From: Rhodococcus opacus
GTDB lineage: Bacteria > Actinomycetota > Actinomycetes > Mycobacteriales > Mycobacteriaceae
NCBI RefSeq assembly: GCF_012396235.1
Contig: NZ_JAAXPA010000028.1
Coordinates: forward strand, 1 to 64,000
Length of the DNA stretch: 64,000 nt
Direction of reading: 5' to 3'
Under the pieces are notes generated by a model. That model ran no database searches, had not been told where the DNA came from, and saw nothing but the letters and a program-made list of their open reading frames with translations. Shown here piece after piece: positions 1-64,000 of this stretch. Every line of letters begins with the position of its first letter. Position 1 is the first letter of the stretch. Both the position numbers and the translations under genes were made by a program.

Positions 1-2
1 AC

Positions 3-236
3 CAGGTCCACGACTCCGTCTTCTACTGCGTCGCCAACATGCCCGGCGCCGTCCCCCGCACCTCCACCTACGCCCTCACCAACGCCACCCTCCCCTACGT
101 CGCCGCCCTCGCCGACAAGGGCTGGAAGGAAGCCACCGCGACCGTCCCCGGACTCGCCGCAGGACTGTCCACCCACGACGGACAGCTGCTGTCCACCGAA
201 GTCGCTGCCGCGCACGGCTACACCGCAGTCTCCTGA
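3..236 (+). CDS. ald: Alanine dehydrogenase, C-terminal fragment
   Basis: This is the last 77 residues of a gene that begins before the window. The frame reads VHDSVFYCVANMPGAVPRTS and then TYALTNATLPYV. This is the conserved C-terminal part of the NAD-dependent L-alanine dehydrogenase family, where the NMPGAVPRTST segment lies near the nucleotide-binding domain. The enzyme interconverts alanine with pyruvate and ammonia in the cytoplasm. The start codon and catalytic domain are outside the window, so intactness cannot be judged. The family assignment rests on motif recognition and is strong. Confidence 0.9.
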   Translation, partial: QVHDSVFYCVANMPGAVPRTSTYALTNATLPYVAALADKGWKEATATVPGLAAGLSTHDGQLLSTEVAAAHGYTAVS

Positions 237-293
237 GCGACTGATCCGACGAGAGCGTATCCAGCAGACCTGCGAATGCGGGACAATCGAACG

Positions 294-1175
294 ATGGCTT
301 GGCTCGAGGTCGTGCGCACCGGACCCTTCACCACCGTGCAGGATCGGGGCCGACCCGGTTACGCGTCGATTGGGGTCGGCGAGTCGGGTGCCGCCGACCG
401 AGACGCACACGACAGCGCAAACAGGTTGGTGGGCAACCATTCCGGCGCAGCCACGCTGGAGGTCACACTGGGCGGGCTCGCGGTACGTGCGGCCGGGACC
501 GTCTCTGTCGCCGTCACGGGCGCCCGGAACCCCGTCACCGTCAATTCCGAACCCCGGCCCACCTACACGATGCTGCACCTGAACACCGGCGACCTGCTGG
601 AGATCGCGTTCACATCGGAAGGACTCCGCAGCTATGTCGCGGTGCGCGGAGGTTTCGACGTGCCCGCGGTGATGGGGAGCCGGTCCACCGACACTCTGTC
701 GGGGATCGGCCCCGATCCCGTCGCCGAGGGTGATCGGCTGCTGGTCGGTGCGGATGCCGGCGACTGGCCTGCGGACGAGATCATCCCCCCACCGGCCGCC
801 CCCGAGGATCCGCTGATGATGCGCGTCCGGCTCGGACCGCGGGACGACTGGTTCACCCCCGCGTCCGTCGAAGCCCTTCTCCGCGAGACGTGGACGGTCA
901 GCTCCGACACCAATCGTGTGGGGGCGCGACTCGCGGGTCCGGGACCGTTGCACCGCGCGGTGACGGAGGAGATGCCGAGCGAGGCCATGGTGGCGGGGGC
1001 GCTGCAGGTGCCGCCCAACGGTCAGCCCATCCTGTTCCTGGCCGATCATCCGGTGACCGGCGGCTATCCGGTGATCGCCGTGGTCGCCGAGGCCGATTTG
1101 CCGGTGGCTGCGCAGTTGCGGCCCGGGCACCGAGTCCGCTTCCACCGGATGGTGGCGCCGACCATTCCGCGGTGA
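294..1175 (+). CDS. PxpC/KipA-like biotin-dependent carboxyltransferase family protein (5-oxoprolinase subunit C-like)
   Basis: The 293-residue product opens with VVRTGPFTTVQDRGRPGYAS and continues with GVGESGAADRDAHDSANRLVG. This is the signature of the KipA/PxpC/allophanate-hydrolase-subunit-2 family. PxpC works with PxpA and PxpB in ATP-dependent opening of 5-oxoproline. Neither partner is visible here, because the gene follows ald directly. It is therefore either a solo paralogue or has partners elsewhere. I chose the ATG at 294 because GGGAC lies nine bases upstream. An in-frame ATG at 276 would add six residues but has no obvious ribosome site. The reading frame ends four bases before the convergent desaturase stop. 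Confidence 0.75.
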   Translation: MAWLEVVRTGPFTTVQDRGRPGYASIGVGESGAADRDAHDSANRLVGNHSGAATLEVTLGGLAVRAAGTVSVAVTGARNPVTVNSEPRPTYTMLHLNTGDLLEIAFTSEGLRSYVAVRGGFDVPAVMGSRSTDTLSGIGPDPVAEGDRLLVGADAGDWPADEIIPPPAAPEDPLMMRVRLGPRDDWFTPASVEALLRETWTVSSDTNRVGARLAGPGPLHRAVTEEMPSEAMVAGALQVPPNGQPILFLADHPVTGGYPVIAVVAEADLPVAAQLRPGHRVRFHRMVAPTIPR

Positions 1176-1179
1176 CGCC

Positions 1180-2376
1180 CTACCTCGCTGCCAGCGCTGT
1201 TCGGAGCCCGCGAAGCCGTCCGGTCACGGGATCGGCCCCGACCGCCGCCCGCCCACGGAACTTCACTTCCGAGGCCGTCTCCGGCGCGTCGTCCGACGTC
1301 GCCCGGAGGAATCGGTTGGGCAGCGCCAGTTTGTGAATGGTGCGCAGCGTCAGAAGGTATTGCCGCGCAAGCGAACCGGTGGTGTACGGCAGGTCGTACT
1401 TCTCGCACAGGCCGCGCACCGCGGTCGAGATCTCGGCGTACCGATTGCTGGGAATGTCAGGGAAGAGATGGTGCTCGATCTGATAGCACAGGTTGCCGCT
1501 CATGAAGGCCATGACGGCGCCGGCCCGGAAGTTCGCGGTGCCGAGCATCTGGCGGAGATACCACTCGGCCCGGCTTTCGTCCTCGAGTTCCGCAAGCGTG
1601 AACTTTTCGGCTCCGTCGGGGAAGTGCCCGCAGAAGATCACGACGTACGACCACACGTTCCGCAGCAGGTTGGCAACGAGATTCGCCTTCAACGTTCGTC
1701 GCCACCGCCGCCCGCTGAGAACGGGGAACAACACGTAGTCCTTGCCCATCTGCCGCGCGATCTTGCCGAGCAGATCTCGCACCGGTGGACGCAGACGCCG
1801 GCTCGCTTTGTCTTCGGCACTCGGCGGAAGCAGATCGTGGAGCGCGATGCCCCATTCGAACGACGCCGCGAGCAGAAGATTCTGAATCGGCTGTAGCAGG
1901 TGGATCGGACGCCATTCCTGATCACGAGTGACGCGCATGACGCCGAACCCGACGTCATCGTCCATCCCGAGCACGTTGGTGTACTTGTGGTGACGGAAGT
2001 TGTGCGCATACTTCCACTGCGACGACGGACCCACCTGATCCCACTCCCAGGTGCTCGAGTGGATCTCGGGATCGTTCATCCAGTCCCACTGCCCGTGCGA
2101 GACGTTGTGGCCGATCTCCATGTTCTCGACGCTCTTGGCCACACCCAGTGCCGTCGTCCCGAGGACCACGCCCGTGGACGACCGGCTGCCGTGGATCATC
2201 AGTCGGGCGAGTCCGTCGAGCACGCGCTGGAACGCGATGGTGCGGCGGATGTACGTCGCGTCCTTCGCCCCGAGGGACTCCGCGACGTCGCGGCGTAGTG
2301 CGTCGAGTTCGAATCCGAGCGCCTCGACGTCCTGCTGGGTGAGGTGCGCGTATTCCTTGATATCGGTGATTGCCAT
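1180..2376 (-). CDS. DesA3-like membrane fatty acid (acyl-CoA) desaturase
   Basis: This 398-residue membrane desaturase carries all three histidine boxes for the diiron centre: HNVSH within GHNVSHG, HNFRHHKYT, and QIEHHLFP near the C-terminus. Hydrophobic segments lie between the boxes. The set resembles the mycobacterial stearoyl-CoA delta-9 desaturase DesA3 and linoleoyl-CoA desaturase-like proteins, which insert a cis double bond into membrane fatty acyl chains with electrons from an oxidoreductase. No oxidoreductase is adjacent. The start is well set: GGAGG lies six bases upstream of the ATG. The gene is monocistronic behind rlmB, with its own TTGACA-like promoter and an inverted repeat at 2437-2475. 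Confidence 0.88.
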   Translation of the reverse strand: MAITDIKEYAHLTQQDVEALGFELDALRRDVAESLGAKDATYIRRTIAFQRVLDGLARLMIHGSRSSTGVVLGTTALGVAKSVENMEIGHNVSHGQWDWMNDPEIHSSTWEWDQVGPSSQWKYAHNFRHHKYTNVLGMDDDVGFGVMRVTRDQEWRPIHLLQPIQNLLLAASFEWGIALHDLLPPSAEDKASRRLRPPVRDLLGKIARQMGKDYVLFPVLSGRRWRRTLKANLVANLLRNVWSYVVIFCGHFPDGAEKFTLAELEDESRAEWYLRQMLGTANFRAGAVMAFMSGNLCYQIEHHLFPDIPSNRYAEISTAVRGLCEKYDLPYTTGSLARQYLLTLRTIHKLALPNRFLRATSDDAPETASEVKFRGRAAVGADPVTGRLRGLRTALAAR

Positions 2377-2434
2377 GACCGGCCTCCAACCTCGCGGTCA
2401 CTGATGACCTCAGTGAACGCCGCTGGTAGCAGCC

Positions 2435-2475
2435 TGTCAACACTGTAGGTCTACGGTAGGTGTCGACAGTGTTGA
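2435..2475 (-). promoter_or_regulatory. Putative operator/promoter of the desaturase gene
   Basis: Perfect 10-bp inverted arms TCAACACTGT (2437-2446) and ACAGTGTTGA (2466-2475) are separated by 19 bases. On the minus strand TTGACA (2440-2435) overlaps the inner arm and sits 17 bases upstream of TTCACT, a weak -10 candidate. Position and symmetry suggest a dimeric repressor site controlling the desaturase. The regulator is not identified in the window. Confidence 0.5.
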
Positions 2476-2548
2476 AGCGGCACCCTCAGCCCGCTACCGA
2501 CCGTGCGGGCTTGCCCGACGACGACCTGCTGTTCGCGGGTCGGGGAGC

Positions 2549-3517
2549 CTAGCCGCGGCGACGACGGGCGATGTCGGCGAGCACGACACCCGCGGCGACG
2601 GACGCGTTGAGCGATTCGACGGGGCCCGCCATCGGAATGCTGAGGATGGCGTCGCAGTTCTCGCGGACCAGGCGCGACAGTCCCTTGCCCTCCGAGCCGA
2701 CCACGACCACCACGGGGCCGCTGCCGTCGAACTCGTCGAGGGTGGTATCGCCACCCGCATCGAGACCAACCACCTGGACGCCCTTGGACGCCCAATCCTT
2801 CAGTGTGCGAGTGAGATTGGTGGCGCGGGCGATCGGCAGGCGGGCTGCCGCGCCGGCGCTCGTCCGCCACGCGACCGCGGTGACCGACGCACTGCGGCGC
2901 TCCGGGATCACCACACCGTGACCACCGAACGCGGCCACCGAACGCACGACGGCACCGAGGTTGCGGGGATCGGTGATGTTGTCGAGGGCCACGAGCAGCG
3001 GCGCCTCCTGATGCTTGCGGGCTTCCGCGATCAGGTCGTCGGGGTGCGCGTAACGGTACGGGGGCACCTGCAACGCGATGCCCTGGTGCATGCCGTTGGC
3101 GCTGAGCCGGTCGAGATCGGTCCGGGGAACCTCGAGGATGGAGATGCCCGCGTCGGCAGCCCGCTGAACGGATTCCTTCAGGCGATCGTCGCTCTCGGTC
3201 CCGACCGCGACGTACAGCGCGGTCGCGGGGACGCCGGCGCGCAGGCACTCGACGACGGGGTTGCGGCCCAGCACGTTCTCGGGGCCGTCGAGCACCTTGC
3301 GTCCGGCGGTCTGACGACCGCGGCCGGGCTGCTTGTCGGCTTCCCTGGCCGCGCGGGCGGCGCGCTTGGCGGCGGGGTGCTTGGTGCGGGATTCCGCGGG
3401 CGGGGTGGCGCCGCGGCCTTCCAGTCCCTTGCGGCGCTGGCCACCGGAACCGGCGACCTGCCCCTTCTTGGTACCGGCCTTGCGGATGGCTCCGCGCCTA
3501 CTCGAATTTCCAGCCAT
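2549..3517 (-). CDS. rlmB: 23S rRNA 2'-O-methyltransferase RlmB-type (TrmH/SpoU family)
   Basis: The SPOUT methyltransferase motifs are clear: [16 protein letters not shown], then [10 protein letters not shown], then [20 protein letters not shown]. These form the trefoil-knot SAM site. An N-terminal substrate-binding domain contains [12 protein letters not shown]. RlmB methylates the 2'-OH of a guanosine in 23S rRNA domain V. The first ~80 residues are a basic, low-complexity tail, as in other actinobacterial members. I start at the ATG at 3517, preceded by AGGAC at suitable spacing inside the end of cysS. A longer frame to 3544 would overlap cysS. Only two bases separate it from the cysS stop, so the two are probably co-transcribed. 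Confidence 0.92.
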
Positions 3518-3519
3518 TA

Positions 3520-4914
3520 CTACTGTCCTGCCTTGAGAGACCACTCGGGCCCGTTGGGGGTATCGGTGACCTCGATGCCCGCCCGGATGAGACGGTCACG
3601 CACCTCGTCGGCCACAGCCCAGTTCTTCTCGGCGCGGGCACTCTGCCTGCGCTCGAGTTCGGCCCGGACCAGAACGTCCAGGGCATCGGTTGCCGCGGAC
3701 GCATCCGCGGTCTCCTGAGTCCAGTGCTCGTCCAGCGGGTCGACGCCGAGGATTCCGAGCATGGCCCGGACCTGCGACGCGATCTCGCGCGCACCCTCGA
3801 GATCTCCGCCGTCGAGGGCGATGTTGCCCTCGCGGACCTTGCCGTGCACCTCGGCGAGCGCGGCGGGGACGGCGAGGTCGTCGTCGAGCGCGCGAGCGAA
3901 TGCCTCCGTCCACCGACCGACCGGCACCTCACCGGCACGCTCCTGCGTGCGCATGACGAACGACTCGATCCGGCGGAACGCCGCGGCCCCCTCGTCGAGC
4001 GCGGTGTCGGAGTACTCGAGCATCGACCGGTAGTGGGCACTGCCCAGATAGTAGCGAAGCTCTTGCGGCCGAACCTTTTTCAACACGTTCGGCACCGAGA
4101 GAACGTTGCCGAGCGACTTCGACATCTTCTCGCCACCCATGGTGACCCAGCCGTTGTGCAGCCAGTACTGCGCGAAGTCGTCGCCGGAGCACTTGGCCTG
4201 CGCGATCTCGTTCTCGTGGTGCGGGAACACCAGGTCGAGGCCACCGCAGTGGATGTCGAACGCCGCCCCGAGATAGAACTCGGCCATCGCCGAGCACTCG
4301 AGGTGCCAGCCAGGCCGGCCCCGGCCCCACGGCGTCGGCCACGACGGCTCGCCCGGCTTCTCCGCCTTCCACAGCGTGAAGTCGCGGGGATCACGCTTGC
4401 ATTCGCCGGCGCTCTCGCCCTGGTGCACGTCGTCGAGCTTGTGCCCGGACAGGCTGCCGTACCGGGGGTAGCTGCGGACGTCGAAGTAGACGTCCCCGCC
4501 CGCGGCGTACGCGTGGCCGTTGTCGATGAGGCGCTGCATCATCTCGACCATCTGCGTGATGTGACCGGTGGCTCGCGGCTCGACGGACGGCGGCAGCACA
4601 CCCAGCTGCTGATAGGCCCACGTGAAGGACCGCTCGAACGTGGCGGCCCACTCCCACCACGGCCTGCCCGCCTCCGCGGCCTTGTTCAGGATCTTGTCTT
4701 CGATGTCCGTGACGTTGCGGACGAACGCCACGTCGTAGTCGTGGGCGAGCAGCCAGCGTCGCAGCACGTCGAATGCGACGCCGCTGCGTACGTGGCCGAT
4801 ATGGGGGTCGCCCTGCACCGTGGCGCCACACAGGTACACCGATGCGTGTCCAGGGGCCAGCGGAACGAAGTCACGCATGGCCCGCGTCTCGGTGTCGAAT
4901 AGGCGCAGGGTCAC
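3520..4914 (-). CDS. cysS: Cysteinyl-tRNA synthetase
   Basis: This 464-residue class I aminoacyl-tRNA synthetase charges tRNA-Cys. Visible motifs are the zinc-binding/HIGH region ([19 protein letters not shown]), the cysteine-site [15 protein letters not shown], and the KMSKS loop in [11 protein letters not shown]. The length fits CysS rather than the shorter mycothiol ligase MshC. The GTG at 4914 gives the usual N-terminus [11 protein letters not shown]. The open frame continues far upstream but overlaps ispF and looks non-coding there. It lies 11 bases after ispF and two bases before rlmB, in the order seen in mycobacteria. Confidence 0.95.
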
Positions 4915-4925
4915 GACCAGCGATC

Positions 4926-6082
<1,157 letters not shown>

Positions 6083-6100
6083 TGTGGGTATCGCGACTGT

Positions 6101-6622
<522 letters not shown>

Positions 6623-6852
6623 ACACGTGTCCGGAACCTGGTCTCATCAACGGTGCAGGTCAGGGGCATCATGGCCTGACCGTAGGGGTTGACAGGGTCC
6701 CCGATACGTGCATTCCGGACACCCCGATCGGGCGGTTCTCCAGCGCCGAAACCGCACGCAGACAACCATTGTGAGTACCCAGCGAGCAGGCCACGCGGAC
6801 GAACTACTACTCTGCCTAGTTGAAGTGCGAACCTGACACCGGAGGACAACTC

Positions 6853-7485
6853 GTGACTGCTCTCGACAAGTCGACTCGCCGAGTCGCTACCGCCGTCGCT
6901 CTCGCTGCCGGCGCAGCACTCGTGCTGTCCGCCTGCAGCGCGGGCCAGATCACTCAGACGTCGAGTCAGGTCGCCGCGGTCAACGGCAACAGCGCGGACG
7001 TCGGGTCGATCGCCCTGCGCAACGTGCACGTGGTCTACCCCAACTCCGCCGAGTACAGCCTCGAGCCGGGCGGCACCGCCGTCCTCGCGTTCACCGCGAT
7101 CAACAACAACGAGGACACCCCGGACAAGCTGACCCGGATCAGCACCGACTTCGCGCAGTCCGTCACCCTCGGCGACAAGGCGGGCGGCCTCGAGATCGCG
7201 CCGCAGACCGCGCTCGTCGCCGGACTTCCGGGCGAGGAAGCCGCTGAGGGCGCGGAGGCCGCGGGCCAGAAGGACGCCAGTGCCGACGCACCGGCCGACG
7301 TCGTCCTCGTCACCCTGGACGGCCTGAAGGAAGGCGTCCGCCCGGGCCTCACCTTCCCCGTCACGTTCGCGTTCGAGAAGGCCGGCGACGTCACCGTGTC
7401 CGTTCCCGTCGACGCGGGCCACGAGACCGAGCGCCACGTCTCCGACACGTCCCCCGGAGCCGAAGCCGAGGGCGGCGGACACTAG
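6853..7485 (+). CDS. LpqE-like lipoprotein
   Basis: The 210-residue exported protein has a signal peptide (basic TALDKSTRRVATAVAL, then hydrophobic AAGAALVLSA) ending in the lipobox LSAC, so the cysteine is probably lipidated and the protein anchored outside the membrane. The body (IALRNVHVVYPN, VLAFTAINNN, FPVTFAFEKAGDVTVSVPV) looks like a beta-sandwich. Position between carD and radA matches M. tuberculosis lpqE (Rv3584). I start at GTG 6853 with GGAGGA six bases upstream. The molecular function is unknown. Confidence 0.8.
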   Translation: MTALDKSTRRVATAVALAAGAALVLSACSAGQITQTSSQVAAVNGNSADVGSIALRNVHVVYPNSAEYSLEPGGTAVLAFTAINNNEDTPDKLTRISTDFAQSVTLGDKAGGLEIAPQTALVAGLPGEEAAEGAEAAGQKDASADAPADVVLVTLDGLKEGVRPGLTFPVTFAFEKAGDVTVSVPVDAGHETERHVSDTSPGAEAEGGGH

Positions 7486-7531
7486 CAGCCGGACCGGGTC
7501 CGCTGTCGGACCCGATACCTAGGCTGGCCCG

Positions 7532-8914
7532 GTGGCCAAACTCAAAACCAGCTTCCGCTGCTCGTCGTGCCAGTGCACCGTTCCCAAATGGGTCGGCCGG
7601 TGCCCCGAGTGCGGTAGCTGGGGATCGATGGACGAGGCCCCGATCGTTGCGTCCGTCGCCAGCCGCCCCGGCGCCTCGCTCGCAAAAGCCGGGGCCGGAG
7701 CGGTACTTCCGTCCACCCCGGCCACTCCGATCACGCGGATCGACAGCACCTCCACCCGTGCCAAGCCCACGGGCATCGACGAACTGGACCGTGTCCTCGG
7801 CGGCGGGGTGGTGCCCGGTTCCGTCGTTCTCCTCGCCGGCGAACCCGGCGTCGGCAAGTCGACCCTGCTCCTCGAGGTGGTCCACCAGTGGGCCCGCCGC
7901 GGCCCGGACGACCGCTCCCTCTACGTCACCGGTGAGGAATCCGCCGGACAGGTGCGGCTGCGGGCCGACCGCACGGGTGCCGTCCACGAGCGGGTCTATC
8001 TCGCCGCCGAATCCGACCTCGCGACCATCCTCGGCCACGTGGAGCAGGTGCGTCCCACCCTGCTGATCGTCGACTCCGTGCAGACCATGCTGGCCGCGGA
8101 CGTCGACGGCGTGGTCGGCGGAGTCACCCAGGTGAAGGCCGTCACCAGCGCCCTCACCTCCCTCGCGAAGGCCAGCGGTGTGCCGGTGCTCCTCATCGGC
8201 CACGTCACCAAGGACGGTGCGGTCGCCGGACCGCGGTCGCTCGAGCATCTCGTCGACGTGGTGCTGCACTTCGAGGGCGACAAACACTCCACGCTGCGGA
8301 TGGTGCGCGGCGTCAAGAACCGTTTCGGCGCCGCCGACGAGGTCGGTTGCTTCGAACTGCGGGAAGACGGCATCGCCGGCATCAGCGACCCGTCCGGACT
8401 GTTCCTCCATCACCGTGCCGAGGCCGTTCCCGGAACCGCCGTCACCGTCATGATGGACGGCAAACGGCCCCTCCTCGGTGAGGTGCAGGCCCTCGTGGCC
8501 GCCACGTCCATGCCCGCACCCCGGCGTGCCGTGAGCGGACTCGACAGCGCCCGCGTGGCCATGGTGCTGGCCGTGCTCGACCGCCGGTGCGGGGTGCCGA
8601 TCGCGAAGAACGACGTCTACGCGGCCACCGTCGGCGGAATGCGGATGACCGAGCCCTCCGCCGATCTCGCGTTGGCGCTCGCCGTCGCGTCCGCCGTGAA
8701 GGACAAGCCCGTTCCCGACGGACTGGTGATCCTCGGCGAAGTGGGACTGGCCGGCGAGGTTCGCCGGGTACCCGGCGTCGGGCGCAGGCTCGCCGAGGCC
8801 AACCGCCTCGGATTCACCCGCGCGATCGTTCCCCTCGACTCCGGGGCGGCCCCGAAGGGCATGAAGGTCACCGAGGTCGGAAACCTGGGGGCAGCCATCG
8901 CGTCACTGCGGTGA
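7532..8914 (+). CDS. radA: DNA repair protein RadA
   Basis: The 460-residue product has the full RadA layout: an N-terminal zinc finger (CSSCQC and CPECGSWGS), a RecA-like ATPase with Walker [10 protein letters not shown], the RadA-specific KNRFG motif in [13 protein letters not shown], and a C-terminal Lon-protease-like domain ([19 protein letters not shown]). RadA promotes branch migration in recombinational repair. The start is GTG at 7532. No Shine-Dalgarno is evident within 15 bases, and a TACCTA sequence lies about 10 bases upstream, so a leaderless message is possible. The stop lies in a small tandem repeat. Confidence 0.95.
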
Positions 8915-8941
8915 CGCTCGGATCGCGGTGACGCTCAGATC
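8908..8941. repeat. 17-bp tandem duplication at convergent gene ends
   Basis: GCGGTGACGCTCGGATC (8908-8924) is followed directly by GCGGTGACGCTCAGATC (8925-8941), with one mismatch. The unit contains the radA stop in copy one and the convergent thioesterase stop in copy two. It looks like a local slippage duplication. Confidence 0.8.
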
Positions 8942-9498
8942 GACGACGTGCCGAACGGGCGCTCCGGCACACCGTCGACGAAGTCCTTGGTCTTCTCGAA
9001 GTGCTCGGCCGTCACGGTGAGGAACAGCCCCCGCGACGTCGCCACGACCACGTCGGGATCGGCCGTCGGCCCCTCGACGATGCGCGCCTCGGCGCTCGCG
9101 TACACCTTGCGGCGGATCGACCCGTCGATGCGCGCGTGGAATTCGAGGACGGAACCCAGCGGGATGGGCTTGGCGAAGTCGATCTCCAGATGACCCGTCA
9201 CCACCGGTCCGTCGACGATCGATCGGCACACCATGCCCAGCGCCTCATCGAACGCGGTCGAGAGGATGCCGCCGTGGATCACTCCCGGACCGCCCTGGTA
9301 GCGAGGAGCCACCTCGAGCCGGCCCCACACGTCGAGCCCTTCCCCGGCCGTGAAGCTCATCGACATCCCGGCAGGCGACTGGTCGCCGCACCCGAAGCAC
9401 CGTGACCAGTGCTGCGGCACGGGCTGACCTGCAGCGGGGAAGCTGCCGACCGGTGCGGGCAGGGTCAGGTCGTCGGGCAAAGTCCAGGTACTACTCAT
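8935..9498 (-). CDS. PaaI-family hotdog-fold thioesterase
   Basis: The 187-residue protein contains the hotdog active-site helix region GPGVIHGGILSTAFDEALG, where the HGG turn and the acidic residue are typical of PaaI/YbgC-like acyl-CoA thioesterases. An N-terminal CFGCGDQSPAGM segment matches a widespread actinobacterial subgroup. Substrate is unknown. I start at the ATG at 9498 (MSSTWTLPDDL); 18 extra upstream residues look non-coding. It converges on radA and diverges from disA. Confidence 0.82.
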   Translation of the reverse strand: MSSTWTLPDDLTLPAPVGSFPAAGQPVPQHWSRCFGCGDQSPAGMSMSFTAGEGLDVWGRLEVAPRYQGGPGVIHGGILSTAFDEALGMVCRSIVDGPVVTGHLEIDFAKPIPLGSVLEFHARIDGSIRRKVYASAEARIVEGPTADPDVVVATSRGLFLTVTAEHFEKTKDFVDGVPERPFGTSSI

Positions 9499-9583
9499 GG
9501 ATAGGTAATCTAAACGCGGGTCCGGACGTGTTTCCGCGGCGGGCCCCGACAAGTGACGTCTACCTCAGCGGGAGTATTGCGCG

Positions 9584-10669
9584 ATGAACGATGCCGAGTC
9601 GTCGTCTGCGCTGCGCGAAACGATAGCCCGGCTGGCTCCCGGAACGGCACTCCGCGACGGCCTGGAGCGCATTCTGCGCGGACGCACGGGCGCCCTGATC
9701 GTCCTCGGCTACGACGAGCAGATGGAAGAGATCTGCGACGGCGGCTTCGAGCTCGACGTGGAGTTCGCGCCGACCCGCCTGCGTGAGCTGTCGAAGATGG
9801 ACGGCGCCGTGGTTCTGTCCACCGACGGGTCCCGCATCGTGCGCGCCAACGTCCAGCTGGTCCCCGACCACAAGATCCCGACCGTCGAGTCCGGCACGCG
9901 TCACCGCGCCGCCGAGCGGACGGCCATGCAGACCGGGTACCCCGTGGTGTCGGTCAGCCAGTCGATGAGCATCGTCAGCGTGTACGTCGGCGGCATCCGG
10001 CACGTCATCGACGGGTCCGCCACGATCCTGTCGCGTGCCAATCAGGCGGTGGCCACCCTCGAGCGGTACAAGGCGCGGCTCGACGAGGTGACCCGCCAGC
10101 TGTCGGTGGTCGAGATCGAGGATTTCGTCACGCTCCGCGACGCCCTGACCGTGGTGCAGCGACTGGAGATGGTGCGGCGCGTGTCCGTCGAGATCGAGCA
10201 GGACGTGCTCGAGCTCGGCACGGACGGACGTCAGCTCGCACTGCAACTCGAGGAACTCGTCGGCGACAACGACGTGGCGAGGGAACTCATCGTGCGCGAC
10301 TATCTGGCCGGCACCGGCCCGGCGCCCGCGGAGGACGTCGAGAAGTCGCTCGCCGCGCTCGACAGGATCACGGACGCAGACCTCCTCGACCTCACGACGT
10401 TGGCCCGGGCATTCGGGTACCCGGGCACCATCGAAGCGCTCGAGGCGCCGATGAGTCCTCGCGGCTACCGCGTCCTCACCCGCGTTCCCCGACTGCAGTT
10501 CAACCAGATTCACCGGCTCGTCGGCTCGTTCGGGACGCTGCAGTCACTGCTGGCCGCGACGGCCGCCGATCTGCAGTCGGTGGAGGGGATCGGCGGGCTG
10601 TGGGCCCGGCACATCCGCGAGGGCCTGTCCCGGCTCGCCGAGACATCGATCTCGGGCCCGTACGACTAG
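9584..10669 (+). CDS. disA: Diadenylate cyclase DisA with DNA-integrity scanning domain
   Basis: The 361-residue product makes cyclic di-AMP from two ATP. The N-terminal DAC domain has the catalytic DGA motif ([13 protein letters not shown]) and the RHR motif ([12 protein letters not shown]). A helical linker follows, and a C-terminal helix-hairpin-helix DNA-binding domain holds [19 protein letters not shown]. DisA scans DNA and stops synthesis at branched structures. The radA-disA neighbourhood is conserved in actinobacteria and Bacillus. The start is ATG after a short AT-richer leader. Confidence 0.96.
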
Positions 10670-10686
10670 ATCTCCGGTCCGGACGA

Positions 10687-11517
10687 CTAGTAGGACAGCC
10701 GCAGCGCGTCCAGGCGGGTGCGGATGGTCAGTGCACGCGCGAGTTGCGGGCGGTCGCTGCCACTCCGGACACCCGAACCGTCGACGCCGAGACGGTCGAT
10801 CACCTCGGCCGCCCAGGCCGCGTCCGCGGCGGAGGGGCTCAGCTCGCGGTTGACGTCGCCCGTGTGCGCGGCCTTCATGCACAGTTTTCCGGACATTCCC
10901 ATCGACCGCGTGACGCCCAGATCCGCGATCCGGGTGCGCTGGTCGTCGACCAGAGTCGGTCCGTCGACGGGTGCCGCGATACCGGCGGCGCCGCTCGCGA
11001 CGACTAGGCGTCCCCGGGCGTAGGCAAGCGCGTCCGGCTCTGCGCTCGCGCCGGTGTCCCGCCGGAAATCGCCACTGCCGAACGCCAATCGCAGTGTTGC
11101 CGGCTCGCAGGCGATCTCGAACGCGAACTCGATTCCCCGCGCGGACTCGACGAGGGCGAGCACCGGAACCGCACCGCCGAGCCGGGCAGCGGTGTCCCGG
11201 ACCTGTTGCCCCGATTCACTTTTCGCCAGCATGACACCCTGCAACCCGGGGAGGCCGCGGAGCGCGTCCACGTCGGCCCACCAGTCTTCGGTGGTCGCGG
11301 CGTTGATCCGGACCCAGGCGGCGCCGCCACCGGACAGCCACGCGGCGACCGACCGCCGGGCATCGGAGCGTTCCGCGGTGACCACACCGTCCTCCAGATC
11401 GAGGATGACGGCGTCGGCGCCGCTGCGTTCGGCGAGGTCGAAATCCTCGGTCCGCGAGGCAGATACCAGCAACCATGACCTCGCGTGCCGAGCGTCGAGG
11501 GGAGTCGTTGTGAGAAT
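10687..11517 (-). CDS. HpcH/HpaI aldolase/citrate lyase (CitE-like) family protein, probable ATT start
   Basis: The TIM-barrel motifs are clear: ARSWLLVSAS (first strand), GADAVILDLEDGV, VPVLALVESARGIEFA (acidic metal ligand) and LAFGSGDFRRD. Relatives cleave or form C-C bonds in 3-hydroxyacyl-CoA or malyl-CoA-type substrates. The start is unusual. The conserved barrel begins before any ATG, GTG or TTG that lies downstream of the preceding gene. ATT at 11517 has AAGGACGAG upstream at good spacing and gives a 276-residue protein. The gene follows the GntR regulator by 11 bases. Its role in aspartate/asparagine use is not obvious. Confidence 0.72.
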   Translation of the reverse strand: MLTTTPLDARHARSWLLVSASRTEDFDLAERSGADAVILDLEDGVVTAERSDARRSVAAWLSGGGAAWVRINAATTEDWWADVDALRGLPGLQGVMLAKSESGQQVRDTAARLGGAVPVLALVESARGIEFAFEIACEPATLRLAFGSGDFRRDTGASAEPDALAYARGRLVVASGAAGIAAPVDGPTLVDDQRTRIADLGVTRSMGMSGKLCMKAAHTGDVNRELSPSAADAAWAAEVIDRLGVDGSGVRSGSDRPQLARALTIRTRLDALRLSY

Positions 11518-11528
11518 GGTTCTCGTCC

Positions 11529-12248
11529 TTACTGTCGGTGGTCCGGGCCGGCTTCTCCGACCACGGTTTCCAGTGCGATCCGGACGGCATCCAGGTGTTC
11601 GGCCATGGCGCGGGCGGCCTTGTCGTAACTCTTGGAGGCGATGCCCTCCACGATCCGGTCGTGCTCGTCGTTCGACTTCTGCTGCCGCCCCGCAACGAGA
11701 TTCAGCGTCTCGGACTGCCGGGTGAGGGCCTCGCGAATATCGACGATCACGGATTCGAACACGCGGTTGCGGCTCGTCCTGGCGATGAACGCGTGGAACT
11801 GCGCATCCAGGGACACCCACACGAGGGGATCGTCCTCGTCCCGCATCTGGTCCACGAGGCCGCGCAGGGCGGCCAGGTCTTCGGCGGTGTGCCGCTGCGC
11901 CGCCCATCCGGCGGCGGGAATCTCCACGTGCGGACGCGCCTCCACGAGCTCGTTGGCCGCGTAGTTCCCGAAGTCGAGGTCGCGAGCGATCGAATCGCTG
12001 ACGACGAACGTTCCGAGGCCCGACTTCGTCTCCGTGAGCCCGAGCGCATGGCAGGACCGCAGGGCCTCCCGGATCACCGACCGGCTGACCCCGTGCCGCG
12101 CGGCGAGGGACGCTTCGGAGGGAAGTCGTTCGCCGACCGTCAGCTCACCCGACGTGATCGCGGCACGAAGGTCCGCGAGGACCGCCTCCGCGGCGCTGAC
12201 CCGCGCCGTGACCGGGCGCCTGGCTGCCCAGCTGTCTGACAGGTTCAT
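11529..12248 (-). CDS. FadR-subfamily GntR transcriptional regulator
   Basis: The 239-residue regulator has an N-terminal winged helix (GERLPSEASLAARHGVSRSVIREALRSCHALGLTETK; only key parts matter: LPSE, SRSVIREAL, GxGTFV). An all-helical FCD ligand-binding domain follows, with Asp/His metal-site candidates in DAQFHAFIA and DEHDRIVEG. I start at ATG 12248 (MNLSDSW). A frame upstream to 12338 crosses the promoter region. It is divergent from aspA-ansP-ansA, and two identical inverted repeats at its start codon and at the aspA promoter suggest autoregulation and control of the aspartate/asparagine genes. Confidence 0.88.
   Translation of the reverse strand: MNLSDSWAARRPVTARVSAAEAVLADLRAAITSGELTVGERLPSEASLAARHGVSRSVIREALRSCHALGLTETKSGLGTFVVSDSIARDLDFGNYAANELVEARPHVEIPAAGWAAQRHTAEDLAALRGLVDQMRDEDDPLVWVSLDAQFHAFIARTSRNRVFESVIVDIREALTRQSETLNLVAGRQQKSNDEHDRIVEGIASKSYDKAARAMAEHLDAVRIALETVVGEAGPDHRQ
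12232..12242. promoter_or_regulatory. Putative GntR operator, copy 1
   Basis: CTGTCTGACAG is an 11-bp perfect inverted repeat (CTGTC-T-GACAG). It lies just inside the start of the GntR gene, a position suited to autorepression. The same 11-mer recurs at 12339-12349. Confidence 0.6.
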
Positions 12249-12303
12249 GTGGATATTCTGCTCACGCACCGGCGACAACGTCAATACGAGGCACTGCCGG
12301 GGG

Positions 12304-12349
12304 TTGACGCCTGCGAGTGAGCGCGGTAACAATTGCACCTGTCTGACAG
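12304..12349 (+). promoter_or_regulatory. Putative aspA promoter with GntR operator copy 2
   Basis: TTGACG (12304-12309) and TAACAA (12327-12332) have a 17-base spacer and fit a sigma-70-type promoter reading toward aspA. The second CTGTCTGACAG (12339-12349) begins at the expected transcription start, so bound repressor would block initiation. The leader to the aspA start is about 130 bases. Confidence 0.5.
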
Positions 12350-12469
12350 CCTGGCAGGTGGATAGCCGGGTGGCTCGACCGAGAAATCTACCCTCTTCGA
12401 GCAGCAGACTCCATCCGCCGCATCCGTGCAGAGCAACGGCTCGCGCGAATCCCCGTGAGGAATGATCAA

Positions 12470-13914
<1,445 letters not shown>

Positions 13915-13918
<4 letters not shown>

Positions 13919-15360
13919 CGATCGAGAAGGACGACACCTCCGGCGTCGACATCTTCGTCGAGGAAGACCTCGGCTACCGGAAAGCGCTCGGCCCCAGACA
14001 GATCCAGATGATTGCGATCGGCGGAGCGATCGGCACCGGCCTGTTCATGGGCGCGGGCGGACGCCTCCACCAAGCAGGCCCCGCACTCGTCCTCGTCTAC
14101 GCTCTCTGCGGGTTCTTCGCCTTCCTGATCCTGCGGGCCCTGGGCGAACTCGTGATGCACCGACCCACCTCCGGGTCGTTCGTGTCGTACTCGCGGGAAT
14201 TCTTCGGCGAGAAGATGGCCTTCGCCGCGGGCTGGCTGTACTGGATGAACTGGGCGATGACCGCCGTCGTCGACGTCACCGCAGTCGCGCTGTACATGAA
14301 CTTCTTCAAGAAGTACTGGGCACCGCTCGGGAACGTCGACCAATGGGTCTTCGCCCTCGCCGCGGTCGTACTGGTCCTCGGCCTGAATCTCGTCTCCGTC
14401 AAGGTGTTCGGTGAACTGGAGTTCTGGTTCGCCCTCATCAAGGTCGTCGCCCTCGCCGCGTTCCTCGGCTTCGGCATCTACTTCGTGCTGTTCGGAACGC
14501 CGATCGAAGGACATTCGTCGGGCTTCAGCATGATCACCGACAACGGCGGACTCTTCCCCAACGGAATCCTGCCCGCCGTCGTGGTGATCCAGGGCGTCGT
14601 CTTCGCCTACGCCTCGATCGAACTCGTGGGAACCACTGCGGGCGAGACGAAGAACCCACAGAAGGTCATCCCCAAGGCGATCAACACTGTCATCATCCGG
14701 ATCCTCGTCTTCTACGTCGGATCCGTCCTGCTGCTGTCGCTGCTGCTCCCCTACACCGAGTACCACGCCGGCGAGAGCCCGTTCGTCACGTTCTTCGGCT
14801 CCATCAATGTGCAGGGCGCCGACGCGATCATGAACCTCGTGGTGCTCACGGCCGCGCTGTCCTCACTCAACGCGGGCCTGTACTCCACCGGCCGAATACT
14901 GCACTCGATGGCCATGGCCGGATCGGCGCCCTCGTTCGCCGCCCGGATGAACAAGGCAGGAGTGCCCTACGGCGGCATCGCCCTCACCGGATTCGTCATC
15001 CTGCTCGGCGTCGGACTCAACGCCGTCGTTCCCGCGCAAGCGTTCGAGATCGTCCTGAACCTCGCTGCGCTCGGGATCATCAGCGCCTGGGCCGTGATCG
15101 TGCTGTGCCAGCTGAAACTGTGGAAATTCGCCAAGGAAGGGAAACTCGCCCGGCCCGGTTTCCGGATGTTCGGCGCCCCCTACACCGGGCTCCTGACCCT
15201 GGTCTTCCTCGCGTGCGTCGTCATATTGATGGCGTTCGATCACCCCGTGGGAACCTGGACCGTCGGGTCCATCGCGATCATCGCCCCGCTGTTGGTGATC
15301 GGCTGGTTCGCCGCGCGGAACCGCATCCGCACCCTGGCCTCGGACCGCCCGACCGTTTAG
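13915..15360 (+). CDS. ansP: Amino acid permease, probable L-asparagine permease (APC superfamily)
   Basis: The 481-residue integral membrane protein has about 12 hydrophobic segments. It carries the amino-acid-permease signature near TM1 (IQMIAIGGAIGTGLFMGAGG), followed by AGPALVLVYALCGFFAFLI and GELVMHRPTSGSF. The best match from memory is the mycobacterial AnsP type. Location between aspartase and asparaginase supports asparagine or aspartate uptake. The start GTG overlaps the aspA stop. Confidence 0.85.
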
Positions 15361-15375
15361 CGAGAAAGGACAACA

Positions 15376-16338
15376 GTGCCGAAAGTCGCCGTCGTCACCA
15401 CCGGAGGCACCATCGCCAGCAGGCGGGACGGGCAGGGTGTCAGCAGACCGGTGGTCGCAGGCCCGGATCTACTGGGCAGTGCGTGGACCGGGACGGAACT
15501 CCGTGTCGTCGACGTGATGTCGAAGGACAGTTCGAGCATGACGTTCGCCGATATGGACCGGGTCCGCGACGCCGTCACCGCGGAACTGCGCGATCCCGAT
15601 CTCGACGCGGTGGTCGTGCTCCACGGAACCGACACCATGGAGGAGACCGCGTACCTGGTCGACCTCCACCACGCCGACCCGCGGCCGGTGGTGTTCACGG
15701 GTGCGCAGCGCACGTTCGACCACCCGGAATCCGATGCCCAGGCCAATCTGGCCGACGCGGTCGCCGCGGGATCGGACCCCGCTCTGCGCGGAGCGGGTGT
15801 CCTCATCGCGTTCGGAGGCGCCCTGCACCGGGCGGCAGGAACGCGGAAGGTCGACACGACGTCGCTCGCCGCGTTCCGATCCGTCCACCCCGCCGGTGTC
15901 ACCCCGCGGCGAAGTCTCGATCCGCTGCCGTGGCATCCGATCTCCGGAACCCGCGTCGACATCGTCGCCGCCTATCCGGGGGCCGACCGCGTCCAGATCG
16001 ACGCGTGCCGGGCCGCCGGGGCCCAGGGACTGGTGCTCGACGGGCTCGGATCCGGGAACGCGAACCCGGCGATCGTCGAGTCGGTCCGGGACTGCGCGAC
16101 CGCCGGGATCCCGGTCGTGGTCACCACCCGGGTGCCGCAGGGCCCCACCTCCGCCACGTACGGCGGTGGGGGCGGCGGGCACGACCTCGTTTCGGCGGGT
16201 GCACTGTTCTCCACCGACCTCAGAGCAGGTCAGGCCCGCATCCTCCTCGCGGCGCTGCTCGCCGACCCCGAGCACACCGACCTCGACAAGGAATTCGATC
16301 GGCGCTCGCGCCTCGACCCCGCACCGAGGATCAGCTGA
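15376..16338 (+). CDS. ansA: L-asparaginase (type I/II family)
   Basis: The 320-residue enzyme hydrolyses asparagine to aspartate and ammonia. Both threonine active-site signatures are present: VVTTGGTIAS at the N-terminus and VVVLHGTDTMEETAY, which also holds the Thr-Lys/Asp catalytic region. No signal peptide is seen, so it is cytoplasmic and acts after uptake by the preceding permease. GTG 15376 has AAGGA at good spacing and follows ansP by 15 bases. The last eight bases overlap the convergent membrane-protein gene. Confidence 0.92.
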   Translation: MPKVAVVTTGGTIASRRDGQGVSRPVVAGPDLLGSAWTGTELRVVDVMSKDSSSMTFADMDRVRDAVTAELRDPDLDAVVVLHGTDTMEETAYLVDLHHADPRPVVFTGAQRTFDHPESDAQANLADAVAAGSDPALRGAGVLIAFGGALHRAAGTRKVDTTSLAAFRSVHPAGVTPRRSLDPLPWHPISGTRVDIVAAYPGADRVQIDACRAAGAQGLVLDGLGSGNANPAIVESVRDCATAGIPVVVTTRVPQGPTSATYGGGGGGHDLVSAGALFSTDLRAGQARILLAALLADPEHTDLDKEFDRRSRLDPAPRIS

Positions 16339-17095
16339 GGTTGAACGGCTCCGGCGCGCTGCGGAGCTGACCGAGCTGGCCGACCACGGTGTACGCACCG
16401 GGCCCCACCGGATCACGCTGGGGTTCCGGTTGCGTCAGGCAGTCGGGGGCGGACGTCTTGGCCGACCACTTCACGGTGAACTGAGCCTGCTCGCCGGGCG
16501 CGAGGGTGCGGACGTCGGCCGCGGACTGCGGGAAGCAGTCGATGTTGGACCACAGCCGCACGGCACCGTCGATCGTGTAGACGAGCACCTGCTGGAGGCT
16601 GCTGCCCAGATCACGTTCGCACGGTGTGGTGCCGATGTTGGTGACGACCGTCGTGAAGCTCGGCTCCTCACCCGCCAGGTACGTCGGCTTGTCGGCGGCC
16701 ACCTTGATGGCCAGCGACTGGTCCGGGCACTGTCCCGCGGCGACCGGCTGGCCGCTGGGAGCCGCGCTGCTCGAGGTACCGCTGCTCGACGCCCCGGACG
16801 AACCGGACGCGCCCGAGGAGGCCTCGCCGCCGGCGGCAGCGGCGCCACCGCCGCCGCCACCGGAACCGCCCGAACTGCCGCTGGACGTGGACGAACCCGA
16901 GGCTGTCGGGGAAATCGACACAGGAGTGGTCAACGAGGAACTCGCTGCCGCCGGATCCGTCTCGGAGTCACCGCCACCACGTAGCGAGTTGATCAACCAC
17001 ACCACGAGCAGCAACACGACGATGGCGCCGCCGATCGCCAGCGCCCTGCGGCGCCAGTAAATCTCGGGGGGCAACGGTCCATTCGGTTCCAGCAC
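16331..17095 (-). CDS. Membrane-anchored conserved actinobacterial protein (Rv3587c-like)
   Basis: The 254-residue protein has a short cytoplasmic start (MLEPNGPLPPEIYWRRR), one transmembrane helix (ALAIGGAIVVLLLVVWLINSL), a Ser/Gly/Ala-rich linker of about 75 residues, and an extracytoplasmic C-terminal domain with LAGEEPSFTTVVTNIGTTPC. The domain has four cysteines (QCPDQ, PCERD, DCFPQ, DCLTQ) that may pair. Position before carbonic anhydrase and mutY matches Rv3587c. Function is not known; the anchor and linker suggest it reaches into the cell wall. Confidence 0.78.
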   Translation of the reverse strand: MLEPNGPLPPEIYWRRRALAIGGAIVVLLLVVWLINSLRGGGDSETDPAAASSSLTTPVSISPTASGSSTSSGSSGGSGGGGGGAAAAGGEASSGASGSSGASSSGTSSSAAPSGQPVAAGQCPDQSLAIKVAADKPTYLAGEEPSFTTVVTNIGTTPCERDLGSSLQQVLVYTIDGAVRLWSNIDCFPQSAADVRTLAPGEQAQFTVKWSAKTSAPDCLTQPEPQRDPVGPGAYTVVGQLGQLRSAPEPFNLS

Positions 17096-17154
17096 GACGT
17101 CAACGGTAGTTCGGCGTCGCGCGGCAGCGGCTCAGCGGGTGCGGCGTGTCGCGG

Positions 17155-17781
17155 TCAGTCCGTGAGCTCACCGATGTCCCCGACGGCGCCCTGCAGGTGA
17201 GTCCGGCCGTCGGACAGCTTGTACGTGACACCCGCGATGGCGCACGCGCCGCTCTCCACCTTCTCCGCGATGATGCGCGACCGCTGCATGAGCAGCGCCC
17301 CGGTCTCCACCACGTGGCGGCCCTCGAGTTCGTCGACGGTAGTGAGGCCCTCGCGGCGTCCCATGAGGATCGACGGCGCGACACGTTCCACGATGCTGCG
17401 GATGAATCCGGGCGGCACGTTGCCGTCGTCGAGAGCGTCGAGCGTCGCCTTGACGGCACCGCAGCTGTCGTGTCCGAGCACGACGATGAGCGGCACGTTC
17501 AACACGCCGACGGCGTACTCGATGGACCCGAGCACGGCGTCGTCGATCACGTGACCGGCGGTGCGGACGACGAACATGTCGCCCAGACCCTGGTCGAAGA
17601 TGATCTCGGCGGCGACGCGGGAGTCTCCGCATCCGAACAGGACGGCCGTGGGGTGCTGGCCGCCGACGAGCTTCGCGCGATCGGCGATGCCCTGGCTGGG
17701 ATGGAGCGAGGTACCGCTCACGAATCTGTCGTTACCCTGACGCAGGGCTTTCCACGCGGACACGGGGTTGGAATTAGGCAT
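17155..17781 (-). CDS. Beta-carbonic anhydrase
   Basis: The 208-residue enzyme hydrates CO2 to bicarbonate. The beta-class zinc site is complete: Cys51 and Asp53 in CGDSR, His103 and Cys106 in GHDSCGAV. Length and location beside mutY match mycobacterial Rv3588c. The start is ATG 17781; longer frames overlap the divergent mutY start region. Its start region overlaps upstream mutY frame extensions, so the two promoters share about 100 bases. Confidence 0.95.
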   Translation of the reverse strand: MPNSNPVSAWKALRQGNDRFVSGTSLHPSQGIADRAKLVGGQHPTAVLFGCGDSRVAAEIIFDQGLGDMFVVRTAGHVIDDAVLGSIEYAVGVLNVPLIVVLGHDSCGAVKATLDALDDGNVPPGFIRSIVERVAPSILMGRREGLTTVDELEGRHVVETGALLMQRSRIIAEKVESGACAIAGVTYKLSDGRTHLQGAVGDIGELTD

Positions 17782-17881
17782 GGGACCATTGTGCACCGGG
17801 CGTGTCGCACCGTCGCGACGGGAATGTGACAACCGCGGAAAATCCGTTTCCCCCGTGAACGAAGGGACTTGTGAGGACGAA

Positions 17882-18760
17882 GTGGCCGTTGACTCCTCCG
17901 CGCTGATCAACTGGTACGACGTACAGGCCCGGGATCTGCCGTGGCGCCGCGACGGCGTCACCGCCTGGCACATCCTGATGAGCGAGATCATGCTGCAGCA
18001 GACGCCCGTCGTCCGGGTGGCCCCGATCTGGGAGGAATGGGTGCAGCGCTGGCCCGTCCCCTCCCGCATGGCCGCGTCGAGTCAGGCCGACGTACTGCGC
18101 GCGTGGGGCAAGCTCGGCTACCCGCGCCGCGCGCTGCGACTCCACGAGTGCGCCGCAGTACTGGCCGCCGAGCACGGCGACGTGGTTCCGAGCGACGTCG
18201 ACACCCTCCTCGGCCTGCCCGGCATCGGTGCCTACACCGCGCGGGCCGTCGCCTGCTTCGCCTACGGACAGCGCGTCCCCGTCGTCGACACGAACGTCCG
18301 GCGGGTGGTCGCCAGGGCCGTGCACGGACGCGCCGAGCCGGGAAATCCCTCGACCACGCGTGACCTCGCCGACGTGTCCGCGCTGCTCCCCCGCACCCGG
18401 GCGCGGGCCGCCACGTTCTCCGCGGCCATCATGGAACTGGGGGCCACCGTGTGCACCGCCCGCTCCCCCGAATGCGCTGACTGCCCGCTGCCCAGCTGCG
18501 CCTGGGTGGATGCCGGACGTCCCGCGCACACCGGTGAGCGCCGGAAGGTCCAGAAGTTCGCCGGCACCGACCGTCAGGTGCGCGGCAAGCTTATGGCCGT
18601 ACTCCGTGAAAGCTCCGCCCCGGTCGAACGCGTGCGGCTCGACCAGGTGTGGCCTGGCGATCCGGGCCAACGCGACCGCGCCCTCCACTCCCTGCTGATC
18701 GACGGCCTCGTCGAACAGACCGACGACGGACTCTTCGCCCTCGCGGGCGAGGGCAGCTAG
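17882..18760 (+). CDS. mutY: A/G-specific adenine DNA glycosylase
   Basis: The 292-residue enzyme removes adenine mispaired with 8-oxoguanine. Visible features are MSEIMLQQTPVVRV, the helix-hairpin-helix LPGIGAYTARAVACFAYG with catalytic aspartate in PVVDTNVRRVV, and the 4Fe-4S cysteines CTARSPECADCPLPSC. The final spacing is four residues, one fewer than I recall for E. coli MutY. The C-terminal 8-oxoG recognition domain is short. GTG 17882 follows GAGGA; ATG 17768 would overlap the carbonic anhydrase start. The stop is two bases from the convergent methyltransferase stop, marking the left border of the island. Confidence 0.93.
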   Translation: MAVDSSALINWYDVQARDLPWRRDGVTAWHILMSEIMLQQTPVVRVAPIWEEWVQRWPVPSRMAASSQADVLRAWGKLGYPRRALRLHECAAVLAAEHGDVVPSDVDTLLGLPGIGAYTARAVACFAYGQRVPVVDTNVRRVVARAVHGRAEPGNPSTTRDLADVSALLPRTRARAATFSAAIMELGATVCTARSPECADCPLPSCAWVDAGRPAHTGERRKVQKFAGTDRQVRGKLMAVLRESSAPVERVRLDQVWPGDPGQRDRALHSLLIDGLVEQTDDGLFALAGEGS

Positions 18761-18761
18761 C

Positions 18762-19757
18762 TCACACCGGAACCGCTTCGATGACGGATGACCGGGGACC
18801 TTGCGTGATCGAATCCAGCGTGAATCCGTGGTCGGTCAACAGTCGGCGCCATTCGGTGATCGTGCGCTCGCGACCTCCCAGGAGAACCAGCATGTGGAGA
18901 TCCAGCAGAGCCATGGGGTGGGTTGTCGCCGATTCCGGCAGGACCTGCTCGACAATCATCAATCGTCCACCTGGCGGGATCGCTTGCCGGCAACTGCTGA
19001 GGATCTTGCCGGCGGACGCGTCATCCCAGTCGTGGAGAATCTGAGACAGCACGTACACGTCACCATTGCCTGGGACGTCGTCGAAGAAGCTTCCGCCCAC
19101 GACTGTCGTTCGTTCACCGATGCCCGCCGAACCAAACGTCGACGGCGCTTCCGCGACCACATGAGGCAGATCGAACAAAATTCCGCGTAGATGCGCGTGC
19201 CGATCGAGCAACCGGGTGATCAGCGCGCCGGTCCCGCCACCGACGTCGACGACCGTTCCCACGTCAGACCAGTCGTGGTCGAGCAAAGGCAGCAAACGCA
19301 ACTCGACCAGCCCTGCTTGGCCCCGTGCGAACTCATCGGCTGCCGACGGATTCTCGGACAACCATTCGAAGTACGGCTTTCCGAACGCCGCTGAAAACGA
19401 TTCCTTCCCCGTCCGGATCGAATGCGCTGCGTGCCCCCACACGAGGTAGGCCTCGTTCGACATCAAGCCGACCAAGTGACGAAGCGAGCCCGGAGCGTCT
19501 GCCCGCAGAAGCTCACCGGCCTCCGTCAACGCAAATCGCCCTCCACCGACTTCCGCAAACAAGCCTTCCGCGACGAGGACCCGCAGGAATCGACCGAGTG
19601 CGTCGGCGTCGGCGCCCACGCTCGCCGCGAGATCGCCGAGCAAGCACGCACCGTCCGCCAATCGGTCGGGCACACCCAGTTCGCAGACAGCTGAAATAGA
19701 TTGGGACACGATGTATCCCATGATCTGTTTTCTCACTCGGTGGTTGACATCGCTCAT
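18762..19757 (-). CDS. SAM-dependent O-methyltransferase (family 2), island enzyme 1
   Basis: The 331-residue protein has an N-terminal helical/winged dimerisation region and a C-terminal Rossmann domain with SAM motif VVDVGGGTGAL (residues 169-179). It also has the catalytic-base region SQILHDWDD, typical of the plant-COMT-like and hydroxyneurosporene/antibiotic O-methyltransferases. The substrate is probably a hydroxylated small molecule from the cluster. ATG 19757 is two bases after the stop of the dioxygenase-like gene, so the two are co-expressed. A longer frame to 19904 overlaps that gene and is rejected. A second enzyme of this family lies at 31371-32390. Confidence 0.85.
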   Translation of the reverse strand: MSDVNHRVRKQIMGYIVSQSISAVCELGVPDRLADGACLLGDLAASVGADADALGRFLRVLVAEGLFAEVGGGRFALTEAGELLRADAPGSLRHLVGLMSNEAYLVWGHAAHSIRTGKESFSAAFGKPYFEWLSENPSAADEFARGQAGLVELRLLPLLDHDWSDVGTVVDVGGGTGALITRLLDRHAHLRGILFDLPHVVAEAPSTFGSAGIGERTTVVGGSFFDDVPGNGDVYVLSQILHDWDDASAGKILSSCRQAIPPGGRLMIVEQVLPESATTHPMALLDLHMLVLLGGRERTITEWRRLLTDHGFTLDSITQGPRSSVIEAVPV

Positions 19758-19759
19758 GT

Positions 19760-21016
19760 TCACGCCACCTCGGACAGCCGCGGGAAGAGTGACATCATCG
19801 CAGCATTCTTCAAATACGACGCGCCTGCCGTACCGCCGGTGCCAGGTACCGTTCCGATGACTTTCAGGGTGATGCCCCAGTGGCCGCGCTTCATCGCAAC
19901 CCACGCACGGTCCAGGCGCCGCATCGCCTCCTCGAGAACGTGTGCATCCGGATGCGTCTTCCGCATCGAGAGATACACGTCCTGCAACGTAGTGTCCCCG
20001 ACATCGATCTTCCCACTATGCTCGAAGTCACGGGGATCGAGTGGAGCGCAGGCGAACTCGACTTCACGAAACGCGCGCGACTGCACCGCGCTCCGCCCAT
20101 GGGTGAAGCCGCGAATAATCGAGAAGGCGTCAACCGGCATCGTCGTGAGAACCCGGAAGAGCGCAGGCACCGCTTCGAGGCGGATCGATGCCCGGTCGAG
20201 GCGACTCTTTGCCGCTGCGGCCAGACCGTGGCGCAGGTCACGGATCGCCATCGAAATCGCTGTCGCGACTTGCCGATACAGACCTTCGAAGATCTGGATG
20301 CAGCGGATGAACATCTGCTCGTCGTGCAGGCGCGTCGTCGGCAACAACGTCAGCCGAACTGCACTTCCGATCTCTTCGGGGACGCCGTTCAGCGCCGGCG
20401 CGGCGTGTGAAGCAAACGAACTGTAGTCGGCGCCCGGCTGAGCCAGCGCCGCAAGACCGGCCGCAGCGACGGAAGGATCGAGCGAGAAATCGGGTGCGAG
20501 CCTGTCGAGTTGGGTCACGACCCGTGTCACTGCACGCGTCCGGACCACCTGGGGGGCGTGTGCCGACCTCCCGAGTGCTCGCGCCTCCAGCAACGCGAGG
20601 TCCATGGCCGCGGCAGCAACGAATGCGTCCACGCGCTGCGCGTCATCGGACCGGACGACCTGGTCGAAATAGTCGAGCCCGACATATGACAGATAGTCGC
20701 CATCCTGAGCATCGAACGTCATCGGTAGCCAGGCACCGAGAACATGATGCGCACGGTTGTTGTTATGGAAGTTTTGCAGCATGGCGACCAGGTGGGGCCG
20801 GACCCCGTTACGCCCGACCGTCTGATAATGGGCCGCGACAGCCGCATGGGGAAACTCCGCGTGTCCCGCCTCCCATTGTCGGAGCGCATTCTCGATATTG
20901 CGTCCAGACAATTCATCGGTCGTCGCTTCAGCAGCCTGAAGGCACGTGCCTCCGACGCCGATCACGCCGGAACGAACAAATTTCTGCTCGGCTTCGAGCA
21001 GTGTTTCGGAAATCAA
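19760..21016 (-). CDS. Tryptophan 2,3-dioxygenase-like haem enzyme with extra N-terminal region
   Basis: The C-terminal half carries tryptophan-2,3-dioxygenase hallmarks. LHDEQMFIRCIQIFEGLYRQ (His231 distal) matches the TDO HDEMLFI helix. TTMPVDAFSIIRGFTHGRS matches the dimer/substrate helix. RGHWGITLKVIGTVPGTGG contains the likely proximal haem ligand His379 and the GTGG loop. The family includes TDO, PrnB, MarE and haem aromatic hydroxylases, so the aromatic substrate and reaction (ring opening, oxygenation or hydroxylation) are open. About 210 N-terminal residues (with HNNNRAHHVLGAWL and DYLSYVGLDYF) are not part of the usual ~280-residue TDO and I do not recognise them. TTG 21016 is the best start; its ribosome site is weak. 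Confidence 0.72.
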   Translation of the reverse strand: MISETLLEAEQKFVRSGVIGVGGTCLQAAEATTDELSGRNIENALRQWEAGHAEFPHAAVAAHYQTVGRNGVRPHLVAMLQNFHNNNRAHHVLGAWLPMTFDAQDGDYLSYVGLDYFDQVVRSDDAQRVDAFVAAAAMDLALLEARALGRSAHAPQVVRTRAVTRVVTQLDRLAPDFSLDPSVAAAGLAALAQPGADYSSFASHAAPALNGVPEEIGSAVRLTLLPTTRLHDEQMFIRCIQIFEGLYRQVATAISMAIRDLRHGLAAAAKSRLDRASIRLEAVPALFRVLTTMPVDAFSIIRGFTHGRSAVQSRAFREVEFACAPLDPRDFEHSGKIDVGDTTLQDVYLSMRKTHPDAHVLEEAMRRLDRAWVAMKRGHWGITLKVIGTVPGTGGTAGASYLKNAAMMSLFPRLSEVA

Positions 21017-21233
21017 TGCGAAACTCGCCTCTCATCCGTACTGCGGTGTTCAGCTATCTTCGACGACGCGCGGCGAATGCGGATAGACACCCTAGGGAGA
21101 CTTCTCGACACCCTTTCCGCTGGGGGGGTGACGTTTTCAACCCTGGGGTGCCTGTTCCGCCCGTAGGCACGTGCCCAGGATTGGGAGCGATACAGAACTC
21201 GAGGCAGGTCGATCCCACAGAAGGAAGAAATCT
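21017..21233. promoter_or_regulatory. Divergent promoter region of the island
   Basis: These 217 bases separate the leftward dioxygenase/methyltransferase pair from the rightward operon. They hold GTGCCT (21148-21153) facing AGGCAC (21165-21170) with 11 bases between, and the 10-bp palindrome GGCACGTGCC (21166-21175). AACCCTGGGG (21139-21148) recurs inverted at 27499-27508 before the first ATP-grasp gene. GAAGGAAG before 21234 is the ribosome site. No regulator gene is present in the island. Confidence 0.4.
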
Positions 21234-22286
21234 ATGCACATAATCGCCAGAAGCGCACTCGAGACGATCAACGAAGCCGTTGTCGGCGCGAGCGCCCACA
21301 ACCTGGGTGTCGTCAAGATATTCAGCCAACACCCTCAGTTGGCGCAATTCATTCCTGCTTCCAGCAATTTGGCGATCAGCTGGGTCAGGTTGGAGTGCGG
21401 TGAGGTGCTGGCGGTGCACAAGCACCCGGAGCCCAGTCTGATCCTGATCTGCGAGGGTTCCGGACGAACGATGGGCGGTGCGGAGCAGGAGGTCGCTGCC
21501 GGAGACATGATCCTCGTCCCCGGCGACTCCTGGCACGGCTTCGAAGGAACCCGGGACGGTTTCTGGGCGCTCTCGATCCAGTTCAACGGCAAGGCACTCT
21601 ACGAGGACGCCGAGAAGCCCAACGCGGTGTTTGCAGGCGAGGTACCGAATCGGGCGGCTGTGCTCCTGGCGGACAACGAGAAGTACCTGCAGCAATTTGG
21701 TACCAGCAGCCTGTTGCAGCTGATCGATGCCCCCTCGTTCGACGACCCCCACGTTCGGGAACGGCTGCTCGACTGCCAGCAGACCTGGTCGGACGTGTTT
21801 CAGGACCTGCTGCACCTGCGTGTCGCGATGACTACCGATACGGCGCACAAGCAGGTGGCGCTCGACCATCTGGTCGAGGAACTGGGCCATAACGACAACC
21901 TGCGCAACCAACGGGGATCAGCGCACGCGCCGGTCACCGATGAGACGTTCGTATCGACAATGGAGTGGTTCAGGCATCAAATGCTGTACCGGAGCGACAT
22001 GGTGCGCACTCTGCTGATGCATGTGGTGCTTGAAGGTAGTGGCGAAATCTGGCACCGGGAAGCGGCGCGAGCGTTTCCGGCAATTCCGCACTTCCAAGAA
22101 CACGGAGAAGACGACGGCCAGCACGTGAGTATGGGGATCGATCTGCTCGATCGCGCAACGCCGGCCGAGATTCGAGAACTCCGCGAAGCACTCGCCGAGG
22201 GATGGAAGATGATCACGCAATTGTGCGACAGAATCGCGTCGCTCGCCCTGGCCGACACGGCGGTCCCCACGTACTCCACATGCTGA
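21234..22286 (+). CDS. Cupin / haem-oxygenase-like (HDO) didomain putative metallo-oxygenase
   Basis: The 350-residue protein joins two metal-binding folds. Residues ~45-115 form a cupin with a three-histidine set: His62 and His64 (HKH) and His101 (PGDSWH). The usual cupin Glu position is Ser68. Residues ~165-335 are all-helical and read as the TenA/haem-oxygenase-like family. They have E215-E216-LGH, Glu267 (VVLEGSGEIWH) and H290-x3-D294-x2-H297. This ligand pattern resembles HDO diiron N-oxygenases such as SznF, where the HDO domain precedes the cupin; here the order is reversed. I infer oxidation, perhaps N-oxygenation, of an amine precursor. The start is ATG 21234 with GAAGGAAG upstream. 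The stop overlaps the ABC gene start. Confidence 0.7.
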   Translation: MHIIARSALETINEAVVGASAHNLGVVKIFSQHPQLAQFIPASSNLAISWVRLECGEVLAVHKHPEPSLILICEGSGRTMGGAEQEVAAGDMILVPGDSWHGFEGTRDGFWALSIQFNGKALYEDAEKPNAVFAGEVPNRAAVLLADNEKYLQQFGTSSLLQLIDAPSFDDPHVRERLLDCQQTWSDVFQDLLHLRVAMTTDTAHKQVALDHLVEELGHNDNLRNQRGSAHAPVTDETFVSTMEWFRHQMLYRSDMVRTLLMHVVLEGSGEIWHREAARAFPAIPHFQEHGEDDGQHVSMGIDLLDRATPAEIRELREALAEGWKMITQLCDRIASLALADTAVPTYSTC

Positions 22287-25200
22287 GCGTCCTCAGGAAA
22301 GTCGTCTGGTTCGAGGTTCCCAAACCCCGAACTCGACTCGACCCTGTGCCCAACGCCTCGCACCTTGCCAGATGGCAGCGGTGGTGTGACGCGGCGCAGC
22401 GGGACAGCGTGAACGCGCTCCGAGGCGAGCGACTGAGCAGATCCGTCTTCGGCGGACTTCGTCGTGACATCATGCTCGGGCTCGTGGCCATCGCGGTCAA
22501 TGCAGGATGCGCCTTTGGTGCTGCGATCACGCTGAAATCGCTGATCCAGCACCTCGTCACCGGCGATCCAGCACTCACGACGAACCTCACGCTTGGTATC
22601 ACCTGCATCGTGCTGACCTACTTGGCGTGGCTTGCATTGAATCACACCTTCATGCAAGCCGACGTGGTAGGCATCGGAGCCCGGACATACATCGAACAAA
22701 GGCTGCTGCACAAGAAACGCAGCATTGCCCCTTCCGACCAACCGGCCGACCTGGTCACGCTCCTGGACCGGGAGGCAGCACGCGTCGAAAATGCTTGGTC
22801 GGGACTCATTTTCATCATTCTGGCACTCGCAACTATCACCTTTACCTCCGCGTACTTCTTCGTGGCGTTGGGACTGAGCGCTCTGGCGGCACTGTCGGTG
22901 ATTCTCGTCAGTTCCGCGGTGATCTACTGGAACGCCAAACAATTGAATGCCGCGCACGCTGCACTGTCGGTGACGGCGGCAGATCGCATCGAAGTCGGCC
23001 TGTTTTCGCTGAACAATCGCCTGCTCGCGTGGCTCAAGAACTGGAACGACGAACTATTTCGGCGCTATGCCGAGAAGCGAGATGGCGAGGAGCGCGCGCT
23101 CCTGAAAGCGGCGCGTCTCATCGCGCGGATCAACCTCATATCGACACTCACTCCGATCGTTGCCATGCTTGCCGCGGTGTTTACCCAGCTGGCCCACGTT
23201 GGTTACGTCGATCCAGCAGGCCTGTTGTCCACAATGGCGCTGGTCGGAGGCTTGAAATCCGTCGCCAACAATATCCCCTTCATTGTTCAGAGTCTGTCCC
23301 AGGGCATTGTCGGGCACTCCAACGTTGCGAAGTATCTATCCAGTCCGCACTCGCTGGACACCGATGCGACCGCAACGCGCCTACCGGCAACAACGGCGAA
23401 GCACATCGCCGTCGTCGGCGCCGCAGGCAGTGGCAAGACATCCGTTCTGAAAATCGGTGCACGCCACAGCAGCCAGGTGAACAGCAAAACGTTCTTCGTA
23501 CCGGATGAACCGTGGATATTCCCTGGCGGGCTCTACGAGAATTTGTGTCTCTATCGAAGCGAATTTACCGACGACGAGGCCCGTCGAGCCTTGACACTGT
23601 CCCGACTTCCCGGAACCTTCTACGGCGATTACCTCTCGAGCAAGTCACGCGACCGGACCGGGGGCTGGAACGTGTCCCGCGGGCAGGGGAAGCGGCTGGA
23701 ACTGGCACGGGCAATATTGGCCGAACCGAAGTTCGTTTACCTGGATCAGCCCACAGCAGGGCTGGACGACGACCTGGCGAATGGGCTGTTGGCCTCCCTT
23801 CTGCGCGGGCCGTGGCACGACACCACGGTCATATATGCAACGGACAAGCCCGATGAAAAAGATGCTGCAGACGAGATATGGGTAATGGCCGGAGGCGAAG
23901 TCGTGGAGGTGATGCGAAACCTCACACCACGTGCGGCGAATCCTGCTCGAGAACGCAAAAGGCATCTCGCTCGAGAGGATCGGTCGGTCGCTCGCTGTCC
24001 CCAGGGCCTGGACCGAGCGGAATTCTCGACTTCGTCACGCCGCAGTCTGATGAGCCTGGGCGTCGCGAAGGTCGCGGTTGTCGCATGCGTCCTGTTTGCG
24101 TGCCGCGACGTTCTGACGATTGTCGGTGACTACACGGCTGCCAGCGGCATTTCGACCACGAATGCGCGGACAGCAGCGACAACCCTCATCGCCGCACTGT
24201 CCGCCGGGGCCCTCCTGTCGATTTTCACCTCCCTGTTCATAGTCAAACGCAGCATCGTGGCGGCATCCCGAAAATGTCGGAATTACTTCTCGACCGTCAT
24301 GAGTCCAAAGCCCTCCAGGCCGGCCTTCGACGAGGTCGATCAGGACTATCAGAGCAAACTGACTTGGGATCAACGACGTATCGACGAACTTCTGCCAGAA
24401 GTACTTCTGAATACGCTGGGTGCGGTTACATTGCTGCTCACGACCGCCGCGTTCGTATTGAGCAAGAACATTTTCGTCCTGCTGCCCCTTGTCGGGATGT
24501 GCTTCGCCTACTGGCACAGTTCGAAGCGGTCGGGAAGGCGACTGCAGGACTTCAACGATAGAGAGATCGGTACGACGTCGACCGTGTTGGAGCGGGTCGA
24601 GGCCATTACCTGGAGCTCAGCGAGATTCGACTTGGCACGCGACAACTCGGCCCTCGTCAATTGGCTGAACAAGAGTTTGATGAATCGCGCCTTCGCTTCG
24701 ATGGACAATGCGGGCGCACGCCGCTGGTTCAACTACAAGCTCGATTTGATGGGTGTGCTCTTCCTGTCGATCGTCGTCGGTTCAACCGTGCTTGTCCAGG
24801 CCGGCGGCGGACCCGGCCTCAGCGGTGTTCTCGCGCTCAGTCTCTCGTACAGCCTCATCGCTGTTTTCGCCCGAGTGGGCCGTTGTCTGGTGGACCTCAG
24901 ACAGGTTCTCGACAGCGCGGATCGTCTCCTCACGCCTCCGACCGGCCCGGCGCCGCGCTGGACCGGCTCAGCAGTTGAAGACGCAGCGCTCGTATCCTTT
25001 TCGGAGGTAACGTACGTCGCGCCGCAGACCGGGGCGGTGCTGCTGGAAGAGCTTTCCGAGTCCTTTGCCAGCCGAGACGTCGTGGTCATCATGGGCCCGA
25101 GCGGGGTGGGTAAGTCGACATTTGCGAAGCTGGTTGTGGGCAGTCTGCAGCCGACAACAGGCGTCCTCTCGACATTGGGCCGGACGACGGGATACGTCTC

Positions 25201-25723
25201 GAATTCCCACGCCGAAGACATCCTCCTCCTGACGTCGAGTCCGATCTTCAAGCCAGGCAGATTGATCGAACACTTCAACAGCCCGTTACCGCTCGAATTG
25301 GCTCGCGTCGTCGACTATCTCGACGTGGCAGACGTCGTCGGGCGACTACCGTCCGGATTCGACGAGCCCGTCCCTGCCACGGGTCAGTTGAATCTGAGCA
25401 AGACGGAACTGCAGCGGCTGGCGCTCCTCGACCTGTTGATCAATCGCCCGGCGGTCGCAATTCTCGACGAAGCGACTTCCGAGTTGAGTACAACAGCAGA
25501 GCTCTCGATATTGCAGGCCGTGATCTCTGCCTTGCCGGACACGCTCTTCTTCATCATCACGCACAATCCCGGGCTGACCGAACTTGCCAACCGAGTCTTC
25601 CACTTCAACGGCGAGCGACGCCTCCTCGAGAATTCTGGCCAGTCGCACACGACAGCCGATCGGAACTGGAATGGAAAGGAGGAAGACCATGGAATGGCTG
25701 CCCCAACGCGATGCGTTCTGTAA
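22280..25723 (+). CDS. Single-chain ABC exporter (TM-NBD-TM-NBD) with asymmetric ATP sites
   Basis: The 1147-residue protein contains two exporter half-units in tandem. NBD1 has Walker A GAAGSGKT (Lys386), a degenerate signature SRGQG (466-470) and Walker B YLDQPTAGLD, where Gln490 replaces the catalytic glutamate. NBD2 has Walker A GPSGVGKST (Lys945), signature LSKTE in place of LSGGE, and an intact ILDEATSE (Asp1063, Glu1064). Each is preceded by about five to six membrane segments. This resembles heterodimeric or ABCC-type exporters with one degenerate site. Likely role: export of the island product or self-protection. ATG 22280 overlaps the preceding stop. The end overlaps the next gene by 35 bases. 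Confidence 0.85.
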   Translation: MLSVLRKVVWFEVPKPRTRLDPVPNASHLARWQRWCDAAQRDSVNALRGERLSRSVFGGLRRDIMLGLVAIAVNAGCAFGAAITLKSLIQHLVTGDPALTTNLTLGITCIVLTYLAWLALNHTFMQADVVGIGARTYIEQRLLHKKRSIAPSDQPADLVTLLDREAARVENAWSGLIFIILALATITFTSAYFFVALGLSALAALSVILVSSAVIYWNAKQLNAAHAALSVTAADRIEVGLFSLNNRLLAWLKNWNDELFRRYAEKRDGEERALLKAARLIARINLISTLTPIVAMLAAVFTQLAHVGYVDPAGLLSTMALVGGLKSVANNIPFIVQSLSQGIVGHSNVAKYLSSPHSLDTDATATRLPATTAKHIAVVGAAGSGKTSVLKIGARHSSQVNSKTFFVPDEPWIFPGGLYENLCLYRSEFTDDEARRALTLSRLPGTFYGDYLSSKSRDRTGGWNVSRGQGKRLELARAILAEPKFVYLDQPTAGLDDDLANGLLASLLRGPWHDTTVIYATDKPDEKDAADEIWVMAGGEVVEVMRNLTPRAANPARERKRHLAREDRSVARCPQGLDRAEFSTSSRRSLMSLGVAKVAVVACVLFACRDVLTIVGDYTAASGISTTNARTAATTLIAALSAGALLSIFTSLFIVKRSIVAASRKCRNYFSTVMSPKPSRPAFDEVDQDYQSKLTWDQRRIDELLPEVLLNTLGAVTLLLTTAAFVLSKNIFVLLPLVGMCFAYWHSSKRSGRRLQDFNDREIGTTSTVLERVEAITWSSARFDLARDNSALVNWLNKSLMNRAFASMDNAGARRWFNYKLDLMGVLFLSIVVGSTVLVQAGGGPGLSGVLALSLSYSLIAVFARVGRCLVDLRQVLDSADRLLTPPTGPAPRWTGSAVEDAALVSFSEVTYVAPQTGAVLLEELSESFASRDVVVIMGPSGVGKSTFAKLVVGSLQPTTGVLSTLGRTTGYVSNSHAEDILLLTSSPIFKPGRLIEHFNSPLPLELARVVDYLDVADVVGRLPSGFDEPVPATGQLNLSKTELQRLALLDLLINRPAVAILDEATSELSTTAELSILQAVISALPDTLFFIITHNPGLTELANRVFHFNGERRLLENSGQSHTTADRNWNGKEEDHGMAAPTRCVL

Positions 25724-26615
25724 CAGTCACAACGTTCCACGGCCACAACTTCCGCTGAGGAACATCGCGCACTGGAACGCGGTACTCCAGGGCAGCGTGA
25801 GCAGCAATGACGCCCTGCATCACGAGCGAGCGTACGTCGCACCCGGATACTTCTACATGCCCGTGTGCGACGAGCCCGACGATCGGACATTGGCGGAGTT
25901 GTCGAGCCTGGCGTCAACCGCCGACTGGTTGTTGGTCCCTTCCCTTCGCAGATCCGATCGCCGTCGGCGCGCCGACGTCATTGCAGTTCCATTCATGAAG
26001 GCGGCATTCTTCCGGTCTTCGCGAAGTGTGGACCTCGCCTTGCGAACCGCGGTAGGACCCAGCCAATACAAATCAATCGTCAGGCTCACGAGGAAGGCCG
26101 AAGCGGCGTGCACAACCGAGATACACCGTCTCTCGGACGTGGCAGAAGACAATCGGGTCCTGCGCGATTTCGCCTGCCTTCAGGCCTTGAATGTGGCCAA
26201 GTACGGACACGCCAAGAACCTCTATACGAGCGATGTGCTGCGTATGCTGGCACGCTCGTCCGAAGGTGAGAAATATTTCGTGAAGCTGGACTACGACAAG
26301 TATTCGAATACTCCGTTGGCCGGATCACTGAGCTACGCCGACGATCACCGTGGCGTGTTTACGAAACTCGTTCGGGGACTGGACCACGACCGAATTCCGC
26401 GTGGGTTGAATCTGTATATCGCCGACTACTACCAAATGTATCATTTCGCGGATCGGCTGGGTTTCGCGGACGTCTGCCTCGGCCGAGGCGCCATCGACGC
26501 GAAGGTCCGGGTGGGCGCAATTCACATTGTCAACCTGGACAACTGGCTGATTCCGGTCAACACACAGCGTACACAGGCGATGCAGGACTACGCGAGATCG
26601 CGACATGGAGACTGA
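25689..26615 (+). CDS. FemAB/GNAT-like acyltransferase of unknown substrate
   Basis: The 308-residue protein has no exact family I can name with certainty. The pattern NTPLAGSLSYADDHRGVFTK, then RIPRGLNLYIADYYQMYHFADRLGF, then CLGRGAIDAKVRVGA is that of FemAB-type and CelD/BioF2-like GNAT proteins, with an LG...K..G ending. Such enzymes move aminoacyl groups, often from aminoacyl-tRNA, or acyl-CoA, onto amines. In this setting it may form an amide or load an amino acid onto the intermediate. ATG 25689 has GGAGG upstream and lies inside the end of the exporter gene. It ends one base before the aminotransferase start. Confidence 0.55.
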   Translation: MEWLPQRDAFCNSHNVPRPQLPLRNIAHWNAVLQGSVSSNDALHHERAYVAPGYFYMPVCDEPDDRTLAELSSLASTADWLLVPSLRRSDRRRRADVIAVPFMKAAFFRSSRSVDLALRTAVGPSQYKSIVRLTRKAEAACTTEIHRLSDVAEDNRVLRDFACLQALNVAKYGHAKNLYTSDVLRMLARSSEGEKYFVKLDYDKYSNTPLAGSLSYADDHRGVFTKLVRGLDHDRIPRGLNLYIADYYQMYHFADRLGFADVCLGRGAIDAKVRVGAIHIVNLDNWLIPVNTQRTQAMQDYARSRHGD

Positions 26616-26616
26616 G

Positions 26617-27471
26617 ATGATCAGCGAAATAGCCTGGGCAGATGGAAGATGCGTGCGATTCGACGAGGTGATCCTGTCACCTGCCACCCATGGGTTGTCG
26701 TATGCCACGTCGGTGTTCGACGGTATCCGCACGTACGGCGGCAGCATCTTCAAATGCGACGACCACATAGCGAGGTTGCGGCGGTCCGCCGAGTTGTTCG
26801 GGCACACCGTGCACTATTCGAATGCGGACTTGGCCGACGCTTGCCACGAATTGGTGAGGGCCAACGATCTGGCCGATGCGTACATCAAGTGCTTGGTCTT
26901 CTATGACGACACCGATGTGAGTTTCAAGGCGCAGGGCTCTTCCAGCAAGGTGGTCCTGTTTGCCCTGCCCTTTCCTTCGAATTCGGCCGCGGAGCAATAT
27001 CGGCTGTCGACGGCAACGTGGCGGCGTGCACCCGCCTCCTGTCACCCGTATCAGGCGAAGACGTCGTCTACCTACGCGTTGAGCTACTTGAGCCACCGCG
27101 GGCGGGCCGACGGCTACGATGACGTGCTCTTCCTCTCGACAGCCGACGCTGTGTGCGAGTCGAGCGGCTCGAACGTGTTCTTCGTCAAGGGGAACGCATT
27201 GTTCACGCCGACTGCCGAATTGGCCCTCGACGGGATTACCCGAAGGGTGATAATCGATGAGCTGTGTCCGCGACTGAAGCTCTCGGTAACGGAACGCGAC
27301 ATCGCCTACGGCGAGATCGGATCGTTCGACGCCGCATTTCTGTGCGGGACTGCGATCGAAATCATGGAGGTTTCCGGCATCGACGAGATCCGGTATGCGA
27401 AGTCCGCAGTGGTCGATGCGATTGCAACCGAGTATCGACACTTGACCAACGGCCGGTCCGCGATCCGATGA
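26617..27471 (+). CDS. Class IV PLP aminotransferase (branched-chain aminotransferase-like)
   Basis: The 284-residue fold-type IV enzyme has the usual sequence path: SPATHGLSYATSVFDGIRTY, HIARLRRSAELF, then the PLP lysine Lys148 in PYQAKTSSTYALSYL, ESSGSNVFFVKGNALFTP and LDGITRRVIID. Relatives are IlvE, D-amino-acid transaminase and aminodeoxychorismate lyase. IlvE-like transamination of an amino or keto acid building block is most likely. ATG 26617 has GGAG six bases upstream. ATG 26605, in frame, would overlap the previous gene. A paralogue dedicated to the island rather than the housekeeping IlvE is inferred from context. Confidence 0.82.
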   Translation: MISEIAWADGRCVRFDEVILSPATHGLSYATSVFDGIRTYGGSIFKCDDHIARLRRSAELFGHTVHYSNADLADACHELVRANDLADAYIKCLVFYDDTDVSFKAQGSSSKVVLFALPFPSNSAAEQYRLSTATWRRAPASCHPYQAKTSSTYALSYLSHRGRADGYDDVLFLSTADAVCESSGSNVFFVKGNALFTPTAELALDGITRRVIIDELCPRLKLSVTERDIAYGEIGSFDAAFLCGTAIEIMEVSGIDEIRYAKSAVVDAIATEYRHLTNGRSAIR

Positions 27472-27596
27472 CAAACAAGCAAGGTGGGTAAACCTTCCCC
27501 CCAGGGTTCCTAGCTTCACGGCCGTCGGACCGGGATAGTACTGGAAGGTGAAAGTCCATTTCGCCGAACGATATTCCATCCAGCGGGGTCTTCTGA

Positions 27597-28856
27597 ATGA
27601 AACTGCTCATTCTCCATCGCGTTCCGTATTCCTTCATCGAATACCATCGTGTAATCGATCATGGAATTCACGATGTCGTCTACGTGGGCTCGAGCGCGCA
27701 ACTTGCGACCGTGCCGCCCGACCTTCCTTGCACGAGGGTTGAACGCCCGGGTCGAGCAGGTCTGGCCGAGGAAGTTCGCACCCTGTTCTCCCCCGACGAT
27801 GCCTTCGACCGAGTCATCAGCGTCTCCCAATACGAGATGATGGAGGCAGCGCAGATAAGACGGAGCCTCGGAATAGAAGGAGTATCACCGGAGCAGGTCC
27901 ACATCGTGAACGACAAGATAGCGATGAAAGCCGCAGTCGCAGGATGCGGACTTCGCGTGCCCAGATTTGTTCGCTGCGATGAGGCGCTCACCGCTTCGTC
28001 CGCCGATGTCACTCCGTGGGCTGGGAAGACGGTGCTCAAACCACTCGATGGAACCGCCAGCAAGGATGTTGTCGTCTTCGCCACCTACGCTGACGCCGGC
28101 AGTGCGATCCTCAACCACCCTACGGGTCTGGAGGACTGGGATCCGGAACGCTTCCAGCTCGAAGAATATGTGGAGGGGCCGATCTTCCACTTCGATGGCG
28201 TGATGCTTGCCGGTGCGCCGGTGGCGATCATCGCCAGCAGATATCTGGGCACTTGCCTCGAGTTTGCCCAGGGAGTTCCGCAGGGATCGATTCAAGTCGA
28301 CGACGACGGTGGGCGTTGCAAGGTAGCGGTCGAGTACCTTCGGGCCGTGGGTATCGACAATGGCCCATTCCATCTCGAAATGATCGAGGCCGCAGATGGA
28401 ATGGTTTTCCTGGAGGTCGGCGCCCGCCCTGGCGGCGGACATATCAAGGAGACATTCCGGCTTGCCACAGGCATCGACTTGGTCGCGGCCGGTTTGGCCT
28501 GCAACCTCGATTGGTCACCTCTCGAAATCAATCCACTGAAACGGTGGTTCGAAAGTACGGCGAGCAGTACGGTCTACGGGGATTTCATGTTCCCGGGTCA
28601 CCTGCTTCCGTCGCGGTACTGCGCGATATCGGGTGGAGAACGGTTTCAGGCCCACCCAGACGTTGTTCGATGGAAGGAGCTGGATGCGGGCGCTTCTCTT
28701 CCGGAGACCGTGAGCTATTTCGATTTCGAATTGCCCGTCAGCGGTATCGTCGCCGGCCGGTCGAGCTCTGAAGTGACCTCACTCATTCGCGAAATCCTGA
28801 CGACCGTGCAAGTCGTACCGATTGAGCAACCCACGCAATGCCCCACACCTGGCTGA
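27597..28856 (+). CDS. ATP-grasp ligase, island copy 1
   Basis: The 419-residue protein shows ATP-grasp landmarks: VNDKIAMKAAVAGCGLRVP, the ATP-lysine KPLDGTASKDVVVF, hinge FQLEEYVEGPIFHFDGVM, and the metal-binding FHLEMIEA...FLEVGARPGGGHI. These enzymes make acyl-phosphates and join carboxylates to amines. Carboxylate-amine ligases of this type (BacD, DdaG kinds) build dipeptides without an NRPS. It is separated from the aminotransferase by 125 bases that carry AACCCTGGGG in inverted orientation, so it may have its own promoter. Substrates cannot be read from sequence. Confidence 0.82.
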   Translation: MKLLILHRVPYSFIEYHRVIDHGIHDVVYVGSSAQLATVPPDLPCTRVERPGRAGLAEEVRTLFSPDDAFDRVISVSQYEMMEAAQIRRSLGIEGVSPEQVHIVNDKIAMKAAVAGCGLRVPRFVRCDEALTASSADVTPWAGKTVLKPLDGTASKDVVVFATYADAGSAILNHPTGLEDWDPERFQLEEYVEGPIFHFDGVMLAGAPVAIIASRYLGTCLEFAQGVPQGSIQVDDDGGRCKVAVEYLRAVGIDNGPFHLEMIEAADGMVFLEVGARPGGGHIKETFRLATGIDLVAAGLACNLDWSPLEINPLKRWFESTASSTVYGDFMFPGHLLPSRYCAISGGERFQAHPDVVRWKELDAGASLPETVSYFDFELPVSGIVAGRSSSEVTSLIREILTTVQVVPIEQPTQCPTPG

Positions 28857-28974
28857 CCGGACAGAACGTAAATCTGCTCGGTAAATACGTGGGTTGTCGG
28901 TCATTGGGGTGCGCAAGGTCGCCGCCGGAAGGCCGGTTGCCTTCTCTGCGTATCGGTTGGTGTTGACGGTTAAG

Positions 28975-30131
28975 CTGCCGACCTGCTCGGCCCCGGCGGG
29001 GGCGGGCGCAGTGGCGGCGGGTCCGGCTGACCGCCGCCATCCCCGCACACCTGCACGGCCGGGCGATCACCGACTGGCATCTGCCGACCCTCGTCCTCGA
29101 CCGCCGGGGTCTGTTGTTGCGGTGCGCCGCGACCGAACTCGTCCCCGCCGCCGATCTGATGGCCAGCACGGTCGCGGTCGGGGTCGACTGGTCCCCGTCC
29201 ACACTCGGCGCCGCCGCCATCACCGCTGACGGCCCGGCCGGGTTGTCGTCGGATTACCGGGGCTGGACGTACGACGACCGCGGCCTCGGAATCACACTGG
29301 CCCGCCTACAGACCGAAGGCCAGATGCTGCACCGCAAGGCGGCCCGGTTGACGCGGCTGGCCGTCGCCGAACCCGAGGTCCGCGCCCAACTCGAGGGGAA
29401 GATCGCCGTCCTCAACGTGCATCGGACTGCGGTGGGCGTCAAACGGGGCAAGATCAACCGGGAACTGGGATTCCACTTCGCCCGCCAGGTCACCGACTAC
29501 GCCGCCACCGCGGGTGCGCAGGTGATCGCGGTCGAGGACCTCACCACCCTCGAGACCCGCGGACACGGACGAGTCAACAACAACCGGGCCCGCGCAGTCC
29601 GCCCGCCGTAATGCGACCGCCGCCCTCACGCACACCGCCGCGGGTGTGGGTGTCGCGGTGGTCACGGTGCCCGCCCGCGGATCCTCGGCACAGTGTCCGG
29701 GGTGCGACGAACCGCTCACCCGCCCCGGCGGCTGTCACACCGCATGGTGTCCCCGCTGCCTGGTCGGCGGCAACCGCGACCAGATTGCCGGGGTGAACCT
29801 GGCCACACGCGCGCTGCTCGGTAAGAACAAAGTGACCCGGCGGCGGGGGCAGCTGCCCGCGGTCCGGGTCGCCGAGCACGCGCCGGTCCGAAAGTTCCGG
29901 GACAAGACCAGTCCGACACCGCGTCGGCCGCGGCATCGCCGGGTTCGCCGCAGCCTCCGCACCGTCACACCGCGGGCGGGGGTGACTCCGAAACAGCATG
30001 TTCCTGCACCCGAAGCGTCGGTGTGGGACACGGTCCAACCCACACCACCACACGGTGATGCGGGTAGCCGTGACACACGTACATCTCAACCATCAGCCAC
30101 ACCAGTGGCAGATAGTACGAGATCTACGTAG
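28975..30131 (+). pseudogene. tnpB: Frameshifted TnpB-like RNA-guided nuclease remnant (IS200/IS605 or IS607 type)
   Basis: Two frames together give the C-terminal RuvC part of TnpB. The first (to 29611) has VGVDWSPSTLG (catalytic Asp near 29186) and VIAVEDLTTLETRG (Glu near 29534). A stop at 29609-29611 interrupts it. The frame that continues reads QSARRNATAALTHTAAGVGV, the zinc ribbon CPGCDEPL...CPRC, and NRDQIAGVNLATRALLG with the third acidic residue. The N-terminal recognition half is not recognisable. No tnpA, clear ends or target duplication are seen. Its tail runs 45 bases into the opposite-strand ATP-grasp gene. GC is higher than the surrounding island. Confidence 0.7.
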
Positions 30132-31312
30132 ACGCTCGTCTCCACCCGAATCCGAGCCTGCGCCTCAGCCAACCGGCGCTCGGCGTCCACGAGATCAGTG
30201 CCGACCGCGACTATGACACCTTGACGATCCGCAGAGGACCGGAGCGGACCGAGGTGTTGCCCTGGTTCGAGAGAACACTGCAACCGGATGACCCCCTCGG
30301 CCTGACGCGCGGCTTCGATGCCCTGCACGCGTTCGATCACCACATTCTCGTAACCAAAGAATGCGACGCAGCCTGCACCGCGCCCGGGTGCTCGCGATTG
30401 CGGCGGCAGCCCGGCAAGATGACAGATCGACTCCCGGACCAGATCGCGACCCATCGCACGGTGCACCAGCTCCCAAATGAAATCGCCTCCAGGACGGGTA
30501 TTGCCCTCGATGATCCGTGGCCCGGCCGAACCGATACGCACTTCGGTATGGGCCGGCCCAAAGGAATGACCGATCGAACTGAGGAAATCGGTGACGAGAC
30601 CGCGGAGCTCGGCAAGGGCCGATGCCGCGAGCACGGCCGGCATCAGATGACCGGTTTCGATATACCGTGGCGGGCCGGTGGTGGTTTTTGCGGTCACCGC
30701 GATGATGTCGTGCCGGCCATCCGTGGTGAAGGATTCGACGCTGTATTCGGGGCCGTCGATGAACTCTTCGACGAGGGTCGGCCCGGGGTACTCGCCGCGA
30801 GAGCAGGCGAATGCGGATTCGACCTGGTCAAGGCTGGAGACGCGAAGAACACCGGAGCTGCCGGCGCCTTCAGCCGGCTTGACGATGATCGGGCCGCCCA
30901 CTGACTGAAGAAAGCTCCGTACCTCGGAGGCCGAATCGCAGCTTCGGGTCAGCACAGCTCCGAGATCACGGCCGGCCAGGTGCTCGCGCATGGCGATCTT
31001 GTCGCGGGTCAACCGGACGGCTTTCCGCGCATTGCCCTTGATGCCCAATGCCTCTTTGATCACGGCGGCCGGCATGAGGCCATGCTCGGTGAATGACACG
31101 ACGGCATCGACGGGTTTAACCTCGTGCAGCTCCTGCGCCATGCTGAGCGCCTCTGCCTGGTTGCGGTAGTCGAATACGCACAGCCGGTGGGCGCGTCTGG
31201 CCTGCCGCGCGGTGACCGATTCGGAATTCTGAAACACAGACAGCTCGACCGGTAGATCTTCGATCATTCGGAAAGTCTCGTCATGTCCGCCGACGATCAA
31301 AATGTGAGCCAT
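30086..31312 (-). CDS. ATP-grasp ligase, island copy 2
   Basis: The 408-residue protein is a second ATP-grasp enzyme, only distantly like copy 1. Landmarks are LTRDKIAMREHLAGRDLG, PIIVKPAEGAGSSGVLRV (ATP lysine and glycine loop), TLVEEFIDGPEYSVESF, and HTEVRIG...PRIIEGNTRPGGDFI (metal ligands Glu and Asn). It resembles carboxylate-amine/L-amino acid ligases. It follows the second O-methyltransferase by 58 bases on the minus strand and is convergent with copy 1, the TnpB remnant lying between. Two ligases could mean two successive amide bonds. Confidence 0.82.
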   Translation of the reverse strand: MAHILIVGGHDETFRMIEDLPVELSVFQNSESVTARQARRAHRLCVFDYRNQAEALSMAQELHEVKPVDAVVSFTEHGLMPAAVIKEALGIKGNARKAVRLTRDKIAMREHLAGRDLGAVLTRSCDSASEVRSFLQSVGGPIIVKPAEGAGSSGVLRVSSLDQVESAFACSRGEYPGPTLVEEFIDGPEYSVESFTTDGRHDIIAVTAKTTTGPPRYIETGHLMPAVLAASALAELRGLVTDFLSSIGHSFGPAHTEVRIGSAGPRIIEGNTRPGGDFIWELVHRAMGRDLVRESICHLAGLPPQSRAPGRGAGCVAFFGYENVVIERVQGIEAARQAEGVIRLQCSLEPGQHLGPLRSSADRQGVIVAVGTDLVDAERRLAEAQARIRVETSVYVDLVLSATGVADG

Positions 31313-31370
31313 GCCGACCCACCTCCTCGAGGTCCGCTGATTCCCGGAGGTCGCGCTCGTCCGGCCGGTC

Positions 31371-32390
31371 TCACTTCCGGCCCTCGATTGCGCTGAAGCC
31401 GCAGGGCAGGAGCGTACTGCCGGTGAGTTCGAGGCCTGCGCGCTCGTATAGGCGCGCGTAGTCCTGAATCGTTCGCTCCCGGCCGCCCGTCATGACCAGC
31501 ATGGCGACGTCCACCACATTTCCCCAGACGTATCCGCCATCCTCGCTGATCACCCGCTCCAGGACCAGGATCCTGCCGCCGGGCGCGAGTGCGTTCGCGC
31601 AATTGATGAGGACGCGTACCGAGTCGTCGTCGTTCATCGTGTGGAGAACGCTCTTGAGCAGGTGGACGTCGCCCCCGCCAGGCACCTCTGTGAAACCGTC
31701 GCCGGGCACAATGCCACACCGCTCATCGACGCCATATTCCCGCAAGGTGTGACCGGCCCTGGCCAGCGAGAACTCCAGGTCGTAAATCGTGCCCCGCAGA
31801 TGATCGTATTTGCGCAACAGCTGGGCGGTCACGATGCCGTAGCCACCGCCGACATCGACGACGTGCCGATTGTCCGTAAAATCGATCGCTTCCGCGGTCT
31901 CGAGACCGGCGCGGATCGAGATCTCGTGCCAGCCCAGATGGAAGCGCTGGGCGGAGTCGGGGTGCTCGGCCAGGTAGTCGAAGAGGGATTTGCCGAAGAA
32001 CTGGCCGAATCCTGTCTGTCCCGTACGTGCGCATTGGAGCAGCTCGCTCCAGGCCAGGTACGTTTCTGCGCCGGCAAAGAGCTCCACCTCGCTTGCGATC
32101 GATTCCGGATTATCCCTGCGCAAGAATTCGGCTCGCGGCGTGAGTGCGCATCTGTCATGCTCGTCCACGGAGAAGATCCCCGCGCTCATGAGTAGGCGGA
32201 GGATCCGCTTCAGCGCATCGGGATCAGTGCCGCTTCGTTGGGCGAGGTCGGCAAGCGCCATTGGGCCCCCCGCCAGCAGATCGGCGAGCTCCAGCTCGAC
32301 GGCTACGAACAAGCAGCTGGATATGTTGTAGCCATGAACCATTTCTTTGACACAGAGACGGTCGGGCTTGTCACGGAAGTCGAAATACAT
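31371..32390 (-). CDS. SAM-dependent O-methyltransferase (family 2), island enzyme 2
   Basis: The 339-residue protein has the layout of island enzyme 1: N-terminal helical region (LVAVELELADLLAGG-like; ADLAQRSGTDPDALKRILRLL), SAM motif HVVDVGGGYGIVT, catalytic-base region LLKSVLHTMNDDD and C-terminal GGRERTIQDYARLYERAG. The closely similar C-terminus in enzyme 1 (GGRERTITEWRRLL) suggests an ancient duplication with different targets. ATG 32390 gives MYFDFRDKPD; an internal ATG at 32342 is possible. It heads a leftward two-gene unit with ATP-grasp copy 2. Confidence 0.85.
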   Translation of the reverse strand: MYFDFRDKPDRLCVKEMVHGYNISSCLFVAVELELADLLAGGPMALADLAQRSGTDPDALKRILRLLMSAGIFSVDEHDRCALTPRAEFLRRDNPESIASEVELFAGAETYLAWSELLQCARTGQTGFGQFFGKSLFDYLAEHPDSAQRFHLGWHEISIRAGLETAEAIDFTDNRHVVDVGGGYGIVTAQLLRKYDHLRGTIYDLEFSLARAGHTLREYGVDERCGIVPGDGFTEVPGGGDVHLLKSVLHTMNDDDSVRVLINCANALAPGGRILVLERVISEDGGYVWGNVVDVAMLVMTGGRERTIQDYARLYERAGLELTGSTLLPCGFSAIEGRK

Positions 32391-32533
32391 GTGCGCCTTC
32401 GAAAGGTCGTGGAGTACAGCAATACGTGGAACTCCCGGACTCCCGGGCGTTCAACCAGCGTGAGGTTTCAGCGCGTCGCGCGATAGATACCCAGGGGCTG
32501 GCAACCATCCACCCCCGCCCGCACCACGTAGGT

Positions 32534-33154
32534 TCAGGTGGTAATCGCAGGGTCCGATTCCGACCCCAGATTTCGCACCAGCCAACGCCCGTCGACGAGA
32601 TGCATGAGGACCGGGCACACGTACCGGGGATCGTTCGGCTGCCACAGACCGCCCTCCAGCGCCGAGGCGTCGAGTACGTAGAGCGCCTCGACCCCCGGGG
32701 CGACCATCCTGGTGGCTGAACCGATTCCCCACGTCGCCGGATCTGGCAGCATCGCCCCGAACGACCGCACATGCACGCGCTCGAAATGCACCCACAGCGG
32801 ATGATCCGGCGGCCCGGCAAGGGCCGCCTCAACCGCCTCACCATCCCACCGTCAACAGTCATCTGATAGTGGTTGCACACACCCACTTCTGCGCCAGTAC
32901 CGCCCGGAAGTCGGGATCCACGTTCGGCCATATCGACCGGTTGAGTTCGCCCCGTCCACACACACCGGCATCAGGAATGCCCACGCCGCATTCACCAGAT
33001 CTGTATGCCCGAGAAACCGCACCAGTTCGGCCGGATCCACCGCACGAAGCTGCCGGTACGTCTGCCGCACCTCGAGCGGCAACGAGTCGATCTGCTCGTC
33101 GGTCAGCTGAAGAAGCCGGACGCACGCGTCGAGAACTACCCGACAGGCAGCCAC
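32534..33154 (-). pseudogene. Truncated PIN-domain (VapC-like) toxin start fused to decayed unknown sequence
   Basis: From GTG 33154 the frame reads AACRVVLDACV, the usual opening of VapC-like PIN ribonucleases with the first acidic residue. It then breaks into RLLQLTDEQIDSLPLEVRQ, which is not PIN-like. Protein-like segments follow in shifted frames (NRSIWPNVDPDFRAVLAQKW, then HFERVHVRSFGAMLPDPATW and VLMHLVDGRWLVRNLGSES to 32534), with an in-frame stop at 32852. I infer a deletion that joined a toxin gene to another gene, followed by decay. Function of the second part is unknown. The 143 bases from 32391 to 32533 hold the OMT promoter region. Confidence 0.45.
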
Positions 33155-33173
33155 CGGTTGCCCTGCCCCTAGA

Positions 33174-33632
33174 TCAACGGGTCGAGACGAAGCCGTCAGC
33201 GGCGTCGCCGGGGTCTGGGGTTTCCTCGTGCGCCATCTCCTCGAACACTTGACCGCGTCGCGCGCGCTCGTGTTGTCGAAAGGCCCGCACGTCCGCCAAC
33301 TCCACCCGCCGGTGCCTGCCCGGCGACGAGTACGGAATCTTCCCGGCCTCCAGCAACCGCACCAACGTCGGCCGGGAAATGCCCAGCAGTTCCGCGGCCT
33401 CCTGCGTCGTCAACACCGTCCGATGCGGCTCCACCGTCACCGCCTGCCCCCGATCCAGAGTCGTGACCGCGTCGACGAGCAGCCTCCGGACACTGTCCGG
33501 CAACGGCGCCGAACCCTCCGGAGTCGAGATCGTCACATCATCCTGACCAGCGATAACATACTTCAACGCGGTGAGAAGGTCCCGATCGTCGGCGCCCGGC
33601 GGCAACACCGTGTGGTTCATCAGAGCGGCCAT
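33174..33632 (-). CDS. Excisionase/MerR-type HTH protein, probable antitoxin left without its toxin
   Basis: The 152-residue protein has a helix-turn-helix of the excisionase kind: TVLTTQEAAELLGISRPTLVRLLEAGKIPYSSPGRHRRVELADVR (key parts TTQEAAELL, SRPTLVRLL, GRHRRV). In actinobacteria such proteins are often paired, a few bases upstream, with a PIN-domain toxin. Here the toxin start at 33154 is present only as a fragment. The acidic N-terminal region (TALKYVIAGQDDVTIS) is typical of the pair. It lies at the right edge of the island and may mark an old integration or rearrangement point. Confidence 0.7.
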   Translation of the reverse strand: MAALMNHTVLPPGADDRDLLTALKYVIAGQDDVTISTPEGSAPLPDSVRRLLVDAVTTLDRGQAVTVEPHRTVLTTQEAAELLGISRPTLVRLLEAGKIPYSSPGRHRRVELADVRAFRQHERARRGQVFEEMAHEETPDPGDAADGFVSTR

Positions 33633-33692
33633 ACCTCAACCATAAAGCGAAAAAAACGAACACAATCTCCTGCGCAGAGGACGAGGTAGCTC

Positions 33693-34448
33693 TCAGCCCA
33701 GCCCGTCGAGGAATGCCTCGACCACTTTCCGGTACTGCTCCGGTTGGTCGTCGTGGACGAGGTGCCCGGCCCGCTCGATGCGGACGTACTCGGCGCCGGG
33801 ATGCCGCTCCGCCATGGTCCGCATCTGACCGTCGGGGGTGATCGTGAACTCCCCCTCGATCAGCAGGGCCGGAATCGTGATCGACGCCCACTGGTCCCAG
33901 AAGTGCCTGCCGCCCCACTCCTCGGAGATGTCGCGGAACGTGTCGACGTCCCCGTGCAGGTACCAGCCGTCGGCGCGCTTCTCGAAAGAATCCAGGAAGT
34001 ACTGTCCGGCAACCGGACCGAAGAACTCGAACAGGTCTTCCCGGGTCGCGAACGGCTGCGGCCAGTTCGAGATCATCGCCGCCCAGTCCGCGGCGGTCCG
34101 GCCCCGGAAGTCGGGGGCCATGTCTTCGAGCACGAGCGCCGACACCTTCTCGGGGTGTTCGGCCGCCAGGCACCACGCGTGCAGGGCGCCCATCGAATGA
34201 CCGATCACCACCCACGGCTCGGCGAAAGGCGCGAGTACGGCGGCCAGATCTTCCACGAACGCTTCCGTCGTCAACCGCGACGGTGCGGGCCTGCCGTGAC
34301 CTGCGGCGTCGAACGTGAAGACGTGGCCGTGCTCGCGCAACCACGGCACGTGCCGACCCCAGGTCCGCGCGCTGCCCATCAGCCCGTGCAACAGCAGAAT
34401 CGGCTGCCCCGTCCCACCCTCGTCGTGCAACGCACTCTCACCTGCCAC
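33693..34448 (-). CDS. Alpha/beta hydrolase
   Basis: The 251-residue hydrolase has the oxyanion-hole LLLHGLMGSARTW, the nucleophile elbow VIGHSMGALHAWCLA (catalytic Ser), an acidic residue region near LLIEGEFTITPDGQM, and the catalytic His in RAGHLVHDD. Substrate is unknown. Position next to mhuD matches the hydrolase Rv3591c and marks the return to the conserved backbone after the island. No signal peptide is present. Confidence 0.88.
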   Translation of the reverse strand: MAGESALHDEGGTGQPILLLHGLMGSARTWGRHVPWLREHGHVFTFDAAGHGRPAPSRLTTEAFVEDLAAVLAPFAEPWVVIGHSMGALHAWCLAAEHPEKVSALVLEDMAPDFRGRTAADWAAMISNWPQPFATREDLFEFFGPVAGQYFLDSFEKRADGWYLHGDVDTFRDISEEWGGRHFWDQWASITIPALLIEGEFTITPDGQMRTMAERHPGAEYVRIERAGHLVHDDQPEQYRKVVEAFLDGLG

Positions 34449-34480
34449 CCCTCCGACGCTAGCGGAGTAATCTCGCCCGC

Positions 34481-34795
34481 ATGGCAGTGGTGAAGATCAA
34501 CGCAATCGAAATCCCCGAGGGCGCAGGCCCCGAACTCGAGAAGCGCTTCGCAGCGCGCGCGCACGCCGTGGAGAACTCCCCCGGCTTCCTCGGATTCCAG
34601 CTTCTGCGCCCCGTCAAGGGCGAGAACCGCTACTTCGTCGTCACCCAGTGGGAGAGCGAAGAGGCATTCGCGGCGTGGCGCGACGGTCCGGCCCGGGAAG
34701 CACACGCGGGTGAGCAGAAGAAGCCGGTGGCGTCCGGAGCTTCGCTGCTCGAGTTCGAGGTCGTTCTCGACGTCGCGGCAGCGACCAAGGGCTGA
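34481..34795 (+). CDS. mhuD: Haem-degrading monooxygenase MhuD
   Basis: The 104-residue ABM-fold protein is nearly identical in pattern to mycobacterial MhuD: MAVVKINAIEIPEGAGPELE, then ENSPGFLGFQLLRPVKG. The haem-site residues Asn7, Trp66 and His75 are all present. MhuD breaks haem to mycobilin without CO release and frees iron in the cytoplasm. It is divergent from the hydrolase with a 32-base gap. It is followed 10 bases later by the cobalamin riboswitch region that serves the cobalt-transporter genes. Confidence 0.93.
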   Translation: MAVVKINAIEIPEGAGPELEKRFAARAHAVENSPGFLGFQLLRPVKGENRYFVVTQWESEEAFAAWRDGPAREAHAGEQKKPVASGASLLEFEVVLDVAAATKG

Positions 34796-34804
34796 GAGAC
34801 GGGG

Positions 34805-34985
34805 CCGAGCGGGAGGATTGACACGACGGCCCGCCGGGTGCAAAAGTTCGCAGGACAAAGCGATGGTTCGGCAGGAATCCGGTGCAATCCCGGAGCGGTC
34901 GCGCCACTGTAAATCGGAGTAGTCCTTCACGGGAGCCACCTCGACAGCCAGATACTGCGGCCATCGCCTGGACCTAGGGGACGCG
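34805..34985 (+). promoter_or_regulatory. Cobalamin riboswitch
   Basis: The leader of cbtB carries the conserved core: GGAATCCGGTGCAATCCCGG, then CGCGCCACTGTAA, and the B12-box-like ACAGCCAGATACTG. These are the landmarks of adenosylcobalamin riboswitches. AGGAGG follows just before the cbtB ATG, so binding could mask translation. Exact ends are approximate. It implies repression of cobalt uptake when cobalamin is plentiful. Confidence 0.88.
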
Positions 34986-35002
34986 AAATCCCAGGAGGAA
35001 CT

Positions 35003-35197
35003 ATGGCACTCGCCTACGCACCCGGCTCGTCGGTCGACACGACCCGTCTCGCCGTCATCTCTTTCGCGATCGTTCTGTTCGCGATGCTCGCTCTCTACCT
35101 CGTTGGCTTCGACCAGGGCGCGATTTCGCGCAGTGGCATGTACATGCATGAACTGATGCACGACGGCCGCCACCTCCTGGGTCTGCCATGCCACTGA
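35003..35197 (+). CDS. cbtB: CbtB-type cobalt transporter subunit
   Basis: The 64-residue protein has one transmembrane helix (LAVISFAIVLFAMLALYLVGF) and a C-terminal His-rich tail MHELMHDGRHLLGLPCH, the diagnostic CbtB metal-binding motif. CbtB and CbtA form a predicted B12-regulated cobalt importer. AGGAGG lies eight bases upstream of ATG 35003. The last 10 bases overlap cbtA. Confidence 0.92.
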   Translation: MALAYAPGSSVDTTRLAVISFAIVLFAMLALYLVGFDQGAISRSGMYMHELMHDGRHLLGLPCH

Positions 35198-35982
35198 CCG
35201 ATTCCTTCGCGAAACTCCTCATCCGCGGCCTGCTGGCCGGCCTGATCGCAGGCATCCTGGCCGGTGGCGTCGCGTTCGTCCTCGGTGAGTCGCACATCGA
35301 TGCGGCCATCGCGATCGAAGAGTCGAACAGCGCCGCCGAAGCCGAAGTCCACTCGCACGATGCCACTCAGGCGGCCGAGCCGGCCGGGCACTCGCACGAC
35401 GAGGAAGAGGCACTGGTCAGCCGTGACGGACAGCGCTTCGGGCTGTTCCTCGCCACGTCCCTCGCGGGCCTGGCTCTGGGAGCGATCTTCGCCGTCGTCG
35501 CGAATTACGCACGTCGAGTGACGACGCTGTCGGGACCATTGCTCGGTCTGACATTGGCCACATTGGGCTGGTTGGCAATCGAGGCTGTGCCGTTCTTCAA
35601 GTACCCCGCCAACCCACCGGCTGTCGGAGACCCCGAAACGATCACTCAGCGCACCTGGCTGTGGCTCGCCGCAGTCGTGCTGGGTCTGCTCGCGGTGGTG
35701 GCCTCCGTCTTCGCGGCGAAGGCCGTCGCAGCGCAGGAATTCCTGTCGCTGCGAATCGCGGCGCCGGTTCTCGCCTTCCTCGTGGTGGTGACCATCGGCT
35801 ACCTCGTGCTGCCCACCGTCAATGAAGTGGGCGACGACTTCCCCGCAGAGCTGCTGTGGCAGTTCCGCCTGTCGTCACTCGCGACGCAGGCCACGTTGTG
35901 GCTGGTTCTCGGACTGGCATTCGCGTTCCTCACGGAGCGTGCCACCCGGGCCACGACGCCCGCGTCGGCGAACGTCGCCTGA
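35188..35982 (+). CDS. cbtA: CbtA-type cobalt transporter
   Basis: The 264-residue membrane protein has about five to six hydrophobic segments, beginning with IRGLLAGLIAGILAGGVAFVLGE. A loop between the first two is rich in His and acidic residues (VHSHDA, GHSHDEEE) and is likely to bind cobalt. This is the CbtA family. Its start overlaps cbtB, and both are under the upstream riboswitch. The cobalt could serve cobalamin synthesis and the cobalt hydratase encoded 3 kb downstream. Confidence 0.9.
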   Translation: MPLTDSFAKLLIRGLLAGLIAGILAGGVAFVLGESHIDAAIAIEESNSAAEAEVHSHDATQAAEPAGHSHDEEEALVSRDGQRFGLFLATSLAGLALGAIFAVVANYARRVTTLSGPLLGLTLATLGWLAIEAVPFFKYPANPPAVGDPETITQRTWLWLAAVVLGLLAVVASVFAAKAVAAQEFLSLRIAAPVLAFLVVVTIGYLVLPTVNEVGDDFPAELLWQFRLSSLATQATLWLVLGLAFAFLTERATRATTPASANVA

Positions 35983-35995
35983 CCCACCTGTCAGG
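35978..35995. terminator. Possible bidirectional hairpin
   Basis: CCTGAC and GTCAGG form a 6-bp stem around a six-base loop, extendable by CGCC/GGCG with a one-base bulge. It lies at the convergent ends of cbtA and the DUF5996 gene. There is no U-tract, so its activity is uncertain. Confidence 0.35.
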
Positions 35996-35998
35996 GCG

Positions 35999-36940
35999 TC
36001 AGCGGGACTCGTCCCATCGGGCCGGGTCCGCCTCCAGGGCGGCCCGGTCCCAGCCACCCCGCTCGGCCGCCGCGTCGTACGTGCTGTGCAGGAACTTCAG
36101 CAGTGCGGCATCGGGATCGTCTGCGGTTCGGACGGTCTCGTACGGCAGCAGGAACTGTCCGTTCTCCTTGCTGTAGAAGGCTCCGTCGGGCCCGACCGGG
36201 TAGTCGGCGAAACCGTCCGGTTCCGGGTAGGCGTACGCGTAGAACGCGCCTTCGACGCCACCACCGGGCCAGAAACCGCAGCTGCTCAGCTCGTGCGAGT
36301 AGCCCTCGACCATCACCCAGTCTCCGCAGTTCGGTGCTCCCCCAGGATGAGTCGGTGCGGTTCGCCCGGAGAACCGGGTGCAGGCCAGGTCGAGCGCACC
36401 CCAGAAGAAGTGCACGGGACTGACCTTCCCGATGAAATGGGAACGGAACTCGTGCAGGACGCGGTCCGCCTGCACGAGCTGCCGCCAGAACTGGTGCACC
36501 GACTCACCGTCGTACGAACAGTGCTGGTTGTCCTCCGCGAACGGGACGGCGGGGTCCACCTCGTTGGGCCGGGCCAGAATCGTCGTCGCCACACCCAGTT
36601 CGGCCAGCGTGGCCATCGTCTCCGCATAGAAATCGGCCACCGACTTCGGTTCGAGGGCAACCGTCCCGGTGCCGCCCGTACTCGTGCGGATCACCAGTCG
36701 ATGGTCGGCGAAGTCGAATTCGATGTCGAAGCAGTCGGTGCCGTACGGGACTGTCGACGTCGTGAGACCGCGGGGGCTCACGTACAGCGGAACCTGCCAC
36801 CAGTGGTTGATCAACGGTGCGTGGGCCAAGCGGATCTTCCCGACTATCTGCGTCCACATGTGCAGGGTGTCCCGCGTCGACGTCCAGTCGTCCACCTTCA
36901 ACGCCGGCCATGCATCTCCGGGTCGTGTCTGCTCGCGCAA
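35999..36940 (-). CDS. DUF5996-family protein
   Basis: The 313-residue protein begins AWPALKVDDWTSTRDTLHMW and continues with GKIRLAHAPLINHWWQVPLY and GLTTSTVPYG. I associate these with the DUF5996 family. SPVHFFWGALDLACTRFSGR and HELSSCGFWPGGG are conserved-looking His/Trp/Cys segments. No catalytic role is known to me. It has no signal peptide or membrane segment. It converges with cbtA and is divergent from the small membrane protein at 37083. Confidence 0.65.
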   Translation of the reverse strand: MREQTRPGDAWPALKVDDWTSTRDTLHMWTQIVGKIRLAHAPLINHWWQVPLYVSPRGLTTSTVPYGTDCFDIEFDFADHRLVIRTSTGGTGTVALEPKSVADFYAETMATLAELGVATTILARPNEVDPAVPFAEDNQHCSYDGESVHQFWRQLVQADRVLHEFRSHFIGKVSPVHFFWGALDLACTRFSGRTAPTHPGGAPNCGDWVMVEGYSHELSSCGFWPGGGVEGAFYAYAYPEPDGFADYPVGPDGAFYSKENGQFLLPYETVRTADDPDAALLKFLHSTYDAAAERGGWDRAALEADPARWDESR

Positions 36941-37082
36941 AGTGCCTCCCTGCCGACGACGTGCCTTTCAATGTGCCCCTCGTCCGGGGTGATGGCAAGC
37001 ACGTCGCATCGATACCCGGGTAGGGGTGAACTCCACTCCGTGGGGTGATGTGCCGCGACGTCGCCGATACCAGCATGGGGAC

Positions 37083-37538
37083 ATGACCACTCGTACTGCA
37101 CCCTCGGTCCCGCAGACGGTCGAGCGCGCGTACTGGCTGCTCGGACTCGCCCTGTTCGCCGGCGTGGTCGAGGCCATCGCGCACACATCGACGGCATTGG
37201 AGGGCCCGGACGCCGACGTCGGCAGCCTCGCCGGACAACTCGCGGTCCGCGTCGTCGTCTACGGCGCGGTGCTGTTCGTCATGACCCGTTTCCGCAGTGG
37301 CGGGGCGTGGGCGCGGAACACTCTCGCGATCGGTCTCGGCGTCTTCGGCGTCGCTTCGCTCGTGATGGAGCCGCTCGCCTGGCTGTCCGCCGGCAACGAC
37401 CCGATGTCCGCCGTCGCGGGTCTGACGCTCGACGCCGCGGTGATCGCGACCGCCCGGCTCACCCATCTCGTGGCGGTGATCGCGGCGGTGGCACTCATGT
37501 TCCGGCCCGACGCCAACCGGTACTTCACGCGCCGCTAG
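37083..37538 (+). CDS. Small four-helix membrane protein of unknown function
   Basis: The 151-residue product has four predicted membrane helices (WLLGLALFAGVVEAIAHTS, LAVRVVVYGAVLFVMTRF, TLAIGLGVFGVASLVMEPLA, LVAVIAAVALMF) and short basic loops. I do not recognise a named family. ATG 37083 with GGGGAC upstream is the start; a frame to 37026 adds residues with no ribosome site. The end overlaps the convergent DsbA-family gene by four bases. Confidence 0.65.
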   Translation: MTTRTAPSVPQTVERAYWLLGLALFAGVVEAIAHTSTALEGPDADVGSLAGQLAVRVVVYGAVLFVMTRFRSGGAWARNTLAIGLGVFGVASLVMEPLAWLSAGNDPMSAVAGLTLDAAVIATARLTHLVAVIAAVALMFRPDANRYFTRR

Positions 37539-38200
37539 TTCACCGGCGCCGCGCCCGCCTGCGTCAGAAGCTGCAGGAACACGTCCTTCGGCTGCGCGCC
37601 GGACACGGCGACGCGGCGGTTGGCGACGAAGAACGGCACCGCCGACACCTGCAGTCGACGGGCGGTCTCGAGGTCGGCGCGGACCGCGTCCGCACCGGCA
37701 TCGGATTCGAGTTCGGCGCGGACGGTGTCGGCGTCGAGCCCGGCCCGCGACGCGATCTCGACGAGCACCTCGCGATCGTCGATCACGGCTCCCGCACCGA
37801 AGTGGGCGCGGAACAGTTCCTCTACCACGGCATCTCGCTCGTCGCCCGCCAGGTGGATCAACCGGTGGGCGTCGAAGGTGTTGGCGGCGATCACGGTGTC
37901 GAAGTCGAGACTCAGCCCCTCGCCGGCCGCCGTGCGCGCAACGTGTCCGAACATCTGACGGACCTGCTCGGCAGGCATGCCCTTGCTCTCCACCAGGGCG
38001 TCGAGTTCGCTGCGCCGCTCCCCCACCGGCGTCTCCGGCGACAGCTGATACGACCGCCACACCACGTTCACCCGGTCGCGCCCCTCGAACTCCGCGAGGG
38101 CCGACAGGAAACGGTGCTTGCCGATGTAGCACCAGGGGCAGGCGACGTCGGACCAGATCTCGATCTCGATGTCGCCGTCGGTGTTCTGCTGTGTCGTCAC
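37535..38200 (-). CDS. DsbA-family oxidoreductase (FrnE-like)
   Basis: The 221-residue protein has the thioredoxin-fold active site CPWC in EIWSDVACPWCYIGKHRF, a helical insertion (QVRQMFGHVARTAAGEG), and the cis-proline region VSAVPFFV. This is the FrnE/polyketide-isomerase-like subgroup of DsbA proteins. These are cytoplasmic, since no signal peptide is present. They act in disulfide reduction or isomerisation, often under oxidative stress. Confidence 0.87.
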   Translation of the reverse strand: MTTQQNTDGDIEIEIWSDVACPWCYIGKHRFLSALAEFEGRDRVNVVWRSYQLSPETPVGERRSELDALVESKGMPAEQVRQMFGHVARTAAGEGLSLDFDTVIAANTFDAHRLIHLAGDERDAVVEELFRAHFGAGAVIDDREVLVEIASRAGLDADTVRAELESDAGADAVRADLETARRLQVSAVPFFVANRRVAVSGAQPKDVFLQLLTQAGAAPVN

Positions 38201-38436
38201 AGTTCAGTGGAACGAATCGCCGGTGCATTCTGTTCCGCCGGGTTCGACACGGTGTTTGTCTTGGTTCGCCGCGCTGCATTTCCGCACGCCGGATTCGACC
38301 GAACGGTACGGTGATGGAATCGACACGGCGAGAGTAACGTCGTATCGATCGTGCCGCTGAGCAAGGGGCGCTCGTCGCGATGCCCGGACAATCGACGGCC
38401 GACAGTTGCGGAACCCGAACTCCTCCAGGAGTAGCC

Positions 38437-38631
38437 ATGGTTTACGTCTCCTCACCGAGCAAGTCCGTCGAGTCACTCGGAATCGTGCTGATCGCCGTCG
38501 GAGTCGTCCTGCTCGCCCTGCTCACCCTCTACCTGGTCGGATTCGACCAGGGTTCGATCTCCCGAAGTGGCATGTACCTGCACGAATTGATGCACGACGG
38601 CCGCCATCTCCTGGGAGTTCCCTGTCACTAG
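38437..38631 (+). CDS. cbtB: Second CbtB-type protein, at the head of the cobalt hydratase operon
   Basis: The 64-residue protein has a membrane helix (LIAVGVVLLALLTLYLVGF) and the same tail, MYLHELMHDGRHLLGVPCH, as the cbtB at 35003. No CbtA partner follows; instead the hydratase genes start 23 bases later. I infer that it delivers cobalt for this enzyme, either with the other CbtA or alone. CAGGAG lies seven bases upstream of ATG 38437. The 235-base leader (38201-38436) shows no cobalamin riboswitch core. Confidence 0.88.
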   Translation: MVYVSSPSKSVESLGIVLIAVGVVLLALLTLYLVGFDQGSISRSGMYLHELMHDGRHLLGVPCH

Positions 38632-38654
38632 TTCCACCACCACCGGAGCACGCG

Positions 38655-39098
38655 ATGAACTCTCCAGCAGATTTCGAAGCACAGGCGAACAGGGTCGCGG
38701 AGTACGGCCCGATCCATCACGCAGAGATGGATTCGCCGTATTACCTGTCCAATTCCGCGTTCGACGCGTTGCGACACGTTCTCCACGACGTCGGCGGCCA
38801 GGCCGCCCTTCCCGTCAAGTACGAGGAGAAGGTCGAAGAGGACTGGGAGATGAGTACGTACGTGACGTGCGAATGCCTCGGATGGCGCGGTGTGTGGAAC
38901 TCCGAGGAGCGCCGCCGCGCCGAGAACGACCTGGGCGCAACGCTGTACTTCGGGTTGCCGTACTACGCGCGGTGGATCACGGTGGCCGCCAAGACGCTCA
39001 TCAACAAGGGCCTGATCACGCCCGACGAACTCTCCGCCAAGATCGACGAGGTCCGGGCCCGGTCGGGTGGCGGGAACGCGACCGGAGGCCGGTCATGA
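38655..39098 (+). CDS. Cobalt hydratase beta N-terminal subunit (thiocyanate hydrolase beta / nitrile hydratase beta-N like)
   Basis: The 147-residue protein corresponds to the N-terminal half of nitrile hydratase beta. Its helical core WEMSTYVTCECLGWRGVWNS leads to a C-terminal KTLINKGLITPDELSAKIDE, a segment shared across this family. In two-subunit nitrile hydratases this is fused to the SH3-like half; here that half is the next gene. The split matches thiocyanate hydrolase beta (ScnB) and three-subunit enzymes such as toyocamycin nitrile hydratase. The stop overlaps the next start as ATGA. Confidence 0.8.
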   Translation: MNSPADFEAQANRVAEYGPIHHAEMDSPYYLSNSAFDALRHVLHDVGGQAALPVKYEEKVEEDWEMSTYVTCECLGWRGVWNSEERRRAENDLGATLYFGLPYYARWITVAAKTLINKGLITPDELSAKIDEVRARSGGGNATGGRS

Positions 39099-39394
39099 CG
39101 AAGTTCGAGATCGGCGACCGGGTCACCGTCAAGGACGCGACCTCGATGTTCCACACCCGAACCCAGGCATTCATCCGCGGGCGCACCGGAGTCGTCGTCG
39201 AGCACCGCCCGGAGTGGGTGATTCCCGAGGACGAGGCGTGGGGTCGCGTGGAAGACGGCCGGACCGAGCCGTTCTACGTCGTCCGCTTCCGGCAGACCGA
39301 CCTCTGGCCCCGCTACACCGGATTCGAGATCGACACGTTGGAAACCGAGTGCTCCGAGCGGTGGCTCGAGCCGGCAGGAGAGGCGGACACATGA
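39095..39394 (+). CDS. Cobalt hydratase beta C-terminal subunit (thiocyanate hydrolase alpha-like)
   Basis: The 99-residue protein is the SH3-like C-terminal half of a nitrile hydratase beta chain. FEIGDRVTVKDATSMFHTRT, then FIRGRTGVVVEH, and EPFYVVRFRQTDLW are typical. It pairs with the preceding subunit to form a complete beta unit and corresponds to ScnA. Both ends overlap neighbours as ATGA, so subunits are made in coupled amounts. Confidence 0.82.
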   Translation: MTKFEIGDRVTVKDATSMFHTRTQAFIRGRTGVVVEHRPEWVIPEDEAWGRVEDGRTEPFYVVRFRQTDLWPRYTGFEIDTLETECSERWLEPAGEADT

Positions 39395-40080
39395 CGCATT
39401 CGCACGACGATCACGCCCCGATCCAGGCCTCGGAGGAGGTCAGCGAGTTCGAGATCCTGGAGACCGCCATTCGGGAACTGTCCATCGAACACGGACTGTT
39501 CTCCCGGGAGGATCACCGCCGCTTCTCCGAATGGGCCGAATCGGTAGGGCCCTCGGGTGGTTCGAAATTGGTCGCGAAAGCGTGGGTCGACCCGGAATTC
39601 AAGAAGCGGCTGCTGGCCGACGGCACCGAAACCTGCAAAGAAGTGGGGATCGACTGGCGCGACCCGACCGGATCGGGCACGCCGAGCGACTACACGTACT
39701 TCTACGTGCTGGAGAACACCCCGAAGGTCCACAACGTCATCGTCTGCACGTTGTGTTCGTGCTATCCGCGGCCCGTTCTCGGTATGTCTCCGGACTGGTA
39801 CCGCACCCCCAACTATCGCCGCCGGTTGGTGCGCTGGCCCCGCGAGGTAATCGCGGAGTTCGGCTTGCACTTCCCGTCGGATGTCGAAGTGCGCGTGCAT
39901 GATTCGAACCAGAAATCACGGTTCATGGTGATGCCGATGCGCCCCGAGGGAACCGAGGGGTGGAGCGAGGAACAACTGGCGTCGATCGTCACCCGCGACA
40001 CCATGATCGGTGTTGCCGTCCCACAGGTCGATTGGACTGCGACCACACCACCCTCGGACAACGGAGGAACCGCGCGATGA
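39391..40080 (+). CDS. Cobalt-type nitrile hydratase alpha / thiocyanate hydrolase gamma catalytic subunit
   Basis: The 229-residue catalytic subunit has the metal claw Cys119-Thr-Leu-Cys122-Ser123-Cys124 in NVIVCTLCSCYPRPVLG. Thr in the second place is the cobalt-type signature, and two of the cysteines are normally oxidised to sulfinic and sulfenic acids. WYRTPNYRRRLVRWPREVI is the conserved helix after the claw. An N-terminal His-rich start (MTHSHDDH) may help metal loading. Hydration of a nitrile or hydrolysis of thiocyanate are both possible; the subunit layout favours the ScnC type. No amidase follows. Confidence 0.88.
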   Translation: MTHSHDDHAPIQASEEVSEFEILETAIRELSIEHGLFSREDHRRFSEWAESVGPSGGSKLVAKAWVDPEFKKRLLADGTETCKEVGIDWRDPTGSGTPSDYTYFYVLENTPKVHNVIVCTLCSCYPRPVLGMSPDWYRTPNYRRRLVRWPREVIAEFGLHFPSDVEVRVHDSNQKSRFMVMPMRPEGTEGWSEEQLASIVTRDTMIGVAVPQVDWTATTPPSDNGGTAR

Positions 40081-40412
40081 TGACGGACAAGGCATACGAC
40101 GTCATCCTGAACACGCTGACGCCGGAGACGACCCGCGACGACGTGACGCTGCCGGACCTCGACCGCAAGCCCGACCCGTGGGAATCGAGCATGCAGGCCA
40201 CCGCGGAATGCCTGTCCTGGCGTGGCGCCTGGGACAATCTCGACAGGCGCCACACCGAGGACCAGCTGGGCGAAACCGTCTACCGCGACTTCCCCGTCCG
40301 CTCCCGGTCCGTCGTCGCCACCGCTCACGCGTTGATGGACAAGGGCGTCATCAGCCCAGACGAACTCCAGGCGAAGATGGAGGAAGTGCGGGCACGGTTC
40401 AACCGTCGGTAG
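40077..40412 (+). CDS. Hydratase maturation/activator protein (P14K/P15K/NhlE-like)
   Basis: The 111-residue protein is a paralogue of the first subunit's C-terminal part: ECLSWRGAWDNLDRRHTEDQ and HALMDKGVISPDELQAKMEE align with ECLGWRGVWNSEERRRAEND and KTLINKGLITPDELSAKIDE. Small beta-N-like proteins placed directly after the catalytic gene act as cobalt chaperones that also aid cysteine oxidation. GGAGG lies 10 bases upstream and the ATG overlaps the previous stop. This closes the hydratase operon. Confidence 0.8.
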   Translation: MMTDKAYDVILNTLTPETTRDDVTLPDLDRKPDPWESSMQATAECLSWRGAWDNLDRRHTEDQLGETVYRDFPVRSRSVVATAHALMDKGVISPDELQAKMEEVRARFNRR

Positions 40413-40422
40413 CCGGCCGCAC

Positions 40423-40860
40423 TCAGGACTCGAGTGCCGCGTCCAGCGTGATCTCGACTCCGGTGAGCGCCTTGCTCACGGGGCACGACTCCTTGGCGGC
40501 CTGAGCGGCCTTCGCGAAGCCGTCGGCGTCGAGACCGTCCACCTCGCCGCGGACCGTCAGCTTGATGCCGGTGAGCTTGAAACCCGGGTTGTCCGGTCCG
40601 AGTGAGACATCCGCCTTCACCTCGAGGCTCTGCGGGGTGCCGCCTGCCTCTGCGATGAGTGCGGACAGCTGCATCGCGTAGCAGGAGGAATGCGCCGCGG
40701 CGATCAGCTCCTCCGGGCTGGTGGTTCCCCCCGCCTCTTCGGCCGCCCGCTTGGGGAACGAGACGTCGAACGTCGCGACACCGGAACTGGTGAGTTCCAC
40801 CTGGCCGCTTCCCTGTTCGAGCGATCCGTTCCAAGCGGTCCGTGCGGTACGTGTCGGCAT
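40423..40860 (-). CDS. OsmC/Ohr-family peroxidase
   Basis: The 145-residue OsmC-fold protein has the two redox cysteines in HSSCYAMQLSALI and ESCPVSKALTGVEI, and the conserved SPEELIAAAHSSC helix. It reduces organic hydroperoxides in the cytoplasm. It ends 10 bases from the convergent hydratase activator gene, so it belongs to a separate leftward unit. It lies downstream of the WYL regulator with 39 bases between. Confidence 0.92.
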   Translation of the reverse strand: MPTRTARTAWNGSLEQGSGQVELTSSGVATFDVSFPKRAAEEAGGTTSPEELIAAAHSSCYAMQLSALIAEAGGTPQSLEVKADVSLGPDNPGFKLTGIKLTVRGEVDGLDADGFAKAAQAAKESCPVSKALTGVEITLDAALES

Positions 40861-40899
40861 GCCACATCCTCTCGTGGTTCTTCGGTTTACGTGTCGAAC

Positions 40900-41850
40900 C
40901 TACTCGTACCGGGCGGCCATCCGCAGCGCGCGGGAACGCAGGGCGGCCCGCAGAGCGTCCGGTGCCAGCACTTCCGCGTCCTCACCGAACGCCCACAGAA
41001 CCCCGCGTGCGTGGGAGTCGTCGCCGAACACCACTTCCAGGCGCACCCGGTCGCCGTCGACCGACTGCTCGGATCGGACGGCATAGGCACGCTCCACCAG
41101 GTCGTCGCGACGCTCACGGTGCACGAGAACATCGGCGACCACCGGTGTCCCGCGCGCCCGGAACGCCGAACGGCGACGCTCCCAGATCGCGGCGAGGTCG
41201 ATGTCGGCCGATCTCTGCGCCGGCTCGTCGAGTTCACGGACGTCCTCGATCCGCTCGAGCCGGTACGTCCGGTCGCGGCCGGCGTCCGTCGCCACCAGAT
41301 ACCACCGTCCCGCCGCATGGATGAGGCCCTGCGGGTCGATGACGCGCCACACCACATCGTTGCCCCGCGACGGGTAGAGGATGCTCAGCCGCCGGCCCAC
41401 GAACACCGCCTGCTGGATCAGCCCGAGGTGATCGTCGACCGGTTCCGGATCGGACAGCCACGTTCCCTGGGTGACGAACACCCGCTCCGCCACCTTCGTC
41501 GCCGCGGCCCGGTGCGCGTCCGGCATCGCCGCCACCACCTTGCGCATCGCCGACGCGAACGCCGGCGCCATGCCCAGTGATTCCGACATCACCGCCGAGC
41601 CGGCCGCCAGCAGGGCCTTGGCCTCGTCGACAGTCAGGCCTGTGAGGTCGGTGGTGAATCCCGGCAGCAACCCGAAGCCGCCGTCACGGCCGCGTTCGGC
41701 GTACACAGGTATCCCCGCCGTCGACAATGCGTCGATGTCCCGCAGCACGGTGCGCGGGGACACCTCGAGTTCGCGGGCCAGCGCCGACGCCGACATTCGC
41801 CCGCGGTTGCGGAGCAGGAGGACGAGCGAGAGCAGGCGGTCGGCGCGCAT
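40900..41850 (-). CDS. WYL-domain HTH transcriptional regulator (YafY family)
   Basis: The 316-residue protein begins with a DeoR-like winged helix (MRADRLLSLVLLLRNRGRMS, then LEVSPRTVLRDIDALSTAGIPVYAERG). The central WYL domain contains GLIHAAGRWYLVATDAG, and the WCX-like C-terminus includes VRLEVVFGDDSHARGVLWAF. Such proteins bind nucleotides or other ligands and often repress a divergent gene. Its start is 61 bases from the divergent DinB-like gene, and the gap holds TGTCA/TGACA repeats. It probably controls that gene and itself. Confidence 0.88.
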   Translation of the reverse strand: MRADRLLSLVLLLRNRGRMSASALARELEVSPRTVLRDIDALSTAGIPVYAERGRDGGFGLLPGFTTDLTGLTVDEAKALLAAGSAVMSESLGMAPAFASAMRKVVAAMPDAHRAAATKVAERVFVTQGTWLSDPEPVDDHLGLIQQAVFVGRRLSILYPSRGNDVVWRVIDPQGLIHAAGRWYLVATDAGRDRTYRLERIEDVRELDEPAQRSADIDLAAIWERRRSAFRARGTPVVADVLVHRERRDDLVERAYAVRSEQSVDGDRVRLEVVFGDDSHARGVLWAFGEDAEVLAPDALRAALRSRALRMAARYE

Positions 41851-41860
41851 GGGAAAAGTC

Positions 41861-41889
41861 TGTCAGAAATACATGACAGAAGATGTCAT
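41861..41889. promoter_or_regulatory. Putative WYL-regulator operator
   Basis: Three half sites lie in the 61-base divergent gap: TGTCA (41861-41865), TGACA (41874-41878) and TGTCA (41884-41888). The first two face each other over eight bases. The second and third form ATGACA-N5-TGTCAT. The arrangement suits cooperative binding of a dimeric repressor. Confidence 0.55.
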
Positions 41890-41911
41890 GTTTTGCGGCG
41901 ATAGTTGCCTC

Positions 41912-42493
41912 ATGACGAACACGACAGATCCCCGGCCCCTGTACCTCGAAGCCCTCACCTGGACGACCGGCCTCATCGAGAAAGTCCGCGAGGACCAGCT
42001 GACGGCATCCACTCCGTGCGCCGACTTCGACGTCCGCACCCTGCTCGGCCACCTGGTCGCCACCGTGGAGCGTGCGCGCGTGATCGGTGAGGGCGGTGAC
42101 CCGAGCACCGTTCCGCTCGTCGTCACCGACTACCCCGGCGACGGCTACGCGGACGCCTACCGGTCCGCCACGGACCGCGTGTGGTCCGTCTGGACCGACG
42201 ACAGCCGGCTCGACGCGACGGTGACGGCGCCGTGGGGCACGGTCCCCGGCCGTGCCGCCATCTGGGGCTACATCAACGAGACCCTCGTGCACGGATGGGA
42301 CCTGGCCGTCGCCACCAGCCAACCCTCCGAAACCCGCCCGGAGCTCGCCGAGGCCATGCTCGCCGTCGCACGGCACGCGATCCCGGCGGATACGCGCGGC
42401 GGGCACGTGCCGTTCGCGGACGTGGTCGAGCCGCACCCCACCGCCGGTCCCACCGAGCGCCTCGCCAACTGGTCGGGACGCAAGAGCATCTGA
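41912..42493 (+). CDS. TIGR03086-family DinB-like/mycothiol-dependent-type enzyme
   Basis: The 193-residue protein has the four-helix DinB/MDMPI fold of the TIGR03086 family: TPCADFDVRTLLGHLVATVE with the first metal histidine, and GYINETLVHGWDLAVATSQP with the second. Family members use a divalent metal and, in mycothiol producers, may transfer mycothiol to electrophiles. The ATG at 41912 has no strong ribosome site. The gene is divergent from the WYL regulator and ends 14 bases before a strong hairpin. Confidence 0.8.
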   Translation: MTNTTDPRPLYLEALTWTTGLIEKVREDQLTASTPCADFDVRTLLGHLVATVERARVIGEGGDPSTVPLVVTDYPGDGYADAYRSATDRVWSVWTDDSRLDATVTAPWGTVPGRAAIWGYINETLVHGWDLAVATSQPSETRPELAEAMLAVARHAIPADTRGGHVPFADVVEPHPTAGPTERLANWSGRKSI

Positions 42494-42507
42494 CCCCGCA
42501 CACACGA

Positions 42508-42540
42508 ACGGGCCGCCGGTGGAAACCACCGGCGGCCCGT
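42508..42540. terminator. Strong bidirectional terminator hairpin
   Basis: ACGGGCCGCCGGTGG (42508-42522) pairs perfectly over 15 bp with CCACCGGCGGCCCGT (42526-42540) around an AAA loop. It lies between the convergent DinB-like gene and clpC and can stop transcription from both sides. The U-tract is weak, as is usual in actinobacteria. Confidence 0.85.
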
Positions 42541-42562
42541 TGTCGTTCGACTACTGCCTTGT

Positions 42563-45100
<2,538 letters not shown>

Positions 45101-45705
45101 CGCTCTCCCTCACACTTTCCGACGTGCAGTCACGAGACCGGGTGTCTCGTCCCTGTTCGCCGCGTTTCGCTCCGGCACTACAAGCAGATCGCCAGCGCCT
45201 GCTCCGAGGGCCGAAGCCCCGAACCGACGAAGGTTCCACGACCCCAGCTATTACTCTAGTTGGCTGCCGATCGACCTGCTGCCCCTCCACCCCATTAGAT
45301 GGACGAGCAGGCCTGCTTACCCGTATTTAACGCCCCAGCTCCGGCAATCGTTTCCCGTTCGCTGTACGCCTGGAGCGAACAGGCTCCGCGATGCCGATGT
45401 GGACCACCATTTCGTAGCCGCCGGGACTGGCTCGAATGGACACTTCTTTCCAGTTGTTCACCATCCAGACGTACCTGGACGGGACCCTGCGGGTACGTCG
45501 TGACCGTGGTGTCGCAGAAATGCGACAACCTCTTGCCCGCGAAGTTCGCGACCCGTTCCCCGAAGGAAGCGAGACCTGCGTGTCCGGACAGGGTATGTCG
45601 ATGAGCTGTGAGTTCGCCACCCATACCTTTCCGCCGGCGTCGGCCGCCGTTACCCAGCGGGTTGCTCAAGACTCCCCCGGTAACCGGCTACGAGGCGAGA
45701 AAGGG
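45101..45705. other. Long intergenic region upstream of clpC
   Basis: These 605 bases lie between clpC (leftward) and the lipase end. They must hold the clpC promoter on the minus strand. A 97-codon minus-strand frame (45327-45620) has no recognisable domain or convincing ribosome site, so I do not call it a gene. I saw no tRNA, riboswitch core or clear ClgR box. Confidence 0.4.
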
Positions 45706-46641
45706 CTACCCCGCGACGGGGGCGACGAAACGGCACGGCACGTCGCGCGGGTGGGCGGGATCGAGCGCGTTGAGCACGAATCCGGCGGCCCGTGCCGAAC
45801 CGGCGACGGCGACGTGGTCGGAGTAGTCCTGCTCGCAATCGTCCTGGACGACGATGTTCGTGGTGTTCGGACCCGGCTCGATGCCGCTCGTGTACGGGAC
45901 GACCAGTTCGTCGTAGCGGGTGGCGATATTCGTGTACTCGATGCCGGGAACGTAGACCCCGTCCGCCCGCATGCGGTCGATGAACGCGGACCCCTGGAAC
46001 ATCTCGGGGCAGGCCCCACAGACGGGGAAACCTGCCGCCACCTCGTCGTCGATGCCGAGCGCCCGCATGGACCGCCCGACGCTGATCTGATCGTTGCCGT
46101 ACGTTCCGTGCCACGGCGGTGCCAGTGACACGATCTTCGAGACCTTGTCTGCGCCGCCGAAGAACTTCACGTAGTTGTTCGCCTGCAGGGTGCCCTGGGA
46201 ATGTCCGACGAGATCGACTTTCGAGGCCCCCGTGCTCGACAGCACCTGATCGACGAACGTGGCGATCTGAGCGGTGCCGGTGTCGATGGGAGTCATCCCG
46301 CCGATCGCATCGAGCGGCCACGGCAGTTCGGGGAAGTTGCCGTAGGTGAGGGAATACACGCAGTAGCCCTCGTTGGCGAGAAGCGGCGCGTATACCGCCC
46401 AGTTGGTCTGGCGTGCGCCTCCCGTCCCGTGGACGAGGACCACCGGTTCGGGATGCGCGTCACTCGGCACGCAGGACCAGTCGTTCGAACCCGGGGCCGA
46501 ACCGCCCGGATTTCCCAATTCGAGGGGCACTCCGGCGAGGAAGGAATCCGGCACCGGATAGGTAGGCGCTGCGGACGCCACCCCGGACCACATCACGAAC
46601 GCCAGGAACAGAATCACTGAAACGGTCACGCAGCGCCGCAC
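45706..46641 (-). CDS. Secreted triacylglycerol lipase/esterase (Lipase_2 family)
   Basis: The 311-residue protein has a signal peptide (MRRCVTVSVILFLAFVMWSG, cleavage near ASA-AP) and a mature alpha/beta hydrolase. VVLVHGTGGARQTNW forms the oxyanion hole, KVDLVGHSQGTLQANNYV the nucleophile elbow, and DDCEQDYSDHVAVAGS the acid/His end. Several cysteines (DWSCVPS, VCGACPE, DDCEQ, VPCRF) may form disulfides outside the cell. It probably hydrolyses lipids or esters at the cell surface. In mycobacteria this spot between clpC1 and lsr2 lacks such a gene, from memory, so it is likely a lineage-specific insertion. Confidence 0.88.
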   Translation of the reverse strand: MRRCVTVSVILFLAFVMWSGVASAAPTYPVPDSFLAGVPLELGNPGGSAPGSNDWSCVPSDAHPEPVVLVHGTGGARQTNWAVYAPLLANEGYCVYSLTYGNFPELPWPLDAIGGMTPIDTGTAQIATFVDQVLSSTGASKVDLVGHSQGTLQANNYVKFFGGADKVSKIVSLAPPWHGTYGNDQISVGRSMRALGIDDEVAAGFPVCGACPEMFQGSAFIDRMRADGVYVPGIEYTNIATRYDELVVPYTSGIEPGPNTTNIVVQDDCEQDYSDHVAVAGSARAAGFVLNALDPAHPRDVPCRFVAPVAG

Positions 46642-46741
46642 AGCTACCCCCCGAACTTCCCGATTAACGGATCAGTGCGGGACGGTAACAGTCCAGGTCA
46701 CGTCGCGGAGCGAATCAGCGAATTCGGTCCCCAGCTAACTT

Positions 46742-47092
46742 TCAGTTCGCCTTGTTGTAGGCGTCGATAATTTCCGCGGAGATACGCCCGCGCGCAGAAA
46801 CCTTTTTGTTGTTCTTGCGCGCCCATTCCCGGATAGCGGCGCTCTGTTCCCGATCGACCGAAACTCGGGACTTGGTGGCGGCCGGAGCCGCCACGGTCTT
46901 GCCGCGCTTGCGCGAGCTCACCTTGCGCGCGTGGGAAACCCACACGTCGAGCTGCTCGCGCAATTTCGCCGCATTCTCCGAGGAAAGGTCGATCTCGTAC
47001 TGAACACCGTCGAGTCCGAACTCGACCGTCTCGTCGGCAGACGCCTCTTGATCGACATCGTCGATCAGGGTGACAGTGACCTTCTTAGCCAT
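46742..47092 (-). CDS. lsr2: Nucleoid-associated protein Lsr2
   Basis: The 116-residue protein is an H-NS-like xenogeneic silencer. The N-terminal oligomerisation domain starts [20 protein letters not shown]. The C-terminal DNA-binding domain has the minor-groove RGR core in [21 protein letters not shown] basic linker ([10 protein letters not shown]) joins them. Lsr2 silences AT-richer, acquired DNA, which makes the lower-GC island at 19-32 kb a natural target. ATG 47092 gives the standard N-terminus. Confidence 0.95.
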
Positions 47093-47230
47093 GGGATGAA
47101 ATTCCTCTCGAATGAAGCGACGTCTCATCGTCAACGTGAGCTACGACCCGGAGATAACCATACCCCTGTTCTTCCGATTCGGAATACGAGGAATGGATCG
47201 AATTTATCCGCGCGAATTCACCCTGGTGAA

Positions 47231-48742
47231 TCAGCGAGTGGAAGGACGAACAATGGGAAAGAGGATTGTTTCGCGGATTCCCAATCCCGTCAAAGCCATG
47301 AGCAGACGGTCGATTCCCATTCCGGTACCGGTAGTCGGCGGCATTCCCTGCTCCATTGCGGCGAGGAATTCTTCGTCGAGGGCCATCGCCTCGTCGTCGC
47401 CGGCCGACGCGAGACGCGCCTGATCGACGAACCGCTCACGCTGGATGACCGGATCGACCAATTCCGAATAGCCCGTGGCCAACTCGAACCCGCGGATGTA
47501 GAGGTCCCACTTCTCGGTCACCCCGGCCTTGCTGCGGTGGTCACGAGTCAGCGGCGACGTCTCGACCGGGAAATCACGGACGAACGTCGGCTCGAACAAC
47601 TGGTCGCCGCACTGGTGCTCCCACAGTTCCTCGACGAGCTTTCCGTGCCCGTACCCCTTGTCCTTGGGGACCTCCAGGCCTACCTTCTCGGCGAGCGCCA
47701 GTAATTCCTCGACGGTGCTATACGGAGTGACCTCGACACCGATCGCCTGCGACAGCGACGGGTACATCTCGAGGGTCTTCCATTCACCACTGAAGTCGTA
47801 TTCGGTGCCGTCGGCGAGAGTGACGACCTGCGAACCGAAAGCGGCCTGCGCCACTTCCTGGACGAGTTCGCGGATCATGACGGCGGAATCGTCGTACGTG
47901 CCGTACGCCTCGTACGTCTCGAGCATCGCGAATTCCGGCGAGTGCGTCGAGTCGACACCCTCGTTGCGGAAATTCCGGTTGATCTCGAAGACCTTCTCGA
48001 TACCGCCGACGACGCACCGCTTCAGGAACAGTTCGGGCGCGATACGGAGGTAGAGATCGATATCGAGGGCATTGGAACGCGTGATGAAGGGACGGGCCGC
48101 CGCGCCACCCGCCACCGTCTGCAGCATCGGCGTCTCGACCTCGAGGAACCCGCGACGCTCGAGCGCGTTCCGGAGCTCACGGACGACAGCCACCCGCTTA
48201 CGCGCATTCTCCCGCGCCTCGGAGCGCACGATCAGATCGGCGTAGCGCTGCCGGACCCGCGACTCCTCGTTCATCTCCTTGTGCGCAACCGGCAGCGGCC
48301 GGAGCGACTTGGACGCGATCTGCCACGAATCGGCCATGACGCTCAGCTCACCGCGACGCGAACTGATCACCTCACCGTGCACGAACACGAAGTCACCGAG
48401 GTCGACATCGGCCTTCCACGAGGCCAGAGCGTCCTCCCCGACCGCGGCGAGACTGATCATCGCCTGCAGCTGGGTTCCGTCGCCTTCCTGCAGCGTCGCG
48501 AAGCACAACTTGCCCGTGTTGCGCACGAAGATCACCCGGCCGACGACGCCGACCTGGTCACCGGTGGCCGTGTCGGGCTCGAGTTCCGGGTACTTGGCCC
48601 GGATCTCCGCCAGCGAGTGGGTGCGCGCCACCGACACCGGGTACGCCTCGCGTCCCTCCGCGAGGATGCGCTCACGCTTCTCCTGGCGGATCCGAAGCTG
48701 CTCGGGGGTGTCGTCGACTGGCTGGGCTGCTACTTCACTCAC
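47231..48742 (-). CDS. lysS: Lysyl-tRNA synthetase (class II)
   Basis: The 503-residue enzyme charges tRNA-Lys. It has an N-terminal OB-fold anticodon-binding domain ([20 protein letters not shown]). Class II motif 2 is in [20 protein letters not shown], and motif 3 is [18 protein letters not shown] 48742 gives [20 protein letters not shown]. The gene lies upstream of lsr2 in the same direction with a 138-base gap. It is complete and housekeeping. Confidence 0.96.
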
Positions 48743-48780
48743 GGGTCACCAGCCTAATCGACGCCCGCGCGTGCCCCTAT

Positions 48781-48811
48781 TCAGAGGTCAGTGAGTTCAG
48801 AGGTCAGTGAG
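48781..48811. repeat. 15-bp tandem repeat at the rhodanese gene end
   Basis: TCAGAGGTCAGTGAG occurs at 48781-48795 and again at 48797-48811, a 16-base period. The second copy covers the rhodanese stop codon. It looks like a small slippage duplication. Confidence 0.75.
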
Positions 48812-49226
48812 CCGAGACGGTGGCCAGCTCCCGCACGCAGTGCTGCGTGGCGATGAGGGAGCCCAGCAGTCCCGCCGCCTTGATCGCCTTGTACCCGCCG
48901 ACGAGATCGGTCGCCTTGTGCAGACCCAGCTGCTGCAGCGCCGCCGCGGCGAGACTCGACGTGTAGCCCTCGGAGCAGACGATGATCCACTCGACGTCGT
49001 GGTCCACTGCCAGCGCCAGGTGCGCCGAGCTGGTGGGATCGCAACGCCACTCGAGAACGTTGCGTTCGATCGCGAGCGCACCGGGAAGCGTTCCCTCGAT
49101 CGCTCGCTGCGCCTGCGGGCGGATGTCCACCACGATCGCGCCGCGCGCCACGGCCTCGGGCAGCTCGAATGCGTACATGCGGTCGATCTGGGTGCGGGCC
49201 TCTTCGAGCATCTGGTCGATGTTCAC
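48804..49226 (-). CDS. Rhodanese-like sulfurtransferase domain protein
   Basis: The 140-residue single rhodanese domain has the strand IVVDIRPQAQRAIEGTLPGA and an active-site loop with Cys84 in VCSEGYTSSLAAAALQQLG. Such proteins pass sulfane sulfur to acceptors. The ATG overlaps the stop of the cysteine dioxygenase gene (ATGA), so the two are coupled. I infer a shared role in cysteine-derived sulfur handling, with the rhodanese perhaps processing persulfide. Confidence 0.87.
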   Translation of the reverse strand: MNIDQMLEEARTQIDRMYAFELPEAVARGAIVVDIRPQAQRAIEGTLPGALAIERNVLEWRCDPTSSAHLALAVDHDVEWIIVCSEGYTSSLAAAALQQLGLHKATDLVGGYKAIKAAGLLGSLIATQHCVRELATVSAH

Positions 49227-49756
49227 TTCGAACCACCCTCGGGGAGATCGGTGAGCTCGGTCCGGGTACGGCGCAGCGTGCCGTGGTCGGTGACCTCGTA
49301 ATAGGACATGGCCGACAGCGGCGGCGAGTAGGCGTGCACGCTCAGCGTCGGCGTCACCACCTCCGCCCCCGGTGCGTCCGGCGCCCGCACGACGTCGTGA
49401 ACCCAGCCGAGCGGGAACGAGGCCTGATCGCCTGCCTCGAGAGTGCGGTGACGCAGACGGTCACCCGCCCAACGGAACTCGGACAACGCGCCGCTGAGAA
49501 CGGTGAGCGCGCCGAAAGAGCCTGCGTGGTCGTGCAATTCGGTGTTCAGGTCGGGAACCCAGCTGATCAGCCAGACGTCGACGTCGTCGTCCGAGTAGAG
49601 CCGGGTCGACCAGCGCTCGTGGGTGGGCCAGCTCTGCGGGAGCAGGACGTCGTGGCGGCCGTCGAGGACCTCGGAAGCACCCTGGTCGGTGATGCGCAGC
49701 AGGTCAGCCGGGCGAAGACGGGTGGGTACAGATGCAGAAGAATACGTTGCGAGCAC
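49223..49756 (-). CDS. Cysteine dioxygenase family protein
   Basis: The 177-residue cupin has the iron-binding histidines in TELHDHAGSFGALTVLSG and a later SFPLGWVHDVVRAP, as in bacterial cysteine dioxygenases, which oxidise L-cysteine to cysteine sulfinate. I use GTG 49756, with GGGAG eight bases upstream. A frame to 49822 adds unsupported residues. It heads a two-gene unit with the rhodanese gene. Other thiol substrates such as 3-mercaptopropionate cannot be excluded. Confidence 0.83.
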   Translation of the reverse strand: MLATYSSASVPTRLRPADLLRITDQGASEVLDGRHDVLLPQSWPTHERWSTRLYSDDDVDVWLISWVPDLNTELHDHAGSFGALTVLSGALSEFRWAGDRLRHRTLEAGDQASFPLGWVHDVVRAPDAPGAEVVTPTLSVHAYSPPLSAMSYYEVTDHGTLRRTRTELTDLPEGGSK

Positions 49757-49878
49757 GAGAGAGACTCCCAGAAGTGTGAATTGGTCAAGGCAGCGTTCAG
49801 CCTCGACAACACTCCTGAGCACTCGTGCAGAGATTCACGGGGACCATTCTGACATAACTTCCGCGAAGAGGGAACCCA

Positions 49879-50694
49879 TCACTCGAGCGGGCTGCGACGC
49901 GCCCCCCGGCGAGCCTGATTCCGCTCGTAGACCAGGCGCAGCCCTTCGAGCGTGAGATCCGGTTCGTGCTCGTCGACGGTTTCCGTCTCGGGCATGATCA
50001 GCGGCGCGCGGTCACCGGTCGCGATCACCACCACGTCGGAACCGGAGAAGGCGGGCAGTTCCTTGCGCACGCGGCGGACCAGCCCGTCGACGAGCCCGGC
50101 GAAACCGAACACCGCACCCGACTGCATGCACTCGACGGTATTCTTGCCGACGACGGAGCGGGGCCGCACCAGTTCGACCTTGCGCAGAGCCGCCGACTGC
50201 GACGCGAGTGCGTCCGAGGAGATCTCGAGGCCCGGCGCGATGGCGCCGCCGAGGAACTCGCCCTTGGCGGACACGACGTCGACGCACGTGGACGTCCCGA
50301 AGTCGACCACGATGCACGGTGCGTCGTAGAGGTGATGCGCCGCAAGACTGTTCACGATCCGGTCGGCGCCCACCTCCTTGGGGTTGTCGACGAGCAGCGG
50401 AACACCGGTTCGCACCCCGGGTTCCACCAGCACGTGCGGAACGTGCCCCCAGTACCGCGTCAGCATCACGCGGATCTCCCGCAGCACCGACGGCACCGTC
50501 GACAGCGCGGATACACCGGTGATCTGATCGGTGTGCGCGCCGAGGAGCCCCCGGAAGATCAGGGCCAGCTCGTCGGCCGTCATCCTCGCGTCGGTGCGCA
50601 TCCGCCAGTCCTGCACCAACTTCGAGTTTTCACCGGTACCGGTGAACAGACCGAGAACGATGTTCGTGTTCCGGACGTCGACGGTGAGGAGCAT
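49879..50694 (-). CDS. coaX: Type III pantothenate kinase
   Basis: The 271-residue ASKHA-fold enzyme phosphorylates pantothenate, the first CoA step. Landmarks are [17 protein letters not shown] (phosphate 1 loop, aspartate), [33 protein letters not shown] and [15 protein letters not shown]. It follows panD by three bases, so panC-panD-coaX make and then activate pantothenate in one operon. Confidence 0.95.
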
Positions 50695-50697
50695 GGG

Positions 50698-51144
50698 TTA
50701 CACCAAACTGGATTCGCGCTCGGCGTCGAGCGTCGACAGCATGCGCGGGGTGATGAGACCGGAGCCCTCCGGCGCGTGCGCCGGGTCGGCACCGAGCTCG
50801 ATCGGCGAGTTGGCGGCGTCGACGAACACGACGCGCGGCTCGTAGTCGCGCACCTCCTGCTCGTTCATGACGCCGTAGGCGATGAGGATGACGAGGTCGC
50901 CGGGCTTGACCAGATGCGCTGCCGCACCGTTGATCCCGATGACGCCACTTCCCCGCTCGCCGGCGATCACATAGGTTTCGAGCCGCGCGCCGTTGTCGAT
51001 GTCGACGATGCACACCTGCTCGCCCTCGAGGAGGTCGGCGGCGTCCATCAGATCCTGGTCGACCGTCACCGAGCCCACGTAGTGCAGGTCGGCGTGTGTG
51101 ACGGTGGCGCGGTGGATCTTCGACTTCATCATGGTGCGAAACAT
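50698..51144 (-). CDS. panD: Aspartate 1-decarboxylase precursor
   Basis: The 148-residue proenzyme supplies beta-alanine for pantothenate. It self-cleaves between Gly24 and Ser25 in [11 protein letters not shown] to form the pyruvoyl group. Lys9 ([10 protein letters not shown]), and downstream [20 protein letters not shown] and LILIAYGVM, are conserved. ATG 51144 lies 18 bases after the panC stop. Confidence 0.95.
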
Positions 51145-51162
51145 GTTCCGGTCCTTACTCTT

Positions 51163-52104
51163 CTAGCGGGAAAGAAGTTCTGTGGCCGCGCCCGACGGTG
51201 GTTCGGCGTCGCGTTCGAGGAAACCGGTGCCGACGGCGACACCGACGTTGTCGATCAATCGGGTGGTTCCGAGCTTGGCGGCGACGAGCAGCCGGCCGTC
51301 GCCTCGTTCGGGGGCGGGGCCGAGATCGACGCCCCGCACTTCGAGGTAGTCGACCTCCACCTCCGGGACGGAGGCCAGCACCTCGCGCGCGGTGGCCAGG
51401 ATCGCCTCGGCGCCACCGGCCGCGGCGTGGGCGCCGGCGATGAGCGCCGCGGACAGTGCCGTCGCCGCGGTGCGCTGCGCCTCGTCGAGGTAGCGGTTGC
51501 GCGAGGACAGTGCCAGCCCGTCGTGTTCACGCACCGTGGGCACGCCGAAGATCCGGACGTCGAAGTTCAGGTCGGTCACCATCTGCCGGATCAGCGTCAG
51601 CTGCTGGTAGTCCTTCTCGCCGAAATACGCGACGTTCGGCGCCGCGATCTGCAGCAGCTTGGCGACGACGGTGAGCATGCCCGCGAAGTGCGTCGGCCGG
51701 GACGCGCCCTCCAGCTCGGCACCCAGCGGTCCGGGATGGATCGTGGTCCGCGGTCCTGTCGGGTACATGGTGGCTGCGGTGGGCACGAACGCCAGCTCGA
51801 CTCCGGCCTCGCGCAGCAGTTCGAGATCGGCGTCGAGGGTGCGCGGGTAGGCGTCGAGGTCTTCACCGGCACCGAACTGCAACGGGTTGACGAAGATCGA
51901 GACGATCACCACCGCACCGGTGAGCTTGGCCTGCCGCACCAGTTCCAGGTGACCCGTGTGGAGGGCTCCCATCGTCGGCACGAGCGCGACCTGGCGGCCG
52001 ACACCGCGGAGCGCCTTCGAGACCCGGGTCAGCACGTTCGGGTCGTGGTGCACGGTCAGTTCGCCGCGCTTGTATCCGCCCTGCAGATCGCTCACGGAAC
52101 TCAC
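51163..52104 (-). CDS. panC: Pantothenate synthetase
   Basis: The 313-residue adenylate-forming enzyme joins pantoate to beta-alanine. The nucleotide-binding HIGH-like motif is in [39 protein letters not shown] and [10 protein letters not shown] (KMSKS-like) are also conserved. A short N-terminal extension ([16 protein letters not shown]) is present. The ATG overlaps the stop of the upstream Rossmann/DUF2520 gene. Confidence 0.95.
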
Positions 52105-53027
52105 CTCCGGTCTTCCAGGATTTCCAGCAGTTCAGGTGTCGCGCCGGCGCGTTGCGCCGACCTCAGAGACAGGGCACGGTAGCCGGCCGCGATCCGCGGA
52201 TCGACCTCTTCGAGTACCCGCAGATGCGTGGCAACCGCTTCCGAATCGCCCCGCGCGACCGGCCCGGTCAGTGCCGACGGCCCGCGCCGCAGGGCGTTGT
52301 CGAGCGCCGCGGAGAGCAGCGGCTGGAGGACTCGTTCGGCCAGGCCGTTCGGATCGTCGCCGATCAGCTCCTGGCCGAGCAGTTCCTGGCCTTCGAGGGC
52401 GACGCGCAGCGCGGCCACGGCGTCGACGACGAGCGTCACCAGGTGGTTGCTGCCGTGCGCGAGGGCGGCGTGGTATAGCGGTCGCATGTCCTCGCGGACC
52501 CGGACGGGCTCGCCGCCGATCTCGAGGACCAGCGACTGTGCGATCGCGTAACCGATGTCGTCGGCGGCAGTGATGCCGAAACAGGCGGACGCGAGACGGA
52601 CGGTGTCCTCGTCGTGCCCGGTGAACGTCATTGCGGGGTGAATCGCGAGCGGAACGACGCCCTGCTCGGTGAGGGGGTCGAGGATCCCGATGCCGTTCGC
52701 GCCGGAGGTGTGCGCCACGATCGCGCGACTCGGCACCGCACGGGTGGAGGCCAACCCCGCGATCAGTGACGGCAGTTCGGCGTCGGGGACGGCGAGAATG
52801 AGCAGCTCGGAGCGGGCCGCGACCTCGGCCACCGGCAGAATCTCGGTCTCGGGGAGCCGGGTCCGTGCCCGGTGACGTGAAGCGTCGGAGACAGCCGAGC
52901 AGGCGACGACGACGTGACCCGCCCGCTCCAACGCGGCACCGATTGCTGTACCGACCCGGCCGGCGGAGACGATTCCTACCGTCAACCTCGCAGGCGCAGG
53001 GCCATTAGTGATCCCGAAAGAGGTCAC
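52101..53027 (-). CDS. Rossmann-fold/DUF2520 protein (Rv3603c-like), probable NAD(P)-dependent reductase
   Basis: The 308-residue protein has an N-terminal NAD(P) fold with [20 protein letters not shown] and [24 protein letters not shown]2520-type helical C-terminal domain contains [20 protein letters not shown]. Its constant location before panC suggests a link with pantoate supply, such as ketopantoate reduction, but this is inference. GTG 53027 is chosen. A longer frame to 53141 has no ribosome site. Confidence 0.8.
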
Positions 53028-53174
53028 CTTCGTCCTCTCGTTCGTTCCAGTCCCGCTCGGCGGGTACCAGACGTTCCAGGGTGAGGATAGCCCGGCTCGA
53101 ACGCACCCCGCCATGCGCCGGCAGAGTGATATATGCCTCACACGATGCGGGTTGATCCTCGGGCGCGTCCGGCC

Positions 53175-54131
53175 TTACTCGGCCCGGCGACGCCGGCCAC
53201 CGGTGCTCTGGCCGGTCCCGGATGCCGACTGCATGTTGGCCATGATCTCGGCGACGGACAGCCCGTTCGAGTGCGCACCCGACGGTTCGTCGTCCTCGGG
53301 CGCCCGACGGCGGCCCTGCCGCGCTTCGGGCTCTGCCTCAGCCTCTGCCTCTGCCTCTGAGTCGGGCTCGGGGACCGATTCGGGCTCGACCGGGGCGACA
53401 GGCTCCGGCTCGGGTGCCGGCCGGGTCTCGGCAACCGGCTCGGGCTCCGGTTCCGGTTCGACCTCGATCTCGGGTTCGGTCTGCCCGGCGTAGGCGGGTT
53501 CCACGATGGACGTCTCGGCGGTGACCGGATCGTCGTCCGGATTCGCGAAGTGGTGAGAAGACTGGGCGGAACCGCTCTGATGCCCGGCCCCGGCGGCATG
53601 CCCTGCTCCCGGGATGTACAGGCCCGACGCAGCCGGCTGATAGCTGCTGTACGACCCGCCTGCGAGTTCCTGCACACGCGTCGAATCCGCCCGCAGCGCA
53701 ATCCGTTCGGTCGGCATCGCGCCGTCGAACAGGGCCTCGAGATTCTTGCGGAGCGACGCGAGTTCGGCACGCAGCGCGGCGAGTTCTTCGGCGTCGGCGC
53801 GCACGTCGCTGCGCACCCGCTTCTCGACGGTGAGCTCGTATTCGCGCCGTGCCGAGATCTCCCGCTCGAGCTGCAACTCATAGACGGTCTGCAGGTCGTT
53901 GACCTTCGCCTTGTCGAGCGCCGACTCGCGCCGGTACTTCGTCATGGCGATGGCACCGACCGTGGCAGCCCACAGCGCGGCGACCAGGCCCACTCGCAGG
54001 AGTTGGACGCTGTCGCTGAAGATCAGGAAGAGGGACGCGATCACCGCGAGGGCGAGCAACCCCGCAACGATCATCTGGCTCGCGCTGCGCTTGTTGCGGC
54101 GCGCAGACTTGAGGCGACCAGGATTCGTCAT
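53175..54131 (-). CDS. DUF6779-like membrane protein with acidic, proline-rich tail (Rv3604c-like)
   Basis: The 318-residue protein has two N-terminal membrane helices (QMIVAGLLALAVIASLFLIF and VGLVAALWAATVGAIAM). A cytoplasmic coiled coil follows (YELQLEREISARREYELTVE; LAALRAELASLRKNLEALFD). The low-complexity tail has long runs of Glu-Pro and Glu-Ala repeats. The C-terminus GLSVAEIMANMQ is conserved-looking and may bind a partner. ATG 54131 is the start. The order between folK/DUF3180 and panC is the mycobacterial one. Function is unknown. Confidence 0.75.
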   Translation of the reverse strand: MTNPGRLKSARRNKRSASQMIVAGLLALAVIASLFLIFSDSVQLLRVGLVAALWAATVGAIAMTKYRRESALDKAKVNDLQTVYELQLEREISARREYELTVEKRVRSDVRADAEELAALRAELASLRKNLEALFDGAMPTERIALRADSTRVQELAGGSYSSYQPAASGLYIPGAGHAAGAGHQSGSAQSSHHFANPDDDPVTAETSIVEPAYAGQTEPEIEVEPEPEPEPVAETRPAPEPEPVAPVEPESVPEPDSEAEAEAEAEPEARQGRRRAPEDDEPSGAHSNGLSVAEIMANMQSASGTGQSTGGRRRRAE

Positions 54132-54201
54132 GGTGCCAGGGTACTTGGCCGCGAAGGGTGCACCGCGCATTCCGTCGGACCTGCGGCGATCCTCCATGTC
54201 C

Positions 54202-54693
54202 TCAATGCGCCGGCTCGTCCGAGGGGTCGTCGGGGGTGCGGCAGCAGTGTTCCAGCCACAGTGCCGCGCCGACGAGGGCCAGTGCGGCGACGAGGCCCAC
54301 CCACGCGCCGGGAGTGTCCGAGCCCGCGGCCCGGAGCACCGAACGCTGCGGAAGCAGGTACAGCAGGAAGCCGCCCCACACCCCGGCCGTCGCGGCACCG
54401 ACGAGCGCGGACGCCTTGGCTAGCGCCGCCACCCGGGCGGCGGTGATCGGGTGCAGCTGACGCGGTCCGTCGCCCACCTGATGGTTGCTGACCCGGGATC
54501 GCACCATGAACGCGAGCACGACCTCGATCAGCGCGACCGGATACAGCGACGCCCCGGCGTACACGGGAATCGGCGGAAACGAACCGTAGAACACACGGAC
54601 CAGAATCCAGGTGGCGGCGACGGCGAGAGCGGCCAGGAACAGCAGATCCCAGATCCGGGTGGGTTTCATCGTGCCCGTCGGTTCCGGCTTCAT
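54202..54693 (-). CDS. DUF3180 membrane protein (Rv3605c-like)
   Basis: The 163-residue protein has four membrane helices ([72 protein letters not shown]) and the segment [20 protein letters not shown] between. It belongs to the DUF3180 family found after folK in actinobacteria. ATG 54693 overlaps the folK stop (ATGA); an internal ATG at 54669 is the alternative. Function is unknown. Confidence 0.82.
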
Positions 54694-55202
54694 CGCGACC
54701 GCCGGTCCAGAACGAGCTGCGTCCGGTGCACACCGGCGCGTTCCTCGTCGCCCAGCAGTGGCAGCAGCGCGTCCACCCGGGTCGTAGTCCCGTCGACCGG
54801 CAGCACGGCGTCGGGTTCGACGTCCAGCCACGGAATCAGCACGAAGGCACGCTCGTGCGCTCTCGGGTGCGGCAACGTCAGTTCCGGGTCGTCGCTGCGG
54901 ACGTCGTCGCACGTGACGACGTCGACGTCGAGCGTGCGCGGGCCCCACCGTTCGATCCGCACCCGGTCGGCGGCAACCTCCAGTTCCTGCCCGCGCCGCA
55001 GCCAGCCGTAACCGTCGAGTGCGGGATCGTCGACGACGAGGACCGCGTTGAGGAAGTCCTGCTGCTCGACACCGCCCCACGGCGCCGTCGAATACACCGG
55101 AGAGACCGCCACGACCGCGTCGCCCAGACCGTCGAGAACGGACTGCAGATGGGCGAGGCTGTCGCCGACGTTCGACCCGATCGACAACACCGCGCGACTC
55201 AT
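54690..55202 (-). CDS. folK: 2-amino-4-hydroxy-6-hydroxymethyldihydropteridine diphosphokinase
   Basis: The 170-residue enzyme transfers pyrophosphate from ATP to hydroxymethyldihydropterin. [20 protein letters not shown] opens the protein. [16 protein letters not shown] and [18 protein letters not shown] are the family signatures with metal-binding aspartates. ATG 55202 overlaps the folB stop. It is the third pterin gene after folP and folB. Confidence 0.96.
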
Positions 55203-55561
55203 GGCCGCGACCTGTGCGCGACCACCGCGACGTCCGCGAAGGTCAGCGGGATCGGCGCGGACGGCTTGTGCAACACCACCTCGGTGCGCCGGACACGAGG
55301 GTCGGTCATCACCCCGTCCGCGATCTCCGCGGCGACGGTCTCGATGAGGTCCCGTGAGGGTCCCGCGACGATCGCGGCCGCGCGCTCGGCCAGTCCGCCG
55401 TAGTCGAGGGTGTCGTCGAGGTCGTCCGATGCGGCGGCGGGGGCGAGGTCCATCCAGACGGTGATGTCGACGTAGAAGTCCTGACCGTCCCGCTTCTCGT
55501 GTTCGAAGACGCCGTGATTGCCACGAACCTTCAAGCCGCGCAACTCGATTCGATCACTCAC
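55199..55561 (-). CDS. folB: Dihydroneopterin aldolase
   Basis: The 120-residue enzyme cleaves dihydroneopterin to hydroxymethyldihydropterin and glycolaldehyde. [20 protein letters not shown] with the Glu/His pair, [15 protein letters not shown] and [14 protein letters not shown] are conserved. GTG 55561 is the start. It overlaps the folP stop by eight bases. Confidence 0.95.
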
Positions 55562-56411
55562 GTCCGGCTGCACCCTTTGCCCAGGCCTCGGCGACCGCGA
55601 TGGCGTCGAGGGAACCCTGCGCGTCGTGCACGCGCACTCCCCACGCTCCGTGGGTGGCGGCGAGCGCCGAGACGACGGCGGTCGCGATCTCCCGGCCGGC
55701 GGGCGGGCGCGGTTCCCCGTCCGCATCCGCCAGCAGCGAACCCAGGAACCGCTTGCGGGACGCGCCGATCAGGACGGGGAATCCCAGCGCGTTGAACTCG
55801 GGCAGCGCCTTCAGCAGAGCCCAGTTGTGGTCGGCGTTCTTCGCGAATCCGAGACCCGGATCCAGCACCAGGGAACCCGGATCCACCCCGGCCTTCACGG
55901 CCAGGTCGACCTGGGTCATCAGTTCGTCCCGGACCTCACGGACCACGTCCTCGTAGTGGTCGGCGGTGCCGCGGTGCACGTAGTCGGCAGCCGAACGCCA
56001 GTGCATCAGGATCCACGGCACTCCGGCGTCCGCGACGACCGAGGCCATCGCCGCATCCGCACGGCCACCGGCGACGTCGTTGATGATCGACGCACCCGCC
56101 TCGATCGCGACCTCCGCGACCGACGCCCGCATCGTGTCCACGCTGACGCAGATGCCCTCGCCCACCAGGTCCGCGATCACAGGTGCGACGCGACCGGCTT
56201 CGACGTCGGGATCGACCCGCGCCGCGCCCGGCCGGGTGGACTCGCCGCCGACGTCGACGATGTCGACGCCGAGACGCTTCAGTTCCAGACCGCGCGCGAG
56301 CGCCGCGTCACGATCGAGGAAACGTCCGCCGTCGGAAAAGGAATCGGTGGTGACGTTCAGGACGCCCATCACCACGGTTCGGCCTGGCGCGGGCAACTCG
56401 ATCACGGTCAC
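55554..56411 (-). CDS. folP: Dihydropteroate synthase
   Basis: The 285-residue TIM barrel joins hydroxymethyldihydropterin pyrophosphate with p-aminobenzoate; it is the sulfonamide target. [52 protein letters not shown] and GASRKRFLG are the usual signatures. GTG 56411 overlaps the folE stop as GTGA. The frame upstream to 56531 overlaps folE and is not used. Confidence 0.96.
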
Positions 56412-57025
56412 TTCCGCAGAATAAGGTCCAGAGCCTCGGAACGTGAGGCCGCGCTGGACTGGAGCAGACCACGCACCGCGGAGGTGGTGGTACTCGCACC
56501 AGGCTTGCGGATCCCCCGCATCGCCATGCACAGGTGCTCGGCCTCGATGACCACGATCGCACCGCGCGGGTCCAGCTTGCGCATGACAGCGTCGGCGATC
56601 TGGCTGGTCAGACGCTCCTGCACCTGCGGACGCTTGGCGTACAGGTCGACCACGCGCGCCAGCTTCGACAGGCCGGTCACCTTGCCCGTCTTACCGGGGA
56701 TGTACCCGACGTGGGCGACCCCGTGGAACGACACGAGATGGTGCTCACACGTGGAGTACAGCGGAATGTCGCGAACGAGCACCAGCTCCTGGTGCCCCTC
56801 GTCGAACGTCGTGTTCAGCACGGTGTCCGGGTCGGTGTAGAGGCCCGCGAAGACCTCGCGGTACGACCGCGCCACGCGGGCGGGCGTATCCCGGAGTCCG
56901 GGACGGTCCGGGTTTTCACCGATCGCGATCAGCAGTTCGCGCACCGCAGCTTCGGCACGCGGCTGATCGAACACCCGGCCTGTCTCGAGCGCCACGGGCT
57001 CACTACCGAGATGATTCACCGACAA
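56408..57025 (-). CDS. folE: GTP cyclohydrolase I
   Basis: The 205-residue enzyme converts GTP to dihydroneopterin triphosphate, the first folate step. Zinc ligands are in [13 protein letters not shown] and [33 protein letters not shown] is conserved. It begins the folE-folP-folB-folK operon, 60 bases after ftsH, so ftsH and fol genes may be partly co-transcribed. Confidence 0.96.
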
Positions 57026-57085
57026 CCGAAACTCCTCCAGTACCGGGACCGATCGTCCCGAAGCAACAGCCTAGTGTCGGGCGGA

Positions 57086-59356
<2,271 letters not shown>

Positions 59357-59566
59357 ACAGGTCGGCCGAGATGGCCGGTCCTTTCGAGAGTGCGGGTCTT
59401 CCGGGTGCGCCTTCCGGCTGCCAACCGGACAAACCAGGTTACCGCGAAGGCACCCCGGCGACTCCAGGTAGCAGCCAACCGCCGTTGGGAGCGGTCTCTT
59501 TCTTTCAACGCATGCGATTGCCCATCGGTTCCCTCGGACTCGATCCGGGTCCGAATGTGCGGGAGT

Positions 59567-60916
59567 TCACCGCGCGGGCGCGACCCTCGGCCAGCCGCCG
59601 CCCACCCGCTCGATGTGAGCGGCCAGGGCCAGGATCCTGGCCTCTCCTCCGGGCGGTGCCGCGATCTGCACGGCCAGCGGTGTGCCCGAGTGTGAGTGCG
59701 TGCCGACGGGCACACTCGCCGCGGGCCACCCGACGAGATTCCACAGCGCACTGAACGGGGCGTACCGCACGTTGGCCACGATGTTCGACAGCCACGACCG
59801 CTCGCTCCACGTCGTCGCCGCGAGCGGCGGCTGCGCGAGAGCGGGTGTGATCACCACGTCGTAGTTCTCGAAGAATGCGCGCAGCGACTCTTCGAGCCTG
59901 CCCACCTGCTCGGGGCGGACGAACCGGCCCAGCGCGCGGCCCACCGCGACGTGCCTGCGGGTCCGCGGCTGCAGTAGCCGCAGATCGAGCCCCTTCGCGT
60001 CGGCGGCCGTTCCCGCGGTCCAGCGGGCGAGAACGGGAAGCAGGTTGACCGGGTACGGCAACGTCGCAGGCTCGACGTCATGGCCCGAGCCGGTCAGTTC
60101 CCTGCCCGCGCGCACGGCCGCATCCCGCCACTGCGGATCGACCGTGGCCAGGAATGTCGGCGACCCTGCCGCCACCGCGATCCGCAGTGGTTCCGACGCG
60201 CCGATCCGCGCGAGTTCGGGCCGGTCGGCGAGGACGGACAGCATGAGAGCGGCGTCGTCGACGGTCGTGGCGATGGGCCCGTTCTCGGCCATCCCGAACC
60301 ACGAGGTGGCGCCGAGTTCGGACGGCACCACTCCCCTGCCCGGTTTGATACCGAACACTCCGCAGTTCGCGGAGGGGATGCGGATCGACCCCAGACCGTC
60401 GGTCCCGTGGGCCAGGGGCACCATCCCCGCGGCCACGGCGGCGGCCGCTCCCCCGGACGAACCCCCGCAGGTCCGCGACGGATTCCACGGATTGCGGGTG
60501 ATGTGGCCGGGCGCGTCGGTGGTTCCCCACACCGCCAGCTCGGGGAGGGTGGTCAGGCCGACGACCACCGCTCCCGCCGCCCGCAGTCGCGCGACGACCG
60601 GGTGATCGGAAACCTTCGGTTCGGCACTGGTCGCACCCGATCCCTCGCGCATCGGCAGTCCGGCCACGGAAATGACGTCCTTGATCGCGACGGGCACTCC
60701 TGCCAGCGGAAGCGTGGACAGATCCGGCCGGCGAGAGAGGGCGAGGGCGTCGGCTCGGGCCTGTTCGGCGAGGACCGTGACGAACGCCTGAATCTTCGGT
60801 TCACGCTCGTCGATGGCCGCGAGCGCGGCCTCGACATGCTCCATCGGGCTCGAGACGCCCGAGCGAACCTGCTCGGCGACGACGACGGCTGAGGTGAACG
60901 GGGAGTCCCCCATCAC
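59567..60916 (-). CDS. Amidase signature family enzyme
   Basis: The 449-residue enzyme has the Ser-cisSer-Lys set of the amidase signature family: catalytic Lys in PVAIKDVISVAG, cis-Ser in CGGSSGGAAAAVAAG, and the nucleophile Ser in GTDGLGSIRIPSANCGV. The second residue of the usual GGS is Leu here. Substrates may be aliphatic or aryl amides; no GatB/GatC lies near, so it is not the tRNA amidotransferase. ATG 60916 (or 60913) starts the gene. The 210 bases between it and ftsH contain the ftsH promoter. Confidence 0.88.
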   Translation of the reverse strand: MMGDSPFTSAVVVAEQVRSGVSSPMEHVEAALAAIDEREPKIQAFVTVLAEQARADALALSRRPDLSTLPLAGVPVAIKDVISVAGLPMREGSGATSAEPKVSDHPVVARLRAAGAVVVGLTTLPELAVWGTTDAPGHITRNPWNPSRTCGGSSGGAAAAVAAGMVPLAHGTDGLGSIRIPSANCGVFGIKPGRGVVPSELGATSWFGMAENGPIATTVDDAALMLSVLADRPELARIGASEPLRIAVAAGSPTFLATVDPQWRDAAVRAGRELTGSGHDVEPATLPYPVNLLPVLARWTAGTAADAKGLDLRLLQPRTRRHVAVGRALGRFVRPEQVGRLEESLRAFFENYDVVITPALAQPPLAATTWSERSWLSNIVANVRYAPFSALWNLVGWPAASVPVGTHSHSGTPLAVQIAAPPGGEARILALAAHIERVGGGWPRVAPAR

Positions 60917-61077
60917 CCGAGTATATGGTGCAGGGAAGCAGTCGTTTCGAGTATTCGCGCTGGATACAGTAGGTCTGCGGGGTTACCATTCGCTTGTCCC
61001 TGGATGGGACTCTTCACACCGCTCCAGACAACCTCGATGTGCCCAGAGAACCCGCCCAGTAGAACCCTCGATGTGCA

Positions 61078-63198
61078 ATGACCAGAGGAAACGGGTCGGG
61101 CAGAGACGGATCGGCCGCTGGATCGGACTCTGCCGAACGGACCGTCGGAGTCACGAACTCCGAACACGAGAGCAGCGAAGCGACGGTCGCGGCCGGACCG
61201 TCGACGGTGGTTGCTGAGCAAACCATGTCCGCACGGACCATGACCGCCGAGCAGACCGCCGCCGCCGAACACACCGCGGCGGCCGAGCAAACCGCACCCG
61301 CCGAGCAAACCGCGGCCGCCGAACAGACCGCGGCCGCCGGTCCGACCGTGACCGCCCGCCAGCCGGACACGCTCATCACCACGCCGCCGGGCAATGCGGC
61401 GCTCGACGATGTCGAGGTCGGACAGCAGGTCGACGACTTCGATCTGCTGATGGGCCTGGGCAGCGGCGCGTTCGGCCGCGTGTTCCTGGCACGGCAGCGG
61501 TCGATGCAGCGACTCGTCGCGGTGAAGATCTCGCACGACAAGGGGAACGAGCCGCAGACCCTCGCCCAGCTCGACCACAACTACATCGTGCGCGTGTTCG
61601 ACCAGCGGTTGCTCGAGGACCGCGAACTGCGCCTTCTCTACATGCAGTACCTGCCGGGCGGCACCCTGCTGCGGGTTCTGCGCCGCGTACGCGTCACCCC
61701 GGAACAGGACCGGACGGGCAGCCTGCTGCTGGATGTGGTCGACGAGGAGATGCGGGAGAAGGGCGAGATCAGGCCCACCGACTCGAGTGTGCGGGACGAA
61801 ATCGCATCGCTGACCTGGCCGGAGACGATCGCGTGGCTGGGGCGGCGACTGGCGGACGCCCTCGACTACGCCGGCAAGCGCGGCGTCCTGCACCGCGACA
61901 TCAAGCCCGCCAACATCCTGCTGACGGCCGAGGGGGTGCCGAAGCTCGCCGATTTCAACATCAGTTTCAGCGACACCGTCACTGGCGCGTCACCGCTCGC
62001 CTACTTCGGCGGATCCCTGGCCTACATGTCCCCCGAGCAACTCGAGGCGTGTCACCGCGGTATGCCCGGGACGGCGGCGGACCTCGACACCCGCAGCGAC
62101 ATCTTCGCGCTCGGCGTGATGTTGTGGGAGCTGATGTGCGGGCGGCGTCCGTTCGAGGACGAGGACGTGTCGAGCGAGTCGCTCGTCGCACTCGAAGCGA
62201 TGCTGGACCGCCGCAGTCGCGACATCGACCCGGAGTTCCTCGACCAGTTGCCCTACGACTGCCCGCCGTCGCTGCGACGGGTACTCCTGACGTGTCTGGC
62301 ACCGAAGCCGGAGGACCGGTGGTCGTCCGGTGCCGAACTGGCCCAGCAATTCGACCTGTGCCTGAATCCCCGGGCCCGCGACCTCGTCGATCCGCCGCCG
62401 AACAGTTGGCGCATGCGGCTGCGCCGCTTCGCGCTCCCGATTCTGGTGATCGGTATCGCGGTGCCGAACGCTCTCGCCGGCGCCTACAACTACCACCACA
62501 ACAAGATGCTGATCATCAGCAATCTGACGCCGGAGGCCCAGCACTCGTTCGAATCGATCCAATTGGTGATCAATTCGATTGCGTTCCCGCTGGGCGCGAT
62601 CATGCTGCTCTACTGGTGCCGATATCCGCTGCTCGTTCCGCGTGGTCTGCGCAAGGGGAAAACGTACGACCGCCAGACACTGGCCCGGGCCCGCACCGAC
62701 ACACTGCTGCTCGGCGACCGCGTCGTGCTGGTGGTGTTCGGGTTGTGGGTCATCGCGGGCATCGCCTATCCGATTTCCCTGCAACTCGCGGCGGGGAACG
62801 TTCCGCCGGGCGCGTACGTGCACTTCATCGCATCACTGATCGTGTGCGGTGCCGTGTCGGTGGCGTACCCGTTCTTCGTGGTCGCGTTCTTCGCGGTGCG
62901 CTGTATCTACCCGACCCTGCTGCCGCAGGACATCGCCAGCAGCGCCGACGCGCACAAACTGCGGGGCCTCGACCGCCGGAGCACGCTGTATCTCGCGGTG
63001 GCCGCTTCGGTTCCGCTGGCCGGTGTGGCCGGGGTGACGTTCCTGTCGCCCGACGAGATCACGCTCGTGATCATCGCGGTCCGCATCCTGTGCGTCGGCG
63101 GCATCTTCGCGTTCGTCGGCGTGTACTGGCTGTTCCGGCAACTGGAGCAGGACCTACGGGCGCTGGAGCTCGCCGTGTCGCACGAACCCGTCCGCTGA
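61078..63198 (+). CDS. Membrane Ser/Thr protein kinase with DFN in place of DFG
   Basis: The 706-residue protein has a ~110-residue disordered start with hexapeptide repeats. The kinase domain (~120-430) has GLGSGAFGRVFLARQ, Lys150 (LVAVKIS), HRDIKPANIL (272-281) and APE-like MSPEQLEA. The magnesium motif reads ADFNISFS (residues 291-298), so Asn replaces the DFG glycine. An insert of about 50 residues precedes the catalytic loop. After the kinase, the C-terminal ~270 residues contain about five membrane helices rather than PASTA repeats. No sensor domain is seen. It lies between the amidase and hpt, convergent with hpt. Confidence 0.87.
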   Translation: MTRGNGSGRDGSAAGSDSAERTVGVTNSEHESSEATVAAGPSTVVAEQTMSARTMTAEQTAAAEHTAAAEQTAPAEQTAAAEQTAAAGPTVTARQPDTLITTPPGNAALDDVEVGQQVDDFDLLMGLGSGAFGRVFLARQRSMQRLVAVKISHDKGNEPQTLAQLDHNYIVRVFDQRLLEDRELRLLYMQYLPGGTLLRVLRRVRVTPEQDRTGSLLLDVVDEEMREKGEIRPTDSSVRDEIASLTWPETIAWLGRRLADALDYAGKRGVLHRDIKPANILLTAEGVPKLADFNISFSDTVTGASPLAYFGGSLAYMSPEQLEACHRGMPGTAADLDTRSDIFALGVMLWELMCGRRPFEDEDVSSESLVALEAMLDRRSRDIDPEFLDQLPYDCPPSLRRVLLTCLAPKPEDRWSSGAELAQQFDLCLNPRARDLVDPPPNSWRMRLRRFALPILVIGIAVPNALAGAYNYHHNKMLIISNLTPEAQHSFESIQLVINSIAFPLGAIMLLYWCRYPLLVPRGLRKGKTYDRQTLARARTDTLLLGDRVVLVVFGLWVIAGIAYPISLQLAAGNVPPGAYVHFIASLIVCGAVSVAYPFFVVAFFAVRCIYPTLLPQDIASSADAHKLRGLDRRSTLYLAVAASVPLAGVAGVTFLSPDEITLVIIAVRILCVGGIFAFVGVYWLFRQLEQDLRALELAVSHEPVR
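61243..61347 (+). repeat. 18-bp in-frame coding repeats in the kinase N-terminus
   Basis: About six imperfect 18-base units encode AEQTAA-type hexapeptides (TAAAEH, TAAAEQ, TAPAEQ, TAAAEQ) at residues 56-90. Units differ mainly at third positions. They are in frame and likely to vary in number between strains. Confidence 0.8.
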
Positions 63199-63213
63199 CG
63201 AGCAGCGCGGAGA

Positions 63214-63768
63214 TCAGCCGCCGTAGACGGAAGGCTCGAGGGTCCCGATGTACGGCAGGTCGCGGTACCGCTCGGCGTAGTCGAGGCCGTACCCGACGAC
63301 GAATTCGTTGGGGATGTCGAAGCCCACGTTCGCGACGTTGACGTCGACCTTGATGGCGTCGGGCTTGCGCAGCAGCGTGACGACCTCGAGGGACGCCGGG
63401 TTGCGGCTCGACAGGTTGCGCATCAGCCAGGACAGCGTCAGACCGGAGTCGATGATGTCCTCGACGATCAGCACGTGCCGGCCGGCGATGTCCTTGTCGA
63501 GGTCCTTGAGGATGCGCACGACGCCGGAGGACGACGTCGACGACCCGTAGGAGCTGACGGCCATGAACTCCATCTGGGTGGGGATGGGGAGGGCCCGCGC
63601 GAAGTCGGTCATGAAGAAGATGGCGCCCTTGAGGACACCCACCAGGAGCAGATCCCCTTCCGGGGCGCCCTCCGGGTAGCGCTTGGCGATCTCCTCGGCC
63701 AGTTCGACGGTACGTCGACGAATCTCGTCCTCGGAGATCAGTACCGATGCGATGTCGCCTTCGTACAC
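63214..63768 (-). CDS. hpt: Hypoxanthine phosphoribosyltransferase
   Basis: The 184-residue purine-salvage enzyme makes IMP or GMP from free bases and PRPP. The PRPP loop is [37 protein letters not shown] and [12 protein letters not shown] (flexible loop) are typical, and [18 protein letters not shown] is conserved at the end. It follows tilS by four bases; the tilS-hpt order is common in bacteria. Confidence 0.95.
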
Positions 63769-63772
63769 GCGA

Positions 63773-64000
63773 TCAAACCCTTCGTCGGTCGTCCAATCCG
63801 ACGTTCAGCCTGCCACGTCGTCGGCGGACCACCAACCTCGCGTCCGGTGTTCCGCCCCCGATCGCCACCTGTCCCTGTCCCCGCCACCGTGCGACGAGGT
63901 CGTCCACGGCCCGCAGTTGCGTGTCTCCGAGACCGCGCGCACCGGCCGCGAGTAGCCAGCTGCGCAGCACCCGCCTGCGGACGGGTGGCGCCGACAGAAC
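63773..64000 (-). CDS. tilS: tRNA(Ile)-lysidine synthase, C-terminal fragment
   Basis: The last 75 residues of a gene that begins beyond the window. The sequence [20 protein letters not shown] and then [20 protein letters not shown] fits the C-terminal region of actinobacterial TilS, and location next to hpt supports it. TilS modifies the tRNA-Ile anticodon to read AUA. The catalytic PP-loop domain is not in the window. Confidence 0.75.

Follow-up and report, generated by a model that had tools for sequence, protein, structure and literature searches.

An inserted Rhodococcus island that combines ATP-grasp ligases with a cupin-HDO protein and a TDO-family heme oxygenase is a candidate locus for NRPS-independent biosynthesis

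We analysed a 64,000-nucleotide stretch of DNA from Rhodococcus opacus (the window), in which an island is inserted between mutY and an alpha/beta hydrolase gene. Its nine ORFs, each of which translates without stops, encode a TDO-family heme oxygenase and a cupin-HDO protein, two ATP-grasp ligases, a class IV aminotransferase, two O-methyltransferases, a predicted ABC exporter and an orphan protein. The genes (A to I) and other features are as follows:

18762..33692, no strand: whole island, delimited by alignment to the empty-site relative G026
18762..19757, minus: A, O-methyltransferase (Methyltransf_2 plus dimerisation domain; PF00891 E 4e-49; His242 in an LHDWDD motif)
19760..21016, minus: B, TDO-family heme oxygenase with an extra N-terminal region (PF03301, PDB TDO, fold)
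21234..22286, plus: C, N-terminal cupin and C-terminal HDO-type domain (Cupin_2 E 9.7e-8; Haem_oxygenas_2 E 0.12)
22283..25723, plus: D, predicted ABC exporter, CydDC-like, with two TMD-NBD halves in a single chain (PF00005, PF00664)
25689..26615, plus: E, orphan protein with no significant family match
26605..27471, plus: F, class IV (PLP) aminotransferase, BCAT-like (PF01063 E 2.2e-49, over cut-off)
27597..28856, plus: G, divergent ATP-grasp ligase (PF13535 E 0.0011; score 19 bits, cut-off 27)
28900..30085, plus: broken TnpB-like remnant, GC 0.71 (weak tail match, NCBIfam TnpB E 0.041)
30086..31312, minus: H, ATP-grasp ligase with an L-amino-acid-ligase C-terminal domain (PF13535 3.5e-19, LAL_C2 4.3e-18)
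31371..32390, minus: I, O-methyltransferase, paralogue of A at 35-39% identity (PF00891 1e-34; His250 in an LHTMND motif)
32391..33692, minus: HTH_17 gene (33174-33632; PF12728 9.8e-15) and degraded ORFs, within the inserted stretch

Alignment to G026 matched the window up to 18761 and resumed at 33693 (97.1% and 96.4% identity), with 11 unaligned bases between the aligned flanks of G026. Because mutY and the hydrolase gene lie 12 bp apart in this close relative, the island is a clean insertion, and it is best read as a block of about 15 kb that was acquired as a unit and slotted between two ordinary genes of a soil Rhodococcus. A preliminary description had placed the nine intact genes in a lower-GC block of about 13.6 kb at 18762..32390; its left end stands, whereas its right end moves out to 33692, and the island also holds the TnpB-like remnant (~28.9-30.1 kb) and the HTH gene with degraded ORFs (32.4-33.7 kb). 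The lower GC was borne out (A-G at 0.602 and H-I at 0.630, with 0.682 and 0.670 on the two sides of the window), as was the tight packing, with gaps or overlaps of +2 (A/B, the leftward pair), -4 (C/D), -35 (D/E), -11 (E/F), +125 (F/G) and +58 (H/I) bases; GC3 was 0.66-0.78 in the island genes against 0.85 in mutY and 0.88 in the hydrolase gene. Pfam found no NRPS, PKS or carrier domain among the nine proteins, as that description had also said, and a promoter scan of 20900-21350 found no sigma-70-like site. DNA homologous to the TnpB-like remnant is present on an R. opacus plasmid; of 8 related loci, 7 gave no match to the remnant and L020 gave one of 145 bases, and the upstream ORF of the remnant had no Pfam match. 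Near 33108-33112, L021, L022 and L024 carry about 570 extra bases that are not in L020.

Across the genus, the core genes A-F were found in 9 of 28 genomes (own genome included), at a different location in 2 of these, and every one of the nine cupin-HDO genomes also has A-F. The genes thus co-occur more than by chance, where scattering would have counted against the proposed cluster. The nine genes gave dN/dS values of 0.09-0.30 against L021, L023 and L024, and of 0.02-0.53 against the closest relative, L020, where synonymous changes are few; the island core is under purifying selection. Two diverged Rhodococcus clusters lack G, H and I and carry a different ATP-grasp between B and C, which favours a history in which two units merged, G, H and I joining later a core that consisted of A-F and a single ATP-grasp. 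We regard this history as possible but less likely than not: the remaining seven clusters have G, H and I, for which the relatives tested show purifying selection, so loss in the diverged pair is equally possible. The two-unit reading concerns history and is compatible with the biosynthetic explanation given below.

Both methyltransferases score over the PF00891 cut-off and keep the motif histidine, which is catalytic in this family. B is a member of the TDO family by PF03301 (6.1e-11, over cut-off), by a profile match to PDB TDO (1.8e-15) and by a fold match to the superfamily, in line with its first description as TDO-like; it retains the GTGG loop of TDO, and its proximal and distal histidines, H379 and H231, are kept in 13 of 13 aligned B-type sequences. 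A and B are partners beyond Rhodococcus: a homologue of A (55-62% identical) adjoins 8 of 10 close non-Rhodococcus homologues of B, and 5 of the 10 lie within a conserved ATP-grasp/radical-SAM/AlkZ-related cassette in Planotetraspora, Streptosporangiaceae and Streptomyces (LAL-LAL-HemN-like rSAM-MFS-ATP-grasp-AdoMet decarboxylase-TDO-like-OMT, plus an amidohydrolase and the AlkZ-related gene). The AdoMet decarboxylase of this sister cassette passes the cut-off of TIGR03330, the SAM decarboxylase model. A CC-1065/yatakemycin-like product was considered for the cassette because of its HemN-like rSAM and AlkZ-related gene, and no specific link was found in the parts of the literature consulted: compounds of that type are described there as of serine/methionine/tyrosine-DOPA origin, with a cyclopropanase made of a HemN-like protein and a methyltransferase (PMC9570651, PMC9062424), and none of the terms dioxygenase, ATP-grasp, radical SAM and tryptophan appears in the available text of a survey of AlkZ-like proteins (PMC9040887).

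The conserved histidines and loop of B, together with the aminotransferase and the PF00891 methyltransferases, would also suit a kynurenine-type route along quinolobactin-like lines: B would be a working tryptophan 2,3-dioxygenase, F would transaminate kynurenine, whose closure would yield a quinoline (kynurenate), and A and I would methylate and G and H amidate this. We consider this unlikely. Formamidase and kynureninase are absent among A-I by Pfam, and B reaches 63.7 bits against the curated cut-off of 390.7 of the TDO equivalog TIGR03036, a cut-off that the two short TDO types tested also fail to reach. Short TDO types form a group of their own in the tree, apart from the B-type (support 1.000), and other clusters (L057, L058 and L063; L064 and L068 by alignment) have, close to their B-type enzyme, a short TDO-family gene as well, so that the B-type is not a substitute for that gene in those clusters.

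The cupin of C spans residues ~50-106 and the HDO-type part ~148-340. H62, H64 and H101 of the cupin are invariant in four proteins, the 3H/3C set of the HDO-type part (E216, H219, E267, H290, D294 and H297) is invariant in 9 of 9 sequences, and the nine putative metal ligands are conserved across three lineages. In support of the first description, C has a cupin and HDO-type ligands, its HDO half being under family cut-offs: for PF14518, C scored E 0.12 and a homologue 6.5e-6, both under cut-off, and a profile search of this half against PDB HDOs gave no HDO match. KinJ-type hydrazine heme enzymes were tried as relatives and set aside; the available text of PMC12154649 lacks 'dioxygenase', 'HDO' and 'cupin'.

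D, earlier called an export gene, has the domains of an exporter-type ABC transporter, two Walker A motifs and one Walker B in which Q replaces E; its best NCBIfam models, CydD (2.4e-40) and CydC (3.8e-33), are both under cut-off. E had been called a FemAB-like transferase, a label that the searches did not bear out: it had no significant match in Pfam, NCBIfam or PDB, was not one of the 11 places to which GNAT_6 (PF13480) matched across its own genome at E<=10, and did not align with one GNAT_6 protein by BLASTP or hhalign. tblastn of E against plasmids likewise gave nothing usable, its AF2 model, built from four sequences, is unreliable (mean pLDDT 46.9), and both diverged Rhodococcus clusters carry E at 70-71% identity. 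F is a class IV aminotransferase as proposed, and its best NCBIfam models (BCAT) are under cut-off. Two ATP-grasps had been claimed; H passes the cut-offs and G falls below, aligning with H and the cassette ATP-grasps at 25-34% (34% over 235 residues with that of Planotetraspora).

The exporter-type transporter in the operon, and the inclusion of SznF homologues in metallophore clusters in the available text of PMC10849742, would fit a metallophore, with C N-hydroxylating an amine to a hydroxamate-like ligand, the ATP-grasps assembling the chelator and D exporting it. This is quite improbable, as the Pfam scan of the nine proteins found neither a siderophore receptor nor a reductase or metal-uptake family. 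Least probable is a locus that degrades or detoxifies a derivative of an aromatic amino acid, which the oxygenases, the aminotransferase and the aromatic catabolism for which Rhodococcus is known would favour and against which stand the two ATP-grasp proteins, two methyltransferases and exporter-type transporter, the absence among A-I of a CoA ligase or of any ring-cleaving enzyme save possibly B, and the presence of amide ligases and an AlkZ-related gene in the cassettes that hold relatives of B.

We therefore favour, at a probability of about 0.55, a locus for NRPS-independent biosynthesis and export that was gained in one block and whose product would be an exported methylated tryptophan-type amide or short peptide. 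B, as a histidine-ligated heme enzyme, would oxidise tryptophan or a derivative, and A, its usual partner, would O-methylate the new hydroxyl. On a tryptophan-type building block, the HDO-type dimetal site of C would activate O2 to oxidise an amine or a side chain; the three-histidine cupin site of C, which is separate, may perform a second step. F would make or remove an amino group on a building block, G and H would form one or two amide bonds to give an amide or di/tripeptide, I would add a second methyl group, and D would export the product. Gene content, the conserved catalytic or ligand motifs of A-C and I, the insertion, co-inheritance, selection and the A-B pairing are seen in the data; the class of substrate, the sequence of steps, the transport direction and the amide character of the product are inferred. 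A bolder proposal, which we think improbable, makes C an as yet uncharacterised class of reversed-order cupin-HDO that evolved apart from SznF: the HDO would oxygenate a tryptophan-derived amine at its nitrogen and the cupin would rearrange or couple it, placing an N-O or N-N group (nitroso, diazeniumdiolate, hydrazine or oxime) in an ATP-grasp-built peptide.

No description of the cluster was found in the open-access PMC papers that were searched, and ATP-grasp-built peptides that lack NRPS, PKS and RiPP signatures may escape standard cluster finders. If the favoured reading is right, the locus offers a testable cupin-HDO of reversed domain order, an unusual arrangement of two iron-binding domains, a TDO-type/methyltransferase pair in common with a cassette that has a gene for possible self-protection by DNA repair, and a compound that Rhodococcus strains in laboratory use may be making unnoticed.

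Among known systems, B shares its fold, distal and proximal histidines and GTGG loop with the MarE/TDO/PrnB/IDO superfamily and differs in having an O-methyltransferase as frequent partner; it differs from the short TDO types in its tree group and in ~200 residues ahead of the TDO-matching part. H has both domains of the ATP-grasp L-amino acid ligases (ATP-grasp_4 and LAL_C2) over Pfam cut-offs, whereas G has no LAL_C2 match and is under the ATP-grasp_4 cut-off. The sister cassette has in common with the island the A-B pair and a G-like ATP-grasp, but contains nothing that matches C, D, E or F within the 20-21 kb read and is set apart by its rSAM, AdoMet decarboxylase and AlkZ-related gene. 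AetD and SktA, described in the available text of PMC13108848 as HDOs acting on bromo-tryptophans, share with C the 3H/3C-type ligand set and a suspected tryptophan-type context; C differs in carrying a cupin and in an HDO half without sequence match to PDB HDOs. SznF/StzF of streptozocin resembles C in combining HDO-type ligands with a three-histidine cupin in a single chain, and the sources available name SznF as the only cupin-bearing HDO to have been characterised. The order is reversed (HDO then C-terminal cupin in SznF/StzF, N-terminal cupin in C), the first Glu-His pair is E-x2-H in C against 10 apart in SznF/StzF, A-I include no arginine methyltransferase, and the genes around C encode a TDO-type enzyme and ATP-grasps. 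Each of the SznF/StzF residues reported as essential in the accessible text of PMC11705231 (E215, H225, E281, H311, D315 and H318; H407, H409 and H448) nevertheless has a proposed counterpart in C, and the H-x3-D-x2-H spacing is identical.

The window was aligned with comparison genome G026, whose mutY is 96% identical to that of the window. The alignment runs through 18761 and resumes at 33693 (97.1% and 96.4% identity), leaving 11 bases of G026 unaligned between the flanks, and in that genome mutY and the alpha/beta hydrolase gene lie 12 bp apart as a clean empty site. The island therefore spans 18762-33692; the start proposed in the preliminary description was retained, and the end was moved outwards from 32390. 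The site is likewise empty in G004 and G009, with spacers of ~190 bp and ~100 bp, respectively. Translation of the window gave nine intact ORFs, A-I, across 18762-32390, with the tight gaps and overlaps previously described. Most of the gene names were borne out by Pfam or NCBIfam; that of E was not, and the scores of G and of C's HDO half fell below cut-off.

Features of the island (window coordinates)
18762-32390: genes A-I, as follows
A, left arm, minus strand: O-methyltransferase (OMT)
B, left arm, minus strand: TDO-like
C, right arm, plus strand: cupin-HDO
D, right arm, plus strand: ABC transporter
E, right arm, plus strand: orphan
F, right arm, plus strand: class IV aminotransferase
G, right arm, plus strand: ATP-grasp
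H, far end, minus strand: ATP-grasp with LAL_C2
I, far end, minus strand: O-methyltransferase
28900-30131 (28.9-30.1 kb): GC-rich TnpB-like remnant; weak tail match to TnpB (NCBIfam)
32391-33692 (32.4-33.7 kb): HTH_17 gene, antitoxin- or excisionase-like, and degraded ORFs

The D protein contains two transporter halves, in which a pattern search found Walker A twice and Walker B once (the latter with Gln replacing Glu); CydD and CydC were its closest NCBIfam models, at scores far under cut-off. The TnpB-like remnant, which has homologous DNA on an R. opacus plasmid, appears to have taken the place of the 3' end of H: H has 408 residues in the window and in L020 (the closest relative locus), and in five other relatives the match ends at residue 393. 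Loci L021, L022 and L024 carry ~570 extra bases in the region matching 32391-33692.

Cupin-HDO was found in 9 of 28 genus genomes (the window's own included), all nine with A-F and seven also with G, H and I. Six of these seven (the window, G005, G006, G008, G010 and G027) carry the cluster at the mutY/hydrolase site with both flank genes; neither flank gene was detected in the seventh, G016 (74% complete). The other two clusters, with A, B, a different ATP-grasp, C, D, E and F, are displaced: that of G009 is at 2.08 Mb, with mutY and the hydrolase next to each other at 0.76 Mb, and that of G024 occupies a contig distinct from those holding the flank genes. From this arrangement, A-F plus one ATP-grasp form a co-travelling unit. 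Named records with the cluster were R. koreensis DSM 44498, R. tibetensis and a Rhodococcus MAG.

dN/dS for the nine genes was 0.09-0.30 against L021, L023 (the G027 locus) and L024, and 0.02-0.53 against L020, where the values rest on few changes. Gene I of G027 (L023 14950-15965) is split over two frames, apparently by a frameshift or sequencing error, and only its larger piece was included. Against L020, dS was 0.016-0.037 in eight genes and 0.076 in F (mutY 0.151, hydrolase 0.061); against L021, 0.054-0.120 in the island and 0.236 in both flank genes; and against L023, 0.142-0.282 (flanks 0.361 and 0.416). Island dS thus fell under both flank genes for 9/9 genes in L021 and L023 and 8/9 in L020, which suggests exchange of the island among some close species; in L024 island and flanks were alike (0.202-0.320; 0.246 and 0.257).

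Outside the genus, C was searched at E ≤ 1e-20 in an order sample (2/297 other genomes, HDO part only) and at E ≤ 1e-15 in a phylum sample (0/395 other genomes) and the family of the L018 Streptomyces (9/267; one full-length protein and eight matches to the HDO part alone), with an additional homologue in one Embleya record. B (E ≤ 1e-20) was absent from the 395 other genomes of the phylum sample and present in 13/250 genomes of Planotetraspora's family and 6/295 of the L018 genus. Neighbourhoods were compared for ten B homologues from outside Rhodococcus (E ≤ 1e-60; L016, L017, L018, L055-L061); an A homologue (55-62%) directly adjoins B in all except L017 and L018. Five of these eight loci (L016, L055, L056, L060, L061; about 1.5-18 kb; Streptosporangiaceae and Streptomyces) hold a cassette of two L-amino-acid ligases, a HemN/HutW-like rSAM, MFS, ATP-grasp, AdoMet decarboxylase, B and A, and in each locus an amidohydrolase gene and an AlkZ-related one lie close by; the cassette is a candidate family for making a DNA-damaging metabolite. 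Among 11 weaker B places (Planotetraspora family and L018 genus), six regions were read (L063-L068), and none had an A homologue. In L063 (3521-15178), a B-type gene is accompanied by a short TDO-type gene, aminotransferases of classes IV and V, genes for an FAD monooxygenase, a cyclase and a GNAT_6 protein, and an ORF that resembles the cassette ATP-grasp.

Genes close to the C homologue of G1295 encode a class I/II aminotransferase, a TDO-family protein, a DUF6875 protein and a P450, and stand-alone relatives of the HDO half adjoin genes for DMATS-type (aromatic) prenyltransferases in all seven regions read out of 10 such hits (L030, L031, L084-L088). GTPase/roadblock-like ORFs, which we take to be conservon-type, occur in six of these seven. 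Because of the G1295 and DMATS contexts, together with B, we infer that C may act on a tryptophan-type substrate. Counting against this, the scanned neighbours of the Embleya homologue (SDR, FAD protein, AraC, aldehyde and alcohol dehydrogenases and one ORF without family) offered no tryptophan-type link.

No account of this cluster was found in searches of open-access papers; its enzyme kinds are already known, and what looks new is how they are combined and the order of the domains in C. The cupin residues H62, H64 and H101 of C are invariant in four proteins (window, R. tibetensis, Embleya and G1295), and its HDO-type residues E216, H219, E267, H290, D294 and H297 in nine HDO-type sequences. 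For the streptozocin enzyme SznF, E215, H225, E281, H311, D315, H318, H407, H409 and H448 are reported as essential (PMC11705231), and a 2026 review sets SznF apart from other characterised HDOs by its C-terminal cupin (PMC13108848). In SznF the cupin is C-terminal, whereas in C it comes first.
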